This document shows positions 1 through 64,000 of a stretch of DNA of 64,000 bases, in pieces. The stretch lies in contig NC_007512.1 in the NCBI RefSeq assembly GCF_000012485.1, forward strand, positions 1,613,001-1,677,000, given 5' to 3'. Numbering within the stretch: the first letter of the stretch is position 1; each line of letters begins with the position of its first letter. The DNA comes from Pelodictyon luteolum DSM 273. Lineage in GTDB: Bacteria; Bacteroidota; Chlorobiia; Chlorobiales; Chlorobiaceae. Made by a program: the position numbers and the translations under genes. The notes beneath the pieces are model-generated. The model was given only the letters and a program-made list of their open reading frames with translations, had not been told where the DNA came from and searched no databases.

Positions 1-689
1 GTGGCCATGCCCCGGTAATCGAAAGAGCGGCCTCCGGCCTCCTCTACAATGGGAATGACGGCGGCGCAGTCCCATGGGCTCATGATCTTGTCGACGGCCA
101 CTTCAGCCCGGCCTGAAGCCACCAGCATGTGGCCGTAGCAGTCGCCCCACCCGCGGACAAGTCCCGCCTCAAGGCGCAGCATGTCGACCGGATGGGCCGA
201 AGGGGGATCAAGCAGATACTCTTTCTCAGTGAACACTATCGTGGCGGACGACGTATCGGCAATCGAGGAGACCGAGACCGGATCATCGTTCATGAACGCA
301 CCGCCACCCCGTTCTGCGTGGTAGAGCTCCCGGAGCGCAGGGAAATTGATGACCCCGAGCTGCATTTTTCCGTCCACCTCAAGCCCTATCATGACGCCGT
401 AGAGCGGGACACCGTGGATGAAGGCGCGGGTACCGTCAATCGGGTCGATGATCCAGCGGCGGCCGGTACCGGAAGGCTGCTCATCGAACTCTTCCCCGAA
501 CAGTCCGTCATGCGGATGCTGTGCCGCAATCCCCCGCCGGATGAGTTCCTCCGCTCTCCGGTCCGCTTCCGTGACCGGTGAAGAGTCCCGCTTGGTATCA
601 ACCTTGAGCGACTTGCGGGAAAAATATTCAAGCGTCAGATCCCCCGCCTCACGGGCAAGGTGCATCGCCAGATGCAGGTCAGAATGCAT
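1..689 (-). CDS. Inositol monophosphatase family phosphatase (partial, 3' end outside window)
   Basis: The first 229 codons of a minus-strand gene run off the left edge of the window. The ATG at 689 gives a protein starting MHSDLHLAMHLAREAGD. The family motifs are visible in order: GEEF (metal-binding Glu), DPIDGT (metal-binding Asp residues and phosphate site) and SPWDCAA. These are the Mg2+-dependent, Li+-sensitive phosphatase signatures. The early GEEF/DPIDGT spacing and the short N-terminus fit the histidinol-phosphatase (HisN) or 3'(2'),5'-bisphosphate nucleotidase (CysQ) branches as well as true inositol monophosphatase, so the substrate is left open. It is divergent from the decarboxylase operon, with about 265 bp of A/T-rich intergenic DNA (690-954) that holds no other gene I can support. 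Confidence 0.85.
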   Translation of the reverse strand, partial: MHSDLHLAMHLAREAGDLTLEYFSRKSLKVDTKRDSSPVTEADRRAEELIRRGIAAQHPHDGLFGEEFDEQPSGTGRRWIIDPIDGTRAFIHGVPLYGVMIGLEVDGKMQLGVINFPALRELYHAERGGGAFMNDDPVSVSSIADTSSATIVFTEKEYLLDPPSAHPVDMLRLEAGLVRGWGDCYGHMLVASGRAEVAVDKIMSPWDCAAVIPIVEEAGGRSFDYRGMA

Positions 690-954
690 AGGTTTTCACG
701 GCTGTTTGACAGCAAAAAAAAGAAAAATATAAGATTATTCGCCCCACTGCGGCAACAAAGGCGGTTATTCCCCTTTTTTTTTGAATATTCAATGCAACAG
801 AGCGGAACCGCCATGGAACCGCGAACCCCTCATGCAGCGACTCTGCAAACCCGGAACACCAGATGGCTCCCCAGTCCACCATGTTCAGCATCAACGGTTG
901 TGCAGATCTCACGGCACCTGCCATAGAGCATCTCAATCATTATCCCACAACACC

Positions 955-2496
955 ATGAAACGCTTGATTGCCGAACGCGAAAAAGCCCGCCTCGGAGGCG
1001 GTGAAAAGCGCATTGAAGCACAGCACGCCAAAGGGAAATTCACGGCCCGCGAGCGCATAGCAATGCTCCTGGACGAAGGAAGCTTCGAAGAGTACGATAT
1101 GTTCGTCACCCACCGCACCACCGATTTCGGCCTTGACAAACAGCACTACCTCTCCGACGGCGTCGTCACGGGGTACGGCACCATCGACGGCCGACCGGTC
1201 TATGTCTTCTCACAGGACTTCACGGTCTTCGGCGGCTCCCTCTCGGAAACCTATGCCGAAAAGATCTGCAAGATCATGGATCAGGCCCTGAAAGTCGGCG
1301 TGCCGGTCATCGGCATCAACGACAGCGGCGGAGCCAGAATACAGGAGGGTGTGCGCAGCCTTGCCGGCTACGCAAGCATCTTCCAGCGCAACATCATGGC
1401 ATCCGGCGTGATTCCGCAGATTTCAGCCATTTTCGGCCCCTGCGCCGGCGGTGCGGTATACTCCCCCGCACTTACCGACTTCGTCCTTATGGCCGAAAAA
1501 ACCAGCTACATGTTCGTCACCGGCCCGAAGGTGGTCAAAACCGTGACGGGTGAAACAATCACCGAAGAGGACCTTGGCGGAGCTTCAGTCCATGCCACCA
1601 AATCCGGCGTCACCCATTTCGTGGCGGCCGATGAAGAGGAAGGCATCCTGCTCATCAAAAAACTGTTGAGCTACCTGCCACAGAACAACCTCGAAGAACC
1701 CCCGCTGGCAATCTGCGACGACCCTGCCGACCGCCTCGAGGAGAGCCTGAACACCATCATTCCCGAGAAACCGTCCCAGCCATACGATGTAAAGGACGTC
1801 ATCCAGGCCATCGCCGATAACGGGGAGTTCCTCGAAGTGCAGCGCCAGTACGCCCGCAATATCGTCATCGGGTTCGTCACCTTCAACGGCATTTCGACCG
1901 GCATCGTGGCCAACCAGCCCAAGTACCTCGCCGGATGCCTCGACATCGACGCGTCAAGGAAAGCCGCCCGCTTCATCCGCTTCTGCGATGCCTTCAACAT
2001 ACCCATCGTCTCCCTCGTCGATGTTCCAGGGTTCCTGCCCGGCAGCGCCCAGGAGTTCGACGGCATCATCAGTAACGGCGCTAAACTCATTTTTGCATAC
2101 GGTGAGGCCACCGTACCAAAAATCACCGTCATCCTCCGCAAAGCGTATGGCGGAGCATACTGTGTAATGAGCTCCAAGCACCTGCGCGGAGACGTGAACT
2201 ATGCCTGGCCGAATGCCGAAATCGCCGTCATGGGGCCGGCAGGCGCCATTGAAGTGCTCTACAACCGTGAACTGAAAGCCATTGAAGACCCTGAAGAGCG
2301 GGCCCGGTTCGTCGCCGAAAAGGAATCCGAGTACAGGGAGAAATTTGCCAACCCCTATGAAGCAGCAAAGTACGGGTATATCGACGACGTCATCGAGCCC
2401 CGCAACACGCGGTTCCGCATCATCAGGGCCCTGCAGGTACTCTCAACAAAAAAAGACGGGAACCCCCCGAAAAAACACTCAACGCTCCCGCTCTGA
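955..2496 (+). CDS. mmdA: Acyl-CoA carboxyltransferase, methylmalonyl-CoA decarboxylase alpha / propionyl-CoA carboxylase beta type
   Basis: The protein is 513 aa, the usual length for the MmdA/PccB carboxyltransferase family. The oxyanion-hole glycine motifs of both crotonase-like halves are present ([19 protein letters not shown], and the C-terminal [10 protein letters not shown]). It transfers CO2 between methylmalonyl-CoA (or another acyl-CoA) and biotin. The open frame extends upstream to 781, but that extension is not protein-like. The ATG at 955 starts [16 protein letters not shown], the normal N-terminus of the family. Downstream lie an OadG-like subunit, a biotin carrier and an OadB-type Na+ pump. 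This context favours a Na+-translocating methylmalonyl-CoA decarboxylase over an ATP-dependent propionyl-CoA carboxylase. No biotin carboxylase gene is present in the window. Confidence 0.9.
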
Positions 2497-2517
2497 CAAC
2501 GGAAAACAGCAAAACCC

Positions 2518-2886
2518 ATGTTCCCAGCAGTTTCATTCAACCTTTCGGCAATACAGGCTGATCACCTCATGCTCGCAGCCACGGGCTACGGGGTGGTGTT
2601 CATGTCGCTGATCATTCTCTATCTCGTCTTCAGCGTACTTCCACACCTGCTTGAGGCCCGGTTCGGAAAAAAAGCCAACGACACGGAGCCGGCATCGGCC
2701 AGAGCTCAGGTGGCCAGACAGAGCGGAGAAGTCAATGCATCCATCGCCATGGCTCTGCACATGTACTTCACCGAGCTCCATGATCAGGAAACCGCCATCC
2801 TCACCATCAAAAAGGCGGCAAAAAACTATTCCCCCTGGAATTCCAAGATTTACAATGTCATCAATTTCAAAGGCACAGTGAGATGA
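2518..2886 (+). CDS. OadG-like gamma/delta subunit of Na+-pumping decarboxylase
   Basis: This 122-aa protein has one N-terminal membrane segment at about residues 20-45 (GYGVVFMSLIILYLVFSVL) and a soluble tail ending in PWNSKIYNV, a conserved C-terminal element of OadG/MmdD assembly subunits. In this family the small subunit holds the carboxyltransferase and the membrane beta subunit together. The gene starts 21 bp after mmdA, and its stop overlaps the start of the biotin-carrier gene (ATGA at 2883-2886), so the two are probably translationally coupled. The sequence between the membrane helix and the C-terminal box is poorly conserved, so the assignment rests on architecture, the end motif and context. 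Confidence 0.8.
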   Translation: MFPAVSFNLSAIQADHLMLAATGYGVVFMSLIILYLVFSVLPHLLEARFGKKANDTEPASARAQVARQSGEVNASIAMALHMYFTELHDQETAILTIKKAAKNYSPWNSKIYNVINFKGTVR

Positions 2887-3302
2887 GGCGATACACCTTC
2901 AAGATAAACGGAAACAATTACAGCGTTGAGATCAAGTCGATTGAAGAGAACACCGCTGAAATCGAGGTCAACGGAACAGCGTACCAGGTAGAGCTGGGTC
3001 GTGAAATGAAAGCCCCGCAGCCGCCAAAGCTCGTCCGCTCCGCGCCGAGCGCACCGCCAAAGGCACCCACACCGCTGAACACGTCCGGACTGAGCCAGAT
3101 AAAGGCTCCCCTGCCGGGAACCATCCTGCAGATCATGATTGCACCCGGAACAGCGGTAAAACGCGAACAGCCGCTGCTGGTGCTCGAAGCCATGAAAATG
3201 GAGAACAATATCCTTGCCGAAAAGGACGGAACGGTCAAGACCGTAAAGGTCCGGGAAGGCGATACCGTCATGCAGGGCGACGTCCTTGTTGAAATAGATT
3301 AA
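2883..3302 (+). CDS. Biotin carboxyl carrier protein of decarboxylase complex
   Basis: This 139-aa protein has a C-terminal biotinyl domain (residues about 70-139) with the biotinylation site EAMKMENN, Lys105 being the expected acceptor. A Pro/Ala-rich hinge (about residues 43-68, PQPPKLVRSAPSAPPK) links it to a small N-terminal domain. This is the standard layout of MmdC/OadA-tail carrier subunits, in which the swinging biotin shuttles CO2 from the carboxyltransferase to the membrane pump. It overlaps the OadG-like gene by 4 bp and precedes oadB by 8 bp, so it belongs to the same operon. Confidence 0.92.
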   Translation: MRRYTFKINGNNYSVEIKSIEENTAEIEVNGTAYQVELGREMKAPQPPKLVRSAPSAPPKAPTPLNTSGLSQIKAPLPGTILQIMIAPGTAVKREQPLLVLEAMKMENNILAEKDGTVKTVKVREGDTVMQGDVLVEID

Positions 3303-3310
3303 CCACCACC

Positions 3311-4447
3311 ATGCAGGGAATACTCCGTTTTCTTGAATACTCCGGGTTTATGAACGTCACGCCCGGACACGTGCTGATGATCCTCATCGGCATCCTTTTC
3401 ATCTATCTAGCCGTTCGGCACGAATACGAGCCGCTGCTTCTGGTGCCGATCGGGTTCGGTATCCTCATCGGCAACACGCCCTTCCTTGAGAACGCCGGAC
3501 TGCAGCTCGGCATCTACGAACAGGGCAGCGTCATGAACTACCTTTATCAGGGTGTGCTCAAAGGCATCTTCCCTCCGCTCATCTTCCTCGGCATCGGGGC
3601 CATGACCGACTTCTCCACACTGCTCTCGAACCCGAAGCTCATCCTGCTCGGCGCGGCTGCCCAGCTCGGCATCTTCCTCACCTATCTCGGTGCCATTGCC
3701 CTCGGGTTCACGAACCCGGAATCGGCTTCGATCGGCATCATCGGCGGTGCTGACGGTCCGACGGCCATCTTCATCTCCTCGCGACTGGCTCCGCACCTCA
3801 TCGGATCCATCGCCATCGCCGCCTACTCCTACATGGCCCTCGTGCCGGTCATCCAGCCGCCCATCATGAGGCTCCTGACCACTCCGGAAGAGCGCAAAAT
3901 CAAGATGAAACCGCCCCGCTCCGTCTCTAAAACCGAAAAGGTTGTATTCCCGATTGCCGGTCTGCTCCTGACCGGGTTCATCGCCCCCGGCGCTCTGCCG
4001 CTCCTCGGCATGCTCTTCTTCGGCAACCTCCTGAAAGAGTCGATGGTCACCAAACGCCTTGCCGACACGGCCCGCAACGCCATGATCGACACTGTCACCA
4101 TCATCCTCGGCCTCACCGTCGGAGCATCGACCCAGGCCACAACGTTCCTTACCCCGCAGTCGATCCTCATCTTCGTGCTCGGCGCCCTGTCGTTCATGAT
4201 ATCGACCGCCGGCGGTGTGCTCTTTGCAAAACTGATGAACCTCTTCCTCAAGGGCGACAACAAGATCAATCCCCTCATCGGCGCAGCCGGAGTATCGGCT
4301 GTTCCCGACAGTGCCCGTGTAGCTCAGATCGAAGGACTGAAGGCCGATCCCACGAACCACCTCCTCATGCACGCCATGGCACCCAACGTAGCCGGAGTCA
4401 TCGGTTCAGCAGTGGCAGCGGGCATCATGATCAGCTACCTAATGTAA
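3311..4447 (+). CDS. Na+-translocating decarboxylase beta subunit (OadB/MmdB family)
   Basis: This 378-aa polytopic membrane protein is typical of the family in length. It contains the hallmark GGADGPTAIF segment, whose Asp is required for Na+ binding and carboxybiotin decarboxylation in studied homologues, and the second re-entrant region GAAGVSAVPDSAR. Decarboxylation of carboxybiotin here is coupled to Na+ export across the cytoplasmic membrane. It is the last gene of the four-gene unit. A weak hairpin at 4457-4477 follows. In an autotrophic phototroph the complex could spill methylmalonyl-CoA to propionyl-CoA while building a Na+ gradient, or run in reverse during propionate assimilation. 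The direction cannot be read from sequence. Confidence 0.9.
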   Translation: MQGILRFLEYSGFMNVTPGHVLMILIGILFIYLAVRHEYEPLLLVPIGFGILIGNTPFLENAGLQLGIYEQGSVMNYLYQGVLKGIFPPLIFLGIGAMTDFSTLLSNPKLILLGAAAQLGIFLTYLGAIALGFTNPESASIGIIGGADGPTAIFISSRLAPHLIGSIAIAAYSYMALVPVIQPPIMRLLTTPEERKIKMKPPRSVSKTEKVVFPIAGLLLTGFIAPGALPLLGMLFFGNLLKESMVTKRLADTARNAMIDTVTIILGLTVGASTQATTFLTPQSILIFVLGALSFMISTAGGVLFAKLMNLFLKGDNKINPLIGAAGVSAVPDSARVAQIEGLKADPTNHLLMHAMAPNVAGVIGSAVAAGIMISYLM

Positions 4448-5545
<1,098 letters not shown>

Positions 5546-5581
5546 GCCTCTTTCACCCGAGCAACCGTCAGGACCACAAAG

Positions 5582-5626
5582 AAAGGCCCGGCAGGATGTC
5601 ACAGAAGGCACCGGCCGGGCCTTTTT
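5582..5626 (+). terminator. Rho-independent terminator of hemB
   Basis: AAAGGCCCGGC and GCCGGGCCTTT form a perfect 11-bp stem running directly into a short T tract. It lies 36 bp after the hemB stop and 20 bp before aroC. Confidence 0.85.
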
Positions 5627-5645
5627 CCAAGATAACACGAAGCCC

Positions 5646-6839
5646 ATGATACGATACTTTACCGCAGGAGAATCCCACGGCCCGGCGCTATCGGCCATTA
5701 TTGACGGCATTCCGGCCGGTGTTGCCATTACGAAAGAGGACATCGACCGCGAGCTCCGGCGCCGCCAGCAGGGCTACGGCCGCGGGGGGCGCATGAAAAT
5801 AGAACAGGACAGTGCCGAGGTGCTCTCCGGCATCCGCTTCGGCAAAACCATCGGCTCCCCGATTGCCCTCGTCATCCGGAACCGCGACTGGGAAAACTGG
5901 ACCGACAAGATGGCACAGTTCAGCTCGAATGAAGAGACGACGGAAAAAATCAGCATTCCACGCCCCGGACACGCCGACCTTGCCGGACGCCTGAAATACG
6001 GCTTCAACGACATCCGCCCCGTCATCGACCGTTCTTCAGCGCGAGAAACCGCTGCCCGGGTTGCTGCGGGCTCACTTGCCCGCACCTTTCTGCGTCAGCT
6101 CGGCATCGAAATCGGCAGCAGGGTCGCCTCCATTGGCTCCGCGGAGGATACCGGCTCTGAAGGGCCCTTACGTTCACTGCTTGAACATGGTGCTGAAACC
6201 CTATCGGAAGCTGCGGACCGTTCGGAAGTCCGCATGATCGGGGAAGCAGCTGGAATAGAGGCGATGGCCTCTATCGATAGAGCGAAGGAGCAGGGCGATA
6301 CACTAGGCGGTGTCATTGAAATCTTCATTACCGGCGTTCCGGTCGGGCTCGGCAGCTATGTCCAGCATGACCGCCGGCTCGACAGCCAGCTAGCTGCAGC
6401 CGTCATGGCTGTTCAGGCAATAAAGGGAGTGGAGATCGGCCCTGCATTCGACAATGCGCGCAAACCCGGCTCCGAAGTGCACGATGCGTTCACCCTTATG
6501 AAGGGAGAAGGCGTGAGGAGACCGACCAACCGGTCGGGAGGCCTGGAAGGAAGCATGTCGAGCGGCGAGGTCATCCATATCCGGGCAGCGATGAAACCCA
6601 TCTCGTCACTGCAGTCGCCGCTGCAGTCGTTCAACCTCGACACGCTTGAGCCGGTCCTCTCGCGCTTCGAGCGCAGCGACACCTGCGCCGTCCCGGCTGC
6701 CGGCGTCGTGATCGAAGCCGTAGTGGCACCGGTCATCGCCAATGCCCTGCTCGAGAAACTCGGCGGCGACCATATGGATGAGATCCGGGAACGGCTCGAG
6801 CGCTACCGCGAAGCCTTGCGGTCTGCTTTTACCGGCTGA
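5646..6839 (+). CDS. aroC: Chorismate synthase
   Basis: This 397-aa protein is the last enzyme of the shikimate pathway, converting EPSP to chorismate with reduced FMN. The N-terminal signature GESHGPALSAIIDGIPAG and the RPGHADL and SSARETAARVAAG motifs are all intact, and the length is typical of the longer bacterial form. Its 3' end overlaps the convergent cysE gene by 37 bp (6803-6839), which is tight but leaves both frames full-length. Chorismate feeds TrpE (encoded at 39680) and quinone synthesis. Confidence 0.96.
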   Translation: MIRYFTAGESHGPALSAIIDGIPAGVAITKEDIDRELRRRQQGYGRGGRMKIEQDSAEVLSGIRFGKTIGSPIALVIRNRDWENWTDKMAQFSSNEETTEKISIPRPGHADLAGRLKYGFNDIRPVIDRSSARETAARVAAGSLARTFLRQLGIEIGSRVASIGSAEDTGSEGPLRSLLEHGAETLSEAADRSEVRMIGEAAGIEAMASIDRAKEQGDTLGGVIEIFITGVPVGLGSYVQHDRRLDSQLAAAVMAVQAIKGVEIGPAFDNARKPGSEVHDAFTLMKGEGVRRPTNRSGGLEGSMSSGEVIHIRAAMKPISSLQSPLQSFNLDTLEPVLSRFERSDTCAVPAAGVVIEAVVAPVIANALLEKLGGDHMDEIRERLERYREALRSAFTG

Positions 6840-7645
6840 TTGCCATCACTCTCGTTATAGCGGCCGACCAGGCGCTGGTTCATGTCCAGTGAAGGCTCCT
6901 GCACCTCCGTACGGCCCACTATCTGGGCCGGCACGCCGGCTACCGTGTAATGCGGCGGAACATCGTCCAGCACCACGCTGCCCGCACCGACCTTTGCCCC
7001 CTCGCCGATGACCACGTTGCCGAGGATCTTCGCACCGGCACCGATCAGCACCGATTTATGCACCTTCGGATGGCGGTCGCCCGTCTCCTTGCCGGTACCG
7101 CCGAGGGTCACCTCATGCAGCAGCGACACGTTGTCGTCAACGACAGCCGTTTCGCCGATAACAAGACTTGTGGCATGGTCAAGCAGTATCCCCTTGCCGA
7201 TTACCGCCGCAGGGTGGATATCGACGGCAAAGACCTCTGAAATGCGGTTCTGGATGAAGTAGGACATGGTCTTGCGGCCGTTTTTCCACAGCCAGTGTGA
7301 AAAACGGTAGGCCTGAAGTGCCTGATAGCCTTTCAGGAACAGCATGGTTTCGAAATAGTAGACAGCCGCAGGGTCACGGTCCTGGGTTGCAACAAGATCG
7401 CACACCGCATAATCCACCCTGTCGGGGCAATCCCTGTAGAAATCCTCGAACAGTCCCTGCAGGACCGGAGGAGGAAAGTGCTTGGAACCCAGCTTCACGG
7501 CAAGCAGCATCGCCAGCGATGAGGCGAAATCGCTGAACTGAAGGATATGCTGCTCAAGAAACATGCTGATGTCAGGATCGCGCCTGCATTCAGCGGAGGC
7601 TTCCGAAACGATGATTTTCCAGATTTTGTCAGCATCTGACTGCAT
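6803..7645 (-). CDS. cysE: Serine O-acetyltransferase
   Basis: This 280-aa protein has the CysE N-terminal helical domain followed by a left-handed beta-helix of hexapeptide repeats. The active-site region contains DHATSLVIGET and LHEVTLGGTGK, with the catalytic Asp-His pair context, and GDRHPKV. It acetylates serine to O-acetylserine, the sulfide acceptor in cysteine synthesis, which suits a sulfide-rich habitat. The C-terminal tail after AGVPAQIVGR is about 25 aa longer than minimal CysE proteins. It is convergent with aroC. The 275-bp gap to queD (7646-7920) contains small dyads only (for example CATTCA/TGAATG at 7821-7843), and I recognise no riboswitch there. Confidence 0.95.
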   Translation of the reverse strand: MQSDADKIWKIIVSEASAECRRDPDISMFLEQHILQFSDFASSLAMLLAVKLGSKHFPPPVLQGLFEDFYRDCPDRVDYAVCDLVATQDRDPAAVYYFETMLFLKGYQALQAYRFSHWLWKNGRKTMSYFIQNRISEVFAVDIHPAAVIGKGILLDHATSLVIGETAVVDDNVSLLHEVTLGGTGKETGDRHPKVHKSVLIGAGAKILGNVVIGEGAKVGAGSVVLDDVPPHYTVAGVPAQIVGRTEVQEPSLDMNQRLVGRYNESDGNQPVKADRKASR

Positions 7646-7920
7646 GGCGGAAAACGGCTTTGGCCGTGGAATAATTTACTGAAAATGACGGGACCCGGTG
7701 GAGCATGAGGAACAGTCAACAACCTTACCCCCCTAAAAGGTCCGCAGGCATGCACCGGGGAACCGGCAGCAGGCGTCACCTAATGTAGGAAAATTATCCG
7801 TTCCTCAGCCCGGCAGGATGCATTCATCCACTACGAGTGAATGGCCAACACTTTTGAAACAGGGATTTTTTGTGTACACTTTTGCTTGCTGACCTGAGCC
7901 AAACCCCATCGCTGACCACC

Positions 7921-8358
7921 ATGCAGATATCACGGAAAATCGAAATCGATTACGGACACACCCTTCCGAACCACTTTTCGTTCTGCAACCAGCTGCACGG
8001 CCACCGCGGTGTCGTTGTCGCCACCGTCGAAGGACCCGTCATTGAGCGCAGCGGGGACTCTGAAGAGGGTATGGTGATGGACTTCCGGTTCCTGAAGGAG
8101 ATCATGGTGGAGCACATCCACAACCGGCTCGACCACGGGTTTGCCGTCTGGCGTGAAGATCATGAAGATCTTGAGTTCATCCTGAAACGCAACACCCGGG
8201 TGCTTGTCACCGACGACCCCCCTACTGCTGAATACCTCGCCAAATGGGCTTTCAACGAGATCCGCACCCATCTGCCTGAAGGCATAAGCCTCCACAACGT
8301 GCGCTGGTATGAGACGCCGAACAACTGGGCTGATTATGATGGGCAGATAATTAAGTGA
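7921..8358 (+). CDS. queD: 6-carboxytetrahydropterin synthase / 6-pyruvoyltetrahydropterin synthase family
   Basis: This 145-aa protein belongs to the T-fold QueD/PTPS family. The Zn ligands His13, His26 and His28 and the catalytic Cys22 are all present (YGHTL, then CNQLHGH). The ATG at 7921 (MQISRKIEIDYGH) is preferred. The open frame begins 17 codons earlier, but that extension does not match the family. It most likely makes 6-carboxy-5,6,7,8-tetrahydropterin for queuosine or another deazapurine. No queC, queE or queF gene lies nearby, so the pathway assignment rests on the catalytic Cys-His arrangement. Confidence 0.88.
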   Translation: MQISRKIEIDYGHTLPNHFSFCNQLHGHRGVVVATVEGPVIERSGDSEEGMVMDFRFLKEIMVEHIHNRLDHGFAVWREDHEDLEFILKRNTRVLVTDDPPTAEYLAKWAFNEIRTHLPEGISLHNVRWYETPNNWADYDGQIIK

Positions 8359-8419
8359 TTGTTTAATAAAGCCATATAGGCCGAGCCCCGCCTATGATGT
8401 ACATTCATCCCTGACCAAG

Positions 8420-9301
8420 TCACTGGTCTGAGGGTTCGAGGTGAGTCGTCACGTAGGTATGAGGCAAAATCTTATGCAGATGAGCCTCTATAGATTCGCA
8501 ACAGTCATGGCCCTGCTGAACGCTCCAATTTCCAGGTACCATGACATCCAGTGTTATGAAAACAATGCTCCCACCCATACGCGTTTTCAGGTTATGGCAG
8601 CTCACCCCGTCCAGGGATATATCCTTCAATGCCGTCTGGATCTCAGAAAGCTGCTCGGGAGGCAATGATGCATCCATCATCCCCTCCGCAGTCCGTTGCA
8701 GCAGGTGCCAGCCGGTTCGGAGGATATTGATTGCGACCGCCAGAGCGATGACAGGATCGAGCCAGGTCCATCCGCTCCACCAGGCCAAAGCAACACCGGC
8801 AATCACTCCGACCGATGTCCAGACATCGGTCATGAGGTGGTGGGCGTCGGCTTCCAGCGTGATCGAATGCTCCCGCCTGCCCACGGTCAGCAGGGTACGT
8901 GCCGTAAAGTAGTTGACCATACTTGCGCCAGCCGATACCAGAAGCGCAAAACCTACAGCCTCAAGTTCCCGAGGGTGAAGCAGGCGATCGACAGCACTGA
9001 ATCCGATAGACAATGCGGCGATGAGGATCAGCAGTCCTTCGAAGCCGCTTGAAAAATATTCCGCCTTTCCGTGACCGAACGGGTGCGAATCATCTGCCGG
9101 TCGTTCAGCCAGAGTGATCATGGCCAATGCCATCATGGCGCCAGCAAGATTCACGAATGATTCGAGGGCATCTGAAAGCAATCCCACCGACCCGGTCAAC
9201 CGCCAAGCCAGCATTTTCATTACAATGGTCACGATTGCTGCGGTAATCGACAGCAGGACGAAAGGTTTCAGGGATTTTTTTGGGCGAGAAATGGAATGCA
9301 T
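8420..9301 (-). CDS. Cation diffusion facilitator (CDF) metal efflux protein
   Basis: This 293-aa inner-membrane carrier has six predicted helices and a cytoplasmic tail. CDF signatures are SDALESFVNLAG in helix 2, HPFGHGKAEYFSS in the loop, and ADAHHLMTDVWTS in helix 5 (metal-site His and Asp). The tail ends THLEPSD, typical of the regulatory metal-binding domain. The helix-2 site reads E-x3-N rather than D-x3-D or H-x3-D, so the metal cannot be assigned; CDF members move Zn2+, Fe2+, Mn2+ or Co2+ outward by proton antiport. The ATG at 9301 is preferred over a TTG at 9325. It lies about 140 bp downstream of the 16-haem cytochrome gene on the same strand and may be the last gene of that unit. 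A small palindrome (TTGTATTACAA, 9385-9395) lies in the gap. Confidence 0.88.
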   Translation of the reverse strand: MHSISRPKKSLKPFVLLSITAAIVTIVMKMLAWRLTGSVGLLSDALESFVNLAGAMMALAMITLAERPADDSHPFGHGKAEYFSSGFEGLLILIAALSIGFSAVDRLLHPRELEAVGFALLVSAGASMVNYFTARTLLTVGRREHSITLEADAHHLMTDVWTSVGVIAGVALAWWSGWTWLDPVIALAVAINILRTGWHLLQRTAEGMMDASLPPEQLSEIQTALKDISLDGVSCHNLKTRMGGSIVFITLDVMVPGNWSVQQGHDCCESIEAHLHKILPHTYVTTHLEPSDQ

Positions 9302-9444
9302 TACTGATGTATTGAATTTATGCAAGGCGATTGCATCCGGTAAAGTGGGTAGATATCGCCATAATGCGTTGAAGGGGCCTCATGTTGTATTACAATAAGA
9401 TGGTACTCCAGGTAACAGATTCAAGCCTTTGGCCCCACGGAGTT

Positions 9445-10686
9445 TCAGTCTTCATCACTACCGCTTTTATGGCATCGCATACAGTTCTGATAGTTTCTGA
9501 TTCCTTCCTCACGATGCTCGGAGGCAATGTTCGACGCAGTGTGCTCATGGCATCCATAACAGGTGTACTTCTTAAAATCGGAAGAATCATTATGGCAGGT
9601 ACTGCAGCTTGCCCTATGGTCGCGGTCGAGACGGAAATATCGGTCATGATCGAAGCTTGCGGGCTTCCATGCCATGGTGCCATGGCAGGTGCTGCAGTTG
9701 GCGCCAGCGCTTGAGTGGAGGCGGTCTTTGGGCACCTCTCCTTTATGGCAGTCGATGCAGCGTTGAGCTGATGCAACTGTCTTGTGATCGAAGCTTGCCG
9801 GTTTCCAGCCGCTGGTACCATGGCAGGTGCTGCAGTTGGCACCGGCGCTTGAGTGGAGGCGGTCCCGGGGCACATCTCCTTTATGGCAGTCTATGCAGTT
9901 TGTACCGGATGCCAGCGACTTGTGATCGAAGCTTGCGGGTTTCCAGCCGCTGGTCCCATGGCAGGTGCTGCAGTTGGCACCGGCGCTTGAGTGGAGGCGG
10001 TCCCGGGGCACATCTCCTTTATGGCAGTCTAGGCAGCGTTGAGCTGATGCAACTGTCTTGTGATCGAAGCTTGCCGGTTTCCAGCCGCTGGTCCCATGGC
10101 AGGTGCTGCAGTTGGCACCGGCGCTTGAGTGGAGGCGGTCCCGGGGCACATCTCCTTTATGGCAGTCTAGGCAGTTTGTACCGGATGCCAGCGACTTGTG
10201 ATCGAAGCTTGCGGGCTTCCAGGCTCTGGTTGAATGGCATTCTCCACAGCTCCGGGTTGCGTAGTCGTGGAGTTTATCCTTTGGCTTTTGAACATCATGG
10301 CAAGAGTTGCAGTTGGCTCTGAGGTCAAAACTGATGCCTTCGTGCTTGAATGCGCGGACGGCTCTTGTCGAGTCACGACCCTTGTGATCGGTATGGCATC
10401 CGATACAGCTGTTCGCAGGCAGCCCCCTGTGGAACGATATTTTGCTGTCCTTCCGGAGAAGAGCCATTCCTTTGACGTTTTTGATGCCTATTTCCTCAGG
10501 CTTATGACAGCTCGTGCATTGCATAGCGAGTGCCCCCCTGAAAGGCCGGTGACATGAGAGGCAGTTTTTCTCTATATGAGCATGCCCCTGCATCAAAGGT
10601 CCAGGATTGAGCAGGTAATCCGGAAATGCAAGGACGAGGCCGACGACAATGGCGAAGAACGCAATGACAAGGATAACCAGTTTCAT
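9445..10686 (-). CDS. Hexadecahaem c-type cytochrome (16 CXXCH) with internal repeats
   Basis: This 413-aa protein has an N-terminal uncleaved anchor or signal (residues 1-20, MKLVILVIAFFAIVVGLVLA) followed by 16 CXXCH haem sites. Five single sites come first (Cys42, 57, 94, 126, 147). A central block has eight sites in four 46-aa units, each with one C(L/I)DCHKG and one CSTCHGT. The C-terminal cap has three sites (CSTCHND, CYGCHEH, CMRCHKS). Many additional histidines (FDHK, RLHSS, HEHT) could serve as distal ligands for bis-His haems. The protein should face the periplasm as a membrane-attached electron wire. It begins 4 bp after a b-type membrane cytochrome gene, so the two are almost certainly co-expressed. 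I do not recognise a named family beyond multihaem c3/c7-like cytochromes. Confidence 0.9.
   Translation of the reverse strand: MKLVILVIAFFAIVVGLVLAFPDYLLNPGPLMQGHAHIEKNCLSCHRPFRGALAMQCTSCHKPEEIGIKNVKGMALLRKDSKISFHRGLPANSCIGCHTDHKGRDSTRAVRAFKHEGISFDLRANCNSCHDVQKPKDKLHDYATRSCGECHSTRAWKPASFDHKSLASGTNCLDCHKGDVPRDRLHSSAGANCSTCHGTSGWKPASFDHKTVASAQRCLDCHKGDVPRDRLHSSAGANCSTCHGTSGWKPASFDHKSLASGTNCIDCHKGDVPRDRLHSSAGANCSTCHGTSGWKPASFDHKTVASAQRCIDCHKGEVPKDRLHSSAGANCSTCHGTMAWKPASFDHDRYFRLDRDHRASCSTCHNDSSDFKKYTCYGCHEHTASNIASEHREEGIRNYQNCMRCHKSGSDED
9648..10199 (-). repeat. Four tandem 138-bp coding repeats (276-bp super-period)
   Basis: Identical phase marks (GATCGAAGCTTGC on the plus strand) occur at 9648, 9786, 9924, 10062 and 10200, exactly 138 bp apart. 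Each unit encodes 46 aa with two haem sites. Two variants alternate: units starting 9648 and 9924 encode the TVASAQR linker, and units starting 9786 and 10062 encode SLASGTN. Units 2 and 4 differ at only about 2 of 138 bases. The array therefore seems to have grown by recent duplication of a 276-bp pair inside the 16-haem cytochrome gene. Confidence 0.93.
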
Positions 10687-10690
10687 TTTT

Positions 10691-11317
10691 TCACATCCAG
10701 TTTGCCCGGTTTGAGAAAAACAGGATTGAAACTACATGCACGAGAGTCAGGATTATCAGGAATGCGACCAGGGGCATATGCACCATTCTCCACTGGTTAA
10801 GGGCTTTCAGGGTCACTGCATTCCAGAAAAGTTGGCGGTCAAGGGCATCGTCTGGAGGGGTGAGGATACCGAGTTGCTGCTTTTTCAGCTTCGCCTCGTT
10901 CCTGAATCTCCGTACGAGATGCTGTCCGACATGGCCACTTGCTGTCACAATCATCATAAGTACCGTCGCTGCCCAGGGCAGAAATGCGTTGAAATGGATT
11001 CCGGAATGGACCAGTATCAATAGTGTTGCTATCCAGCCGGCGTGGCAATGCAGCTGGAGGAAGCGCTTCAGAGGTCCTTTCGGTATGATCTGTTTTTTTC
11101 TGGCCGAATAGAGGAAAGATAGCAGGAAAAATATGGTTCCAGCAACACCGAGGTACCGGCCGGCCAACTCTATTTGCAACTGGTGCAGCAGATAGTCGAG
11201 AGCCATCGATGCGACGATAAGCAGCAGATATGAAGCCGTCAGGGGTAAGGCTTTCCGGATCAGGATGGATTGCCCACATTGGCGGATCAGGTTACTGGTT
11301 TTTTGATTCCAGTACAA
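10691..11317 (-). CDS. b-type cytochrome membrane protein, partner of the 16-haem cytochrome
   Basis: This 208-aa integral membrane protein has about five hydrophobic helices (near residues 24-44, 55-71, 91-110, 112-130 and 181-201). Histidines sit in or at the ends of helices at positions 90, 92, 104, 108, 129, 133, 180 and 194, with contexts LHCHAGW, LVHSGIHF, SGHVGQHL, RMVHMPL and LVHVVS. This pattern fits a di-haem b cytochrome that could exchange electrons with the quinone pool. The start is a TTG at 11317 with an AGGGA Shine-Dalgarno 6 nt upstream. No in-frame ATG occurs before Met38, which lies inside the first helix. It is followed after 4 bp by the 16-haem cytochrome gene. The family is not one I can name with certainty; cytochrome b561 or ferric-reductase-like folds are the nearest. 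Confidence 0.75.
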   Translation of the reverse strand: MYWNQKTSNLIRQCGQSILIRKALPLTASYLLLIVASMALDYLLHQLQIELAGRYLGVAGTIFFLLSFLYSARKKQIIPKGPLKRFLQLHCHAGWIATLLILVHSGIHFNAFLPWAATVLMMIVTASGHVGQHLVRRFRNEAKLKKQQLGILTPPDDALDRQLFWNAVTLKALNQWRMVHMPLVAFLIILTLVHVVSILFFSNRANWM

Positions 11318-11332
11318 AGATATCCCTGATTC

Positions 11333-11371
11333 CTTAAACGAGCCTTAAGCCCGGCTTAAAAGTGTCTTAAA
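11333..11371 (-). promoter_or_regulatory. Four direct CTTAAR repeats at 11-bp period (PmrA/QseB-like box array)
   Basis: On the plus strand CTTAAA (11333-11338), CTTAAG (11344-11349), CTTAAA (11355-11360) and CTTAAA (11366-11371) are separated by exactly 5 bp each. Read toward the b-cytochrome gene this is YTTAAG-N5 repeated four times. Direct hexamer repeats with 11-bp spacing are the operator form of OmpR/PhoB-family response regulators, and YTTAAK-N5-YTTAAK is the PmrA box. The array ends 16 bp upstream of the b-cytochrome start codon. No response-regulator gene is present in the window. Confidence 0.7.
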
Positions 11372-11390
11372 ACAGCCCAGCCAACGGGTG

Positions 11391-11710
11391 CTATACATCC
11401 AGAAGGAAAGACCCGCTTGAACGGGACCCATTCCCACTCGTTCCAGAACGAAGGGCAATCGAGCAGAAATTTTTGATTTTGCTGACAATAGAGAAGGGAT
11501 CACTCACACCCGGAAGACCCTGCCGAAATTGCCGGAAGCTATTTCTCACTGAAACCGAATCTGTTGTTTTCAGCACTGCACACTTCGAATTTTTTAATCC
11601 GTTCGCCGTCCATGAATCGATCAAAGTGCCTTCGAGCGAATGCTTGATGGAATTGGAAAAGAGATGCATCAACATGATTTCAAGCAGTGACGCATCGAAA
11701 ACAATCAATC
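11391..11710 (-). pseudogene. Decayed histidine-kinase ATPase-domain fragment
   Basis: The minus-strand frame here reads VFDASLLEIMLMHLFSNSIK HS, a good match to the N-box of HATPase_c domains (LL..L..NLLSNAIKYS). Further on, KTTDSVSV sits where the G1 box (DTGxGI) is expected, FRQFRQG where the F-box helix is expected, and GVSDPFSIVSKI where the G2 box (GxGLSIV) is expected. The end SGNGSRSSGSFLLDV-like tail resembles the closing strand of the domain. The nucleotide-binding glycines of G1 and G2 are lost. The upstream part runs straight into the cyc2 terminator hairpin, so no dimerisation or sensor domain exists. I read it as the 3' remnant of a sensor kinase gene. A chance open frame is the alternative. 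Confidence 0.5.
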
Positions 11711-11763
11711 CCGAAGAGGGCGACGGCAAGAATAAGAGGGGGGACGGCAGAGGAAATAAAAGA

Positions 11764-11818
11764 GCCGGCCCCAATCCTGTTCCGCCACACACACAAACGG
11801 AACCAGACCGGGGCCGGC
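11764..11818 (-). terminator. Long hairpin terminator downstream of cyc2
   Basis: GCCGGCCCC (11764-11772) pairs with GGGGCCGGC (11810-11818), and an inner stem GTTCCG/CGGAAC extends it around a CA-rich loop. Read on the minus strand the stem is followed by TCTTTTATTTCC. It lies 85 bp after the cyc2 stop, which suits termination of the c5-cyc2 transcript and separates it from the b-cytochrome unit. Confidence 0.75.
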
Positions 11819-11902
11819 ATAAAAGCAATCAAGAGATAAACGGGGGGCTTACCTCCTGACTACCGCTGAATAAACCCGCCGGAAAGCGGGAATGCTACTC
11901 CA

Positions 11903-13168
11903 TCAGAATGCGCTGTACAGCATCACTGTTGTCAGGTTGTCGCCCTTCGCATCAAGGTTGGCGTCATACGAGTAGAAGCTGTGGTTGATCTGCACGGTCA
12001 CGTTCTTAGCAACCAGATAGTTCATGCCGAGCGTCACAGCATCTTCCCCATCCAATGTTGCTTTTCCATTGCTGGCCGAACGGTATGCAGCACCAAGGGT
12101 GAGTTTGTAGGGAATAACACCCAGTTCCGCAGCAAGAGTCAGTGCTTCGGCACCTTTTGTATAAATATTGGTGGCAGCGTTGTCTGCCGATCCATAAGTC
12201 AGATAGACGCCAAGCGGCAGTTCACCCACATTACCCTGAGCCTGCGCGTCGACTGCCCATGCATTGGCGCTTTGGCTCGTTTCTGGATAGGTTGTCGTAA
12301 CCGGATCCGTAGTCGCATCCACAACCGCTTCTGTATATCTGGCGTCACCGTTCCACACCTGGAAACCGGCAGCAAGATCCCAACCGCCGATGGTCGGCGT
12401 CACCGCACCACGGAGATAACTGAACATCTGTCCGGAAGAAAAGATAGGATCCGCATTCGATCCTCGCTTGACATACGGCGAGAAGTTCAGGTAACCATAC
12501 TTGTGGTAGGCTACCAGCGCTGCGCCTGTAGCTGCTGTAGCAGTGCCGATGTACTGCTGGGCAGATGTTTCAGTCCGGTTTTCGAAGGCGCGGCTGAACC
12601 TGACCGCTCCGGTATTGAGGAGTTCAAAACCGTAGGCCGGGCCCTGGGTATCGGTGGTGAAGGGAATGACGTTGGCGATGAACTCCTTTCCCAGGTCGAA
12701 CACGAAAGGCATCTTGAAGGCAGCGAACACGCCGCCGGTACTCACGTTGGCAAGGTTGAGTTCAGTCTGGAATCCGATATTCTCAGCCACCCTGCCTCCT
12801 ACGGACAGAAATGCCTCGTCGGGGATCTGGAACTCTCCATCATTGAGCATACCATCTGGGCCCGTTGTCGTGGTGCCGTTCTTCTTCTGGTAACGCAGCT
12901 TGGTCACCAGTCCAAGATTGAGGCTAGAAGGAATGGACAGATCCTTGTCCTCGATGGTCTGCTGGGACCCCTTCATGACATAGCCCCTCGCCTTGAAATC
13001 ACGACCGAATGCGTTGAGCATAGGGAAGCGCTGGAAATGGCATGCGGTGCAGGACATGCCGGTCTGCCGTGCAAAAACCGGCGTTGCCTCGGCATCCTGA
13101 GGGAGTGCAAGCAGCAGGGCGGAAACCGCCCCGCCAGCAAGCACCCCAAGTGCATTTTTAAACTTCAT
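11903..13168 (-). CDS. cyc2: Cyc2-type outer-membrane fused cytochrome-porin (putative Fe(II) oxidase)
   Basis: This 421-aa protein has a signal peptide (cleavage near residue 28, after DAEA), then a single haem site CTACH (Cys40, Cys43, His44) embedded in the Cyc2 signature: SCTACHFQRFPMLNAFGRDF, then KARGY. The remaining 350 or so residues have alternating, aromatic-rich strands ending in F (VMLYSAF), typical of a 16-strand outer-membrane beta barrel. In characterised iron oxidisers Cyc2 takes electrons from Fe(II) outside the cell and passes them through the barrel to periplasmic cytochromes. It follows a c5-type cytochrome gene by 66 bp, the pairing known from photoferrotrophic Chlorobium. 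The ATG at 13168 has an upstream AAGGAGT Shine-Dalgarno. The function in this strain is inferred. Confidence 0.88.
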   Translation of the reverse strand: MKFKNALGVLAGGAVSALLLALPQDAEATPVFARQTGMSCTACHFQRFPMLNAFGRDFKARGYVMKGSQQTIEDKDLSIPSSLNLGLVTKLRYQKKNGTTTTGPDGMLNDGEFQIPDEAFLSVGGRVAENIGFQTELNLANVSTGGVFAAFKMPFVFDLGKEFIANVIPFTTDTQGPAYGFELLNTGAVRFSRAFENRTETSAQQYIGTATAATGAALVAYHKYGYLNFSPYVKRGSNADPIFSSGQMFSYLRGAVTPTIGGWDLAAGFQVWNGDARYTEAVVDATTDPVTTTYPETSQSANAWAVDAQAQGNVGELPLGVYLTYGSADNAATNIYTKGAEALTLAAELGVIPYKLTLGAAYRSASNGKATLDGEDAVTLGMNYLVAKNVTVQINHSFYSYDANLDAKGDNLTTVMLYSAF

Positions 13169-13234
13169 ACGGTACTCCTTGTTGTGGTTGGTTGGTTGGT
13201 TGGGAAAAACGGGACGAATCCCGTCAATGCAGCA

Positions 13235-13585
13235 TCAGAGGCTTTTGGTCACCATGAAGGCAACAGCATCTGCAATCTGGGCGTCAGTCAACGACTGCTT
13301 GCCTCCACGGGCAGGCATTCCTTTGAACCCCTTGATGGAATTAGCCAGCACGGGAGCAAAACCACCCGCAACTCTGGCACTCCATGCCACCTTGTCGCCG
13401 GGTTTTGGTGCGCCCATGATGCCGTTATTGTGGCAGACCGCACAGGTGGAATTGTAGATCGCAGCTCCTTTGACAAGATCATGCTGCGCCTTCAGGGCTG
13501 CAGGATCGGGAGACGCTGCCTGAAGGGGCTGCTGAGACAGCAACAGGGAACAGGCGAATACTGCTGAATAAAAGATTCTTTTCAT
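13235..13585 (-). CDS. Periplasmic c5-type monohaem cytochrome
   Basis: This 116-aa protein has a signal peptide (MKRIFYSAVFACSLLLS, cleavage near AQA-like site LQAA at residues 21-24), haem site CAVCH (Cys48, Cys51, His52) and the distal Met90 in GFKGMPARGG. The helix LTDAQIADAVAFMV closes the class I fold. This resembles the cytochrome c5/c555 family of small soluble carriers. It is directly upstream of cyc2 on the same strand and is the likely first electron acceptor from it. The ATG at 13585 is chosen because it begins a normal signal peptide; the open frame upstream (from 13672) runs through a hairpin and is not protein-like. Confidence 0.9.
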   Translation of the reverse strand: MKRIFYSAVFACSLLLSQQPLQAASPDPAALKAQHDLVKGAAIYNSTCAVCHNNGIMGAPKPGDKVAWSARVAGGFAPVLANSIKGFKGMPARGGKQSLTDAQIADAVAFMVTKSL

Positions 13586-13615
13586 GGGGATGATCTCCGG
13601 ACAGGTTAACAAATG

Positions 13616-13641
13616 CCTTTCGTGAATTGGGTCACGAAAGG
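13616..13641 (-). promoter_or_regulatory. Perfect 10-bp inverted repeat upstream of the c5-cyc2 unit
   Basis: CCTTTCGTGA (13616-13625) and TCACGAAAGG (13632-13641) are exact inverted copies with a 6-bp centre. The repeat sits 31 bp upstream of the c5 start codon. It could be a repressor operator or a 5'-leader hairpin. It is not followed by a T-run, so it is unlikely to be a terminator. Confidence 0.55.
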
Positions 13642-13748
13642 TGAAGAGTGTGCTGGTGATAATGACTTCCATGACAACGGAACATCAACAAAAATCTACC
13701 GCACTGCGATATTCCGTGAATTGCATATGGATAAAAACCGTGGACGAT

Positions 13749-13764
13749 ATTAACAATCGTTAAT
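13749..13764. promoter_or_regulatory. Palindrome ATTAAC-AATC-GTTAAT, candidate operator (c5-cyc2 side)
   Basis: A 6-bp perfect inverted repeat with a 4-bp centre, containing the 12-mer TAACAATCGTTA. The identical 12-mer occurs upstream of hupS at 16592-16603, and a one-step variant (TAACAATTGTTT) lies 80 bp away at 13830-13841. The cognate regulator is unknown. Confidence 0.45.
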
Positions 13765-13830
13765 CCTCCCCATAAAAAAACAGGGAGGTTATCCCTGCAT
13801 CACCTGCATCACCTGCAACATATGCAATAT

Positions 13831-13840
13831 AACAATTGTT
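13831..13840. promoter_or_regulatory. Palindrome AACAATTGTT, second copy of the candidate operator
   Basis: A perfect 10-bp palindrome sharing the AACAATYGTT core with the sites at 13749-13764 and 16592-16603. It lies in the same control region upstream of the c5-cyc2 unit. Confidence 0.4.
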
Positions 13841-14122
13841 TACTCTTATCAAAAAAAAACACCGGCCTCGGACGGTGACAACCGGGCAGTTCCCGACAGA
13901 ATTCCGATAGAGATGGGAGTCCTTGACATTTTGCCGCCATCATTCAGTCACTGTCCGGATTGCAGCATACAGGAAAATGATCCAAAACGTCCCGCTTTGG
14001 CATACATTCCCTACCCCATCCATGCGCATCCAGAACAATCGTACTGAAAACTCCCAGTGATGGCATAGGACTTGCGGATTATTATGATAACAGAGTCAAT
14101 CAACAACAAAAAAGGAGCTACC

Positions 14123-14431
14123 ATGCAGAACGGATCGCTAATGGGCAAACTGTTCGACTTTTCATTCAAGGAGTTCATCACCCTCCAGATCATCAAATAC
14201 CTTTACATTATGGGGATCGTCTTTGCCGCCATCACTGCCCTCAGCACAGTCGGGGCAGGCTTTGCCACGATGCAGTACAGCTTCTGGAGCGGCCTTGGCG
14301 GAATACTGATGGCGCCAGTCGTCTTTTTCCTTCTCCTGCTTATCGTCAGATTACTTCTCGAAGCGCTTGTGGCGACGTTCCGCATCGCAGAGAACACCAC
14401 AATCCTCGTTGAGCGGAACGCAAAGCTGTAA
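14123..14431 (+). CDS. Small membrane protein, DUF4282-like
   Basis: This 102-aa protein has two hydrophobic segments, at about residues 24-46 (IIKYLYIMGIVFAAITALS) and 57-85 (GGILMAPVVFFLLLLIVRLLL), followed by VRLLLEALVATFRIAENT. This two-helix layout with an RxxxE end matches DUF4282 proteins, which have no known function. The ATG at 14123 is preferred because an AAAGGAGC Shine-Dalgarno sits just upstream; the open frame starts 17 codons earlier. Its stop lies 7 bp from the convergent cstA stop. Confidence 0.75.
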   Translation: MQNGSLMGKLFDFSFKEFITLQIIKYLYIMGIVFAAITALSTVGAGFATMQYSFWSGLGGILMAPVVFFLLLLIVRLLLEALVATFRIAENTTILVERNAKL

Positions 14432-14438
14432 GGCCGCT

Positions 14439-16052
14439 TCAGGCGGAGGCTTTCTTCCGGACCACGCGGATGCTCTGCAGAAGCATAAAGAGCGCAAGGG
14501 CGATAAGTACGATGGCAATTGCAGCCAGCAGGTCCTTGCGGGGATCGGCCGTCATGAACTCCCATGTTTTTACCACGAGAGCGCTGAGGGTGGTGAGAAG
14601 CATCAGGACCGCCGGTACGGCCGTCAGCTTCCAGTTCCCGCCTCTCCTGAAGAGCCATACGCTCGTGACGATGAACACCACGCTTGCGACCAACTGGTTG
14701 GCTGAACCAAAAATGGGCCAGATTGCCTGCCAGTTGCCGAGGGCAAGCATGGCGGCAAGAAACCCGATCAGGAGCGTAATGCCATATTTGTTTTTCATGC
14801 CGGGGAGGCCGAAGGTTTCCCCAAGCAGTTCTGATCCGACATAGCGCGTGATGCGGGTGGCCGAGTCAAGCGTCGTCATGACAAAAGTCTTCAGCATGGT
14901 GATGCCGACAAGGGCGCCGAAGGTGCCGAGCACCGGCTTTGTCACCTCACCGTAGCCAACGCCGAAGGTTTTGATCCACCCACCTTTCTGAAACACCTCC
15001 TGGTAAACGAACCCGTGCTGTCCGACTGGCAGCTCTTTCCAATAGAGACCTGCCGTAACGGAAACGATTGCAAGAACAGCAAGAGCCGATTCGGTGACCA
15101 TGGCGCCGTAACCGACCGCCCTGACATCCTTCATGGTTGGCAGCTGTTTTGCTGTAGTGCCGCTGGCAACAAGACTGTGAAAACCCGATACCGCTCCGCA
15201 GCCGATGGTAATGAACAGCATCGGGAACATCCAGCCCTGATCGCTTGAAAAAGCCACCACCGGAGGGGCATGAAGCTCCGGACGCGAGAGCAGGAGGCCG
15301 AGAAATCCGAAAAACATCCCTGCAAAAAGAACGAGAGCGGCCAGATGGTCACGAGGCTGCAGGAGAAGAGTGACGGGCGTCACAGAGGCCGTCATGCCAT
15401 AAAAAATGAGGATCACCGTCCACCACTGCTCAGGGTTCGGTACCGGAAGGCTCAGGGGGTAGCGGTAGCCAAGAACGATGAGACCGAAAAGCATGGCAAC
15501 GCCGAGCAGCGAGGAAAGCGGAATGGAAAAGCCCCGATGATACATCAGCCAGCCGATGAGCGATGCCACGGGGATGAGGCCGATGGTCGGCAGTACCACT
15601 TCAGGCGTATTGGCAAGCGTCTGGCCGGCAATGGCGGCAAACACCGCGACGATGAGGATGAGGGTCAGGAAAACAAAGAGGCTGAAAACAATCTTGGAGT
15701 TCCGGTCGAGGATGTTCTCAGTCAGGTCGGCAATCGATCGGCCCTCGTTTTTTGCCGAAATAGCCAACGAAGCGAGGTCGTGGACCGCACCCATGAAGAT
15801 GCTTCCGAAAACGATCCATGCAAGAGCGGGCAGCCATCCCCAGTAGAGACAGGCTATGACAGGACCGATGATGGGAGCCGCACCGGCAATTGAGGCGAAA
15901 TGATGACCAAAAAGGATCAGCCAGTGCTTGGCAGGCACAAAGTCGACGCCGTCATTCTGCTTTACTGCCGGAGTCTCCTCAGCCTCGTCAATGCCAAGCT
16001 GCCGGGCGAGAACCGGGCTGTAGTTTATTGGAAACCCGTTTCGCGACATCAT
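14439..16052 (-). CDS. cstA: Carbon starvation protein A family transporter
   Basis: This 537-aa polytopic membrane protein belongs to the CstA family, with the characteristic HHFASIAGAAPIIGPVIA near residue 50 and later GWMFPMLFITIGCGAVSGFH and MTTLDSATRITRYV segments. Studied homologues import peptides or pyruvate under carbon limitation. The length is in the range of the shorter CstA/BtsT-like members. Start at 16052 (MMSRNGFPINYSPVLARQLG). No LytTR-type two-component genes that control cstA/btsT in enterobacteria are present. In a phototroph it may recover small organic acids for mixotrophic growth. Confidence 0.9.
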   Translation of the reverse strand: MMSRNGFPINYSPVLARQLGIDEAEETPAVKQNDGVDFVPAKHWLILFGHHFASIAGAAPIIGPVIACLYWGWLPALAWIVFGSIFMGAVHDLASLAISAKNEGRSIADLTENILDRNSKIVFSLFVFLTLILIVAVFAAIAGQTLANTPEVVLPTIGLIPVASLIGWLMYHRGFSIPLSSLLGVAMLFGLIVLGYRYPLSLPVPNPEQWWTVILIFYGMTASVTPVTLLLQPRDHLAALVLFAGMFFGFLGLLLSRPELHAPPVVAFSSDQGWMFPMLFITIGCGAVSGFHSLVASGTTAKQLPTMKDVRAVGYGAMVTESALAVLAIVSVTAGLYWKELPVGQHGFVYQEVFQKGGWIKTFGVGYGEVTKPVLGTFGALVGITMLKTFVMTTLDSATRITRYVGSELLGETFGLPGMKNKYGITLLIGFLAAMLALGNWQAIWPIFGSANQLVASVVFIVTSVWLFRRGGNWKLTAVPAVLMLLTTLSALVVKTWEFMTADPRKDLLAAIAIVLIALALFMLLQSIRVVRKKASA

Positions 16053-16232
16053 CCAAAAATCACGCCGGTGTTCATTGAAGGAGAGGGAGAAGTTGAGGGT
16101 TAATTAACAGAAAAGTAATCAATTCCGTCGATATCTTCCATATTACACCGCAGGAAGCCGTACCGACTGGACGTCAAAAAAAGAAGTACCGTACCGTCGC
16201 CAACACTCAACCATTATAAAACAGGAGAGGAT

Positions 16233-16418
16233 ATGACCAGAAAAGTTCTTGTAGTGTGCCTGCTGATGCTGATGACCGGATGTGCAGTCCACCTTCGTAA
16301 CAACCATGACAACCGTGACGAACGCAACAGGACAGAAGAAAAACGCGACAGGAAATCCAGAGACACCGACAGAGAGAGGCAGGATGATCATGATAGAAAC
16401 TATTATTACCAAAGGTGA
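16233..16418 (+). CDS. Small highly charged lipoprotein
   Basis: This 61-aa protein begins MTRKVLVVCLLMLMTGCAVH, a type II signal peptide with lipobox LMTGC, so Cys17 should be lipidated. The mature part is almost entirely Arg, Lys, Asp, Glu, Asn and His, with alternating acidic and basic residues (RDERNRTEEKRDRKS) and a final NYYYQR. A good Shine-Dalgarno (AGGAGAGG) lies upstream. I recognise no family. Its charge pattern suggests an extended, cell-envelope-anchored peptide that might bind metal or polyanions, but this is speculative. Confidence 0.7.
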   Translation: MTRKVLVVCLLMLMTGCAVHLRNNHDNRDERNRTEEKRDRKSRDTDRERQDDHDRNYYYQR

Positions 16419-16591
16419 TTGAGAGCCGGATGGACAACAAATGAAAGAGAGGGTAATTGTTACTGCTGAAAAATTAAGTGCTGAAGCGTTTTTTCTGATT
16501 AGCTTATTTATAAACAACAAGAATACGATGAAATCCGGACGGGGCGGGTCTGGAAAAATCATGCGCTTGTTTTTTTTTGTTGCTATATTAG

Positions 16592-16603
16592 TAACAATCG
16601 TTA
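16592..16603. promoter_or_regulatory. Palindrome TAACAATCGTTA upstream of hupS
   Basis: This 12-mer is identical to the one at 13751-13762 upstream of c5-cyc2. It lies about 90 bp before the hupS start codon in an A/T-rich 275-bp leader region. A partial copy (TAATTGTTA) is at 16454-16462. This makes it a candidate operator shared by the hydrogenase and cytochrome operons. Confidence 0.45.
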
Positions 16604-16693
16604 TGGTGGCGGCAGAGCGCCAGACTCTTCGTTTTCCAGCAGTACAGTACGATGTGCTTTCTCACAATCCGGTTTGCTTAAAAGGGAGGTTGT

Positions 16694-17785
16694 ATGATGC
16701 AGTGTAAACAGACCTTTGAAGAAGTATTGAACGAAAGGGGGATCAGCCGCAGGAGCTTCCTGAAATATTGTGCACTTACGGCTGCCGCTCTCGGGCTCTC
16801 TCCGCTTATGGCCTCAAAAATCGCCCACGCCATAGAAACCGGACCAAGGACACCCGTTCTCTGGCTTCATGGTCTTGAATGCACATGTTGCTCAGAATCC
16901 TTCATCCGCTCCTCCCATCCCACCATTGAAGACATCCTCTTCAACATGATTTCTCTCGATTACGATGATATCCTGAGTGCCGCGGCTGGTACCCAGCTGG
17001 AGGAGGTGCGAAGAAGGATCATGAAAGAATACAAGGGAAAGTACATCCTTGCCATCGAGGGCAACATTCCGACAAAGGATGACGGTGTTTACTGTCTGGT
17101 AGGCGGGGACTCCTTCCTCAACACCGTAAAAGAGACCGCAGCTGATGCGGCCGCCATCATCGCCTGGGGAAACTGCGCCTCGTTCGGCTGTGTACAGAAT
17201 GCCCATCCCAATCCAACAGGAGCGGCTCCTGTTTCAGACATCATAAAAAACAAGCCTATTGTCAAAGTACCGGGATGTCCGCCCATAGCAGAGGTGATGA
17301 CCGGTGTTATAGCACACTTCCACACTTTCGGAACGCTCCCGGAACTGGATCGCCTCGGCCGCCCAAAAGCATTCTACAACACCCGCATACACGACAAATG
17401 CTATCGTCGCGCGTTTTTCGATGCAGGAATGTTCGTGGAAAGCTTTGATGACGAAGCAACAAAAAAAGGCTGGTGCCTCTACAAGATGGGGTGCAAGGGG
17501 CCAACGACCTACAACTCATGCTCAAAAATCCAGTGGAACGGTGGCACCAGCTTCCCCATCGGCTCCGGGCACCCCTGCATCGGATGTTCCGAGCCAGGTT
17601 TCTGGGATAATGGGCCCTTCTATGGAAGGCTCGCAAAAGTACCATTCCTCGGCAGTGACAGCAATGCAGACAAGGTTGGCATAGTCGCCGTTGGGGCCGC
17701 AGCTGCCGGCGCAGCGGCGCATGCGACCGTTACAGCCCTGAAAAAGGCAAAACAAGGCGGTGAAGAAAATAAAGATAATGCTTAA
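16694..17785 (+). CDS. hupS: Uptake [NiFe] hydrogenase small subunit with O2-tolerant-type cysteine set
   Basis: This 363-aa precursor has a twin-arginine signal ([10 protein letters not shown], Arg19-Arg20) and so is exported folded with the large subunit. The mature part carries Fe-S ligands for electron transfer from the Ni-Fe site. The proximal-cluster motifs read ECTCCSES (Cys63, 65, 66), NCASFGCVQ (Cys161, 166) and VPGCPP (Cys195). Ordinary hydrogenases have Gly at the positions of Cys65 and Cys166. The two extra cysteines are the hallmark of the [4Fe-3S] cluster of O2-tolerant group 1 enzymes. A C-terminal Ala/Gly-rich hydrophobic segment (about residues 325-345) anchors it to the membrane. 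An AAAGGGAGG Shine-Dalgarno precedes the ATG. It is the first gene of the hupSLCD-nikMNQO unit. Confidence 0.95.
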
Positions 17786-17799
17786 TCCGGGAGCATCTC

Positions 17800-19518
17800 A
17801 TGGCAAGAAAAATAGTTATTGATCCAATCCCCCGCATCGAGGGACACCTGCGTATAGAGGCAACACTCAACGACAGCAACGTCATCGAAAACGCCTACAG
17901 CACCGGCACGATGTGGCGGGGCATAGAGGTCATCCTCAAAGGACGAGACCCGAGGGAGGCATGGGCATTCACCGAACGCATATGCGGTGTATGCACAACC
18001 GTACATGCTCTTGCGTCCGTGCGCTGCGTTGAGGATGCCCTCGGCATAACAGTCCCTAAAAATGCCCAAATCATCAGGAACCTGATGAACGCAACGCAGG
18101 TGACGCAGGACCATCTGGTCCACTTCTACCATCTGCATGCGCTCGACTGGGTTGATGTAACGAGCGCCCTGAAAGCCGACCCGAAACAGGCTTCTGTCAT
18201 AGCCCAGAGCCTTTCGGCATGGCCGAAATCATCACCGGGCTACTTCAAGGACCTCCAGAAGCGGCTCGGGGGCTTTGTCGAAAGCGGTCAGCTCGGGATC
18301 TTCTCCAACGGATACTGGGGCCACCCGGCTTACAAGCTCCCGCCTGAAGTCAACCTCATTGCTGTAGCCCATTACCTTGAGGCACTTGACTTCCAGAAGG
18401 AGATCGTCAAGATCCATACGATTTTTGGAGGTAAAAACCCCCACCCGAACTATCTGGTAGGCGGCATGGCATGCGCCATCGACCCTGAAAAGGATACGGC
18501 CATCAACATCGAACAGCTTGCAATGGTCAAGAAGATCATTGATGACACCATTACATTCATCGATCAGGTATACATTCCCGACCTCATTGCCATTGCGGGA
18601 TACTATAAGGGCTGGCTGCATGGCGGCGGTCTCGGCAACTATCTCAGTTATGGAGACTTCCCCGAAACCACGCTTGAGGATTTCCGGACACTTCTTTGGC
18701 CGAGAGGCGTCATCCTCAACAAGGATCTCTCCACGGTCCTCGATGTTGACCCCAGAGATGTGTCACAGATTACCGAGGAGGTAAGCCACAGCTGGTACAC
18801 TTACACCGGCGGGGATGCAAAGGGGCTTCATCCATGGGAGGGTGAGACCAGCCCGGCCTACACCGGCCCCAAACCTCCTTTCAAGCACCTCGACACCGAC
18901 AAGAAGTACAGCTGGCTGAAAACACCGCGATGGAACAACCATGCCATGGAAGTCGGACCGCTGGCACGCGTCCTCATCGCTTATGCAAAGGACGACCCGA
19001 TGATCAAAGACACCGTCGGCCTTGTGCTCAGCAAGCTGGCGGTCGGCCCCGAAGCGCTCTTCTCGACCCTTGGCCGGACAGCCGCGCGCGGCATAGAGTG
19101 CAAACAGACCGCCGGCTTCATGCGCCACTACTACGATCAACTGATTGCCAACATCAAGACCGGAGATTATCAGACATTCAACAGTGAGCGCTGGGAACCG
19201 TCTAGCTGGCCTAAAGAGTGCAGGGGATTTGGTTACACCGAGGCCCCGAGGGGTTCGCTCGGTCACTGGATAGAGATAGAGGACCAGAAAATCAAGGAGT
19301 ACCAGATTGTCGTACCATCCACATGGAACGCCTCACCCCGAGATGCAAACGGCGTTGCCGGAGCATACGAATCCGCACTTGCAGGCACTCCGATGATCAA
19401 GCCTGCCGAGCCCCTTGAGGTGCTCCGGACCGTGCACTCATTTGATCCCTGCCTGGCCTGCGCATCGCATCTCTTCGACATGAACGGCAACGAGATCACA
19501 ACGGTTACAATCGTTTAA
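17800..19518 (+). CDS. hupL: Uptake [NiFe] hydrogenase large subunit
   Basis: This 572-aa subunit holds the Ni-Fe active site. The N-terminal motif RICGVCTT (Cys62, Cys65) and the C-terminal DPCLACASH (Cys551, Cys554, His557) supply the four cysteine ligands. The 15 residues after His557 form the propeptide removed by the maturation protease encoded at 20296. The start lies 14 bp after hupS. Together with the Tat-bearing small subunit and the cytochrome b it makes a periplasm-facing, membrane-bound H2-uptake enzyme feeding electrons to the quinone pool. Confidence 0.97.
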   Translation: MARKIVIDPIPRIEGHLRIEATLNDSNVIENAYSTGTMWRGIEVILKGRDPREAWAFTERICGVCTTVHALASVRCVEDALGITVPKNAQIIRNLMNATQVTQDHLVHFYHLHALDWVDVTSALKADPKQASVIAQSLSAWPKSSPGYFKDLQKRLGGFVESGQLGIFSNGYWGHPAYKLPPEVNLIAVAHYLEALDFQKEIVKIHTIFGGKNPHPNYLVGGMACAIDPEKDTAINIEQLAMVKKIIDDTITFIDQVYIPDLIAIAGYYKGWLHGGGLGNYLSYGDFPETTLEDFRTLLWPRGVILNKDLSTVLDVDPRDVSQITEEVSHSWYTYTGGDAKGLHPWEGETSPAYTGPKPPFKHLDTDKKYSWLKTPRWNNHAMEVGPLARVLIAYAKDDPMIKDTVGLVLSKLAVGPEALFSTLGRTAARGIECKQTAGFMRHYYDQLIANIKTGDYQTFNSERWEPSSWPKECRGFGYTEAPRGSLGHWIEIEDQKIKEYQIVVPSTWNASPRDANGVAGAYESALAGTPMIKPAEPLEVLRTVHSFDPCLACASHLFDMNGNEITTVTIV

Positions 19519-19530
19519 ACGGAGTCTGCC

Positions 19531-20214
19531 ATGGGGAGAATCATTGAAGAAATCTATGTCTGGAGGCTGCCGGTAAGGCTCTATCATTGGATTAATGCGA
19601 TCTGCATCACGGTACTTTTTGCAACCGGTATCTACATAGCATCTCCGGTTCTTGTTCATCCGCCGGGTGAAGCTGTATGGCAGAAAGGTATGGCCTGGTG
19701 GCGATATGTCCATTTTGCGTCAGCCTTCATCTTCATCGCCAACTTCCTCTTCCGCATGTACTGGGCTGTGTTTGGCAGGGACACTTACGCCCGCTTCGGC
19801 GGTTTCAGGCCGTGGTCGCCTTCGTGGTGGGGCAAACCCTTCCGTGAACAGCTTGAATCGTATCTGTTCCTGCGTTCCGACGAACCTAACTATGCCGGGC
19901 ACAACCCGGTAGCCGCACTGGCACACTTTCTCTTCATCTTCTGCGGCTCCGTGTTCATGATTCTCTCCGGTCTGGCCATGTTCGGCGAAAACAATCCCGG
20001 CGGCGCCATGTCCACTTGGTTCGGATGGATGCTGCCGCTCTTCGGCGGCAGCTACGGACTGCATTACGCACACCATATAGTCACCTGGATTTTCCCATTC
20101 TATCTTGTCGTGCACCTGTATGCCGTGCTCCGTCACGATGTGGTCGACCGCACCAGTGTAACATCCTCCATCATAACCGGATACAAGCACAAGGTAGAGG
20201 AAGAGCCCACCTGA
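19531..20214 (+). CDS. hupC: Ni/Fe-hydrogenase b-type cytochrome subunit
   Basis: This 227-aa integral membrane protein has four main helices with haem-ligand histidines in the family contexts RLYHWINA, YVHFASAF and GLHYAHHIVTW. It anchors the hydrogenase dimer and passes electrons to quinone. It begins 12 bp after hupL. Length and motifs match HyaC/HupC fully. Confidence 0.94.
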   Translation: MGRIIEEIYVWRLPVRLYHWINAICITVLFATGIYIASPVLVHPPGEAVWQKGMAWWRYVHFASAFIFIANFLFRMYWAVFGRDTYARFGGFRPWSPSWWGKPFREQLESYLFLRSDEPNYAGHNPVAALAHFLFIFCGSVFMILSGLAMFGENNPGGAMSTWFGWMLPLFGGSYGLHYAHHIVTWIFPFYLVVHLYAVLRHDVVDRTSVTSSIITGYKHKVEEEPT

Positions 20215-20295
20215 AGGAGGCCCTGAAGCCCGCTACCGAACCGGCAGCGGGACATTTCCCGCGGCGAACGCCAATGAAACAATTCCCCATCCAGC

Positions 20296-20772
20296 GTGAA
20301 GTACGATCGCATAAACATCCTCGGACTCGGCAACATCCTCCACTCTGACGAGGGATTCGGCATCGCCGCCCTCAACAGCTTGAGGGACTCCACCGATTTC
20401 CCTAAGCAGGTATGCACCATCGATGGAGGAACTCAGGGGATTTACCTGCTTGACCACATCCAGTCATGCGATGCACTTCTTGTATTCGATGCCCTTATCC
20501 CCGTCGAATACGACAGCAGGGTCTACGTCTACCGTAACGATGATCTCCCCGACTTCATCCACCGTAAAATGTCCTCCCACCAGATGGGCTTCAGCGAACT
20601 CCTCGGAGTTGCCAGGCTTCAGGGGAAAATCCCCCGGGAGATCGTCCTGATAGGAGTCCCCCCCCGAGACCTTCAACTTCGGATCGGCCTCAGCCCGGAG
20701 GTATCCTCCCTCCTTGGCGAGACCGTCGAACGGGCAACTTTGGTCGTTGAGAGCTGGCTGAACGAAAAATAA
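20296..20772 (+). CDS. hupD: Hydrogenase maturation protease
   Basis: This 158-aa endopeptidase belongs to the HyaD/HybD family and trims the HupL C-terminus after nickel insertion. The Ni-sensing acidic and histidine residues are in the expected places: GLGNILHSDEGFG (Asp/Glu near residue 18), FDALIP (Asp near 65) and SSHQMGF (His near 95). Translation appears to start at the GTG at 20296 (MKYDRINILGLG); a nearby ATG at 20274 is in another frame. No strong Shine-Dalgarno is visible. It lies in the hup operon, 81 bp after hupC. Confidence 0.92.
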   Translation: MKYDRINILGLGNILHSDEGFGIAALNSLRDSTDFPKQVCTIDGGTQGIYLLDHIQSCDALLVFDALIPVEYDSRVYVYRNDDLPDFIHRKMSSHQMGFSELLGVARLQGKIPREIVLIGVPPRDLQLRIGLSPEVSSLLGETVERATLVVESWLNEK

Positions 20773-20786
20773 TATCCGGAGAACCC

Positions 20787-21467
20787 ATGCACATCCCTGA
20801 CGGATACCTGAGCCCGGCAACCTGCGCGGTATTCGGAGCAATCATGGTACCGATATGGACCGCTGCTTCGCGCTCTGCAGGCAAAACCCTGAAGGTCCGG
20901 CAGGTCCCCTATCTGGCAATCGGCGCCGCCTTCAGCTTCGTGATCATGATGTTCAATGTGCCCATTCCAGGGGGTTCGACAGGCCATGCGGTCGGGGGGG
21001 TACTGGTGGCAATACTTCTGGGGCCGTGGGCGGCCTGCATTGCTGTTACCGTTGCCCTGTTGATACAGGCGCTCCTCTTTGGAGACGGGGGCATCACCGC
21101 CTTCGGCGCAAATTGTTTCAACTTGGCGTTTGTGCTCCCCTTTACCGGCTATTATGTATACCGGTTCATTGCATATGACAGCACAACAAGCTCTGGACGG
21201 CGTATCATTGCAGCCGGTGCCGGAGCATATGCCGGAATATGCATGGCCGCTCTAACGACAGGAATCCAGTTCGGAGTTCAACCTGCATTATACCATACAT
21301 CAAACGGTCAGGCGCTCTACTCTCCCTACGGCCTTCACATTGCCGTTCCGGCAATGCTTGTGGGACATCTTGTATTCTTTGGCTGGGTCGAGGCTATCGT
21401 AACGGCGCTTGCCGTGAAGTATCTGCAACAGGAGGGCACAGTGCTGTTCAATGGAGATCAGCGATGA
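20787..21467 (+). CDS. nikM: ECF nickel/cobalt transporter substrate-binding membrane subunit
   Basis: This 226-aa membrane protein starts MHIPDGYLSP, the CbiM/NikM N-terminus in which the amino group of Met1 and His2 coordinate the metal. Several helices follow, including GGSTGHAVGG and LFGDGGITAFGANCFN, both family signatures. Sequence alone does not separate Co2+ from Ni2+ members. Its position inside the [NiFe] hydrogenase operon argues for Ni2+. The stop overlaps the next start by 4 bp. Confidence 0.92.
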   Translation: MHIPDGYLSPATCAVFGAIMVPIWTAASRSAGKTLKVRQVPYLAIGAAFSFVIMMFNVPIPGGSTGHAVGGVLVAILLGPWAACIAVTVALLIQALLFGDGGITAFGANCFNLAFVLPFTGYYVYRFIAYDSTTSSGRRIIAAGAGAYAGICMAALTTGIQFGVQPALYHTSNGQALYSPYGLHIAVPAMLVGHLVFFGWVEAIVTALAVKYLQQEGTVLFNGDQR

Positions 21468-21799
21468 AACTCGCCATGAAATTATGGATCGGCATCGGGA
21501 TTTTAGCCCTCATGTCCCCCCTCGGCTTGATCCTTCCCGCTTATTTCAGGGCTGAAGCAGCATGGGGAGAGTGGGGAGCTGACGAGATCCGCCAAATGAA
21601 TGGCTATCTTCCGGAAGGCCTTGCACGGCTGACCGGGTTATGGAAGGCTATGATACCCGACTATGCTTTTCAGGGATGGGAGGAAAAAGGCTTGCTTCTC
21701 ACAAGCATTGCCTATGTATTTTCCGCCATAACCGGCATTGCGCTCATAACCGCAACAACCCTGATTATCGGCAAGATCCTTGCGAGAGGTTATGATTAA
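21464..21799 (+). CDS. PDGLE/NikN-like auxiliary subunit of ECF nickel transporter
   Basis: This 111-aa protein has an N-terminal helix (about residues 6-27), an extracytoplasmic loop containing NGYLPEGLARL, and a C-terminal helix (LLTSIAYVFSAITGIALI). The LPEGL box corresponds to the PDGLE motif of NikN/CbiN-type subunits. The true start is the ATG at 21464, overlapping the nikM stop. A longer open frame beginning at 21239 is a shadow of nikM. It overlaps nikQ by 8 bp. Confidence 0.85.
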   Translation: MKLAMKLWIGIGILALMSPLGLILPAYFRAEAAWGEWGADEIRQMNGYLPEGLARLTGLWKAMIPDYAFQGWEEKGLLLTSIAYVFSAITGIALITATTLIIGKILARGYD

Positions 21800-22643
21800 A
21801 CCGACCCGGATGAAACGGGATTTCATTGCGAGTTCAATGCTGAGAGCCCTGGCTTTCCTGAAAGACGCAACCCTGTCAGAAGAACATGCCAACCGCCAAG
21901 GCTTTCTGCAGTCGCTAGACCCCAGAATCAAGACCCTGACGATGCTGGCACTCCTCGTAACCGCCGTCTCGCTTAAAAGCGCCGGCCTTATTGCCCTCAT
22001 CTATCTCTCGGTTTTGGCGCTCGCCATCTTTTCGGCAATTCCGGCCACCTACTTCCTGACCAGAACCCTGCTCTTCATCCCGCTCTTTTCGCTGCTGATT
22101 GTGCTGCCGACAATCTTCAGCCAGATAACACCGGGCCAGACGGCATACTCCATCCAGCTTCTGGGGTTCCATGCCATCATCACCCGTCCAGGTCTGGATG
22201 GAGCCATACTCTTCGTCACCAGAACAGCCACATCGGTTTCGGTAGCCGTGCTACTGTCGTTGACGACAAGGCACGCCGAGCTGCTGAAGGTCCTGAGGAT
22301 ATTCAGGATCCCTCAGGTGTTTGTTCTGACGGTTGCAATGTGTTACCGCTATCTTTATCTTTTTGCAACAATGGTGGAAAATATATTTACCGCACTCAGA
22401 AGCCGTGTCGGCATCGTATCCCGGAGCCGTCATGGACGGCATCTGGCAACAGGGAATATCGCCACAACATGGAACCGCACGACTGCAATGAGTGAAGGGG
22501 TATACATGGCGATGCTTTCCAGAGGATATACCGGTGAACCGCGTCTCCTCACCCGGCTTCATGCAACTCGAAAGGACTGGGTCTGGCTGCTGGCAACAGC
22601 GACCGCCTGCGTTGCCCTGCTCCACGAAGGGGGAATCCCGTGA
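21792..22643 (+). CDS. nikQ: ECF transporter T component (CbiQ/NikQ)
   Basis: This protein of about 283 aa has five to six helices and the EcfT coupling motif region RSRVGIVSRSRHG followed by SEGVYMAMLSRGYTG. The paired Ala/Arg-Gly motifs in this region contact the ATPase. An N-terminal soluble segment includes SLDPRIKTLTML, typical of EcfT. The ATG at 21792 (MIKPTRMKRD) is preferred over a TTG at 21780. It overlaps both neighbours (8 bp with the nikN-like gene, 4 bp with nikO), which indicates coupled translation. Confidence 0.9.
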   Translation: MIKPTRMKRDFIASSMLRALAFLKDATLSEEHANRQGFLQSLDPRIKTLTMLALLVTAVSLKSAGLIALIYLSVLALAIFSAIPATYFLTRTLLFIPLFSLLIVLPTIFSQITPGQTAYSIQLLGFHAIITRPGLDGAILFVTRTATSVSVAVLLSLTTRHAELLKVLRIFRIPQVFVLTVAMCYRYLYLFATMVENIFTALRSRVGIVSRSRHGRHLATGNIATTWNRTTAMSEGVYMAMLSRGYTGEPRLLTRLHATRKDWVWLLATATACVALLHEGGIP

Positions 22644-23449
22644 GCAGCAATATTTTCGAACTGAACGATGTCAGTTATGCCTATGCAGGTAAATTCCCGG
22701 CACTAGATGGTGTGAATCTCGTTGTTCGTCCTGGTGAAAAAGTGGCCATCATCGGAGCCAACGGAACCGGTAAGTCAACACTGCTGCACCTTCTCGACGG
22801 GCTTGTATTTCCTGACCATGGTGATGTTCTGGCCTTCGGGGAGCCGTTGCGGGAAGTGTCCCTCTGCGAAGTGGAAGCAGCACACCGGTTCAGGAGGAGG
22901 GTAGGCCTTGTTTTCCAAAATGCGGACATCCAGCTCTTCTGTCCATCGGTGAGGGAGGATATCGCCTTCGGACCCTTACAGCTTGGCGTGGATGAAGAAG
23001 AGGTGCTGCATCGTCTCGACGCAGTTGCCGGAATACTCGCTATAGGCCATCTGCTTGACAGGGTCCCGCATCAATTGAGCATCGGAGAAAAAAGAAGAGT
23101 AGCCATAGCATCAGTGCTTGCCATCGACCCGGAAGTCTACCTGTTCGATGAACCGACGGCTGGACTTGATCCGTCGACCGTCCGTCAAGTCATCGATTTC
23201 ATCCTCAAGGCCAACAAGCGAGGCAAAACCATCATCACGGCTACCCATGACCTGCATATCGCAGGCGAAATCGCCGATACAGTGCATGTGTTTGGGAGGA
23301 ACAGGCGCATCGAACGAAGCGGCACGCCTGAATCCGTGCTCTCCGACACCGCTTTCCTTGAAAAGCATAATCTGGTACACAGCCATCAGCATCGCCATGA
23401 TGGATCCTCACACACCCACACTCACCGGCCAACCGAACTGCACGGCTGA
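22640..23449 (+). CDS. nikO: ECF transporter ATPase with His-rich tail (CbiO/NikO)
   Basis: This 269-aa ABC ATPase has Walker A GANGTGKST, Q-loop VFQNADIQLF, signature LSIGEKRRVAIAS, Walker B VYLFDEPTAGLD and the switch histidine ATHDLH. The last 20 residues are His-rich (HSHQHRHDGSSHTHTH), a likely Ni2+-binding tail that supports nickel rather than cobalt transport. The GTG start at 22640 overlaps the nikQ stop. It is the last gene of the hup operon and converges on hypE, 22 bp away. Confidence 0.93.
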   Translation: MSSNIFELNDVSYAYAGKFPALDGVNLVVRPGEKVAIIGANGTGKSTLLHLLDGLVFPDHGDVLAFGEPLREVSLCEVEAAHRFRRRVGLVFQNADIQLFCPSVREDIAFGPLQLGVDEEEVLHRLDAVAGILAIGHLLDRVPHQLSIGEKRRVAIASVLAIDPEVYLFDEPTAGLDPSTVRQVIDFILKANKRGKTIITATHDLHIAGEIADTVHVFGRNRRIERSGTPESVLSDTAFLEKHNLVHSHQHRHDGSSHTHTHRPTELHG

Positions 23450-23471
23450 ACCAGCTGAACGTTGAGGAGGG

Positions 23472-24515
23472 TCAGCAGATCCTCGGAAGCTGCTCACCGG
23501 GAGGAAGGTCAATGATGCGGCGGCTTCCTAATGCTGTCTGCATTACTACCATGCAGGGATGCTCTTCGACGATGCGCCCGATAAGGGCTGCATCCCGGCC
23601 CTGTTCGCTTGAACGCATCACCGCCAACACCTTCACAGCATCATGAGCCGCAACCACAAGAACCAGTTTTCCCTCATTGGCCACATGCAGCGGATCGATG
23701 CCAAGCAGTTCAGCGGCCCCCCTGACATCGTCCTTGACAGGAATTGCAGCTTCATCAATCTCGATGCCAACCGATGAGGATGAGGCCAGTTCGTTGAGGG
23801 TGGCGGCCACGCCGCCACGTGTGGGGTCTCGCATCGCATGGATTGAGGGAACCTCATCGAGAATTGCTGCAATCATGGCGTTGAGCGGAGCGGAGTCGCT
23901 GGTGATGCGCGAGTGGAAAGACAGGCCTTCGCGCGAGGTCATTATGGCCATACCGTGATCCCCGACCGTTCCCGAGAGGATGACAGCATCGCCCAGCTGA
24001 AGGTTCCTACAGGAAAGAGCCGTATTATTGCGGATGAGGCCGATGCCTGATGTATTGATAAATATCCGGTCGCACTGTCCCCTACCAACCACCTTGGTAT
24101 CGCCGGTCACAATCATCACCCCTGCTCTGCGGGCGGCCGCAGCCATGCTCCGGACAATCGCCTCCAGTTCCGTGAGCGGCAATCCCTCCTCAAGCACAAA
24201 GCCCGTACTGATGTAGAGTGGTGTTGCTCCACCGACAGAAAGATCATTGACCGTGCCGTTTATGGCGAGTTCACCGATATTGCCGCCAGGGAAAAAGACC
24301 GGACTCACCACATAGGTATCAGTGGTAAAGGCTATTTTGCCTGGAGGAAGGTCAAGCTTGGCCTGGTCGTCCAGTATGTCGAGAAAAGCATTCTGGATAT
24401 GCGGCATGAATACCCGCTGCATAAGTTCCTGTGACAATCTTCCGCCTGCGCCATGCGCCATCTGGACGGTTTCATGCTGCATAAGGGGTGCAGGGCAGGC
24501 CGAAAGAATGTTCAT
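23472..24515 (-). CDS. hypE: Hydrogenase maturation protein HypE (carbamoyl dehydratase)
   Basis: This 347-aa protein dehydrates the S-carbamoyl group carried on its C-terminal cysteine to thiocyanate, the source of the Fe-bound CN ligands. The C-terminus PRIC provides that cysteine. ATP-binding AIR-synthase-like motifs are present (AHGAGGRLSQELMQ, TDTYVVSPVFFPGG, RDPTRGGVA). The ATG at 24515 (MNILSACPAPL) is chosen because it lies 5 bp after hypD. The longer frame to 24629 runs into hypD. It is last in the hyp operon. Confidence 0.95.
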   Translation of the reverse strand: MNILSACPAPLMQHETVQMAHGAGGRLSQELMQRVFMPHIQNAFLDILDDQAKLDLPPGKIAFTTDTYVVSPVFFPGGNIGELAINGTVNDLSVGGATPLYISTGFVLEEGLPLTELEAIVRSMAAAARRAGVMIVTGDTKVVGRGQCDRIFINTSGIGLIRNNTALSCRNLQLGDAVILSGTVGDHGMAIMTSREGLSFHSRITSDSAPLNAMIAAILDEVPSIHAMRDPTRGGVAATLNELASSSSVGIEIDEAAIPVKDDVRGAAELLGIDPLHVANEGKLVLVVAAHDAVKVLAVMRSSEQGRDAALIGRIVEEHPCMVVMQTALGSRRIIDLPPGEQLPRIC

Positions 24516-24520
24516 GGACT

Positions 24521-25609
24521 TCAGAGGTTGCGGTGATAGTTGTAGTATGCGGCACATGCCCCTTCTGAAGAAACCATTGTCGCACCAAGGGGGTGCTGCG
24601 GGGTGCACTCCGCGCCGAAGGCGGGACATCCATCAGGTTTCATTACCCCCTGCAGGATGCTGCCGCTCATGCAGAGGGGCGACTCCTCGGTGCTCATATG
24701 GGAGAGGTGAAACCTTTTCTCAGCATCGAATCCGGCATACTCCGACCTCAACCCCAGACCGCTTTCCGGTATAAGGCCGACGCCTCGCCACTGACGATCA
24801 ACAACCTCAAAAACCTTGTCGATTGTCCCACGCGCAGCCAGGTTGCCCTCCCGGCTCACAACCCGGCCGTAGCTGTTCACCACTTCCGGCTGACTGTCCT
24901 CAAGCAGTTCAACCGTTTTCAGTATCCCGGCAAGCAGGTCAACCGGCTCGAATCCGGTAGGGACAATGGGCACATGGAATTCGGCCGAAAGAGGCAGGTA
25001 CTGCTCATATCCCATGACGGCGCACACATGGCCGGCAGCAAGAAAGCCCTGGACGCGGTTGGCCGGCATTCGGAGAATGGCACGCATCGCCGGAGGAACC
25101 ATGACCTGGCTGACGAGGATGCTGAAATTGCCGATACCTTCGCGCGCAGCCTGATGGACCGCCATAGCATTGGCAGGTGCGGTGGTTTCAAACCCTACAG
25201 CAAAAAAAACAACCTCCCGAGAAGGATTGTCTCGGGCAATCTGGAGTGCGTCAAGCGGAGAGAAGACAACGCGGACGTCACCCCCTTCGCTGCGAACCAT
25301 GAAGAGGTCACGGGAGCTGCCCGGAACGCGAAGCATATCGCCGAAGCTTGTAAAGATCACCTCTTTCTTTGAAGCAAGAAGAAGCGCCCGCTCAATGGAC
25401 TCGAGCGGCGTGACGCAGACCGGGCATCCCGGTCCATGTACCAGCTCTATGGTATCCGGCAGCAGCTGGTCTATCCCGTTGCGGATGATCGAGTGGGTCT
25501 GACCTCCGCAGATCTCCATAATGGTCCAAGGTCGGCTTACCCGTCTCCTGATCGCCTCAAGAAGGGTCCGCGCAAGCCTGGGATTGCGGTACTCATCGAT
25601 ATATTTCAT
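24521..25609 (-). CDS. hypD: Hydrogenase maturation protein HypD
   Basis: This 362-aa [4Fe-4S] scaffold protein assembles the Fe(CN)2CO unit with HypC. Conserved segments include [17 protein letters not shown] (Cys redox pair), [10 protein letters not shown], and C-terminal cysteines in [16 protein letters not shown] that bind the Fe-S cluster. Start at 25609 ([13 protein letters not shown]). It lies between hypC and hypE with gaps of 11 and 5 bp. Confidence 0.96.
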
Positions 25610-25620
25610 AAGATTCCGCC

Positions 25621-25893
25621 TTACATGGCAAGAGGGGACGGAGGATCCCCGTCAATGTCGAAAGCGCCACGGTCGATCAATTCCGTCCATAGCCGGAGAC
25701 TCTCGGCAGCCTCCTCTTCGTCAACAATCTTCAACGCAAAGCCCGCATGGATAATGGTATACTGGCCAACCCGAATATCAGGGAGATATTCCAGGCAGAC
25801 CCTTGTTGTTGTGCCGTTCACATCAACAAGACCCATCCTGAGACTGTTTTCATCGAAAATCTCAATGAGTTTTCCTGGGATTGCAAGACACAT
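25621..25893 (-). CDS. hypC: Hydrogenase maturation chaperone HypC
   Basis: This 90-aa chaperone begins [13 protein letters not shown]. Cys2, exposed after Met removal, carries the iron precursor, and the MCLAIPG signature is invariant in the family. It is paired with hypD downstream (11 bp). About 105 bp of non-coding sequence separates it from the hypF stop. Confidence 0.96.
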
Positions 25894-25999
25894 CTCTCAT
25901 CACTTTTTCAGGTTAGGGGCTGAGGGCTCCATACGGTTCACCACTGCTGCGGCTGCGGACATGAATGAAAATAAATATAGCGAGAAAAAAGAGCCGTGC

Positions 26000-28303
26000 C
26001 TAACCGACACCCTCATAGTGACCTGCAAGATAACGGCGCCCGATGATCGCCTGGCCGAGAGATATGCCGCCATCGTTTGCAGGCAGCCGCGAATGGGTCA
26101 GGACCCGGTATCCTGCCGCTTCAAGTTCAAGGGAGAGTGTTTCAAAAAGCAGCGGGTTCTGCCATACGCCGCCGCTCAGGGCAACAGTCCTAATGGCGCT
26201 CGCCCTGCTGGCTTCAGCTATGGTAGCCTTGAAGCAGTCAATGAGGGTACGGTGAAAACGGCGGCTGATCTCCCGGGATGGACAGCTCTGCCGCACTGCG
26301 GCAGCAACATCCTGAATGATGGGAGAAACAAGCATCAGCCATCGACCATGATGCTCCTCCAGGCCGAACCGGAATGCCTTCTTGCCGGTCTCCCCTCCCG
26401 CGGCTTCCGTCAATGCAATGGCAGCTTCGCCCTCAAAGCTAATAGTTCCGCATAGGCCGGCAATAGCGGCAACGGCGTCAAAAAGCCTGCCGCAGCTGGA
26501 TGTTTCATAACTGCCTACCCCCTTCTGCAACAGTTCAAGCACCTGAAAAACCTCCCGTCCCTGCATAAACGGCAGCTCCGGCAGGACGGGGCAGCTACGG
26601 AAGAGGTAGCCGATGCCGGCACGCCATGGCTGTTTGATGGCAGTCTCGCCACCGGGCAGGGGCATCGGCTCCAGAGAGGCAAAACGAACGGCGCCCTGAG
26701 CGTCACCGATCAGCACCTCGCCACCCCACACCGCACCGTCGGTCCCATAGCCGGTCCCGTCAAGCAGCAGCCCGATGGCAGGACCATCCTCCATGTTTTC
26801 AGCGAGACACGACGCAAGGTGGGCATGATGATGCTGCACGCCGAGAATCGGCACATCCTGCCTCATGGCCCACTGCGTGCTCATGTAGGAAGGATGCATG
26901 TCATGTACGATCAGTTCGGGCACCGCCTGGAAAAGATGCTGCAAATGGGAGGCAGTCTGCTCAAAATGAAGATATGCCCCATAGTTTTGCACATTACCGA
27001 TATGCTGGCTCACCAATGCCTGCGATCCCTTGAGAAGGGCAACGGTGTTTTTCAGCTCGCCACCCGTCCCGAAAACGACCGGCCCATCGTTGCTGATGGA
27101 AATCGGAGCCGGGACATATCCCCGACTCCTCCTTATCTGCCGCAACGTTCCCGACAGGTGGATGGTAACGGAGTCATCGCATTTCGTCAGAATCGGCCGG
27201 TTATGCATGAGGAACAGATCCGCCATCCCTTTCAGGCAATGCAGGGCTTCATCATTGTCGCTGACGATAGGCTCCTCACTGACATTGGCGCTGGTCATCA
27301 CGAGAACTTCAGGACCCTGCTCAAAAAGAAGCTTATGCAGCGGGGTATAGGGCAGCATGACCCCCAGCCTGTCATTGCCAGGAGCTACGCTATCTGCGAG
27401 GTGGCTTCCCGCCCTCTTTTTCAAAAGGACGATCGGTGCCTCGGCGGATTGCAGTGCAATAAGCTCCGCCTCGCAAGCGTCACAGTAGTGCAGTACGGTG
27501 GCAGTACTGGGCATCATGACGGCAAAGGGTTTCGCCTCCCGTCCCTTGCCATCCCTCAGCCGCTTTACAGCTGAATCGTTGAGGGCATCGACCGACAGAT
27601 GGAACCCCCCAAGACTCTTGATTGCCACAACCGCGCCGTCGCGAAGGCGGGATGCGGCAAGAGCGGCTGGATCGGGATGCGGATCAACAGAAAGAGGATC
27701 CCCGTAGGCATCAAGAAGAGAGAGGACGGGGCCGCATGTGCTGCAGGCGTTCGGCTGTGCATGAAATCGCCTGTTCAATGGATCGCTGTACTCCCGTTCA
27801 CACTCTGGGCACATAGTAAAGCCCTGCATCGATGTCCAGGGGCGATCGTAGGGGAGGCGATCGACAATGGTGTATCGGGGGCCGCAGTTGGTGCAGTTGA
27901 TAAAGGGGTAACGGAAACGGCGGTCCCCGGGATCAAGAAGTTCACGGCGGCAGTCGGAGCAGAGGGCGATATCAGGAGGAATGAGTGTTTCGACTTCATC
28001 AGCTGCAGCAGAACACCCTATCACAAATCCATCTTCCCTCTCAAGAGGGATTGAGCTCTCCTGCATGGATGCAATCCTGGAGAGCGGCGGAGCATCATCC
28101 AGCAGGGCATCAGAGAAAAGTAGAAGGCGGGAAAGCGGGCCCTGAACCTCAATCAGCACGCCGGAAGGGGTGTTGCGGATGAAGCCTTTAAGGGCATGGC
28201 TGTTGGCCAGACGATAGACAAACGGACGAAACCCTACCCCCTGGACGATCCCATTGACCAGAATGCGCTTCCGTTCCTCGGGGCTGTAATCGCTGAAGCT
28301 CAG
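26000..28303 (-). CDS. hypF: Carbamoyltransferase HypF with probable CTG start
   Basis: This protein of about 767 aa makes carbamoyl-AMP and loads it on HypE. The domain order is complete: N-terminal acylphosphatase (VNGIVQGVGFRPFVYRLA), two zinc-finger motifs (CSDCRRE with CTNCG, CPECERE with CSTCG), YrdC domain (about residues 200-380), and the Kae1-like domain (VQHHHAHLASC, LDGTGYGTDG, LSGGVWQN). The acylphosphatase domain can only be encoded if translation begins upstream of the first GTG (28159). The sole candidate between the in-frame stop and the domain is a CTG at 28303 overlapping the hypB stop (CTGA), or an ATT further in. The protein is otherwise intact. Confidence 0.88.
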   Translation of the reverse strand: MSFSDYSPEERKRILVNGIVQGVGFRPFVYRLANSHALKGFIRNTPSGVLIEVQGPLSRLLLFSDALLDDAPPLSRIASMQESSIPLEREDGFVIGCSAAADEVETLIPPDIALCSDCRRELLDPGDRRFRYPFINCTNCGPRYTIVDRLPYDRPWTSMQGFTMCPECEREYSDPLNRRFHAQPNACSTCGPVLSLLDAYGDPLSVDPHPDPAALAASRLRDGAVVAIKSLGGFHLSVDALNDSAVKRLRDGKGREAKPFAVMMPSTATVLHYCDACEAELIALQSAEAPIVLLKKRAGSHLADSVAPGNDRLGVMLPYTPLHKLLFEQGPEVLVMTSANVSEEPIVSDNDEALHCLKGMADLFLMHNRPILTKCDDSVTIHLSGTLRQIRRSRGYVPAPISISNDGPVVFGTGGELKNTVALLKGSQALVSQHIGNVQNYGAYLHFEQTASHLQHLFQAVPELIVHDMHPSYMSTQWAMRQDVPILGVQHHHAHLASCLAENMEDGPAIGLLLDGTGYGTDGAVWGGEVLIGDAQGAVRFASLEPMPLPGGETAIKQPWRAGIGYLFRSCPVLPELPFMQGREVFQVLELLQKGVGSYETSSCGRLFDAVAAIAGLCGTISFEGEAAIALTEAAGGETGKKAFRFGLEEHHGRWLMLVSPIIQDVAAAVRQSCPSREISRRFHRTLIDCFKATIAEASRASAIRTVALSGGVWQNPLLFETLSLELEAAGYRVLTHSRLPANDGGISLGQAIIGRRYLAGHYEGVG

Positions 28304-29106
28304 TGATCTTTCAGTTTATGTTCAATCCACTCCTGCAGTGGAGCCATACCCGCTCCGGTTTTCGCCGATACCTCGAACCACTGCAGATGGTGGTTGACCT
28401 GCATGGCGTTCTGTCGGCATTTGAGTGCATCAAACTCGACATAAGGAAGCAGGTCCGTCTTGTTCAGGATGCAGACATCCGACTCATGGAACATATTGGG
28501 ATATTTCAGCGGCTTGTCGTCACCTTCCGTAACACTGATGATTACGACCTTCAATGCCTCGCCAAGATCGAACATTGCCGGACAGACAAGATTGCCGACA
28601 TTCTCGATACAAAGCAGGGTTCCATCGGGAAGCGGAAGTTCCCTGATGGCCCGGTTGACCATCATGGCGTCAAGGTGGCACCCCGAACCGGTATTGATCT
28701 GGATGACCGGCACGCCAAGGGCATGGATACGGTCGGCATCATTGGTAGTCTGCTGATCACCTTCTATGACAGCAACAGGAGTGCTGGCCTGAAGCGCCGG
28801 AATGAGTGCTTCAAGCAGTGAGGTCTTCCCCGAACCCGGAGAGCTCAGGAAATTGAGAGCAAAAATGTTCCGCGCCTCAAAAAAGCCCCGGTTCCGCTCG
28901 GCAAGCAGGTTATTCTGCTGCAGCACATCCTGCTCAAGAAGAACCTTCCTGCTGCCGGGATGGTCGTGGTTATGGTCATGCGGATGGTCGCCGGAGGCAT
29001 GCTCATGACTGTGACTCTTCAGGTCCATATGGATATGTCCCCCGGTCTTACCCGGCATGCGAAGTACAGCTTCGCCCTCTGTTGAACAACCGCAGGTATC
29101 GCACAT
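28300..29106 (-). CDS. hypB: Hydrogenase nickel incorporation GTPase HypB
   Basis: This 268-aa protein begins MCDTCGCS, the CxxCGC high-affinity Ni site. A His-rich stretch follows at about residues 25-50 (HSHEHASGDHPHDHNHDH), which stores nickel. The GTPase part has P-loop SSPGSGKTSLLE, the Cys-His metal site GSGCHLD, and NKTDLLPY. The ATG at 29106 is chosen over a frame extension to 29130. It lies 4 bp after hypA. Confidence 0.96.
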   Translation of the reverse strand: MCDTCGCSTEGEAVLRMPGKTGGHIHMDLKSHSHEHASGDHPHDHNHDHPGSRKVLLEQDVLQQNNLLAERNRGFFEARNIFALNFLSSPGSGKTSLLEALIPALQASTPVAVIEGDQQTTNDADRIHALGVPVIQINTGSGCHLDAMMVNRAIRELPLPDGTLLCIENVGNLVCPAMFDLGEALKVVIISVTEGDDKPLKYPNMFHESDVCILNKTDLLPYVEFDALKCRQNAMQVNHHLQWFEVSAKTGAGMAPLQEWIEHKLKDH

Positions 29107-29110
29107 GTTC

Positions 29111-29464
29111 TTATTCCCCCTCTTCGTCAATAATGATGGATTGAATCAGAAACTCTTCGCCCGACACTATCACAATGCGAAGAGAGCCACACTCAGGACA
29201 GCGGGCGTAATAGAAGTCAACAGAAAATTCATGTCCGCAATCACTACACCTGCCACGTCCATCAGGCTCATCAATCACCAGTTGTGCCTGCCCGGCAAGA
29301 CTCCCTGTCGCAGCTGCTGAAAAACAGAACCGCAAAGCCTCAGGCAGAATGCCGGCAAGTTTTCCAATCTTCAGTTCAATCAACGAAATACGAACAGCGC
29401 CCTCCGCCCTCGCCTTTGCATCAACGGCGTCGACAATAGACATCGCAATACTCATTTCATGCAT
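29111..29464 (-). CDS. hypA: Hydrogenase nickel chaperone HypA
   Basis: This 117-aa protein starts MHEMSIAMSIV. His2 and Glu3 form part of the Ni site. The C-terminal zinc domain has two CxxC pairs, CSDCGHEF and CPECGS. It is the first gene of the hypABFCDE operon on the minus strand. The 260-bp gap upstream (29465-29724) holds no gene or recognisable promoter palindrome beyond a short direct repeat (CGGGAAATA, twice). Confidence 0.95.
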   Translation of the reverse strand: MHEMSIAMSIVDAVDAKARAEGAVRISLIELKIGKLAGILPEALRFCFSAAATGSLAGQAQLVIDEPDGRGRCSDCGHEFSVDFYYARCPECGSLRIVIVSGEEFLIQSIIIDEEGE

Positions 29465-29724
29465 GTATGCTACCTTCTGTATTACACCACTGCTTCATCA
29501 AGAGAAGGCCTATTCATACCGTGCGGGTGGACATGACCCCCTCCGGAGGAACATGAACGAACGGGAAATACGGACGGGAAATAATGCTGTACATATCACA
29601 ATAATAACAAATTCCGTCTCTATACGCCGCTCTTCGGCAAAGAAAGAATGCGGGATAGGAGTCAGAAGGAAAGACGAAGCAACTCAGCGCGACATCTACC
29701 GCTGAAAAGGAACGTAGCGGCGTA

Positions 29725-30663
29725 TCATGCCTCTCTTTTCGTCCAGTAAGGCTCTCCTCCCTGCTCGATGAGGCTGAACCTCCCGGTGGCGAACATTGCA
29801 CTGAGGGTTTCGGCGGCTTTGTCCGGCAGGTCGGGAAAACAGGCTTCAAGGGCCGAGAGAAGTTCTCGCTGCTGGACGGGATGGCGAAGGGTGATGGCCG
29901 TCACAGCTTCCAGAAGGTCAGCGGATCGGGTGAGGTCCATAGAGCCTTTCACCGGATGGACCAGCGGTGCGACCTCAGCAAGGATGGCGGCTGCACGCTC
30001 TATACGCTCTTCGTCCGGCAGAAGAACGTCCTTCTCGGTCGATGGCCGGGTAGGAATGACGAGATGCACCATGTCGGGATTGATGCTCCTGAGCGCAGAG
30101 GCGATATCCTGCAGGGCCTCATCGCTGTCGTTCACCCCGCCGAGCAGCATGACCTCCACCCAGAGACGGCCGCTGTACTCCCTGCGGAACTGGCGAAGCC
30201 CTTCGAGATGAAGCGAAAAAGTAAACCCCGGAGCCGGACGGCTGATTCTTTGGTGCAGTTCCTCCGACCCGGCATTGAGCGAGGGCAGGACAGCATCGGC
30301 ATGCAGCAGTTCGCTGCGGACTTCGGGTAAAGAGAACAGCGAGCCGTTGGTGATCACCGCCACGGGAATATCCGTCATCTTTTTTACTTCGTCAATAAGG
30401 CGACCGATGCCCTGGTAGAGCATGGTCTCCCCTGAACCGACGAAGGTGATCCAATCGATCCGCGCTCCGGAGTGAAGCGCCTCCTGTATTTCAAGCAGGA
30501 TGTCTTCAGGCGGGTAGAACTCCTTCCTCTCCAGCGTGTACGCCCTTGTACGACCGAGCTGGCAGTAGATACAGTTCCAGGTACAGCTCTTAGGAGGCAG
30601 AAGGTCGACGCCAAGCGACTGGCCGAGGCGCTTTGAGGATACCGGTCCGAACACATGCTTCAT
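29725..30663 (-). CDS. Radical SAM protein of the COG0731/TYW1-like group
   Basis: This 312-aa protein has the radical-SAM cluster motif CTWNCIYC (Cys27, Cys31, Cys34) close to the N-terminus, then FVGSGETML and ITNGSL, typical of the SAM-binding core. The group is annotated as Fe-S oxidoreductases related to wybutosine enzymes, but the bacterial members have no settled function. The C-terminal 70 residues form a helical extension that looks like a winged-helix region (LLSALEACFPDLPDKAAETL). It is downstream of the PucC-like gene on the same strand (35 bp) and may be co-transcribed. Confidence 0.82.
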   Translation of the reverse strand: MKHVFGPVSSKRLGQSLGVDLLPPKSCTWNCIYCQLGRTRAYTLERKEFYPPEDILLEIQEALHSGARIDWITFVGSGETMLYQGIGRLIDEVKKMTDIPVAVITNGSLFSLPEVRSELLHADAVLPSLNAGSEELHQRISRPAPGFTFSLHLEGLRQFRREYSGRLWVEVMLLGGVNDSDEALQDIASALRSINPDMVHLVIPTRPSTEKDVLLPDEERIERAAAILAEVAPLVHPVKGSMDLTRSADLLEAVTAITLRHPVQQRELLSALEACFPDLPDKAAETLSAMFATGRFSLIEQGGEPYWTKREA

Positions 30664-30698
30664 GGGCGTTAGGCTGCTGGTTGCAGGGTTAAGGAGGG

Positions 30699-32048
30699 CT
30701 AGTCGATGCCGCTGTTTTTGAGCACCTCAGAAAACTTCACCCGGCTCTCCTCTTCAAACTCCTCCTTTGAAATCCTCGGCAACAGCAGGCTTGCCAGACC
30801 GAAAGCAAGGATTTCAAGTCCGAAAATCGCACTGTAGGCCATCATGTAGCTTCCACTGAAGGCGTGCACCACATCGCGGATGACGCCCGCGCCGAAATGA
30901 CCGAGGAACATTGCAAGGCTCTGTGCCGTCCCCCAGAGACCGATGTAGACACCGCTGCGTCCCGCCGTCATGGTCATCATCATGGTGATGTTCGACACGC
31001 TTGACGCGCCGAGGCCGATACCGGTGACCACCAGGCCGATGCGGAGCAGTGACTCATCCCGGGCAAAGCCGGAGAAGATGATGATGGAAAAACCCGCCAT
31101 GCAGAACAAGTTGCCGATGAGGGCCCCGTTCTTATTGCCGATGCGGTTCAGGAGGAAGCCCGTGATCAGCATGAAGACCAGCTGCATGCCGCCCATGGTG
31201 GGACGGAACAGTTTGGTTGTCACTCCGACCGGCATACCGAAAACATCGGCACCGAAAGGCTCCATGACGATCTCGTTGGAAAAGAGAGCAAAGATGGAAA
31301 GGAAGATATAGAACGCGAAAAACATCGTTTTCGGCGACTGCGAGAGAAGGCGGATCGACTGAACAAAGCCGAGCGACTCCTCCGCGTGGCCTTTCTTCCC
31401 GACGGCGTTTCGCTCCTCGACACCCACAAAGGCAATAAGGCCGAGGACCAGTGCAACAAGGCCGCCGGCAATGCCCACGTTGATAAGCCGTTCCGGCGTA
31501 TAGACATCAAGATAGGTGCCGACGACACGGGCAGAAATGATCGTGGTGAGCACCATGAGGGTCCAGCTCGAAGAGGTGACCTTGCCGATGTGCTTGTCAC
31601 CTACATAATCGGCGATGAGTGCGTAATAGGCGGTGGTTGCAACCTGAAGACCGAAACCGAAAAGGAGGAACACCACCATGAGCTGCCAGAGACCGATATC
31701 AAACAGGACAGCCGGAAAGAGGGTGGCGAAATCCGTTCCGCGGACCTGCACGTGGTAAGCCGCCACGGGTGCATACATGAAGGCCACGACACAGCTCACG
31801 AGCCCGAGAAGAATGTAGGGCGAACGGCGGTAGCCGAGAATCTGTGAACGGTCGGACAGGCTACCGGCCCATACCTTCACGCCGAACACGGCCAGCAGCT
31901 CCTTGAGGCTGATGAGCCCGAACACGATAGTGGAGGCAATGCCGAGCTCCTTGACCATCACCCGGTTGAGGGTATCGTGCAGAAAACCCAGCATGATGCC
32001 GAAACCCATCTGGAAAAGTGCGAGGCGGACCAGATTGAAAATGCGCAT
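30699..32048 (-). CDS. PucC/BCH2-family major facilitator, bacteriochlorophyll-associated
   Basis: This 449-aa 12-helix protein belongs to the MFS branch that includes PucC, LhaA and BCH2. Hallmarks are FQMGFGIMLGFLHDTLNRVM in helix 1, AGSLSDRS and GYRRSPYILLG after helix 2, and a central FALFSNEIVMEPFGADVFG. Studied members help assemble light-harvesting complexes or deliver (bacterio)chlorophyll to them. This is one of the best clues that the organism is a chlorophototroph. The ATG at 32048 (MRIFNLVRLALFQMG) is preferred, since the upstream 47 codons are not membrane-like. Confidence 0.85.
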   Translation of the reverse strand: MRIFNLVRLALFQMGFGIMLGFLHDTLNRVMVKELGIASTIVFGLISLKELLAVFGVKVWAGSLSDRSQILGYRRSPYILLGLVSCVVAFMYAPVAAYHVQVRGTDFATLFPAVLFDIGLWQLMVVFLLFGFGLQVATTAYYALIADYVGDKHIGKVTSSSWTLMVLTTIISARVVGTYLDVYTPERLINVGIAGGLVALVLGLIAFVGVEERNAVGKKGHAEESLGFVQSIRLLSQSPKTMFFAFYIFLSIFALFSNEIVMEPFGADVFGMPVGVTTKLFRPTMGGMQLVFMLITGFLLNRIGNKNGALIGNLFCMAGFSIIIFSGFARDESLLRIGLVVTGIGLGASSVSNITMMMTMTAGRSGVYIGLWGTAQSLAMFLGHFGAGVIRDVVHAFSGSYMMAYSAIFGLEILAFGLASLLLPRISKEEFEEESRVKFSEVLKNSGID

Positions 32049-32128
32049 TGCAGCAGAAAAGAATGTTAGGGAAACGGGCGGACTTCGGGCCGGTGCACGG
32101 CGGGAAATATAACAAAAAGGAGTATCAA

Positions 32129-34348
32129 TCAGTGCACATGCCCCTTGAGGGCATCGGCGAGGCCGGTGAGGCGACCTTTCGAACTGCACTTCCCCACCGC
32201 AAGGCGGAGGGCCTTTTCCTCCCCAATGACCATGACCAGCTTCCGCCCTCTGGTGAGCGCCGTGTAGATGAGGTTGCGCTCCAGCATCGGGTAGTGCAGC
32301 ATCGAGAGCGGGATGACCACCGCTGGGTATTCCGATCCCTGGCTTTTATGGATGGTGATGGCCCACGCAGGAGCCATTTCATCAAGTTCACCCGTCTGGT
32401 AGCGCACTTCGCGGCCGTCAAAAAGCACCTGAAGCTCTCCCTCTTCGTGGTCGATGGCCGAAATGATTCCGATATCGCCGTTGAAGACCTCTTTTTCGTA
32501 ATTGTTCACGGTCTGGATCACCTTGTCCCCCCTGCCGTAGGCGACCCCGAACCGCTCGATCCGCTTCCCGCCTCCGCCGTTCAGCCGCTCCTGAAGGAGG
32601 ACATTCAGCGACTCTGCACCGAGAGGTCCCCGGTTCATGGGGGTCAGTACCTGAATGTCATCCAGCGGGTCGAGCCCGAAGCGCTCAGGGATCCGTTCCG
32701 CGACAATCTGCACCAGTTTTCTCCGGATGTCGTCGGAACTCGAGGACTCCACGAAATAAAAGTCACCGAGCCCCGGGCCCTCATGACGAAGGAGCCCCTC
32801 CCCCCGGTTGACACGGTGAGCGTTCTGGATGATGAGCGAAGTTGCCGCCTGGCGGAAAATCTCTGTAAGGCGCACCACCCGTACCGTTCCGGAACTGATG
32901 AGGTCACTGAGCACGGCACCCGGGCCGACAGGCGGAAGCTGGTCCACGTCGCCGGCAAGGATGAGGGCGGCGTTCTTCGGTATGGCCGGAAGCAGCCGGT
33001 TCATCAATACCACGTCGATCATGGAGGCTTCATCGACAATCACCAGATCCGCCTCGAGCGGATTGTGTGCAGAGCGCTTGAAATCGAACGTTGCCGGGTC
33101 GAATTCCAGAAGGCGGTGGATAGTTCGACCCTCCCGGCCGGTCGCCTCGGAAAGGCGCTTGGCCGCCCTGCCGGTTGGTGCGGTAAGCAGCACCTTGAGG
33201 CCGAACACCTCCGGAATGGAAAGCAGGGTACGGATGATGGTGGTCTTGCCGACACCGGGGCCGCCGGTAATGATGAGCAGCTTGTTGGAAAGCGCCAGCC
33301 GCACGGCTTCCCGCTGCGACACAGAGAGTTCCAGGCGTGAACGCTCTTCAGCCTCAGTGACCGAACGTTCTACGTCCAGCCTGCCCCAGGGAAGCTTCCC
33401 TCCGGCAATCCGCCGGATGCCCTCGACCACGCCCTGCTCTGCCTTCCAGAGGTACTCCAGATAACAGTACCGCTCCTCTCCCTCCAGGACGGCTACAATG
33501 CGCCCCGCGGCACATTCAACCTGGAGAGCCTCCTCAAGGACGCTGTCGGGTATCTGCAGCAGCTGACGCGCAGCATCGAGAAGCATCGGTTCGGGAACCC
33601 TGCAGTGACCCTTGGAAGAAAGTTCCTGCAGCACCCAGCTCATCCCGGCCCGTGCGCGCAGCGGTGAATCCGCTGCAATACCGATGCTTTGGGCAATGGC
33701 ATCGGCCGTCCTGAACCCGATGCCCGCAATATCTCGGCTGAGCCGGTAGGGATCACGGTTGATGGCGCCAATGGAGTCAGCGCCGTAGACCTTATAGATT
33801 TTCAACGCCCTCGTCGTACCAACGCCGTGCGACTGGAGAAACATCATGATCTCACGCACCGCCTGATGCTCGCGCCACGACTCCACGATGAGTGCCTGTT
33901 TTTTCGGCCCGATACCCGGAATGTCGCGAAGCCGTTCCGGATCGGTTTCGATTATCTGGAATACATCCGTTCCCCAGGCGCTCATCATGAGGGAGGCCAG
34001 GTGGGGCCCCACCCCTTTAAGCATGCCGGAAGCAAGATATCGCTCCATCCCCTCCCGGCTCTCGGGGGCAATCACCGACAGGCTTTCGGCCTTGAACTGC
34101 CGGCCCCAGTTCCTGTCGTCCTGCCACCGGCCGAGCGCTTCGACGTGCTGGCCCGGAGAAACGGACGCAATGCAGCCGACCACGGTCACCAACGGATCCT
34201 CTTCATCATTGGCGATGCGAAGCACCGAGAAGCCTGATTCAGGGTTGAAGAACCGGACCGTTTCAACAACTCCGCTGAGCCGCTCTGTTGCCGTGACGCC
34301 TTCAGGCTTTCCGTCTTCAGGCTTTCCGTCTTCAGGCTTTCCGTTCAT
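32129..34348 (-). CDS. recD2: RecD2-type ATP-dependent 5'-3' DNA helicase
   Basis: This protein of about 739 aa has an N-terminal OB-like region, helix-hairpin-helix repeats (DIPGIGPKKQALIV, DIAGIGFRTADAIAQ), and a superfamily 1B helicase core with Walker A GGPGVGKTT, Walker B VIVDEASMID, motif III GDVDQLPPVG and the C-terminal UvrD-like motif ITIHKSQGSEYPAV. This architecture matches RecD2, which works without RecB and RecC, and neither is in the window. The ATG at 34348 is preferred. It is followed by a 15-bp tandem repeat encoding EDGKP units. It sits 80 bp upstream of the PucC-like gene. Confidence 0.92.
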   Translation of the reverse strand: MNGKPEDGKPEDGKPEGVTATERLSGVVETVRFFNPESGFSVLRIANDEEDPLVTVVGCIASVSPGQHVEALGRWQDDRNWGRQFKAESLSVIAPESREGMERYLASGMLKGVGPHLASLMMSAWGTDVFQIIETDPERLRDIPGIGPKKQALIVESWREHQAVREIMMFLQSHGVGTTRALKIYKVYGADSIGAINRDPYRLSRDIAGIGFRTADAIAQSIGIAADSPLRARAGMSWVLQELSSKGHCRVPEPMLLDAARQLLQIPDSVLEEALQVECAAGRIVAVLEGEERYCYLEYLWKAEQGVVEGIRRIAGGKLPWGRLDVERSVTEAEERSRLELSVSQREAVRLALSNKLLIITGGPGVGKTTIIRTLLSIPEVFGLKVLLTAPTGRAAKRLSEATGREGRTIHRLLEFDPATFDFKRSAHNPLEADLVIVDEASMIDVVLMNRLLPAIPKNAALILAGDVDQLPPVGPGAVLSDLISSGTVRVVRLTEIFRQAATSLIIQNAHRVNRGEGLLRHEGPGLGDFYFVESSSSDDIRRKLVQIVAERIPERFGLDPLDDIQVLTPMNRGPLGAESLNVLLQERLNGGGGKRIERFGVAYGRGDKVIQTVNNYEKEVFNGDIGIISAIDHEEGELQVLFDGREVRYQTGELDEMAPAWAITIHKSQGSEYPAVVIPLSMLHYPMLERNLIYTALTRGRKLVMVIGEEKALRLAVGKCSSKGRLTGLADALKGHVH
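34300..34344 (-). repeat. Three tandem 15-bp repeats at the RecD2 N-terminus
   Basis: CTTCAGGCTTTCCGT (plus strand) is repeated exactly three times at 34300, 34315 and 34330. On the coding strand it encodes successive GKPED units directly after the initiator region, in a part of the protein expected to be disordered. The copies keep the reading frame. Confidence 0.9.
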
Positions 34349-34453
34349 GGGCTGTCCTTGAATGTAATGTGCTCGCGCGGGGGCTCTCTCTCTACCCGCA
34401 CCCTTGCGGATTTGCAATTCAGGGTGAATTTAAGTATTGTGAGGCGAAGATAC

Positions 34454-34537
34454 TCATCTTGGGGGTGCTGCTTTAAGGGCAGCTGAGATCAAACCCTTGT
34501 AACTTGATGCAGGTAATGCTGACGCAAGGAAAGATGA
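34454..34537 (+). promoter_or_regulatory. TPP riboswitch (THI element)
   Basis: The conserved THI-box core GCTGAGATCAAACCCTTGTA is at 34482-34501 and is followed by ACTTGATGCAGGTAATGCTG and then ACGCAAGGAA. The 5' GGGGGTGCTGC and the closing P1 stem TCATCTT (34454-34460) with AAGATGA (34531-34537) complete the fold. It lies 84 bp upstream of thiC and should lower thiC expression when thiamine pyrophosphate is abundant. The C-rich stretch near the start codon could be part of the expression platform. Confidence 0.95.
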
Positions 34538-34612
34538 AGCAGGATTCCAGAGCCGTTTCTCCCCCCCGCCCGCTCCCGCTTCACCGCTTTAGCGCACCGC
34601 CTGCAGCCATAA

Positions 34613-36319
<1,707 letters not shown>

Positions 36320-36351
36320 GCGGGAAAAGGAAGAAAAAAGAGCTTCTAAAG

Positions 36352-36394
36352 CCCAATAAAAAAAGGCGCATCACATGCGCCTTTTTTTATTGGG
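36352..36394. terminator. Perfect 20-bp-stem bidirectional terminator between thiC and tpiA
   Basis: CCCAATAAAAAAAGGCGCAT and its exact inverse flank a 3-nt loop (CAC). The A-rich and T-rich arms provide U-runs in both directions, so it can serve thiC (plus) and tpiA (minus) equally. Confidence 0.93.
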
Positions 36395-36417
36395 TTCAAC
36401 TTGTCCGTTACTGCTCT

Positions 36418-37170
36418 TCAGCAGCCAGCCTTGACGATGGCTGCGAAATCAGCAGCGTTGAGGCTGGCACCTCCGATAAGTCCGCCGTCGATGTCCGGCA
36501 TGGCGAAGAGTTCCTCGGCGTTTGAAGCCTTGACGCTTCCACCGTACTGGATGCGCACGGCCTCGGAGACTTCAGCGCCGTACATTCCCTTCACCGTATC
36601 ACGGATCAGGCGGTGGACTTCCTGAGCCTGATCGGAAGAAGCGGTCTTGCCTGTTCCGATGGCCCATACCGGCTCATAGGCGATCACGAGATCGGTAATG
36701 TCTGCAACGCCTTTCAGCCCCTCGGTCACCTGCCGTGAAACCACGGTGCCGGTTACCCCTTCTTCACGCTCAGCAAGCGTTTCGCCGACGCAGAGGATAA
36801 CCTTCATGCCGGAAGCGAGCACTTTCTTGATGCGGAGATTGACGGTCTCGTCCGTCTCCCCGAAATACTGGCGGCGCTCGGAGTGGCCGATGATGACGTA
36901 GCTGCAGCCGACTGCCTTCAACATGCCGGTTGAGACCTCTCCGGTGTATGCCCCGTCGTCTTCATAGTGACAGTTCTGGGCCACAAGCGCGATGCCGCTG
37001 CCCTCTAAAGCACGCCCGACGGCGTCAAGTGCGGGATAGGTCGGGGCAATGCCGGCCTCGCAGGCCGAACACCCGTCACCAAGCGCAGCGATGACCGCCG
37101 TGGCAAGTGCAGTCGACTCTGCGACCGTTTTGTTCATTTTCCAGTTGCCGACAACGATTTTTCTGCGCAT
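36418..37170 (-). CDS. tpiA: Triosephosphate isomerase
   Basis: This 250-aa TIM-barrel enzyme interconverts DHAP and GAP. Lys of NWKMNKT, catalytic His in [12 protein letters not shown] and Glu in [11 protein letters not shown] are all present, with the phosphate-binding loop [11 protein letters not shown] near the end. It works with the GAPDH encoded at 58174 in gluconeogenic flow from the reductive TCA cycle. It is downstream of a small conserved gene by 12 bp. Confidence 0.97.
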
Positions 37171-37182
37171 AGCTGTATGTGG

Positions 37183-37407
37183 TTAGTACTCTGTTTTGAT
37201 ATCTGAATAGATTTTCTCAATCTCGGTGATGCTGAAGCGGTGGCGGCCGGAACGGGCATCCTTCAGTTCGACTTCCGAGGCGCCGACCAGGGTCAGGATA
37301 CCGTGCCAGACCCTTGCTTCACGGGTGACCAGGTTGACTTCACGGTTCACCAGTTCCTGGTTGTTGGCAATCCGGTCCGGACGATAGATGATTTGACGCT
37401 TGCCCAT
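37183..37407 (-). CDS. Small conserved protein of unknown function
   Basis: This 74-aa protein starts MGKRQIIYRPDRIANNQE. The rest has alternating short hydrophobic strands (VNLVTREARVWHGILTLV, EVELKDARSGRHRFSI) ending with the helix TEIEKIYSDIKTEY. The strand-rich pattern with a G-x-L-x-L turn and a D-x-R-x-R-H-x-F-x-I end slightly recalls Sm-like or small barrel RNA-binding folds, but I cannot assign a family. It is 12 bp upstream of tpiA on the same strand and probably co-transcribed. Confidence 0.7.
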   Translation of the reverse strand: MGKRQIIYRPDRIANNQELVNREVNLVTREARVWHGILTLVGASEVELKDARSGRHRFSITEIEKIYSDIKTEY

Positions 37408-37495
37408 GAGAGAAGTGGTTGAAATTGATTGTTGCAGTTAACAAAAATCCGTGTCGATTTCCTATTGCTATCGTGTTACAAATGCCTGAGGGCAG

Positions 37496-37975
37496 TTACT
37501 TTACGAAGATTTTAAGGATTTCATAGTGCAGTTCGCCCTTCGGAACGACGATGGTGACCTTGTCACCGGCTGTTTTGCCGATAAGCGCTCTGCCGACTGG
37601 AGAGCGGACGGAGATCTTTCCGAGGTCGCTGTCGGCCTCTTCTGAGGAGACAAGGGTGTACTCTATGATTTCCTTAGGAGCGTCGAGGTTGCGGAGCTCA
37701 ACGGAGGTGAGGATGTAGACTTTGTCGGTCTTGATCTGCTTCGGGTCAAGGATGGTAGCCGATGCCAGCTTGTTTTCAAGGTCGGCGATGCGGGACTCGG
37801 TCTGGGACTGCTCCTCCCTTGCGGCATCATATTCTGCATTTTCGCTTAAATCCCCGTGTGAACGGGCCTCGGCGATCTTTTCGAGGACCTCTTTTCTGGT
37901 TTCCTGCACCAGCACCTGCAGCTCCTCTTTCAACCGGTTGTATCCATCTCTGGTCAGGTACACTCTCTCACTCAT
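37496..37975 (-). CDS. greA: Transcription elongation factor GreA
   Basis: This 159-aa factor has the N-terminal coiled coil with acidic tip ([15 protein letters not shown], the conserved D..E pair that enters the RNA polymerase secondary channel) and the C-terminal FKBP-like domain ([14 protein letters not shown]). It rescues backtracked RNA polymerase by promoting transcript cleavage. The ATG at 37975 ([12 protein letters not shown]) is the family start. Upstream in-frame codons overlap the T-rich DNA next to the htrA terminator. Confidence 0.96.
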
Positions 37976-38039
37976 CTCTAGGCTGTTTGTCGTTGGGAAG
38001 AAACCGATGGCCATGCTGCAGTGCATGGAAAACAAAAAA

Positions 38040-38074
38040 AAGTAAAGTCAGCTGCTCTGGGGCTGACTTTACTT
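38040..38074 (-). terminator. Rho-independent terminator of htrA
   Basis: AAGTAAAGTCAGC and GCTGACTTTACTT form a perfect 13-bp stem with a 9-nt loop. Read on the minus strand it is followed directly by a long T-run, and it lies about 40 bp after the htrA stop. Confidence 0.9.
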
Positions 38075-38115
38075 AAGGAAATGTACAACACGGAAGCGCT
38101 TAAGGCAAAAAAAAC

Positions 38116-39639
38116 TTACAGGTTGAAGGCAAAATATATCTTGTTCCCCTGGCGGTCGACGAGAAGAAACAGCAGTTCTCCCTCTTTGATGCTCCTGACT
38201 GCGGTGCCGAATGCAGCGAACGATTCCACAGGCTTACGGTTGACGGCAAGGATCACGTCACCCTTGCGCAGACCTGCCCGGTAAGCGTTGCCGGCCTGTT
38301 CGACAGAAGTTATGACGACCTTGCCCGACCCGGGGCCGAGCCTGCGGGCCTGTTCCGGGGTGAGCGGAGCAGCGGTGAACCCGAGAGCACGGTTGGACTG
38401 CCCGGGGGCACCCGTAACGACCGGTTCGGGTGCGGGCTGCTGACCCAGGCGCACGCGGACGGTGCGCTTCCGGCCCTCGCGCAGGAACGTGAGGGATACC
38501 TCGGTTCCCGGCGCCAGGCCGGCGATGGTGTTGCGAAGCTCCACGCTTCCTTTGACCGGAGCACCGTTGAAGGTGGTGATCACATCTCCGGTCGCGATTC
38601 CCGCCGCGGCCGCAGGGCTCGAAGCGACAACTGTTCCGACGAGCGCACCATCCGCCCGCTCAAGCTGCATCGCTTTGGCGAGGTTGTCATCGATATCCTG
38701 TATGCTGACCCCGAGGTAGCCGCGGGTCACCTTACCGTTGGTGATGAGGGCGGTCATGACCCTCCTGGCCATGTTCGAAGGGACGGCAAAGCCGATGCCC
38801 TCGAACCCGCCCGTCCGGCTGGCGATGGCGGTATTGATGCCGACGAGTTCCCCGTTGATGTTGACGAGAGGTCCGCCGGAGTTACCGGGGTTGATGGCCG
38901 CATCGGTCTGGATGAAGTCCTCATAGTCGGCCAACCCGACATTGGCCCGCCCCTTTGCGCTCACAATTCCCTGGGTGACGGTTCTGGCAAGGTTTTCGCC
39001 GAGAGGACTGCCGATGGCGATGACCCATTCACCGACCCGCAGCTGATCGCTGTTGCCGAGGGCAATGGGCTTCAGGTTCCCGGCTGTCACCTTTATGACG
39101 GCCAGGTCGGTCTTGGGATCAGTGCCGATAACCCTGGCGTCCAGCCGGCGGTTGTCGGAGGTTCGGATAAAGACCGTATCGGCACCGTCGATAACGTGGT
39201 TGTTGGTGAGGATGTAGCCATCATCCGTCACGATGACGCCCGAACCGATTCCATGCTGGATCTGCTTCCGACCCTCACTGCGATCCATTCCGGGGAAGCT
39301 GAAAAAGTCATCGAACTGATGGCCGAAAAAGTCGAACGGTGAGATCATGCGTCGGCTGACGGTCTTTTCAGTATAAACAGTCACCACCGACGGCGTAGCA
39401 GACTCTGCAATCTGCACAAAGGCCTCGTTGAAGCTCTTGAGGGACTGCACGGGGTAGTCCTCAATGGTGTTTTTCGCTTCAGCATAACGCGGCCCCCCCG
39501 AAAACGACAGCTCTTTTCCGGAACTGGAACCGAAGCCCGAAAAGGAGAATTCAAGGTTGCTGAAGACCATTGCGCCGATGGCGATCCCCGCAAGAACCAG
39601 CAGCAGGGGTTTCATTATAGACGGTTTCCTGTTCATCAT
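38116..39639 (-). CDS. htrA: Periplasmic serine protease of the Do/DegP/HtrA family
   Basis: This 507-aa protein has an N-terminal signal-anchor (PLLLVLAGIAIGAMVF), a trypsin-like domain with His in TNNHVIDGAD, Asp in KTDLAVIKV and Ser in GNSGGPLVN, then two PDZ domains (about residues 300-390 and 420-500). It degrades or refolds damaged envelope proteins. Length and domain order are those of DegP. It is isolated, with its own terminator and an upstream gap of about 40 bp to trpE. Confidence 0.95.
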   Translation of the reverse strand: MMNRKPSIMKPLLLVLAGIAIGAMVFSNLEFSFSGFGSSSGKELSFSGGPRYAEAKNTIEDYPVQSLKSFNEAFVQIAESATPSVVTVYTEKTVSRRMISPFDFFGHQFDDFFSFPGMDRSEGRKQIQHGIGSGVIVTDDGYILTNNHVIDGADTVFIRTSDNRRLDARVIGTDPKTDLAVIKVTAGNLKPIALGNSDQLRVGEWVIAIGSPLGENLARTVTQGIVSAKGRANVGLADYEDFIQTDAAINPGNSGGPLVNINGELVGINTAIASRTGGFEGIGFAVPSNMARRVMTALITNGKVTRGYLGVSIQDIDDNLAKAMQLERADGALVGTVVASSPAAAAGIATGDVITTFNGAPVKGSVELRNTIAGLAPGTEVSLTFLREGRKRTVRVRLGQQPAPEPVVTGAPGQSNRALGFTAAPLTPEQARRLGPGSGKVVITSVEQAGNAYRAGLRKGDVILAVNRKPVESFAAFGTAVRSIKEGELLFLLVDRQGNKIYFAFNL

Positions 39640-39679
39640 TGGGACTGTCTTATGGTTTATCTGTACGATATTGCAGTGG

Positions 39680-41170
39680 TTACATAGGTGACTCGAGACG
39701 CTCTACGGCAGTGAGACCCGCCTTCATCTTGTTCATGGTTTCCTGGTACTCGGACTCAGGCGTCGAGTCGGCGACGATGCCGCCGGCCGCCTGGAAATAG
39801 ATGGTATCATCATGCACCACCATGGTGCGGATGGCGATGGCGGTCGTGAGGTTCCCCTTGAAATCCAGGTACCCGACAGCCCCGCCGTACAGACCGCGTT
39901 TCTCTTTTTCGAGTTCGTAGATGATCTCCATTGCGCGGACTTTCGGGGCGCCGGTGAGGGTCCCGGCGGGGAAGCACGACCAGAAGGCGTCCATGGTACC
40001 CAGTTCGTCCTGCAACTCACCGCGCACATTGCTGACGATATGCATCACATGGGAGTATTTCTCGATGATCATCTTCTCATTGGTCTCCACGGTCCCGATC
40101 TTGGCAATCCGGCCGATATCGTTCCGGCTGAGGTCGATCAGCATGAGGTGCTCGGCGCACTCCTTCTCGTCTTTGAGAAGTTCTTCAGCGATGCGGGCAT
40201 CCTCCTCGTAGGTCGCTCCGCGGTGGCGGGTGCCGGCAATCGGCCGGGTATCGACGATCCTCCGGCCGGAGGCATCACACTCCACCTTCACCAGCAGTTC
40301 CGGCGAGGAGCCGACGATCTGGAAATCGTCGAGTTCGAAATAATAGAGGTAGGGTGAGGGGTTGACGGTGCGAAGCATCCGGTAGACGTCGAACGGCCGG
40401 GTGTTGAGGTGACGGCGCAGCCGCTGCGACACCTGTACCTGGAAGATGTCGCCCGCCATGATGTGCTCCTTGGCCACCGCGACTTTCCGGAGGTATTCGT
40501 CTTTTTCAGTGTTCGAAACCACCGGCTCCGGTTTTTCGGGCCTGAAGGCGATCTCATCGCGCTCGAGCGGACGGAAAATCCGCTCTACAATCACTTCGAT
40601 CTTTCCCTCCGCCGCCGACCGGTCCGTTTCGTCGAGATGATTGGAAACGATGAAGAGCCGGCGCATGATGTTGTCGAAAACGACAAGGGTGTCGCAGAAA
40701 AGGAGGCATACGTCCGGCATGCCGGCAGGATCAGGTTCCGCCGCTTTCGGGATCCTCTCGACAAGATGCATCGCATCGTAGCCGAAATAGCCGAATACAC
40801 CGGAAGTGATCATCTGTGCTGAGCCGTTCTTCCGCCCCGGAATGCTTTCGGTATCGAACGCATCGAGGCACCGGTCGATCATCTGACGGAGGCCGGTTTC
40901 AGGAGCAGCGGCATCCAGCAGGCCGCTGAAACGTTGGTCGAGAACCTCCACTCCGGCCGGCCCGTCGACGGAACCGCGAAGGATGGCAACTGGATCGAGC
41001 GCGATATAGGAAAATCGTGCAAGCCGCTCTTCGCCCTCGACCGACTCAAGCAGACAGGTGTTGGGGCCCTGGAGCTTCATGTATACGGAAACCGGAGTTT
41101 CGGTGTCGGCATGGATTTCCCGGACCAGCGGTTTGAGAAAATATGGGGCACGCCCTCGGGTATCTGGCAT
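39680..41170 (-). CDS. trpE: Anthranilate synthase component I
   Basis: This 496-aa protein converts chorismate to anthranilate. The N-terminal feedback region includes LLESVEGEERLARFSY with the conserved LLES. The catalytic chorismate-binding domain has DLSRNDIGRIAK, SHVMHIVSNVRGEL, LTGAPKVRAM and GGAVGYLDF. No trpG or other trp gene lies next to it, so the operon is split in this genome. Pabb is excluded by length and the LLES region, though aminodeoxychorismate synthase is a close relative. Confidence 0.93.
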   Translation of the reverse strand: MPDTRGRAPYFLKPLVREIHADTETPVSVYMKLQGPNTCLLESVEGEERLARFSYIALDPVAILRGSVDGPAGVEVLDQRFSGLLDAAAPETGLRQMIDRCLDAFDTESIPGRKNGSAQMITSGVFGYFGYDAMHLVERIPKAAEPDPAGMPDVCLLFCDTLVVFDNIMRRLFIVSNHLDETDRSAAEGKIEVIVERIFRPLERDEIAFRPEKPEPVVSNTEKDEYLRKVAVAKEHIMAGDIFQVQVSQRLRRHLNTRPFDVYRMLRTVNPSPYLYYFELDDFQIVGSSPELLVKVECDASGRRIVDTRPIAGTRHRGATYEEDARIAEELLKDEKECAEHLMLIDLSRNDIGRIAKIGTVETNEKMIIEKYSHVMHIVSNVRGELQDELGTMDAFWSCFPAGTLTGAPKVRAMEIIYELEKEKRGLYGGAVGYLDFKGNLTTAIAIRTMVVHDDTIYFQAAGGIVADSTPESEYQETMNKMKAGLTAVERLESPM

Positions 41171-41312
41171 AGATCAAAGAATGAGCGGTGGGCCTTGGAA
41201 AGAGCCCGATTGAGAAAATTTTCGTATCATTGAATCGAACTGGACAATAAGAAAGAACGACCGCAGGCACCGTCCTGAAACATTACCGGGATCCGGAATA
41301 CAGAGAGAGAAC

Positions 41313-41750
41313 ATGGCCTCCCGCCCTCCCAACCCGCACGCCCTCAGACACTGGTTCAAAGCGCTCGCACTCTCACCGGGTGTCCTGTTCAGCGCAACCT
41401 ACCTGCTGCTGCATCTTGGTGCCGCAATCTACCTCAACACGGCCTTCATTTCCGACCTCAGGGCACTGGTTCTGCAGCAGACGAACCGGCAGATGGAACT
41501 CACCGTGAGTTCCCTCACTGCGGGACCTTCTCTGAACTCCATCACCCTCAAGCGTATCGGGCTTCATCCCGCCGACGGCAACAGCCAGGCACGGCCGCAA
41601 GCAATCCTCAGCATGGCGTTCCCCTGCCCGGATCTCGGCCGGCTGGTCTTCAGCGGCCCGATGCGTGAGGCAAGACAGAGAGCGGTCTGCGACAGTATTC
41701 TCACCTACTGCGCTCCCCCGCCCCAACGTTCCGGCGGCCCGGCTCAGTGA
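41313..41750 (+). CDS. Unknown single-pass membrane protein
   Basis: This 145-aa protein has one hydrophobic helix at about residues 22-45 (PGVLFSATYLLLHLGAAIYL) and a soluble C-terminal part (LVLQQTNRQMELTVSSLTAG). I recognise no family. The topology and the MELTVSSLTAGPSLNSITL stretch loosely resemble the N-terminus of AsmA-like envelope proteins. It is divergent from trpE and its end overlaps the convergent lepB by 7 bp. Base composition is like its neighbours. Confidence 0.55.
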   Translation: MASRPPNPHALRHWFKALALSPGVLFSATYLLLHLGAAIYLNTAFISDLRALVLQQTNRQMELTVSSLTAGPSLNSITLKRIGLHPADGNSQARPQAILSMAFPCPDLGRLVFSGPMREARQRAVCDSILTYCAPPPQRSGGPAQ

Positions 41751-42574
41751 ATGACGAGCCCCGCCCGCTGCCATCTTATTGAGGCCAGTTTCTCAACCGG
41801 ATCGGTCAGCAGCGAAAGATTGGGATTCCAGGACCAGTAGACAAGCAGTGCGCGCCCGAGGATGTCCTTTGATGGGACAAACCCCCAGAAACGGCTGTCG
41901 AGACTGTTGTCGCGGTTGTCGCCCATGGCGAAATAGTAGTCGTCCCCGATGGTGTATGACGAAGCCGGAACGCCGTCAATAAAGACTGTGCCGCTGTGTA
42001 TCCCGACCGAATGTCCCTCATCGGAGATCAGCCAGGCGTACATCGGCAGCGTCTGTTCGTTAAGGGTAATGACATCGCCCTTTCCGGGGATTCTGACCGG
42101 TCCGTAATTGTCTTTGTTGAAACCCGAAAATCGCGGGAAAATCATCGAATCGCTCTCTCCAGGCTGCATCTCAATGCCGATGAACTGTCCGTCAGGGGGA
42201 AGAGCAGCCTCACTGCCGTTGACATACAGGTGTCTGTTGCGGATTTCGAGGGTGTCACCGCTTGTTGCCACGCACCGCTTGATGTAGTTGAGTGAACGGT
42301 CATGGGGATACTTGAACACAAAGATATCGCCACGTGACACGCCCTCGACACGGGGAAGCTGGAGATCGGTGAAGGGTACCCTGGCTCCGTAAATGAACTT
42401 GTTCACGAAAATGAAGTCGCCCGCCATGAGGGTTTTTTCCATCGAACCGGTAGGGATCCGGTAGGACTCGACGACAAACACCCGCAGAAGGGAAGCAAAT
42501 ATCGCGGCAATGATGAGCGCTTCCATCCACTCTCTCGAATGCTTTTTCATGCGGCTGTTCTCTGCTGTATTCAA
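41744..42574 (-). CDS. lepB: Signal peptidase I
   Basis: This 276-aa membrane protease has an N-terminal anchor (WMEALIIAAIFASLLRVFVV), the catalytic serine in RIPTGSMEKTL, the catalytic lysine in YIKRCVATSGD, and box E GDNRDNSLDSRFWGFV. It removes signal peptides from exported proteins, including the cytochromes and the porin encoded here. The start at 42574 (MNTAENSRMKK) or the Met nine residues later are both possible. It is the last gene of the def-fmt-lepA-lepB cluster. Confidence 0.95.
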   Translation of the reverse strand: MNTAENSRMKKHSREWMEALIIAAIFASLLRVFVVESYRIPTGSMEKTLMAGDFIFVNKFIYGARVPFTDLQLPRVEGVSRGDIFVFKYPHDRSLNYIKRCVATSGDTLEIRNRHLYVNGSEAALPPDGQFIGIEMQPGESDSMIFPRFSGFNKDNYGPVRIPGKGDVITLNEQTLPMYAWLISDEGHSVGIHSGTVFIDGVPASSYTIGDDYYFAMGDNRDNSLDSRFWGFVPSKDILGRALLVYWSWNPNLSLLTDPVEKLASIRWQRAGLVIH

Positions 42575-42695
42575 GTGGCTTATTGGGTTACGATTGCTGA
42601 AATGCGGAGTAATGACACACCGATTTTTTGACGTTTTTTTCGGGACGATCCTGCGTCATACCGCTCTTTTTCATCCCTCGATCTATCGTTCCGGC

Positions 42696-44513
42696 TTATT
42701 CGTCGATGTTGAGGATCGCAAGGAACGCCTCCTGGGGCACTTCGACACGTCCGACCTGCTTCATGCGCTTCTTGCCCTCTTTCTGCTTCTCGAGAAGCTT
42801 GCGTTTGCGGCTGATGTCACCGCCGTAACACTTGGCAAGCACGTTCTTGCGCATCGCTGAAATCGTTTCGCGAGAAATGATCCGGCTGCCGATGGCCGCC
42901 TGGATGGCAACCTCGTACATCTGCTTCGGAATGATGCCCTTCAGCTTTCCGCAGAGCTTGCGACCCCAGTCGTAGGCTTTCGAGCGGTGCACGATGATGG
43001 AAAGGGCGTCGACCGGCTCGGCGTTGAGCAGGACATCGAGCTTCACAAGGTCCGACTCGCGGTACCCGATATACTCGTAATCCATCGACGCGTAGCCTTT
43101 CGAGATCGACTTCAGCCGGTCATGGAAATCAAACACGATTTCGGCCAGGGGGAACTCGAAGTGCATGTTGACGCGCTGGGTGTCGAGATAGTCGGTGTTC
43201 CGGTACTCGCCCCGGCGCTCCATGCCGAGCTTCATGATGTTGCCGATATAGTCCGCGAGCGTGATGATCTGCATGCTGACATAAGGCTCCTCCACATGAG
43301 CAATGCGCGTTGTATCGGGCATTTTCGACGGGTTGTCGACAATGACAGTCTCACCGTTCGTCATAATCACCCGGTACTCCACATTCGGCACCGTGGTGAT
43401 GATGTTCATGTCATATTCACGCTCGAGCCGCTCCTGGATGATCTCCATATGAAGCAGGCCGAGGAATCCGCAGCGGAACCCGAAGCCGAGAGCTACGGAG
43501 GTTTCCGGGGTATAGACGAGCGAAGCGTCGTTCAGGGAGAGCTTTTCGAGCGACTCCCTGAGATCCTCAAACTCATTCGAGTTTACAGGATAAAGGCCGC
43601 TGAACACCATCGGCTTCACATCCTTGTAACCCGCAAGCCGTTTTTCGGCAGGCACTTCCGCGTGGGTAACCGTGTCGCCCACCTTGGCGTCCTTCACATC
43701 CTTGATGGAGCATATCAGATAACCGACGTCACCCGCCTCAAGCACCTCTTTGGGCTGACGTTTGAGGGCCATGGTACCGATCTCGTCGGCAAGGAAGATC
43801 TTGTCGTTGGCGAAGAAGCGGACCTTCTCGCCGCGACGAAGCACGCCGTCAACAATACGGAGGTAGACCACCGCGCCGCGGTAAGGATCGAACACGGAGT
43901 CGAAAATGAGAGCGCGGAGGGGCTGCTTCCTGTTGTCAGCCGGAGCGGGAACGCGGGCGATGATGGCCTCCATCAGCTCGGCCACGCCGAGCCCTGCCTT
44001 CGCCGACACCTGCAGGATCTCCTCACGCTCGATGCCGATGAGATCAATGATCTGGCGGGCGACGCCCTCGACATCGGACGAGGGAAGATCAATCTTGTTG
44101 ATGACCGGTATGATCTCGAGCCCTGCCTCGATGGCAAGATACAGGTTCGCGATGGTCTGCGCCTCGACGCCCTGGGTAGCATCGACGACAAGCAGCGCGC
44201 CTTCGCAGGCGGCAAGGGAACGCGAGACCTCATAGCTGAAATCAACGTGACCCGGGGTATCGATGAGGTTGAGGGTATAGTCATCCCCCGCCACCGAGCA
44301 GTACTTCATCTGCACGGCATGGCTCTTGATGGTAATGCCCCGTTCGCGTTCGAGGTCCATGTCATCAAGCACCTGAGCCGAATCCATCTGTGTGCGGTCA
44401 AGGGTATGGGTCATCTCCAGCAGGCGGTCGGCCAGAGTGGACTTGCCATGATCAATGTGGGCTATGATGCAGAAGTTCCTGATGCGGCTGACTTCCGGAC
44501 TGGACGGGGCCAT
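42696..44513 (-). CDS. lepA: Elongation factor 4 (back-translocating GTPase)
   Basis: This 605-aa translational GTPase has G1 [11 protein letters not shown]2/G3 RERGITIK and [13 protein letters not shown]4 NKIDLP, and the LepA-specific C-terminal domain ([20 protein letters not shown]). It acts on ribosomes in wrong translocation states. It lies between fmt and lepB, the common bacterial pairing with lepB. Confidence 0.97.
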
Positions 44514-44595
44514 ATAAAAAACGGTTTATTCTCTGTTGTATTGCAAGGTGCAAAATATACTCAAAATAACGGTGATTGCGACATCAGCAGGACCC

Positions 44596-45540
44596 TCAAA
44601 CAAGCTGCGGTTCCGTCACCTCCGGACGGAACCCCCGGACGAACTCCGGTGCCTCCATCGGTCGCTTGCCCTCAAGCTGCAGGAGAAGCAGTTCGATCCA
44701 GCCATCAGTGCCGCGGGCATAGAGCCTGCCATCGTCGATGAGAAGGGAGCCGGGAGCGCACGGAGAAGACGGCGACATCTGGGGCGCCGCGGCGGAGCGG
44801 AAGATCTTCACGCTTTTTCCCCCAAGGGTGGTCCAGGCAGCAGGGCGCATGGAGAGGCCTCTGATGAAGTTGTGGAGATCGGCGGCGCTCCGGTTCCAGT
44901 CGATTCTGGTGTTCTGCCTCGTCAGCTTCGGAGCCTTCGACGCCATTGATTCATCCTGAAGGGAGACATCGGCACGCCCTTCCGCTATCAGGCGGAGGGT
45001 TGCCAGGACAGCCTCAGCACCGATGAAAGAGAGCCTCAGGGCAAGTTCGGTGGCGTTCTCATCGCTCCCGACCGGGGTGCTGCGCTTCAGGATGATGTTT
45101 CCGGTATCGACCTGCTGCTGGAGGAAAAAAGTCGTGACTCCGCTCTCCCTATCCCCCTGCATCAGTGCATGGTTGATGGGAGCGGCTCCCCGGTATGCCG
45201 GAAGCAGCGAAGCGTGAAGGTTGAACGAGCCGAGGCGAGCTGCCCCGTAGACGGCCGGAGGGAGGATCCGGAACGCCGCAACAACGATCACATCGGGACG
45301 GAGCTCCTGCACCGTTGAGGCAAAAGCAGGATCCTTCACGTCCTCAACTTCAAGGACCCGAAGCCCGAGCTCCAGAGCCGCCTGCTTCACCGGGGTCGGT
45401 TCCGGCGCCGAATTCCTGCTGCGGCGCGGGCGGTCGGGACCGGTAACGACCATCACAACCTCAAATCCCGGGCCGGCACCGGCAACCGCCCTGAGCGAAG
45501 GAACGGCGAATTCGGGGGTACCCATAAACAGTATCCGCAT
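44596..45540 (-). CDS. fmt: Methionyl-tRNA formyltransferase
   Basis: This 314-aa enzyme formylates initiator Met-tRNA. It has the N-terminal FMGTPEFAVPSL, folate-binding site HASLLPAYRGAAPI and GVTTFFLQQQVDTGNI, and a C-terminal OB-like domain. The ATG at 45540 (MRILFMGTPEF) is the family start. It is directly downstream of def, the usual partner. Confidence 0.96.
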   Translation of the reverse strand: MRILFMGTPEFAVPSLRAVAGAGPGFEVVMVVTGPDRPRRSRNSAPEPTPVKQAALELGLRVLEVEDVKDPAFASTVQELRPDVIVVAAFRILPPAVYGAARLGSFNLHASLLPAYRGAAPINHALMQGDRESGVTTFFLQQQVDTGNIILKRSTPVGSDENATELALRLSFIGAEAVLATLRLIAEGRADVSLQDESMASKAPKLTRQNTRIDWNRSAADLHNFIRGLSMRPAAWTTLGGKSVKIFRSAAAPQMSPSSPCAPGSLLIDDGRLYARGTDGWIELLLLQLEGKRPMEAPEFVRGFRPEVTEPQLV

Positions 45541-45598
45541 GGCAAAGAGCTTTCTTTTCAATGAGTTGCAATGGCCGGGTCATGGCCGGCAGGCATAG

Positions 45599-46171
45599 TC
45601 ACATGCAGGCCGGACCCTCCCCGCCCCGGGAACACTCCCGGGCTATGGGGTAGTCGGCAGGAACCAGCCCGGCAGCGATATCGTCGAGTTCCTGCTGGAT
45701 CCGGCGACGGTCCCGCTTCTCCATCCTGTCAACGAAAAGCGTGCCGTTGAGATGGTCTATCTCATGCTGCAGTACCCGGGCAAGCATACCGGAAAACTCC
45801 TCAGTATGTTCCTGGAAGTTCCGGTCCCGGTATTTCAGGGTAATTTCAGACGGGCGAAGCACATCGCCCTGCACGCCGGGAACACTGAGGCACCCCTCCT
45901 CCATCAGGTTCTTTCCGCGCACAGCAAGGACGTTGGGGTTGATGACCACCATCGGCGGCACATCCTCATAAGACTTCATGCAGGAAACATCCAGCACGAG
46001 AAGCCGGATGGAACAGCCGACCTGCGGGGCGGCAAGGCCGATGCCCGAAGCGTTTTCCATGGACTCGAACATAGAATCGATAAGAGACGAGATGTCAGCG
46101 TCGACGCCTTTCAGCGGCTTTGCCTTCTGGTGAAGGACTTCATCGGAGTATGTATTGATCGGCAGAATCAT
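45599..46171 (-). CDS. def: Peptide deformylase
   Basis: This 190-aa Fe2+ enzyme removes the N-formyl group. The three motifs are intact: GIGLAAPQVG, EEGCLSVP (Cys ligand) and QHEIDHLNG (two His ligands and catalytic Glu). The start is the ATG at 46171 (MILPINTYSDEVLHQ). It heads the cluster and is divergent from the Fur-like gene. The 237-bp gap (46172-46408) contains no further gene. Confidence 0.97.
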   Translation of the reverse strand: MILPINTYSDEVLHQKAKPLKGVDADISSLIDSMFESMENASGIGLAAPQVGCSIRLLVLDVSCMKSYEDVPPMVVINPNVLAVRGKNLMEEGCLSVPGVQGDVLRPSEITLKYRDRNFQEHTEEFSGMLARVLQHEIDHLNGTLFVDRMEKRDRRRIQQELDDIAAGLVPADYPIARECSRGGEGPACM

Positions 46172-46408
46172 GGGAGCAACAATTCAATCTTTACTGGGAC
46201 AGCGGCAAAAAACATCCACACGCCGTTTCCGCTCTCTCTGTGTTTGAACCAACCTCCGGAACGTCCGTAAAGTTGCCCCGGAAGAGGCGGTACGCTGCTG
46301 TGTGAGGGGAAAATAACAATATCCTGCAATTTTCCCCGATCCCCTCCCCGCGCACCTCCGGGCCGGGGCTCAGCGATTCTTGTTTTTAGTTTGTATATTT
46401 AACCACAT

Positions 46409-46915
46409 ATGGCAGACACCGACGACAATAAACGGCAGCCGAAGGCGGCAACCCGCCAGGCAGAGACACTGTTCCGCTCGTATATGAAAGCAGAGGGGAT
46501 GCGTTGCACGACGGAGCGCATCGCGGTTCTTCGTGAAGTGTACGGTTCGGGAACACATCTCGATGCCGATGAAATATACCGGCGTATGAAGGACCGGGGC
46601 ATCGCCATATCGCGTGCAACCGTCTATCATACCCTCGACCTCCTGTTCCGGGTCCACCTCGTGGCCAAAATTGACCTCGGACACAAGCATACCCACTACG
46701 AACAGTCGCACGGCGTGGCAAACCACCTGCATGTGGTCTGTGAACAGTGCGGACTCGTCGTTGAAATCGCAAGCGCTGAACTTGGAGGCCTGCTTGAGCG
46801 GCTCTGCCGCGAGCAGGGATTCCAGCTTGGGAGCTTCAGTCTCCAGGTGTTCGGAAAATGCATGGATGATGCCGCAGGCAAAACCTGCCGGCGCCGCAGG
46901 AAAGCCGAAAAATAG
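46409..46915 (+). CDS. Fur-family metal-responsive repressor with altered zinc site
   Basis: This 168-aa regulator has the winged-helix DNA-binding domain (RCTTERIAVLREVY, AISRATVYHTLDLL) and the metal-binding dimerisation domain (GHKHTHYEQSHGVANHLHVV). The first structural zinc pair CEQC (Cys111, Cys114) is present. The second pair, normally CxxC or Cx4C near the end, is replaced by Cys151 and Cys160 eight residues apart. An N-terminal extension of about 20 residues is longer than in Fur. Iron, zinc, peroxide (PerR) or other sensing cannot be told apart from sequence. Confidence 0.85.
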   Translation: MADTDDNKRQPKAATRQAETLFRSYMKAEGMRCTTERIAVLREVYGSGTHLDADEIYRRMKDRGIAISRATVYHTLDLLFRVHLVAKIDLGHKHTHYEQSHGVANHLHVVCEQCGLVVEIASAELGGLLERLCREQGFQLGSFSLQVFGKCMDDAAGKTCRRRRKAEK

Positions 46916-46943
46916 CCGCCCGGCCTGCCCCCCCCCTACAGCC

Positions 46944-49127
46944 TCACTCTTTTTTCTTCGTGACCACGCCCGGCAGGTGGATCCGTCGGTACGCCCCGCC
47001 AAAGAGCCTGCCGAAGCGCTCAAGGGTATCGAGGCCTTTCTGCAGGGCATTTTCAGGAACCGGCGCCTCTTCGGCCTCGCTCTGGACGGGCCAGAGCAGG
47101 ATAAAGCTGTTTTTCTGGAAGTACTTGCCGAGATGCGTGGGAATTTTTGCCATTCCCGGATGGTAGGAGCGTCCGTGCTTCCGGCTCATCACAATGATGA
47201 GGCTGTCGTCGATCTTCACCTCACCGGACAATGCGAGGAAGTCGTTCCAGTCCCTGAACTGCCGGTACTCGGCATTTGAGACTGCCGAACCCCAGCCCTC
47301 TTTCAGTACGGAAATGGTCTGGCGCGTTGAATAGACCACAAGGCGGACTCCCGTGTTTTTGACGAGGCTTGCGATCTTGCCGATCCAGAGCCTGAAACCT
47401 GCCTCGTACTCCGCACCCGCCGGCACGATGAGGATGGTGCGTTTTATAGTGTCCAGCGACTGCACGGGGCGGTAGATATAGGTCGTGACATTGCCGCGCT
47501 TGAGAAGGGTTTCGGAGGCCTCCCCGAGGAAACTGTCGCTGAGCCCGCCTCTCTTCTGGTGCAGGCCGAGAATGAGGTCGGTGATCTTGTGCTCACGGAT
47601 GACACCCGATATGCCGTTGGTGATGTCGCTGTCGAAACGCAGCAGCTGGTTCAGAGCGTTATCGGTTGAGGATGCAGCAACCGCGGCTTTCTCCAGAATC
47701 TTCCGCCCGCTCTTTTCAGCAGCTTCATCACTGACGCTGTCGTCGGCGACATGGAGTGCGTAGAGGCTGCCGGGGCTTTTTGGCGACTTCAGGGTAACGC
47801 TGAGATTGATGAGCTCGTCGACCTGGTCGGGCCGGCTGAGGGGAATGAGAATCCGCTCTTCGGTCGCTGAAGAAGAGGACTCAACTGGTTTTTCCTCAAC
47901 TTCGGCCGCTGCTGCCACCCTCACGGCAGCCTTCTCTCCGACGATGGAAGCGATGGTACATGTCACCAGGATGAAGACAATGGTACCATCAAGGATACTT
48001 TCGTCGAGGAGACGCACCGGCGAGCCGTCAACGGCGTACCCGGTAACGATGCCGTAGCCTATGAGAACCGTTGCAAGGGCAACTGCGGCATGCGCGCCGA
48101 TAAGTCCGTAAACGAGGTTGCGCTGGTCGTTGCTCAGACGGAAGAATTTCTGGGTAAGAAAGGCCGAAAGGTATTTGGCCGAAGCGGCGGCGACGATGAT
48201 GACGATGGCGACCCAAATGCTCCGGAAGTCACTGAAAAAGCCCCGGATGTTGATGAGCATACCGACCCCGATCAGGAAAAACGGGATGAAAATCGCGTTG
48301 CCGACGAACCGGATGCGGTTCATGAGGGGCGAAGTATGGGGAATCAGGCGGTTCAGGGCCAGCCCCGCGAAAAAGGCGCCGATGATGGGCTCGACACCGG
48401 CCGCCTGGGCAAGAAAGCCCGCCATGAATACCAGAGCCAGAACGAAGAGGTACTGCAGGACGCTGTCATCGAAGCGCTTGAAAAACCATCGTGCAATGAC
48501 GGGAAAAGCCAGCAGTACGACAAGGGAAAAGAAACTGAGGGAGATGAGCAGCCGGATCCAGAACGCGCTTGACAGAGAGCCGGACGACATGCCGGTCACG
48601 ACGGCAAGGAGAAGCAGGGCCAGGGTGTCGGTGATGATGGTTCCGCCGACGGCGATATTGACCGCGCGGTCCCTGGAAATGCCGATCCGGCTGACCGTCG
48701 GGTAGAGAATGAGGGTGTGGGAGGCCAGAATGCTCCCGATCAGGGTGGCGGAGAGCACCGAGAGCCCGAGCAGCCATACACCAGCCATAATGCCGAAGCT
48801 GAGTGCGATGAAAAAGGTGTACAGCCCGAAAAAGATGCTGTTGCGGGTATTTTTGCGGAAATCGACGACATCGATTTCAAGGCCCGCCATGAACATGATG
48901 TAAAGCAGGCCCACGGTACCGAACAGCACGATGCTGCTGTCGCGGAGCATAAGGTTGAAACCGTGCGGGCCGACGACGGCGCCGGCTATGATAAGGCTGA
49001 TGAGGCTCGGAATCTTGAGGCGGCTGAGAAGCAGCGGAGCGAACAGGATGATGAGCAGTATCAGCGAGTACTGGAGCACGGGATTGCGCAGGGGCAGCGA
49101 CATGTCAATGGTTCCCGTCAGGAGCAT
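46944..49127 (-). CDS. Cation:proton antiporter (CPA2/Kef type) with C-terminal USP-like region
   Basis: This protein of about 727 aa has an N-terminal 12-13-helix antiporter domain (to about residue 400) with family motifs LKIPSLISLIIAGAVVGPHG and GAFFAGLALNRLIP. A cytoplasmic region follows with two universal-stress-protein-like repeats (ERILIPLSRPDQVDELINL, RTILIVPAGAEYEAGF). It exchanges Na+ or K+ for H+ across the inner membrane. Starts at 49127 (MLLTGTIDMSL) and 49103 (MSLPLRNPV) are both plausible; the frame further upstream is not membrane-like. Na+/H+ exchange would link to the Na+-pumping decarboxylase. Confidence 0.87.
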   Translation of the reverse strand: MLLTGTIDMSLPLRNPVLQYSLILLIILFAPLLLSRLKIPSLISLIIAGAVVGPHGFNLMLRDSSIVLFGTVGLLYIMFMAGLEIDVVDFRKNTRNSIFFGLYTFFIALSFGIMAGVWLLGLSVLSATLIGSILASHTLILYPTVSRIGISRDRAVNIAVGGTIITDTLALLLLAVVTGMSSGSLSSAFWIRLLISLSFFSLVVLLAFPVIARWFFKRFDDSVLQYLFVLALVFMAGFLAQAAGVEPIIGAFFAGLALNRLIPHTSPLMNRIRFVGNAIFIPFFLIGVGMLINIRGFFSDFRSIWVAIVIIVAAASAKYLSAFLTQKFFRLSNDQRNLVYGLIGAHAAVALATVLIGYGIVTGYAVDGSPVRLLDESILDGTIVFILVTCTIASIVGEKAAVRVAAAAEVEEKPVESSSSATEERILIPLSRPDQVDELINLSVTLKSPKSPGSLYALHVADDSVSDEAAEKSGRKILEKAAVAASSTDNALNQLLRFDSDITNGISGVIREHKITDLILGLHQKRGGLSDSFLGEASETLLKRGNVTTYIYRPVQSLDTIKRTILIVPAGAEYEAGFRLWIGKIASLVKNTGVRLVVYSTRQTISVLKEGWGSAVSNAEYRQFRDWNDFLALSGEVKIDDSLIIVMSRKHGRSYHPGMAKIPTHLGKYFQKNSFILLWPVQSEAEEAPVPENALQKGLDTLERFGRLFGGAYRRIHLPGVVTKKKE

Positions 49128-49329
49128 CGTCCGTACGTCGAAAGGTTCATACAACTCATATACCAAAACTAATAGGATCCGGCCGTTTCCTGTGGGGAAA
49201 TATGCACATCTTTTCCCTAGCCGGCAAACCGGAAGGCACTCTGGAAAACACGCTCCGCCTCCTCGTGAGAGTTTGTATATTGAGCGCGGAAACAATCATC
49301 GGACGTTGAAACCTCCTCACCACTGAACC

Positions 49330-49656
49330 ATGCACTGGATAGCACTATTCATGGCCATTGCCACTGAAGTGGCAGGCACGACATGCCTCAAGTTTTCCGA
49401 CGGCTTCACAAAGCTGGTACCATCTGTTTTTGTCTTTATTTTTTACACCCTGAGTTTTACCTTGCTTGGACAGGCCCTGAAAGTACTTCCGATTGGCATG
49501 TCCTATGCCATTTGGGCGGGACTGGGAACGGCATTGGTCTCAATGATTGGCGTCATATGGTTTGCCGAAGCCATCAACCCCGTCAAAATCATCTCTCTCG
49601 GGCTTATCATCATCGGCGTGGCAGGCCTGCACCTCTCCCAGCAACATGCAGTATAA
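49330..49656 (+). CDS. Small multidrug resistance (SMR) family transporter
   Basis: This 108-aa four-helix protein has the essential Glu of helix 1 in IATEVAGTT, and GQALKVLPIGMSYAIWAGLGT and GVIWFAEAINPVKI typical of EmrE/QacE. SMR dimers exchange protons for quaternary ammonium or guanidinium compounds. The Cys-free IATEVAGT context favours the drug-exporter over the Gdx/SugE branch, with modest confidence. proB begins 7 bp downstream. Confidence 0.9.
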   Translation: MHWIALFMAIATEVAGTTCLKFSDGFTKLVPSVFVFIFYTLSFTLLGQALKVLPIGMSYAIWAGLGTALVSMIGVIWFAEAINPVKIISLGLIIIGVAGLHLSQQHAV

Positions 49657-49663
49657 CAGTGAC

Positions 49664-50752
49664 ATGAACCAGGCTCATCGGGTCTACAGAAAAATCGTCG
49701 TCAAGGTCGGCACCAACGTCATCACAGGCAAGGACGGGCGTCTTGATCCTGCAATCATCGCCGATCTCACCCGGGGGATTGCTGAACTCGCCTCCGCCGG
49801 AGTGAAGGTTATCCTCGTTTCGTCGGGCGCCGTGGGGGCCGGCAGGAGCATCGTCAAGCCATCCGGAAGCATGACGACGGTGGAAGCCCGCCAGGTTCTG
49901 GCCGCAACCGGCCAGATCCGCCTTGTCAACGCTTACGCCGACCGCTTCGCAGAGCACGACATGCTTGCCGCACAGATCCTTGTCACCAGGGAGGACTTCC
50001 GCGACCGCCAGCACTACCTCAACATGCGTACCTGTCTGAATGCCCTGCTCCAGCAGAAAATCATCCCCATCGTCAACGAAAACGACGCTGTCGCAGTCAC
50101 CGAGCTGATGTTCACCGACAATGACGAACTGTCGGGCCTGATCGCCTCGATGATGCAGGTCGATGCCCATATCATCCTCTCCAACGTCGACGGGCTCTTC
50201 GACATGACGGGTGAAGAGAAAAAGCTCATCCGGGAAATCGAGCCTGCATCGAAAAACTTCAGCCAGTTCGTCCGGCCGACCAAGTCGGAGTTCGGGCGCG
50301 GTGGCATGCTCACCAAATGCAACATCGCCAACAAGCTGTCGCGCCTCGGCATCACCGTGCACATCGCCAACGGCACCACCCCCGGCATCCTGCAGCAGAT
50401 TGCCGGCGGCGAAGAGGTCGGCACCCGCTTCCCCGCCCAGAAGCCCAAGCACGGTCGCAAACAGTGGATTGCCCACAGCGAAGGGCTTGAAAAAGGGGCC
50501 GTAATCATCAACGAAGGAGCTCAAAGCGCACTCACCTCCGGGGAACGGGCCAGCAGCCTTCTTCCCGTTGGCGTCACCGGAGTGGAAGGCTCTTTCTCAA
50601 AAGGAGATGTCATCAGGATATGCTCTGAAAACGGCAAGGTCATCGGCTACGGCATGGCCTGCTGCAGCGACGAAAAAGCCCGCGCCGCCATGGGCAAGAA
50701 GGGCGAAAAACCGATAATCCATTACGATTACCTCTACATCAAGCCCGAGTAA
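49664..50752 (+). CDS. proB: Glutamate 5-kinase
   Basis: This 362-aa enzyme phosphorylates glutamate in proline synthesis. It has an amino-acid-kinase domain ([40 protein letters not shown]) and a C-terminal PUA domain (from about residue 275). The ATG at 49664 ([16 protein letters not shown]) is preferred; an ATG six codons upstream is possible. The frame also extends through the SMR gene, but that part is a shadow. proA follows after one gene. Confidence 0.95.
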
Positions 50753-50789
50753 CAACGACCATCGAATCACCATAACACACCCTATTACC

Positions 50790-51128
50790 ATGAGCAACCT
50801 CCCGAACTGTCCGAAATGCAACTCCGAATACACCTATGAGGTCGGAGCCCTTCTCGTCTGCCCCGAATGCGCTCATGAATGGACCCGCACGGGGGATGCG
50901 GCGACAGAAGCGACCCGTGTGTGGAAGGATGCGAACGGCACGATCCTGCAGGATGGCGACACCGTGACCGTCATCAAGGACCTGAAAGTGAAAGGCGCTT
51001 CCGCACCGATCAAAGGGGGCACGAAGGTGAAGAACATCCGCCTCGTCGAAGGCGACCATGACATCGACTGCAGAATCGACGGATTCGGGGCGATGCAGCT
51101 GAAATCGGAATTCGTGAAAAAAGCCTGA
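50790..51128 (+). CDS. yjdM: PhnA/YjdM-family zinc-ribbon protein
   Basis: This 112-aa protein has an N-terminal zinc ribbon ([19 protein letters not shown]) and a C-terminal SH3-like barrel ([35 protein letters not shown]). Despite the old label as a phosphonate-utilisation protein, the family has no proven role in phosphonate breakdown. It sits between proB and proA and is likely co-transcribed, though a link to proline synthesis is not evident. Confidence 0.9.
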
Positions 51129-51204
51129 ACGCCGGGGACCCGGACATCGTTAGCAAGAGTTGATCCAGCCATGCAGTATGAACCCCAGTAAGGAAACCGG
51201 ACAC

Positions 51205-52467
51205 ATGACCCTCTCCGACACCATCATGGAGCAGCTTGAGGCGGTTCGGCAGGCAAGCCGCAATATCGTCACCCTCAGCGACCAGAACATCAACAAGGTC
51301 CTGGAGGACCTTGCCGGCCGCATCACCTCGAGCGCCCAGGCCATCCTCGAAGCGAACCGGAAGGATCTTGAAAAAATGGAGCGCTCGAACCCGATGTACG
51401 ACCGGCTGCTTCTTGATGAAAAACGCCTCGAGGGAATCGCAGCCGACATGAGGAACGTCGCCTCGCTCCCCTCCCCGCTCGACATCACCCTTGAGGAACG
51501 CACTCTTTCGAGCGGCCTCAGCCTCCGTAAGGCATCGGTGCCGATCGGGGTCATCGGCATCATCTATGAAGCACGGCCCAACGTCACCTTCGATGTCTTC
51601 GCACTCTGCCTGAAATCCGGCAACGCCACCGTACTCAAAGGCGGCAGTGATGCTGACCACTCAAACCGGGCCATAGCGGAGCTCATCCATACTGTCCTGC
51701 AGGACCACGGCATCAGCCCCGACATCCTCTACCTCCTGCCCTCAGAGCGGGAAGCGGCAACCATCATGATGGAAGCAGTCGGCAAAATCGACATGATCAT
51801 CCCCCGCGGCAGCCAGCAGCTGATTGACCATGTCCGCAACACGGCCAAGGTCCCGGTAATAGAAACAGGGGCCGGCATCGTGCACACCTATGTGGACCGA
51901 GACGCCGACATGGAAATGGCCAAAGCCATCGTCCTGAACGCAAAGACAAGGCGCCCGAGCGTCTGCAATGCCCTCGACACCCTCATCATCCACAGCGACC
52001 GCCTCGGAGATCTCGCAGAACTCTGCCGGCCGCTAAGCGAGCATCAGGTCATCATCTTTGCCGACAAACGATCCTACCTCGAGCTTCTCCCCTCCTACCC
52101 GGCAACACTGCTTAAGCATGCCGAACCTGAACATTACGGAACAGAGTTCCTCTCGCTGAAGATGTCGGTAAAAACCGTCGATACCCTTGATGAGGCGCTG
52201 AGCCATATCGCGACCTACAGCTCGCGCCACAGCGAAGCCCTCATCACCCGGGACAACGCGGTAAAAGCGGAGTTTTTCAAGCGGGTCGACGCAGCGGTGG
52301 TCTACCACAACGCCTCAACCGCATTCACCGACGGAGCCCAGTTCGGGCTCGGTGCCGAAATCGGCATCAGCACCCAGAAACTCCACGCCAGGGGACCCAT
52401 GGCCCTCAAGGAGCTCACCACCTACAAGTGGATGATCGAGGGTGATGGACAGACCAGGCCCCTATGA
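51205..52467 (+). CDS. proA: Gamma-glutamyl phosphate reductase
   Basis: This protein of about 420 aa is the second enzyme of proline synthesis and belongs to the aldehyde dehydrogenase fold. The motifs [29 protein letters not shown] and the catalytic Cys in [16 protein letters not shown] are present. The ATG at 51205 ([15 protein letters not shown]) gives the standard length; one at 51178 adds nine residues. Its stop overlaps the lolD start by 4 bp. Confidence 0.95.
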
Positions 52468-53171
52468 GCATGCTCTTCGAAGCCAGAGGCATCACGAAAT
52501 CCTACGCACTGCCGGGCCGCCCGCCCCTGCCGATCCTCCGCGAAGCCGACCTTTCGGCGGCGGAAGGTGAGATGGTCACCATCATCGGAGCCTCGGGAAG
52601 CGGCAAGACGACGCTCCTCAACATGCTCGGCACACTCGACACGCCCGATGGCGGAAGCATCTTTTTTGAGGGGGAACCGCTCTTTCAGGACGGAAGGTAC
52701 CGCATGACGAAAAAGGAGCTGGCGCGGTTCCGCAACCGGAGGATCGGGTTCATATTCCAGTTCCACCACCTTCTTTCCGACTTCACTGCCCAGGAAAACG
52801 TAGCTATGGCTGAGTTCATCGCCACGGGCAGGCTGCAGCCGGCAAAAGAGCGCGCCGCCCTGCTCCTTCAGGAACTCGGGCTCTCCGGGCGTCTCAACCA
52901 TCTTCCCTCGGAGCTTTCGGGTGGAGAACAGCAGCGGGTCGCCATCGCCCGTGCACTCATGAACCAGCCGAAACTGGTGCTGGCCGACGAGCCGAGCGGA
53001 AACCTCGACAGCGAAAACAGCCAGCGCCTGTACGAACTGATGGCTGCCCTCTCGAAAGAACGCCGGACCTCGTTCATCATCGTCACCCATAATGAAACTT
53101 ACGCCGGCATGTCAGACCGCTGCCTCCGGATGCAGGACGGCCGGCTTCAGCTCTGTACACCGCTGCAATAA
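52464..53171 (+). CDS. lolD: LolD-like ABC transporter ATPase
   Basis: This 235-aa ATPase has Walker [11 protein letters not shown]-loop FQFHHLL, signature [16 protein letters not shown], Walker [13 protein letters not shown] and the H-loop IVTHNE. The [16 protein letters not shown] stretch is typical of LolD, which extracts lipoproteins from the inner membrane with LolC/E. No permease gene is next to it, so it is an orphan here. MacB-type ATPases are the other close match. The 4-bp overlap with proA points to coupling. Confidence 0.88.
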
Positions 53172-53183
53172 CCCCTGAACCAA

Positions 53184-54509
53184 GTGCACACCACCACTCC
53201 GAACGAAAAGAAAATCGGGCCGGTCATCCTTGCGCCCGAAGTCATGCCGAAAAACGCATGGACCTTCCTCTACGCCGCCTTTGTCTCTATCGGGCTCGTG
53301 ACCTTCGTCTCGATCGGCCAGGCCTATATCCTCAACGAGCATCTCCACATCCCCATCGACCAGCAGGGTACCATCAGCGGCAACCTGGTTTTCTGGACGG
53401 AGGTCGTCGCCCTGCTCTTCTTCGTGCCGGCAGGGGTCGTGATGGACCGCATCGGCAGAAAACCGGTCTACATCGCCGGCATGCTGCTGCTCGCCATCTC
53501 GTACTCCCTCTACCCTTACTCCACAACCATTGCAGCCCTGACACTCAGCCGCGTCATTTACGCGCTCGGCATCGTCGCCGTCACGGCAGGCCTTGCCACA
53601 ATCATGGTCGACTACCCGGCAGAACGCTCCCGCGGCAAGCTCATCGCCGTGACCGGATTCCTCAACGGGCTCGGCATCGTCACCCTCAACCAGTTTTTCG
53701 GCGGCATGCCTGAAAAGCTCATAGCCCGGGGATTCACCGGCATCGAGGCCGGCACAATTGCCCACCTTTCAATCGCCGCCCTCGCTCTTGTAACCGCGCT
53801 GGTGCTGGCATTCGGCCTGAAGGGCGGAACGCCGGTCCGCAAAGAGGAGCGGCCGCCCCTCAAAGCCCTTCTGAGGAGCGGTGTGGCGCACGCAAAGAAC
53901 CCGCGCATCCTGCTCTCCTACGGTGCGGCGTTCGTCGCGCGCGGCGACCAGTCGATCATCGGCACGTTCCTTCCGCTCTGGGGAATTACGGCCGGCATCG
54001 CCATGGGCATGGCGCCGGCCGAAGCCGTCAGGAAAGGAACCCTCATCTTCATCATATCCCAAGCCGCCGCTCTCCTCTGGGCACCCGTCATCGGTCCCCT
54101 CATCGACCGTTGGAACCGTGTCACCGCACTCACTGTATGCATGGGGCTCGCCACCCTCGGCTACCTTTCGCTCGTCTTCATCGACAATCCGCATGACGGA
54201 TTCTCGATCATCTTCTTCGTCCTGCTCGGCATCGGCCAGATCAGCTCCTTCCTCGGCGCACAGTCACTCATCGGCCAGGAGGCGCCGAGGGCGGAGCGGG
54301 GATCGGTGATCGGGATGTTCAATATCAGCGGTGCGGTTGGCATCCTCATCATCACCACCATCGGGGGAAGGATGTTTGACATGTTCAGCCCGAAGGCCCC
54401 GTTCCTCGTGGTCGGAGCCATCAACATGCTGGTGATGCTGGGGGGAATCTACGTACGGCTGAAAGCCCCCGGTAGAGTACCTGCCCGGGAGGAAGGACAG
54501 GCAGCCTGA
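53184..54509 (+). CDS. Major facilitator superfamily transporter
   Basis: This 441-aa carrier has 12 predicted helices and the MFS loop 2-3 motif (VMDRIGRKPVYIAG). Other conserved spots are ARGDQSIIGTFLPLWG and a matching DRWNRV loop in the second half. The substrate is unknown. The GTG start at 53184 lies 12 bp after lolD. It ends 22 bp from the convergent aminotransferase gene. Confidence 0.85.
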   Translation: MHTTTPNEKKIGPVILAPEVMPKNAWTFLYAAFVSIGLVTFVSIGQAYILNEHLHIPIDQQGTISGNLVFWTEVVALLFFVPAGVVMDRIGRKPVYIAGMLLLAISYSLYPYSTTIAALTLSRVIYALGIVAVTAGLATIMVDYPAERSRGKLIAVTGFLNGLGIVTLNQFFGGMPEKLIARGFTGIEAGTIAHLSIAALALVTALVLAFGLKGGTPVRKEERPPLKALLRSGVAHAKNPRILLSYGAAFVARGDQSIIGTFLPLWGITAGIAMGMAPAEAVRKGTLIFIISQAAALLWAPVIGPLIDRWNRVTALTVCMGLATLGYLSLVFIDNPHDGFSIIFFVLLGIGQISSFLGAQSLIGQEAPRAERGSVIGMFNISGAVGILIITTIGGRMFDMFSPKAPFLVVGAINMLVMLGGIYVRLKAPGRVPAREEGQAA

Positions 54510-54531
54510 CCGGAGGCCGGAGGGGAGGGGT

Positions 54532-55644
54532 TCAGGCAAGAAGAACGGAACAGACCTGCTCTATCTCCTCTTCTTTCAGGTAGGGGTGCATCGGCAGAGA
54601 GAAGACCCGTGAGGCCATATCCTCGGTAACAGGGAAATCGCCCGCTTTGTAGCCAAGGTCGCCGTAGGCCTCCTGCAGGTGCAGGGGGATCTTGTAATAG
54701 ATGACCGAAGGAATGCCCTCTTTCTGGAGGGCTCCCATCAGCTTTTCACGATCGGAGCTGTCCCGGGCGAGCACCGAGTACTGCGCCCAGGCGGAACGGT
54801 ACCCGTCCGGGACCACAGGCACCTTCAGTCTGCCACCGAGGCTGCTGCTGTAAGCCTTGGCTACACGGTCTCGGAGCATCAGTTCCTCGTCAAAAATCTC
54901 CAGTTTCTCAAGCAGTACAGCCGCCTGCATTGAATCAAGCCGTCCATTCAGGCCGATGCGCACATTGCTGTACTTGTCGACGCCGCCTCCGTGCACCCGC
55001 ACCGACACCATGAGCGCTGCGAGTTCGTCGTTGTCGGTGAAGATCGCACCGCCATCCCCCCAGCAGCCGAGCGGCTTGGCCGGAAAAAACGAGGTCGCAC
55101 CGACAAGGCCGAAACTTCCGGCTTTTTTGCCGCCCTGCGCTCCGCCGAACCCCTGGCAGGCATCCTCGAGGATCCAGAGCCCGAGCCGCAGGGCTTCGGC
55201 CTCGAGCCGCGTGTAGTCGGCAGCGAGGCCGAAAAGGTCGACAGGAATGAGCGCTTTGGGTTCCAGACCCCGGGCCCGGGCTTCCAGCACCCCTTTCTCA
55301 AGCAGAGCAGGATCGATATTGAATGTATCGGGGTCGATGTCGACAAACACTGGCGTCGCTCCAGTGAGGCTCACTACTTCGGCCGTCGCCACGAACGTGA
55401 AGGGTGTCGTCAGCACCGCATCGCCGGGGCCGATCCCTTTGGCCATGAGGGCAATGAGGAGCGCGTCGGTACCCGAAGAGCATGAAAGGCAGTGCTTCGT
55501 ACCTGCATAGGCCGCCAGCTTCGACTCAAGCTCAGCCACTTCGGGCCCCATGATGAACTGGGCACGGTCTACGATGGACTCGAGACGGGCCATCACGGCC
55601 CCGCGGATCCGGTCTTTCTGGGTAACAAGGTCGATGAATTGCAT
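54532..55644 (-). CDS. DegT/DnrJ/EryC1/StrS-family PLP aminotransferase
   Basis: This 370-aa enzyme of fold type I carries the PLP lysine in TSFFPAKPLGCWGDGG. Other family features are CSSGTDALLIALMAKGIGPGD, EDACQGFGGAQGGKKAG and RLDSMQAAVLLEKL. Such enzymes transaminate nucleotide-linked keto-sugars for surface polysaccharides. The closest type is the WbpE/WlbC group for UDP-GlcNAc(3NAc)A. No other sugar gene is adjacent. The ATG at 55644 (MQFIDLVTQKDRIRG) is the usual start; the frame upstream is T-rich and not conserved. Confidence 0.92.
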   Translation of the reverse strand: MQFIDLVTQKDRIRGAVMARLESIVDRAQFIMGPEVAELESKLAAYAGTKHCLSCSSGTDALLIALMAKGIGPGDAVLTTPFTFVATAEVVSLTGATPVFVDIDPDTFNIDPALLEKGVLEARARGLEPKALIPVDLFGLAADYTRLEAEALRLGLWILEDACQGFGGAQGGKKAGSFGLVGATSFFPAKPLGCWGDGGAIFTDNDELAALMVSVRVHGGGVDKYSNVRIGLNGRLDSMQAAVLLEKLEIFDEELMLRDRVAKAYSSSLGGRLKVPVVPDGYRSAWAQYSVLARDSSDREKLMGALQKEGIPSVIYYKIPLHLQEAYGDLGYKAGDFPVTEDMASRVFSLPMHPYLKEEEIEQVCSVLLA

Positions 55645-55721
55645 GGCAAAGTAGGGTTGAGCGGTTGATTTCTTTAAAAACTGTTGCTCAAAGTACGGAT
55701 TCCCCGCATTCTTCCCCACCG

Positions 55722-55745
55722 AAAAAAAGCCGGCCCGGGAGGCCG
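55722..55745 (-). terminator. Terminator of the pentapeptide-repeat gene
   Basis: On the minus strand CGGCC-TCCCG-GGCCG, followed by GC and a seven-T run, lies immediately after the stop codon at 55746-55748. It has a short but GC-rich stem. Confidence 0.6.
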
Positions 55746-56366
55746 TCACTCTATGCGGATGCCATAGCCCTCAAGGAGACCTGTGAGTTCCGGCAGGCAA
55801 AAGCGGGCCTTGCCGATCCGGTTGAGATCCGGACGGAAGGAGTAGTTGCGGGCCGTACGGAAATCAGCTTTTTCAAGGTTCGTGTGCATGAAGGCAGCCC
55901 GCTGGAGATCGCAGTCGGCGAACACCGCTCCCCGGAGATCTGCGTCGCTGAAGTCGGTCTCATAAAGCTCGCACCCCTCGAAACGGGTGCCGCGGATATC
56001 AAGCCCGGCAAAGGAGGCGAGGCGCAGCATAGAGGCCTCGAACGAAAACGAAAGCAATACCTTTCGGCACCGGGCGAACTGCACGCCCTCCAGACGGCAT
56101 CCCTGGAACACCGTGTCCTGAAAGCTCGTGCCATCCACCTCCATGAGGCTGCAGTCGCAGTTCCTGAATACGCACTCCCGGAACGTCATTGAAGATGTCA
56201 TGGAGGAGGTCATTGAAGATGTCATTGAGGACGCCATGGTGGAAAGGGTTGTAGCCCGGAACACGCACCCCACAAATGAACATCCGTCATACACCCCGGC
56301 AGAAAGAGGCGAATCGCGGAAATCCGCGCCTTCATAGATTTGTTCTTCAACGATATCGTCCGGCAT
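55746..56366 (-). CDS. Pentapeptide-repeat protein with an inserted SSMT repeat
   Basis: This 206-aa protein is built from pentapeptide (A(D/N)LXX-like) repeats that should form a right-handed beta helix: FRDSPLSAGVYDGCSFVGC, FRECVFRNCDC, then GTSFQDTVFQGCRLEGVQF and FEGCELYETDFSDADLRGA. Near residue 45-60 the periodicity is broken by four copies of SSMT, encoded by a 12-bp tandem repeat. It ends with a short non-repeat tail (LPELTGLLEGYGIRIE). The ATG at 56366 (MPDDIVEEQIYEGADF) is preferred. Function unknown; such proteins can protect gyrase or act as structural modules. Confidence 0.8.
   Translation of the reverse strand: MPDDIVEEQIYEGADFRDSPLSAGVYDGCSFVGCVFRATTLSTMASSMTSSMTSSMTSSMTFRECVFRNCDCSLMEVDGTSFQDTVFQGCRLEGVQFARCRKVLLSFSFEASMLRLASFAGLDIRGTRFEGCELYETDFSDADLRGAVFADCDLQRAAFMHTNLEKADFRTARNYSFRPDLNRIGKARFCLPELTGLLEGYGIRIE
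56185..56232 (-). repeat. Four 12-bp tandem repeats inside the pentapeptide-repeat gene
   Basis: GTCATTGAAGAT, GTCATGGAGGAG, GTCATTGAAGAT and GTCATTGAGGAC follow each other without gaps, and a degenerate fifth copy starts at 56233. On the coding strand they encode SSMT tetrapeptides. Units 1 and 3 are identical, which points to recent slippage or duplication of a 24-bp pair. Confidence 0.9.
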
Positions 56367-56617
56367 AGCTCTACAGGGAATAAGGATTGCGGGGGAAGTG
56401 CTTGCCGCAGCGCCCCTCCGGAAAAGCCCTACAGAGCAATCATACGCATACGCTCTTCGTGAAACAAGACTCTGCACTTTTCACCCTCTTCCGCTCTATC
56501 CGGCATCTTTTTCAGGCACGCCATTTTTTGATTTTTCGTATATATCACCAACAGGTCCCTTACGGCAGCATGAAGCGGTTTCAGGGGACTCCTCACCCTA
56601 TACGGCACCAGCAGCAT

Positions 56618-58045
56618 ATGAGCTCCATCTACTTCATCGGCATCGGCGGAACGGCAATGGCATCGGTAGCGGTTGCACTCTCCCGCATCGGTCACGCAGT
56701 CACGGGATCCGACACGGGGCTCTACCCGCCCATGAGCACCTACCTTGAAGAACACAACATCCGCTATTTCAACGGCTTCAACCCCGAGAACCTGAAACAG
56801 GTGATGCCGGACATGGTTGTGGTCGGCAATGCGGTAAGCCGGGGCAACGAAGAACTCGAATATGCCCTGAACGAAAGAATGGAGTTGGTGGCGATGCCCG
56901 ATCTTGTCCGCCGGGAGCTGATCGGCCGCAACACGTCAATCGTCGTCGCCGGAACCCACGGCAAAACCACGACCACGTCCATCATCGCCTGGCTGCTCGA
57001 ATCCGGTGGACTGAAACCGGGGTTCCTCGTCGGCGGCATCCCGGAAAACTTCGGGATCGGATGCCGGCCGTCGGGACGCAGCGAAGCAGGGTTCTTTGTC
57101 AGCGAGGGAGACGAGTACGACACCGCCTTTTTCGACAAGCGAAGCAAGTTCCTGCTCTACCGCCCCGACATCGCCCTTATAAATAACGTCGAATTCGACC
57201 ACGCCGACATTTTCAATTCACTCGAGGAGATCAAGCGGAGCTTCCGGCTGCTCGTCAACCTCATCCCCTCAAAAGGGGCGCTCATCGTCAACGGCGACGA
57301 CCCCGTCGCAATGGAGGTAGCCGCGGGAGCACGGTGCAGGCTGGAGACGTTCGGGCTCACGGAAGGCTGCGACTGGATGGCCGGGAACATAGACGTCGGA
57401 GAGGAGGGCTCCACATTCGACGTGTATTATAAAGGGAGCCTTTTGCAGCGCTTCCACGCCCCCCTGTTCGGAAACTACAACATAACGAACACCGTGGCCT
57501 CCATCGCCGTCGCCACCCTTGCCGGAATGACGCTTGAACAGGTAGAAGAAGGGCTGCCTGGCTTTCTCCGCCCGAAACGCAGAATGGAAACCATCGGTAC
57601 GTTCGAGGGCAACATCACCCTCGTCGAGGATTTCGCCCACCACCCTACGGCCATCAGGGTCACGCTTGAAGCCATCAGGGAACGCTGGCCCCGGAGGCGC
57701 ATCCTCACCTGCTTCGAGCCGCGCTCGAACACGACCACCCGCAACATCTTCCAAGATGAGCTGGCCGCCTGCTTCGGGCCGGCCGAGGTTGTGGTGATGG
57801 GAAAGGTGCACCGCCCTGAGCGTTACGGCCCCGGGGGAAGCCTTGATACCGGGAAGCTCAAGGAAGCACTGGAAAGAGAGGGCAAAACCGTTTTCCTCGC
57901 CGGAGCGGACCCCGATGACTACCCCGGCGACATCGTCCGCTTTCTCCATGAAAACCTGCAGCCAAACGATGTCGTGCTCATGCTCACGAATGGAAGTTTC
58001 GCGGGACTGAAGTCAGCATTCACAGAAAGTTTTCAAAAAAAATGA
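56618..58045 (+). CDS. mpl: UDP-N-acetylmuramate:L-Ala-gamma-D-Glu-meso-DAP ligase
   Basis: This 475-aa Mur-ligase family enzyme reattaches recycled murein tripeptide to UDP-MurNAc. It begins with the MSSIYFIGIGGTAMAS nucleotide fold. It has the ATP loop GTHGKTTTTS and the Mpl-type SEGDEYDTAFFDKRSKF segment that separates it from MurC. The ATG at 56618 is the family start; the 77 codons upstream are A/T-rich leader sequence. The 251-bp leader (56367-56617) carries no other gene. It is divergent from the pentapeptide gene. Confidence 0.93.
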   Translation: MSSIYFIGIGGTAMASVAVALSRIGHAVTGSDTGLYPPMSTYLEEHNIRYFNGFNPENLKQVMPDMVVVGNAVSRGNEELEYALNERMELVAMPDLVRRELIGRNTSIVVAGTHGKTTTTSIIAWLLESGGLKPGFLVGGIPENFGIGCRPSGRSEAGFFVSEGDEYDTAFFDKRSKFLLYRPDIALINNVEFDHADIFNSLEEIKRSFRLLVNLIPSKGALIVNGDDPVAMEVAAGARCRLETFGLTEGCDWMAGNIDVGEEGSTFDVYYKGSLLQRFHAPLFGNYNITNTVASIAVATLAGMTLEQVEEGLPGFLRPKRRMETIGTFEGNITLVEDFAHHPTAIRVTLEAIRERWPRRRILTCFEPRSNTTTRNIFQDELAACFGPAEVVVMGKVHRPERYGPGGSLDTGKLKEALEREGKTVFLAGADPDDYPGDIVRFLHENLQPNDVVLMLTNGSFAGLKSAFTESFQKK

Positions 58046-58071
58046 GGATCGGCTGAATATTTAGACAATGA

Positions 58072-59178
<1,107 letters not shown>

Positions 59179-59201
59179 GCCAGTCCATCCATACGAACAT
59201 G

Positions 59202-59229
59202 AAAAAGGCGCCTACACCGGCGCCTTTTT
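59202..59229 (+). terminator. Rho-independent terminator of gap
   Basis: AAAAAGGCGCC and GGCGCCTTTTT pair perfectly around a 6-nt loop, 24 bp after the gap stop codon, and the stem ends in a T-run. Confidence 0.9.
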
Positions 59230-59353
59230 CATTTATGATCTCCCACCCTGCAGTAGTCTGCCAACGGGGGTGATTAGTGATTTAGGGGGTAATGTATTAT
59301 AATTCCGGTACAACAATACACCGCACATTCAGCTGAAACCATCCTTTTCTCTT

Positions 59354-60004
59354 ATGACGCAACAGAACGCCGCGCCGATGAAGGCCATCATCCTTTACGA
59401 CAGCAAGACTGCGGGAGGATCGACCGACCGGCTCATTGACTCCATCGGTCTGGAACTGGCCAGAACCGGTGCCTATGTCGAAAAGGCAAAGTGCAAGGCA
59501 CAGGCAGACTACAGCTTCATCCAGGAGTTCGACGTGGTCATCATGGGAGCGCCGATCTACTATCTCCTGGTCTCCTCGCAGCTGCTCGGCGCCCTCGTGC
59601 AGAGCAACCTGAAGAAAAACCTGAAGCGCAAAAAGATAGCGCTCTTTCTCACCTGCGGAAGCCCCGAACCGATGGCTACGCTGCTCTATATGCCCCAGCT
59701 GAAAATTCATCTGGTGCCGAACAAGATCCTCACCGAAAAAATCTTCTCTCCGCAGCAGCTTTCGGACCCTGCCGTGATCAAAGAGTTTGTCGACGAGCTG
59801 ACCGAGGCGTACAGAAAAGCCACACGAAAGCGAAACACGTCGATGCACTGGAGCGATGAGGCCAGAGAAGAACTGAACGGGCTGCCCTCGTTCCTTCGCG
59901 GACGCATCAAAACCGGGGTAGAAGAATATGCCGAAGAGATGGGCTACAGCACCATCACCCCGGCAGTCCTCAATGAAGCGAAAGCTGACCTTGGCGGCAT
60001 GTAA
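59354..60004 (+). CDS. Flavodoxin-like protein fused to a BchB-type PCP_red C-terminal domain
   Basis: This 216-aa protein has an N-terminal flavodoxin fold (MKAIILYDSKTAGGSTDRL as phosphate loop, VVIMGAPIYYLLVSSQLL, LFLTCGSPEP). Residues about 163-213 (HWSDEAREELNGLPSFLRGR, then EEYAEEMGYSTITPAVL) match PCP_red, the small C-terminal domain of the light-independent protochlorophyllide reductase subunit BchB. In BchB this domain contributes to substrate binding and cluster formation. The fusion suggests an electron-transfer or pigment-related role, for example an FMN protein acting near bacteriochlorophyll synthesis, but no function is established. It stands alone between the gap and dnaJ genes. 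Confidence 0.82.
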   Translation: MTQQNAAPMKAIILYDSKTAGGSTDRLIDSIGLELARTGAYVEKAKCKAQADYSFIQEFDVVIMGAPIYYLLVSSQLLGALVQSNLKKNLKRKKIALFLTCGSPEPMATLLYMPQLKIHLVPNKILTEKIFSPQQLSDPAVIKEFVDELTEAYRKATRKRNTSMHWSDEAREELNGLPSFLRGRIKTGVEEYAEEMGYSTITPAVLNEAKADLGGM

Positions 60005-60029
60005 GAAATCACTGCCGGATCACCACAAT

Positions 60030-60062
60030 GCAGGAAAGGCCGGATGATCCGGCCTTTCCTGC
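60030..60062. terminator. Hairpin between the flavodoxin-like gene and dnaJ
   Basis: GCAGGAAAGGCCGGA and its exact inverse flank a 3-nt loop. The downstream T-run on the plus strand is short (GTTTAAG), so it is a moderate terminator for the flavodoxin-like gene and possibly also for the convergent dnaJ unit. Confidence 0.65.
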
Positions 60063-60089
60063 GTTTAAGTGCATCATCCCGGGAAACGT

Positions 60090-61238
60090 TCAGCCGAAGA
60101 TGTCGCGAGCTTTTTCAAAGAAGCTCTTCGCTCCCCCTGCACTGTGAGCCTCGGGTGCGATCGAGGGTGATTTGCGCAGGTCGCGGAGAAGATCCTTATC
60201 CTGTTGGGTAAGCTCTTTGGGCACATACACATTGACCCTCACATACTGGTCGCCCTTGCCCGAGCCCCGGAGATGGCCGATGCCATGACCCGGAATGCGG
60301 AGCATGGTTTCAGGCTGGGTGCCGGCGGGGATGGTAAGCTTTACGGCGCCCTCCAGAGTCGGGACATCGACCTTCGTGCCAAGCACGAGATCGGGGAAGC
60401 TGACGGCAAGGCTGTAGATGACATCATCGCCGTTGCGTACGAAGAGCTCATGCGGCTTCTCCTCGATCATCACGATCAAGTCGCCCGGAGCTCCGCCCCG
60501 CGGTCCGGAATTACCCTGTCCGCGGAGGGTGAGGTAGTTGCCCTCCTGCACACCGGCAGGCACATTCACCTTCACCGTCACCTCACCCTGCTTTATGCCC
60601 TCACCGTAGCATGACGGGCAGCGGTCCTTGACGATCCGACCCTCGCCGCCGCAGGTCGGGCAGGCTGCGATGTTGACAAACTGGCCGAACATGGTCTTTG
60701 AGGCCTGACGGACTTCTCCGGCACCGTGGCAGGTGGGACAGGTCTCTGTGGCTCCGGTTTTTGAACCCGAACCGTTGCACTCCTTGCAGGGCACCTGCTT
60801 TTTGATCTTGATTGTCTTCTCAACGCCCTTGGCAATCTCTTCGAGCGTGAGCTTCAAACGGATCTTCAGATCAACACCCGGAATCCCCGATGCAGCACGC
60901 CTGCGCTGTGAACCGCCACCACCACCACCGAACATGTCGTTGAATGCACTGAAAATATCGCTGAAATCCGCTCCGCCGCCATACTGGCCGCCACCGCCGC
61001 CCGATGCTGCCGAAGAACCGACGCCGGCATGGCCGAACTGGTCGTAACGACGTCTCTTGTCATCGTTGCTCAGTACTTCATATGCCTCGTTGACCTCCTT
61101 GAAATGATCCTCGGCGTCCTTGTTGTCTGGATTTTTGTCGGGGTGGTATTTCAGGGCCAGTTTCCGATAGGCCTTCTTTATTTCATCCTTGTCTGCCGAG
61201 CGGCTTACGCCAAGGACCTCATAGTAGTCTCTTTTCAT
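60090..61238 (-). CDS. dnaJ: Chaperone DnaJ
   Basis: This 382-aa co-chaperone of DnaK has a J domain with HPD (KYHPDKNPD), a Gly/Phe-rich region ([18 protein letters not shown]), four zinc motifs ([32 protein letters not shown]) and the C-terminal substrate-binding domain. It is third in the hrcA-grpE-dnaJ cluster. Confidence 0.97.
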
Positions 61239-61294
61239 CTCAATACCTGGAAAATTATGTCTCGATTCATTGCTCTCTGTCTGCCCAAATCCCG

Positions 61295-61891
61295 TTACCG
61301 GGCCACGATGACCTTCGCATGGCGCAGTACCCTGTCACCAAGGAGATAGCCTGTCTGATACTGTTCGACGATAGTCTCCGGTTCGGCATCGGGATGCTCG
61401 ATCTGGGAAATGGCTTCGTGGAAATCAACATCGAGCTTCATTCCGATCGCTTCAATCGGCTTCACCCCTTTCGACTCGAGCCAGCGGTCAAGGTTTTTCT
61501 TCAACAGCTCCACGCCGTCAATATAGGGCTTGGCCGCAGCCGGGATCTCTTCGGGTTCGGGGACATTGGCAAGCACCCGCTCAACATCGTCGACAAGTGT
61601 GAGCAGGTCGCGCAGGACGTTGTCCGTCGCCCGCTGGGAAGCCATGACGGCCTCGCGCTCTTTCTGCTTGCGGAAATTCTCGAACTCGGCCGCACGGCGA
61701 AGGAGTTCATCGCGGAACTTCCCGTTCTGCTCTTTTTCTGCCTGCACCTCTCTTTCAAGCCCGGCAATCCTCGATTCCGGCGTTTCAACTGCCGCCGACT
61801 GGTCCGCCGCAGCAGTGCCTGCCTGTCCTTCGGTGTGCTCCTGTATCGTTCCTTCCCTGTCCTGCAATGGGTCTTCTGCTTTTTTCATCAT
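61295..61891 (-). CDS. grpE: Nucleotide exchange factor GrpE
   Basis: This 198-aa protein has an N-terminal acidic/Ala-rich disordered part, a long coiled coil (residues about 45-110), and the C-terminal beta domain ([35 protein letters not shown]). It releases ADP from DnaK. The start may be either Met of MMKKAEDPL. It lies 17 bp after hrcA. Confidence 0.96.
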
Positions 61892-61908
61892 TGAATCGAA
61901 AATTGTGT

Positions 61909-62982
61909 TTAGTTGACATCCGACAGTGTTGCTGTCAGGCAGTCCGCCATGTAGTTCAATACACGGACGGCATGTTCATAATCCATTCGTTTCGGCCCCA
62001 GTATCCCCAGCGTTCCAACCATGCTGCCTGCATAGTATGGCGCTGAGACGATGGTCAAATCCTCAGCCTGCAGTGCGCTGTTCTCACGCCCGATGCTGAT
62101 CGACACGTCATGTCCGGCAGTGCGTTTGAGGTCCTGCTTCGGCGCGATGTCCTCGACAAGGCGGGCAACGCTGAACTTGTCTTCGATCATGGTGATCAGT
62201 TCCCGTACCCGTTCCGGCTGCTTGAATTCCGGTTGCTCCACGATGTACTCCGCACCCGAGATATACAGTCGCTCGAAAATGGGCGACTCGTCGAACAGGC
62301 TGTCTGCCGAGCGCACGATAAGATCCTTCAGGTTGGTGTCGCAGCTGCTGCCGGCCAGACGGCGGGTGATTGAACGGCGGATTTCCGAAAGTGTCAACCC
62401 CGAGAGCCGTTCATTGAGCAGGTCGACGACCTCGTCGACTTTCTGGCGCGTCAGTTCATGCTGCAGCTCCATGACAATGGTCTTGACGAACATCGACTGG
62501 ATGGAAAGCACCACCATCATCCTGGTGGAACTCAGAAGCACCATGTCGAGCTTCTCGAAAACCGCATTCGACAGGGTCGGAGAAAGGACGACACTGAGCT
62601 GTCGCGAAATGCTCCCGAGAACCTTCGCAGCAGATACCAGGACCTCGGCCGAGGTCCCCCTTCCTTCCATGCTGATCGGACCGAAATCCGACTCCATCCG
62701 CCGCTTTTCCTCCTCGTCGATGCGCTGCACCTTCATGATGAGGTCGACGTAGTAGCGGTACCCGAGGTCGGTGGGAATCCGCCCTGCGGACGTATGGGGC
62801 TGGCTGATATAGCCTTCAGCCTCAAGATCAGCCATGACATTGCGTATCGTGGCGTCTGAAAGACCGAGGCTGTAATTCCTTGCTATGTACCTGGAGCCTA
62901 CAGGAGCGGCAGTAACCACATACAGCTGGATGATGATCCCCAGCACCTGCCGTTCCCGCAAGTTCAACTCACGAGAACCCAT
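61909..62982 (-). CDS. hrcA: Heat-inducible transcription repressor HrcA
   Basis: This 357-aa repressor has the winged-helix DNA-binding part ([24 protein letters not shown], written with motif [18 protein letters not shown]) and the GAF-like and inserted domains. The C-terminal [17 protein letters not shown] motif is intact. It normally binds CIRCE operators, but none is visible upstream of hrcA in the 160-bp gap (62983-63142). The ATG at 62982 ([12 protein letters not shown]) is preferred; the frame further upstream is not conserved. Confidence 0.95.
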
Positions 62983-63142
62983 CTGACTGTTACCTGTTTT
63001 GATACCTGACAGTACGCTGCCCGTACAGAAAAGGGAATGTACGAAAAACACTCCGCCGCGACAACATCGCACCGCCAGAGGAAGCACGGGGGAAGCCAAC
63101 CGTTTGCCGTGAAGAAAAAACAATGCATGGGGGCAATTAATT

Positions 63143-64000
63143 TCATCGGGGAAGCCGCCCCTGAACGATCCTGTTCAGGCCTGCGTAATCTTTCTTTACC
63201 ACGATATCCAGCATGCCCGCCTCTTCGAGGAGCTCCACCACCCCCCCGGCGCCGTCCGCATGGATTTCCAGCGCGATCCGCCCGCCGGGCCTGAGGAGGC
63301 GGCCCGCCATAGCTGCCAGTGCCCGGTAACACTCCATCCCGACCGGAACCGTAAGGGCCAGCTTCGGCTCATGGTCCCGCACCTCAGGCTGCAGGCCGGC
63401 CCATTCAGATTCAGGGATGTAGGGCGGGTTGGAGACAAGCATGTCGAACGGGGCGCCTGGCGGCGAGAACAAGGGGTCCGTCATGTCGCCGACGGCGAAC
63501 GATACCCGATCCCCGGCTCCGTGCCGCTCTGCATTGGTGCGGGCGACCTCAAGAGCCTCCAGGGAGACATCGATCCCCACGGCCTGCAGCGTCGGCATAC
63601 GAATCGCCATGGTCAGGGCGATGCACCCGCTGCCGGTGCCGGCATCGAGGATGCGCGGGACCCCGGAGGCACTGGCCCCATCTGACTCAAGCAGCTCAAG
63701 GGCAAACTCGACAAGCAGCTCCGTTTCGGGACGGGGAATCAGCACCCGCCGGTCGACATGGAATGGCAGACCGTAAAACCACTGCTCGCCGGTGATGTAC
63801 TGCAACGGCCGGCCGCCGAGGCGCTGGCGGCAGAGCTCCCTGAAGCGCTCGAGTTCATCGGGGTATACTGGCCGCTCGTGCTGCAGATAGAGGTCCAGAC
63901 GTGCCATCTTGAGCACGTGCGCGAGCAGCAGTTCAGCACCGAGACGCGCTTCATCGACTCCTTTGGAGAGAAAAAACTCCGCCGTTGTTTTCAGCAGGCC
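63143..64000 (-). CDS. prmC: Release factor glutamine methyltransferase PrmC (partial, 5' end outside window)
   Basis: The 286 codons present run off the right edge on the minus strand; the start codon lies beyond it. The reading continues upstream of the first in-frame GTG (63916) as [20 protein letters not shown], the normal N-terminal helical domain, so the start is outside. The catalytic domain has the SAM-binding [23 protein letters not shown] and the active-site NPPYIPESE. It methylates the GGQ glutamine of RF1 and RF2. Confidence 0.93.

Follow-up and report, generated by a model that had tools for sequence, protein, structure and literature searches.

Response regulators of the OmpR/PhoB family bind direct repeats as tandem dimers (PMC4832192). 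In M. tuberculosis, PhoP sites are head-to-tail repeats of 7-bp boxes with a 4-bp spacer, and runs of three and four repeats are bound cooperatively and more tightly (PMC4832192). In enterobacterial PmrAB, which consists of an OmpR-family regulator and a membrane kinase, verified PmrA boxes read CTTAAG-N5-XTTAAT (PMC3973317), and the site form of QseB is CTTAAN4CTTAG (PMC10714720). Additionally, the qseBC genes of Acinetobacter baumannii have ygiW as their immediate upstream neighbour (PMC6382973).

In this study, we analysed an array of four boxes ahead of a b-type cytochrome gene in a window of 64,000 nucleotides, the whole stretch of DNA under study. Similar to PmrA boxes, the array consists of head-to-tail YTTAAK hexamers with a 5-bp gap, and an OmpR-family regulator and membrane kinase are linked to it; in contrast, it has four boxes rather than two, and its targets are predicted to be cytochromes and the regulator's own operon. 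The ygiW-qseBC system shares the CTTAA direct repeats, and a BOF (YgiW-like) gene heads the two-component operon in this strain. However, the regulator and kinase described here fall below the QseB and QseC cut-offs, and most of the relatives' operons examined showed no BOF gene. The 11-bp period is also that of the PhoP sites, whose box sequence is different. The CztR/SilR/CopR-CztS/SilS/CopS systems differ in that both proteins here score below threshold and no efflux genes are present in the operon.

We consider it likely, on sequence grounds, that the array is the operator of a Chlorobiaceae two-component system of the OmpR/PhoB family, which would activate its own operon and the cytochrome operon. 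The computed observations are the array, its spacing, its conservation, its position in the promoter, its linkage to and co-occurrence with the response regulator, and the presence of only two such sites in this genome. No description of this regulator-operator pair was found in the open-access literature searched. What it provides for green sulfur bacteria is a specific regulator matched to a specific operator, with two operons as the target set. It opens a direct test of whether the kinase senses the iron or redox state and of the control of cytochromes that may carry electrons across the envelope.

Probable operator array and promoter

The elements of the promoter region are as follows.

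11333..11371, minus strand: four-box operator, head-to-tail YTTAAG with an 11-bp period (direct sequence read, pattern search and conservation)
11371-11366, 11360-11355, 11349-11344 and 11338-11333, minus strand: single boxes of the array
11315..11322, minus strand: TATCTTTG, a -10/-7-like element (same spacing in most orthologous promoters)
11277..11279, minus strand: conserved start codon position, ATGTGG in relatives and ATGTGGG here (comparison with relatives)
10691..11317, minus strand: open reading frame of a b-type cytochrome-like membrane protein (weak Ferric_reduct match, 21.9 bits against a cut-off of 28)

Direct reading bore out the four CTTAA(A/G) hexamers at exact 5-bp spacing. 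On the plus strand, these are CTTAAA (11333-11338), CTTAAG (11344-11349), CTTAAA (11355-11360), and CTTAAA (11366-11371), and on the minus strand, toward the b-cytochrome gene, the array reads TTTAAG-N5-TTTAAG-N5-CTTAAG-N5-TTTAAG. In most orthologous promoters of relatives, the array is followed by 11 nt, TATCTTT, approximately 37 nt, and ATGTGG. Similarly, TATCTTTG starts 11 nt past the last TTAA of the array here, and it fits the Bacteroidota TAnnTTTG form. No sigma-70 -35/-10 pair was found in the promoter region.

The original prediction had placed the start codon 16 bp from the array, which corresponds to TTG 11317. This codon lies inside the TATCTTTG element (11322-11315) and is probably outside the transcript; the true start is probably the conserved ATG at 11279, 54 nt away. 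At 11273-11279 of the minus strand, one extra G relative to the congener CIII causes a +1 frameshift, which puts the b-cytochrome frame out of register with this ATG. Beyond the extra G, the frame is open and 94% identical to CIII. The extra G either arose by recent mutation or is an error in the sequence. With its start frameshifted in the reference strain, the downstream gene may therefore not be made.

In the proposed mechanism, the kinase would phosphorylate the regulator, whose subunits would line up head to tail across the four boxes, on a single face of the helix. The bound regulator would extend as far as 10 bp from the -10 element, in a promoter that shows no recognisable -35, and would recruit RNA polymerase. 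It would thereby raise its own operon by positive feedback, as well as the operon of the b-cytochrome and the multihaem cytochrome. Both the binding and its activating direction are inferred here, the latter from the geometry. Alternatively, the same regulator could bind as a repressor and turn the operon off on the signal; indeed, the proximal box, 10 bp from the -10 element, covers the -35 region and also overlaps where a repressor would act. However, the promoter has no -35-like element with which to work alone, and the box-to-element geometry seen here is typical of PhoB-type activators. Repression is thus improbable, and activation is the reading that we prefer.

Two-component system linked to the array

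An operator profile built from 43 operators gave exactly two sites in the 2.36-Mb genome and none further up to an E value of 10. One site (E 6e-9) lies upstream of the two-component operon, BOF-DUF4405-regulator-kinase at 1.37 Mb, 254 kb from the array, and the other (E 2e-8) precedes the b-cytochrome. Conservation before the b-cytochrome gives no independent support, because b-cytochrome operators were among those used to build the model. The regulator of this operon is located as follows.

G000:C1:1370030-1370728: response regulator, with the histidine kinase gene directly after

The response regulator contains Response_reg (PF00072) and Trans_reg_C (PF00486), both above the cut-off, and the kinase contains HAMP, HisKA, and HATPase_c; the domain content of both is standard. 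Head-to-tail repeats at 11 bp and a linked regulator with a receiver and a winged-helix Trans_reg_C domain, the features of an OmpR/PhoB-type operator, are both found. In relatives, the genes are contiguous in the order DUF4405-regulator-kinase-array-b-cytochrome-multihaem cytochrome, and the DUF4405-regulator-kinase operons examined also have a four-box array of the same design upstream.

At the threshold used, the regulator occurs in 79 of the 86 family genomes and the operator likewise in 79 of 86. Their presence agrees in 84 of 86 (Fisher p ~1e-7, a value that overstates independence because the genomes are related), with the operator found in 78 of the 79 genomes with the regulator and absent from six of the seven without it. 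The two mismatched genomes are G077 (85% complete), which has the operator without the regulator, and G045 (450 contigs), which has the regulator without the operator; the six genomes without both belong to two genera. Moreover, G002, G022, and G029 contain the regulator without the b-cytochrome, and the one operator of each lies 0.6-1.2 kb upstream of the regulator. Autoregulation therefore appears to be the core of the system.

Six other Trans_reg_C loci are present in the genome, and linkage together with geometry points to the linked regulator as the probable partner of the array. The kinase would most likely respond to a metal or redox cue from outside the cytoplasm. Its sensor loop is acidic and variable; of ExxE, the periplasmic Fe(III)-binding motif of the PmrAB type, each sequence has 0-3 copies, with no conserved motif aligned. 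This acidic loop and the nearest, sub-threshold resemblance to CztR/CztS are the only hints of a metal signal. Elsewhere in the genome, the locus at G000:C1:1251000-1256000 (L093) contains near-identical tandem copies of a response regulator C-terminal part and a secreted protein gene.

Comparison with known regulator families

Regulator membership was assessed against the NCBIfam curated cut-offs. The best matches were CztR/SilR/CopR (TIGR01387) for the regulator, with 213.5 bits against a cut-off of 279.2, and CztS/SilS/CopS for the kinase, with 241 bits against 293, both sub-threshold. The regulator scored 155.3 bits for PmrA (NF007928, cut-off 330), 158.5 bits for QseB (NF007663, cut-off 345), and 200.4 bits for PhoB (TIGR02154, cut-off 296.2), while the kinase scored 141.4 bits for PmrB (NF008025, cut-off 314) and 121 bits for QseC (cut-off 475). 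Membership in PmrA, QseB, CopR, and PhoB was rejected, as all scores are below the cut-offs.

The original prediction had described the array as a PmrA/QseB-like operator. As a true PmrA box or QseB site, it would be bound by a PmrA/QseB orthologue answering Fe(III) or an adrenergic/quorum signal. The box sequence and N5 spacing do match verified PmrA boxes (PMC3973317), with three overlapping matches to YTTAAK-N5-YTTAAK in the array. The CTTAA repeats of the QseB site (PMC10714720) and the BOF gene at the start of the two-component operon, where ygiW adjoins qseBC in A. baumannii (PMC6382973), point in the same direction. However, both proteins are far below the PmrA, PmrB, QseB, and QseC cut-offs (for the regulator, 155 against 330 and 158 against 345), solved structures of other OmpR-family proteins rank well above that of PmrA (BasR), and the boxes number four, not two. 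An orthologous PmrA or QseB system is thus very unlikely. Two-component control itself stood, as the OmpR/PhoB-type direct repeats are in promoter position, conserved, and linked to a two-component system; the PmrA/QseB identity did not.

Still less credible is a PHO box belonging to a PhoB-like phosphate regulon. The 11-bp direct-repeat form is common to OmpR/PhoB sites, and another OmpR-family regulator adjoins a kinase gene in the genome (L091); in contrast, just two operators exist in the genome, upstream of the two-component and cytochrome operons, and the linked regulator reaches 200 bits against the PhoB cut-off of 296. The operator of a separate Chlorobiaceae OmpR/PhoB-family system remains the preferred reading.

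Rarity and conservation of the array

The two-box pattern YTTAAK-N5-YTTAAK has 3 matches in the window, all inside the array, against 0.01 expected from dinucleotide shuffles. Across the genome (2,364,842 bp, single contig), the scan that had been suggested for this pattern gave one further occurrence outside the array and thus no random scatter, and the three-box pattern was found only at this array, even allowing one mismatch. By a crude estimate from hexamer frequency, approximately 3e-8 four-box arrays are expected per genome. Among 65 genus genomes, three-box arrays number 50 at period 11 (in 26 genomes), 4 at period 12, and 1 at period 10. The boxes are AT-rich TTAA words, but an origin of the array by chance, or as a functionless low-complexity repeat, has a negligible probability and was ruled out, in agreement with the earlier claim, by near-zero expectations in shuffles and by composition, by the preference for period 11 over 10 and 12, and by the same promoter position kept across two genera.

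The b-cytochrome is present in 71 of the 98 genomes of the class, all from two genera of one family. When a position weight matrix was left to settle on the best site in the b-cytochrome upstream regions, the four-box array with an 11-bp period was found in approximately 60 of 70; approximately 10 of these orthologues have no array upstream. True sites mostly scored 27-74 and shuffled sequences below -4. The repeats are thus mostly kept where the downstream genes are kept, and the lack of conservation that the original prediction had named as a refutation was not observed. The third box is usually TTCAG in relatives and TTAAG in the window and in CIII, which is why the array of the window looks perfect. 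Farther away, the two cytochrome genes also occur in a Bacteroidetes relative (L202, 40% identity), where the listed open reading frames include no linked two-component system and TTAA does not recur at 11-bp steps. No b-cytochrome relative was found in viral contigs.

Cytochrome operon and its neighbourhood

The following features flank the array and the b-cytochrome gene.

9445..10686, minus strand: multihaem c-type cytochrome, second gene of the operon (16 CXXCH motifs)
11412..11425, minus strand: terminator-like hairpin just upstream of the array (not above shuffle expectation)
11574..11711, minus strand: decayed remnant of a histidine kinase ATPase domain (tblastn, expected frame, E down to 4e-8)
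11875..11890, minus strand: terminator-like hairpin directly after cyc2 (not above shuffle expectation)

The 16 CXXCH motifs of the multihaem cytochrome lie in near-identical internal repeats. At 11903-13672 (minus strand) are the genes of a small c-type cytochrome and of a Cyc2-like single-haem porin-type cytochrome, the latter assigned by eye and without a match in Pfam or NCBIfam. Control of an "electron conduit", as originally suggested, applies to the operon of the b-type and 16-CXXCH cytochromes; it does not extend to the cyc2 pair, which has its own terminator-like hairpin and no operator of the array type upstream.

The kinase remnant lies within the 531 bp that separate cyc2 from the array, and its homologue in relatives is the kinase encoded ahead of the array. 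Its best matches are sister-genus kinases (E 4e-8 and 1e-6), whereas this genome's own kinase gives an E value of 0.37. Compared with three sister-genus genomes, the b-cytochrome shows 80-82% identity, against at most 62% for congeners, except CIII. The cytochrome module and its operator were probably acquired or rearranged without the kinase and would now be served by the 1.37-Mb system.

Further arrays in Chlorobium genomes

In some Chlorobium genomes, arrays also occur before TlpA-DUF4266-DUF3570 operons (DUF4266 assigned by eye), before Fib_succ_major, TPR, and zinc-ribbon genes, and before a Rieske gene whose downstream neighbour resembles a molybdopterin oxidoreductase (the latter assigned by eye). 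The array may serve as a marker motif with which to search these genomes for more electron-transfer operons. ApbE flavinylates the DUF3570 protein of C. luteolum, and clusters that include thioredoxin-like and DUF4266 proteins have been described (PMC8238504). The genome studied here does encode DUF3570, but the profile search found no operator near that gene.

More speculatively, a Chlorobiaceae-wide two-component system might sense an extracytoplasmic metal or redox cue and switch on extracellular electron-transfer modules, namely the operon of b-type and multihaem cytochromes in most genomes and, in some Chlorobium, also the array-bearing operons of TlpA-DUF4266-DUF3570 (flavinylated) proteins. 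If true, this rather improbable scheme would be the first transcriptional control of electron conduits to be described for the phototrophic, partly iron-oxidising, green sulfur bacteria.

Because several genomes with additional arrays carry a second response regulator at 55-60% identity, the arrays at additional targets may belong to this paralogue. Such second paralogues occur in genomes with many arrays; the one at G065:C114:78793-79595 is 58% identical and has an operator approximately 100 nt upstream. In G027 and G041 (L096 and L097), a Cyc2-like gene and a TlpA-DUF3570 operon flank an array.
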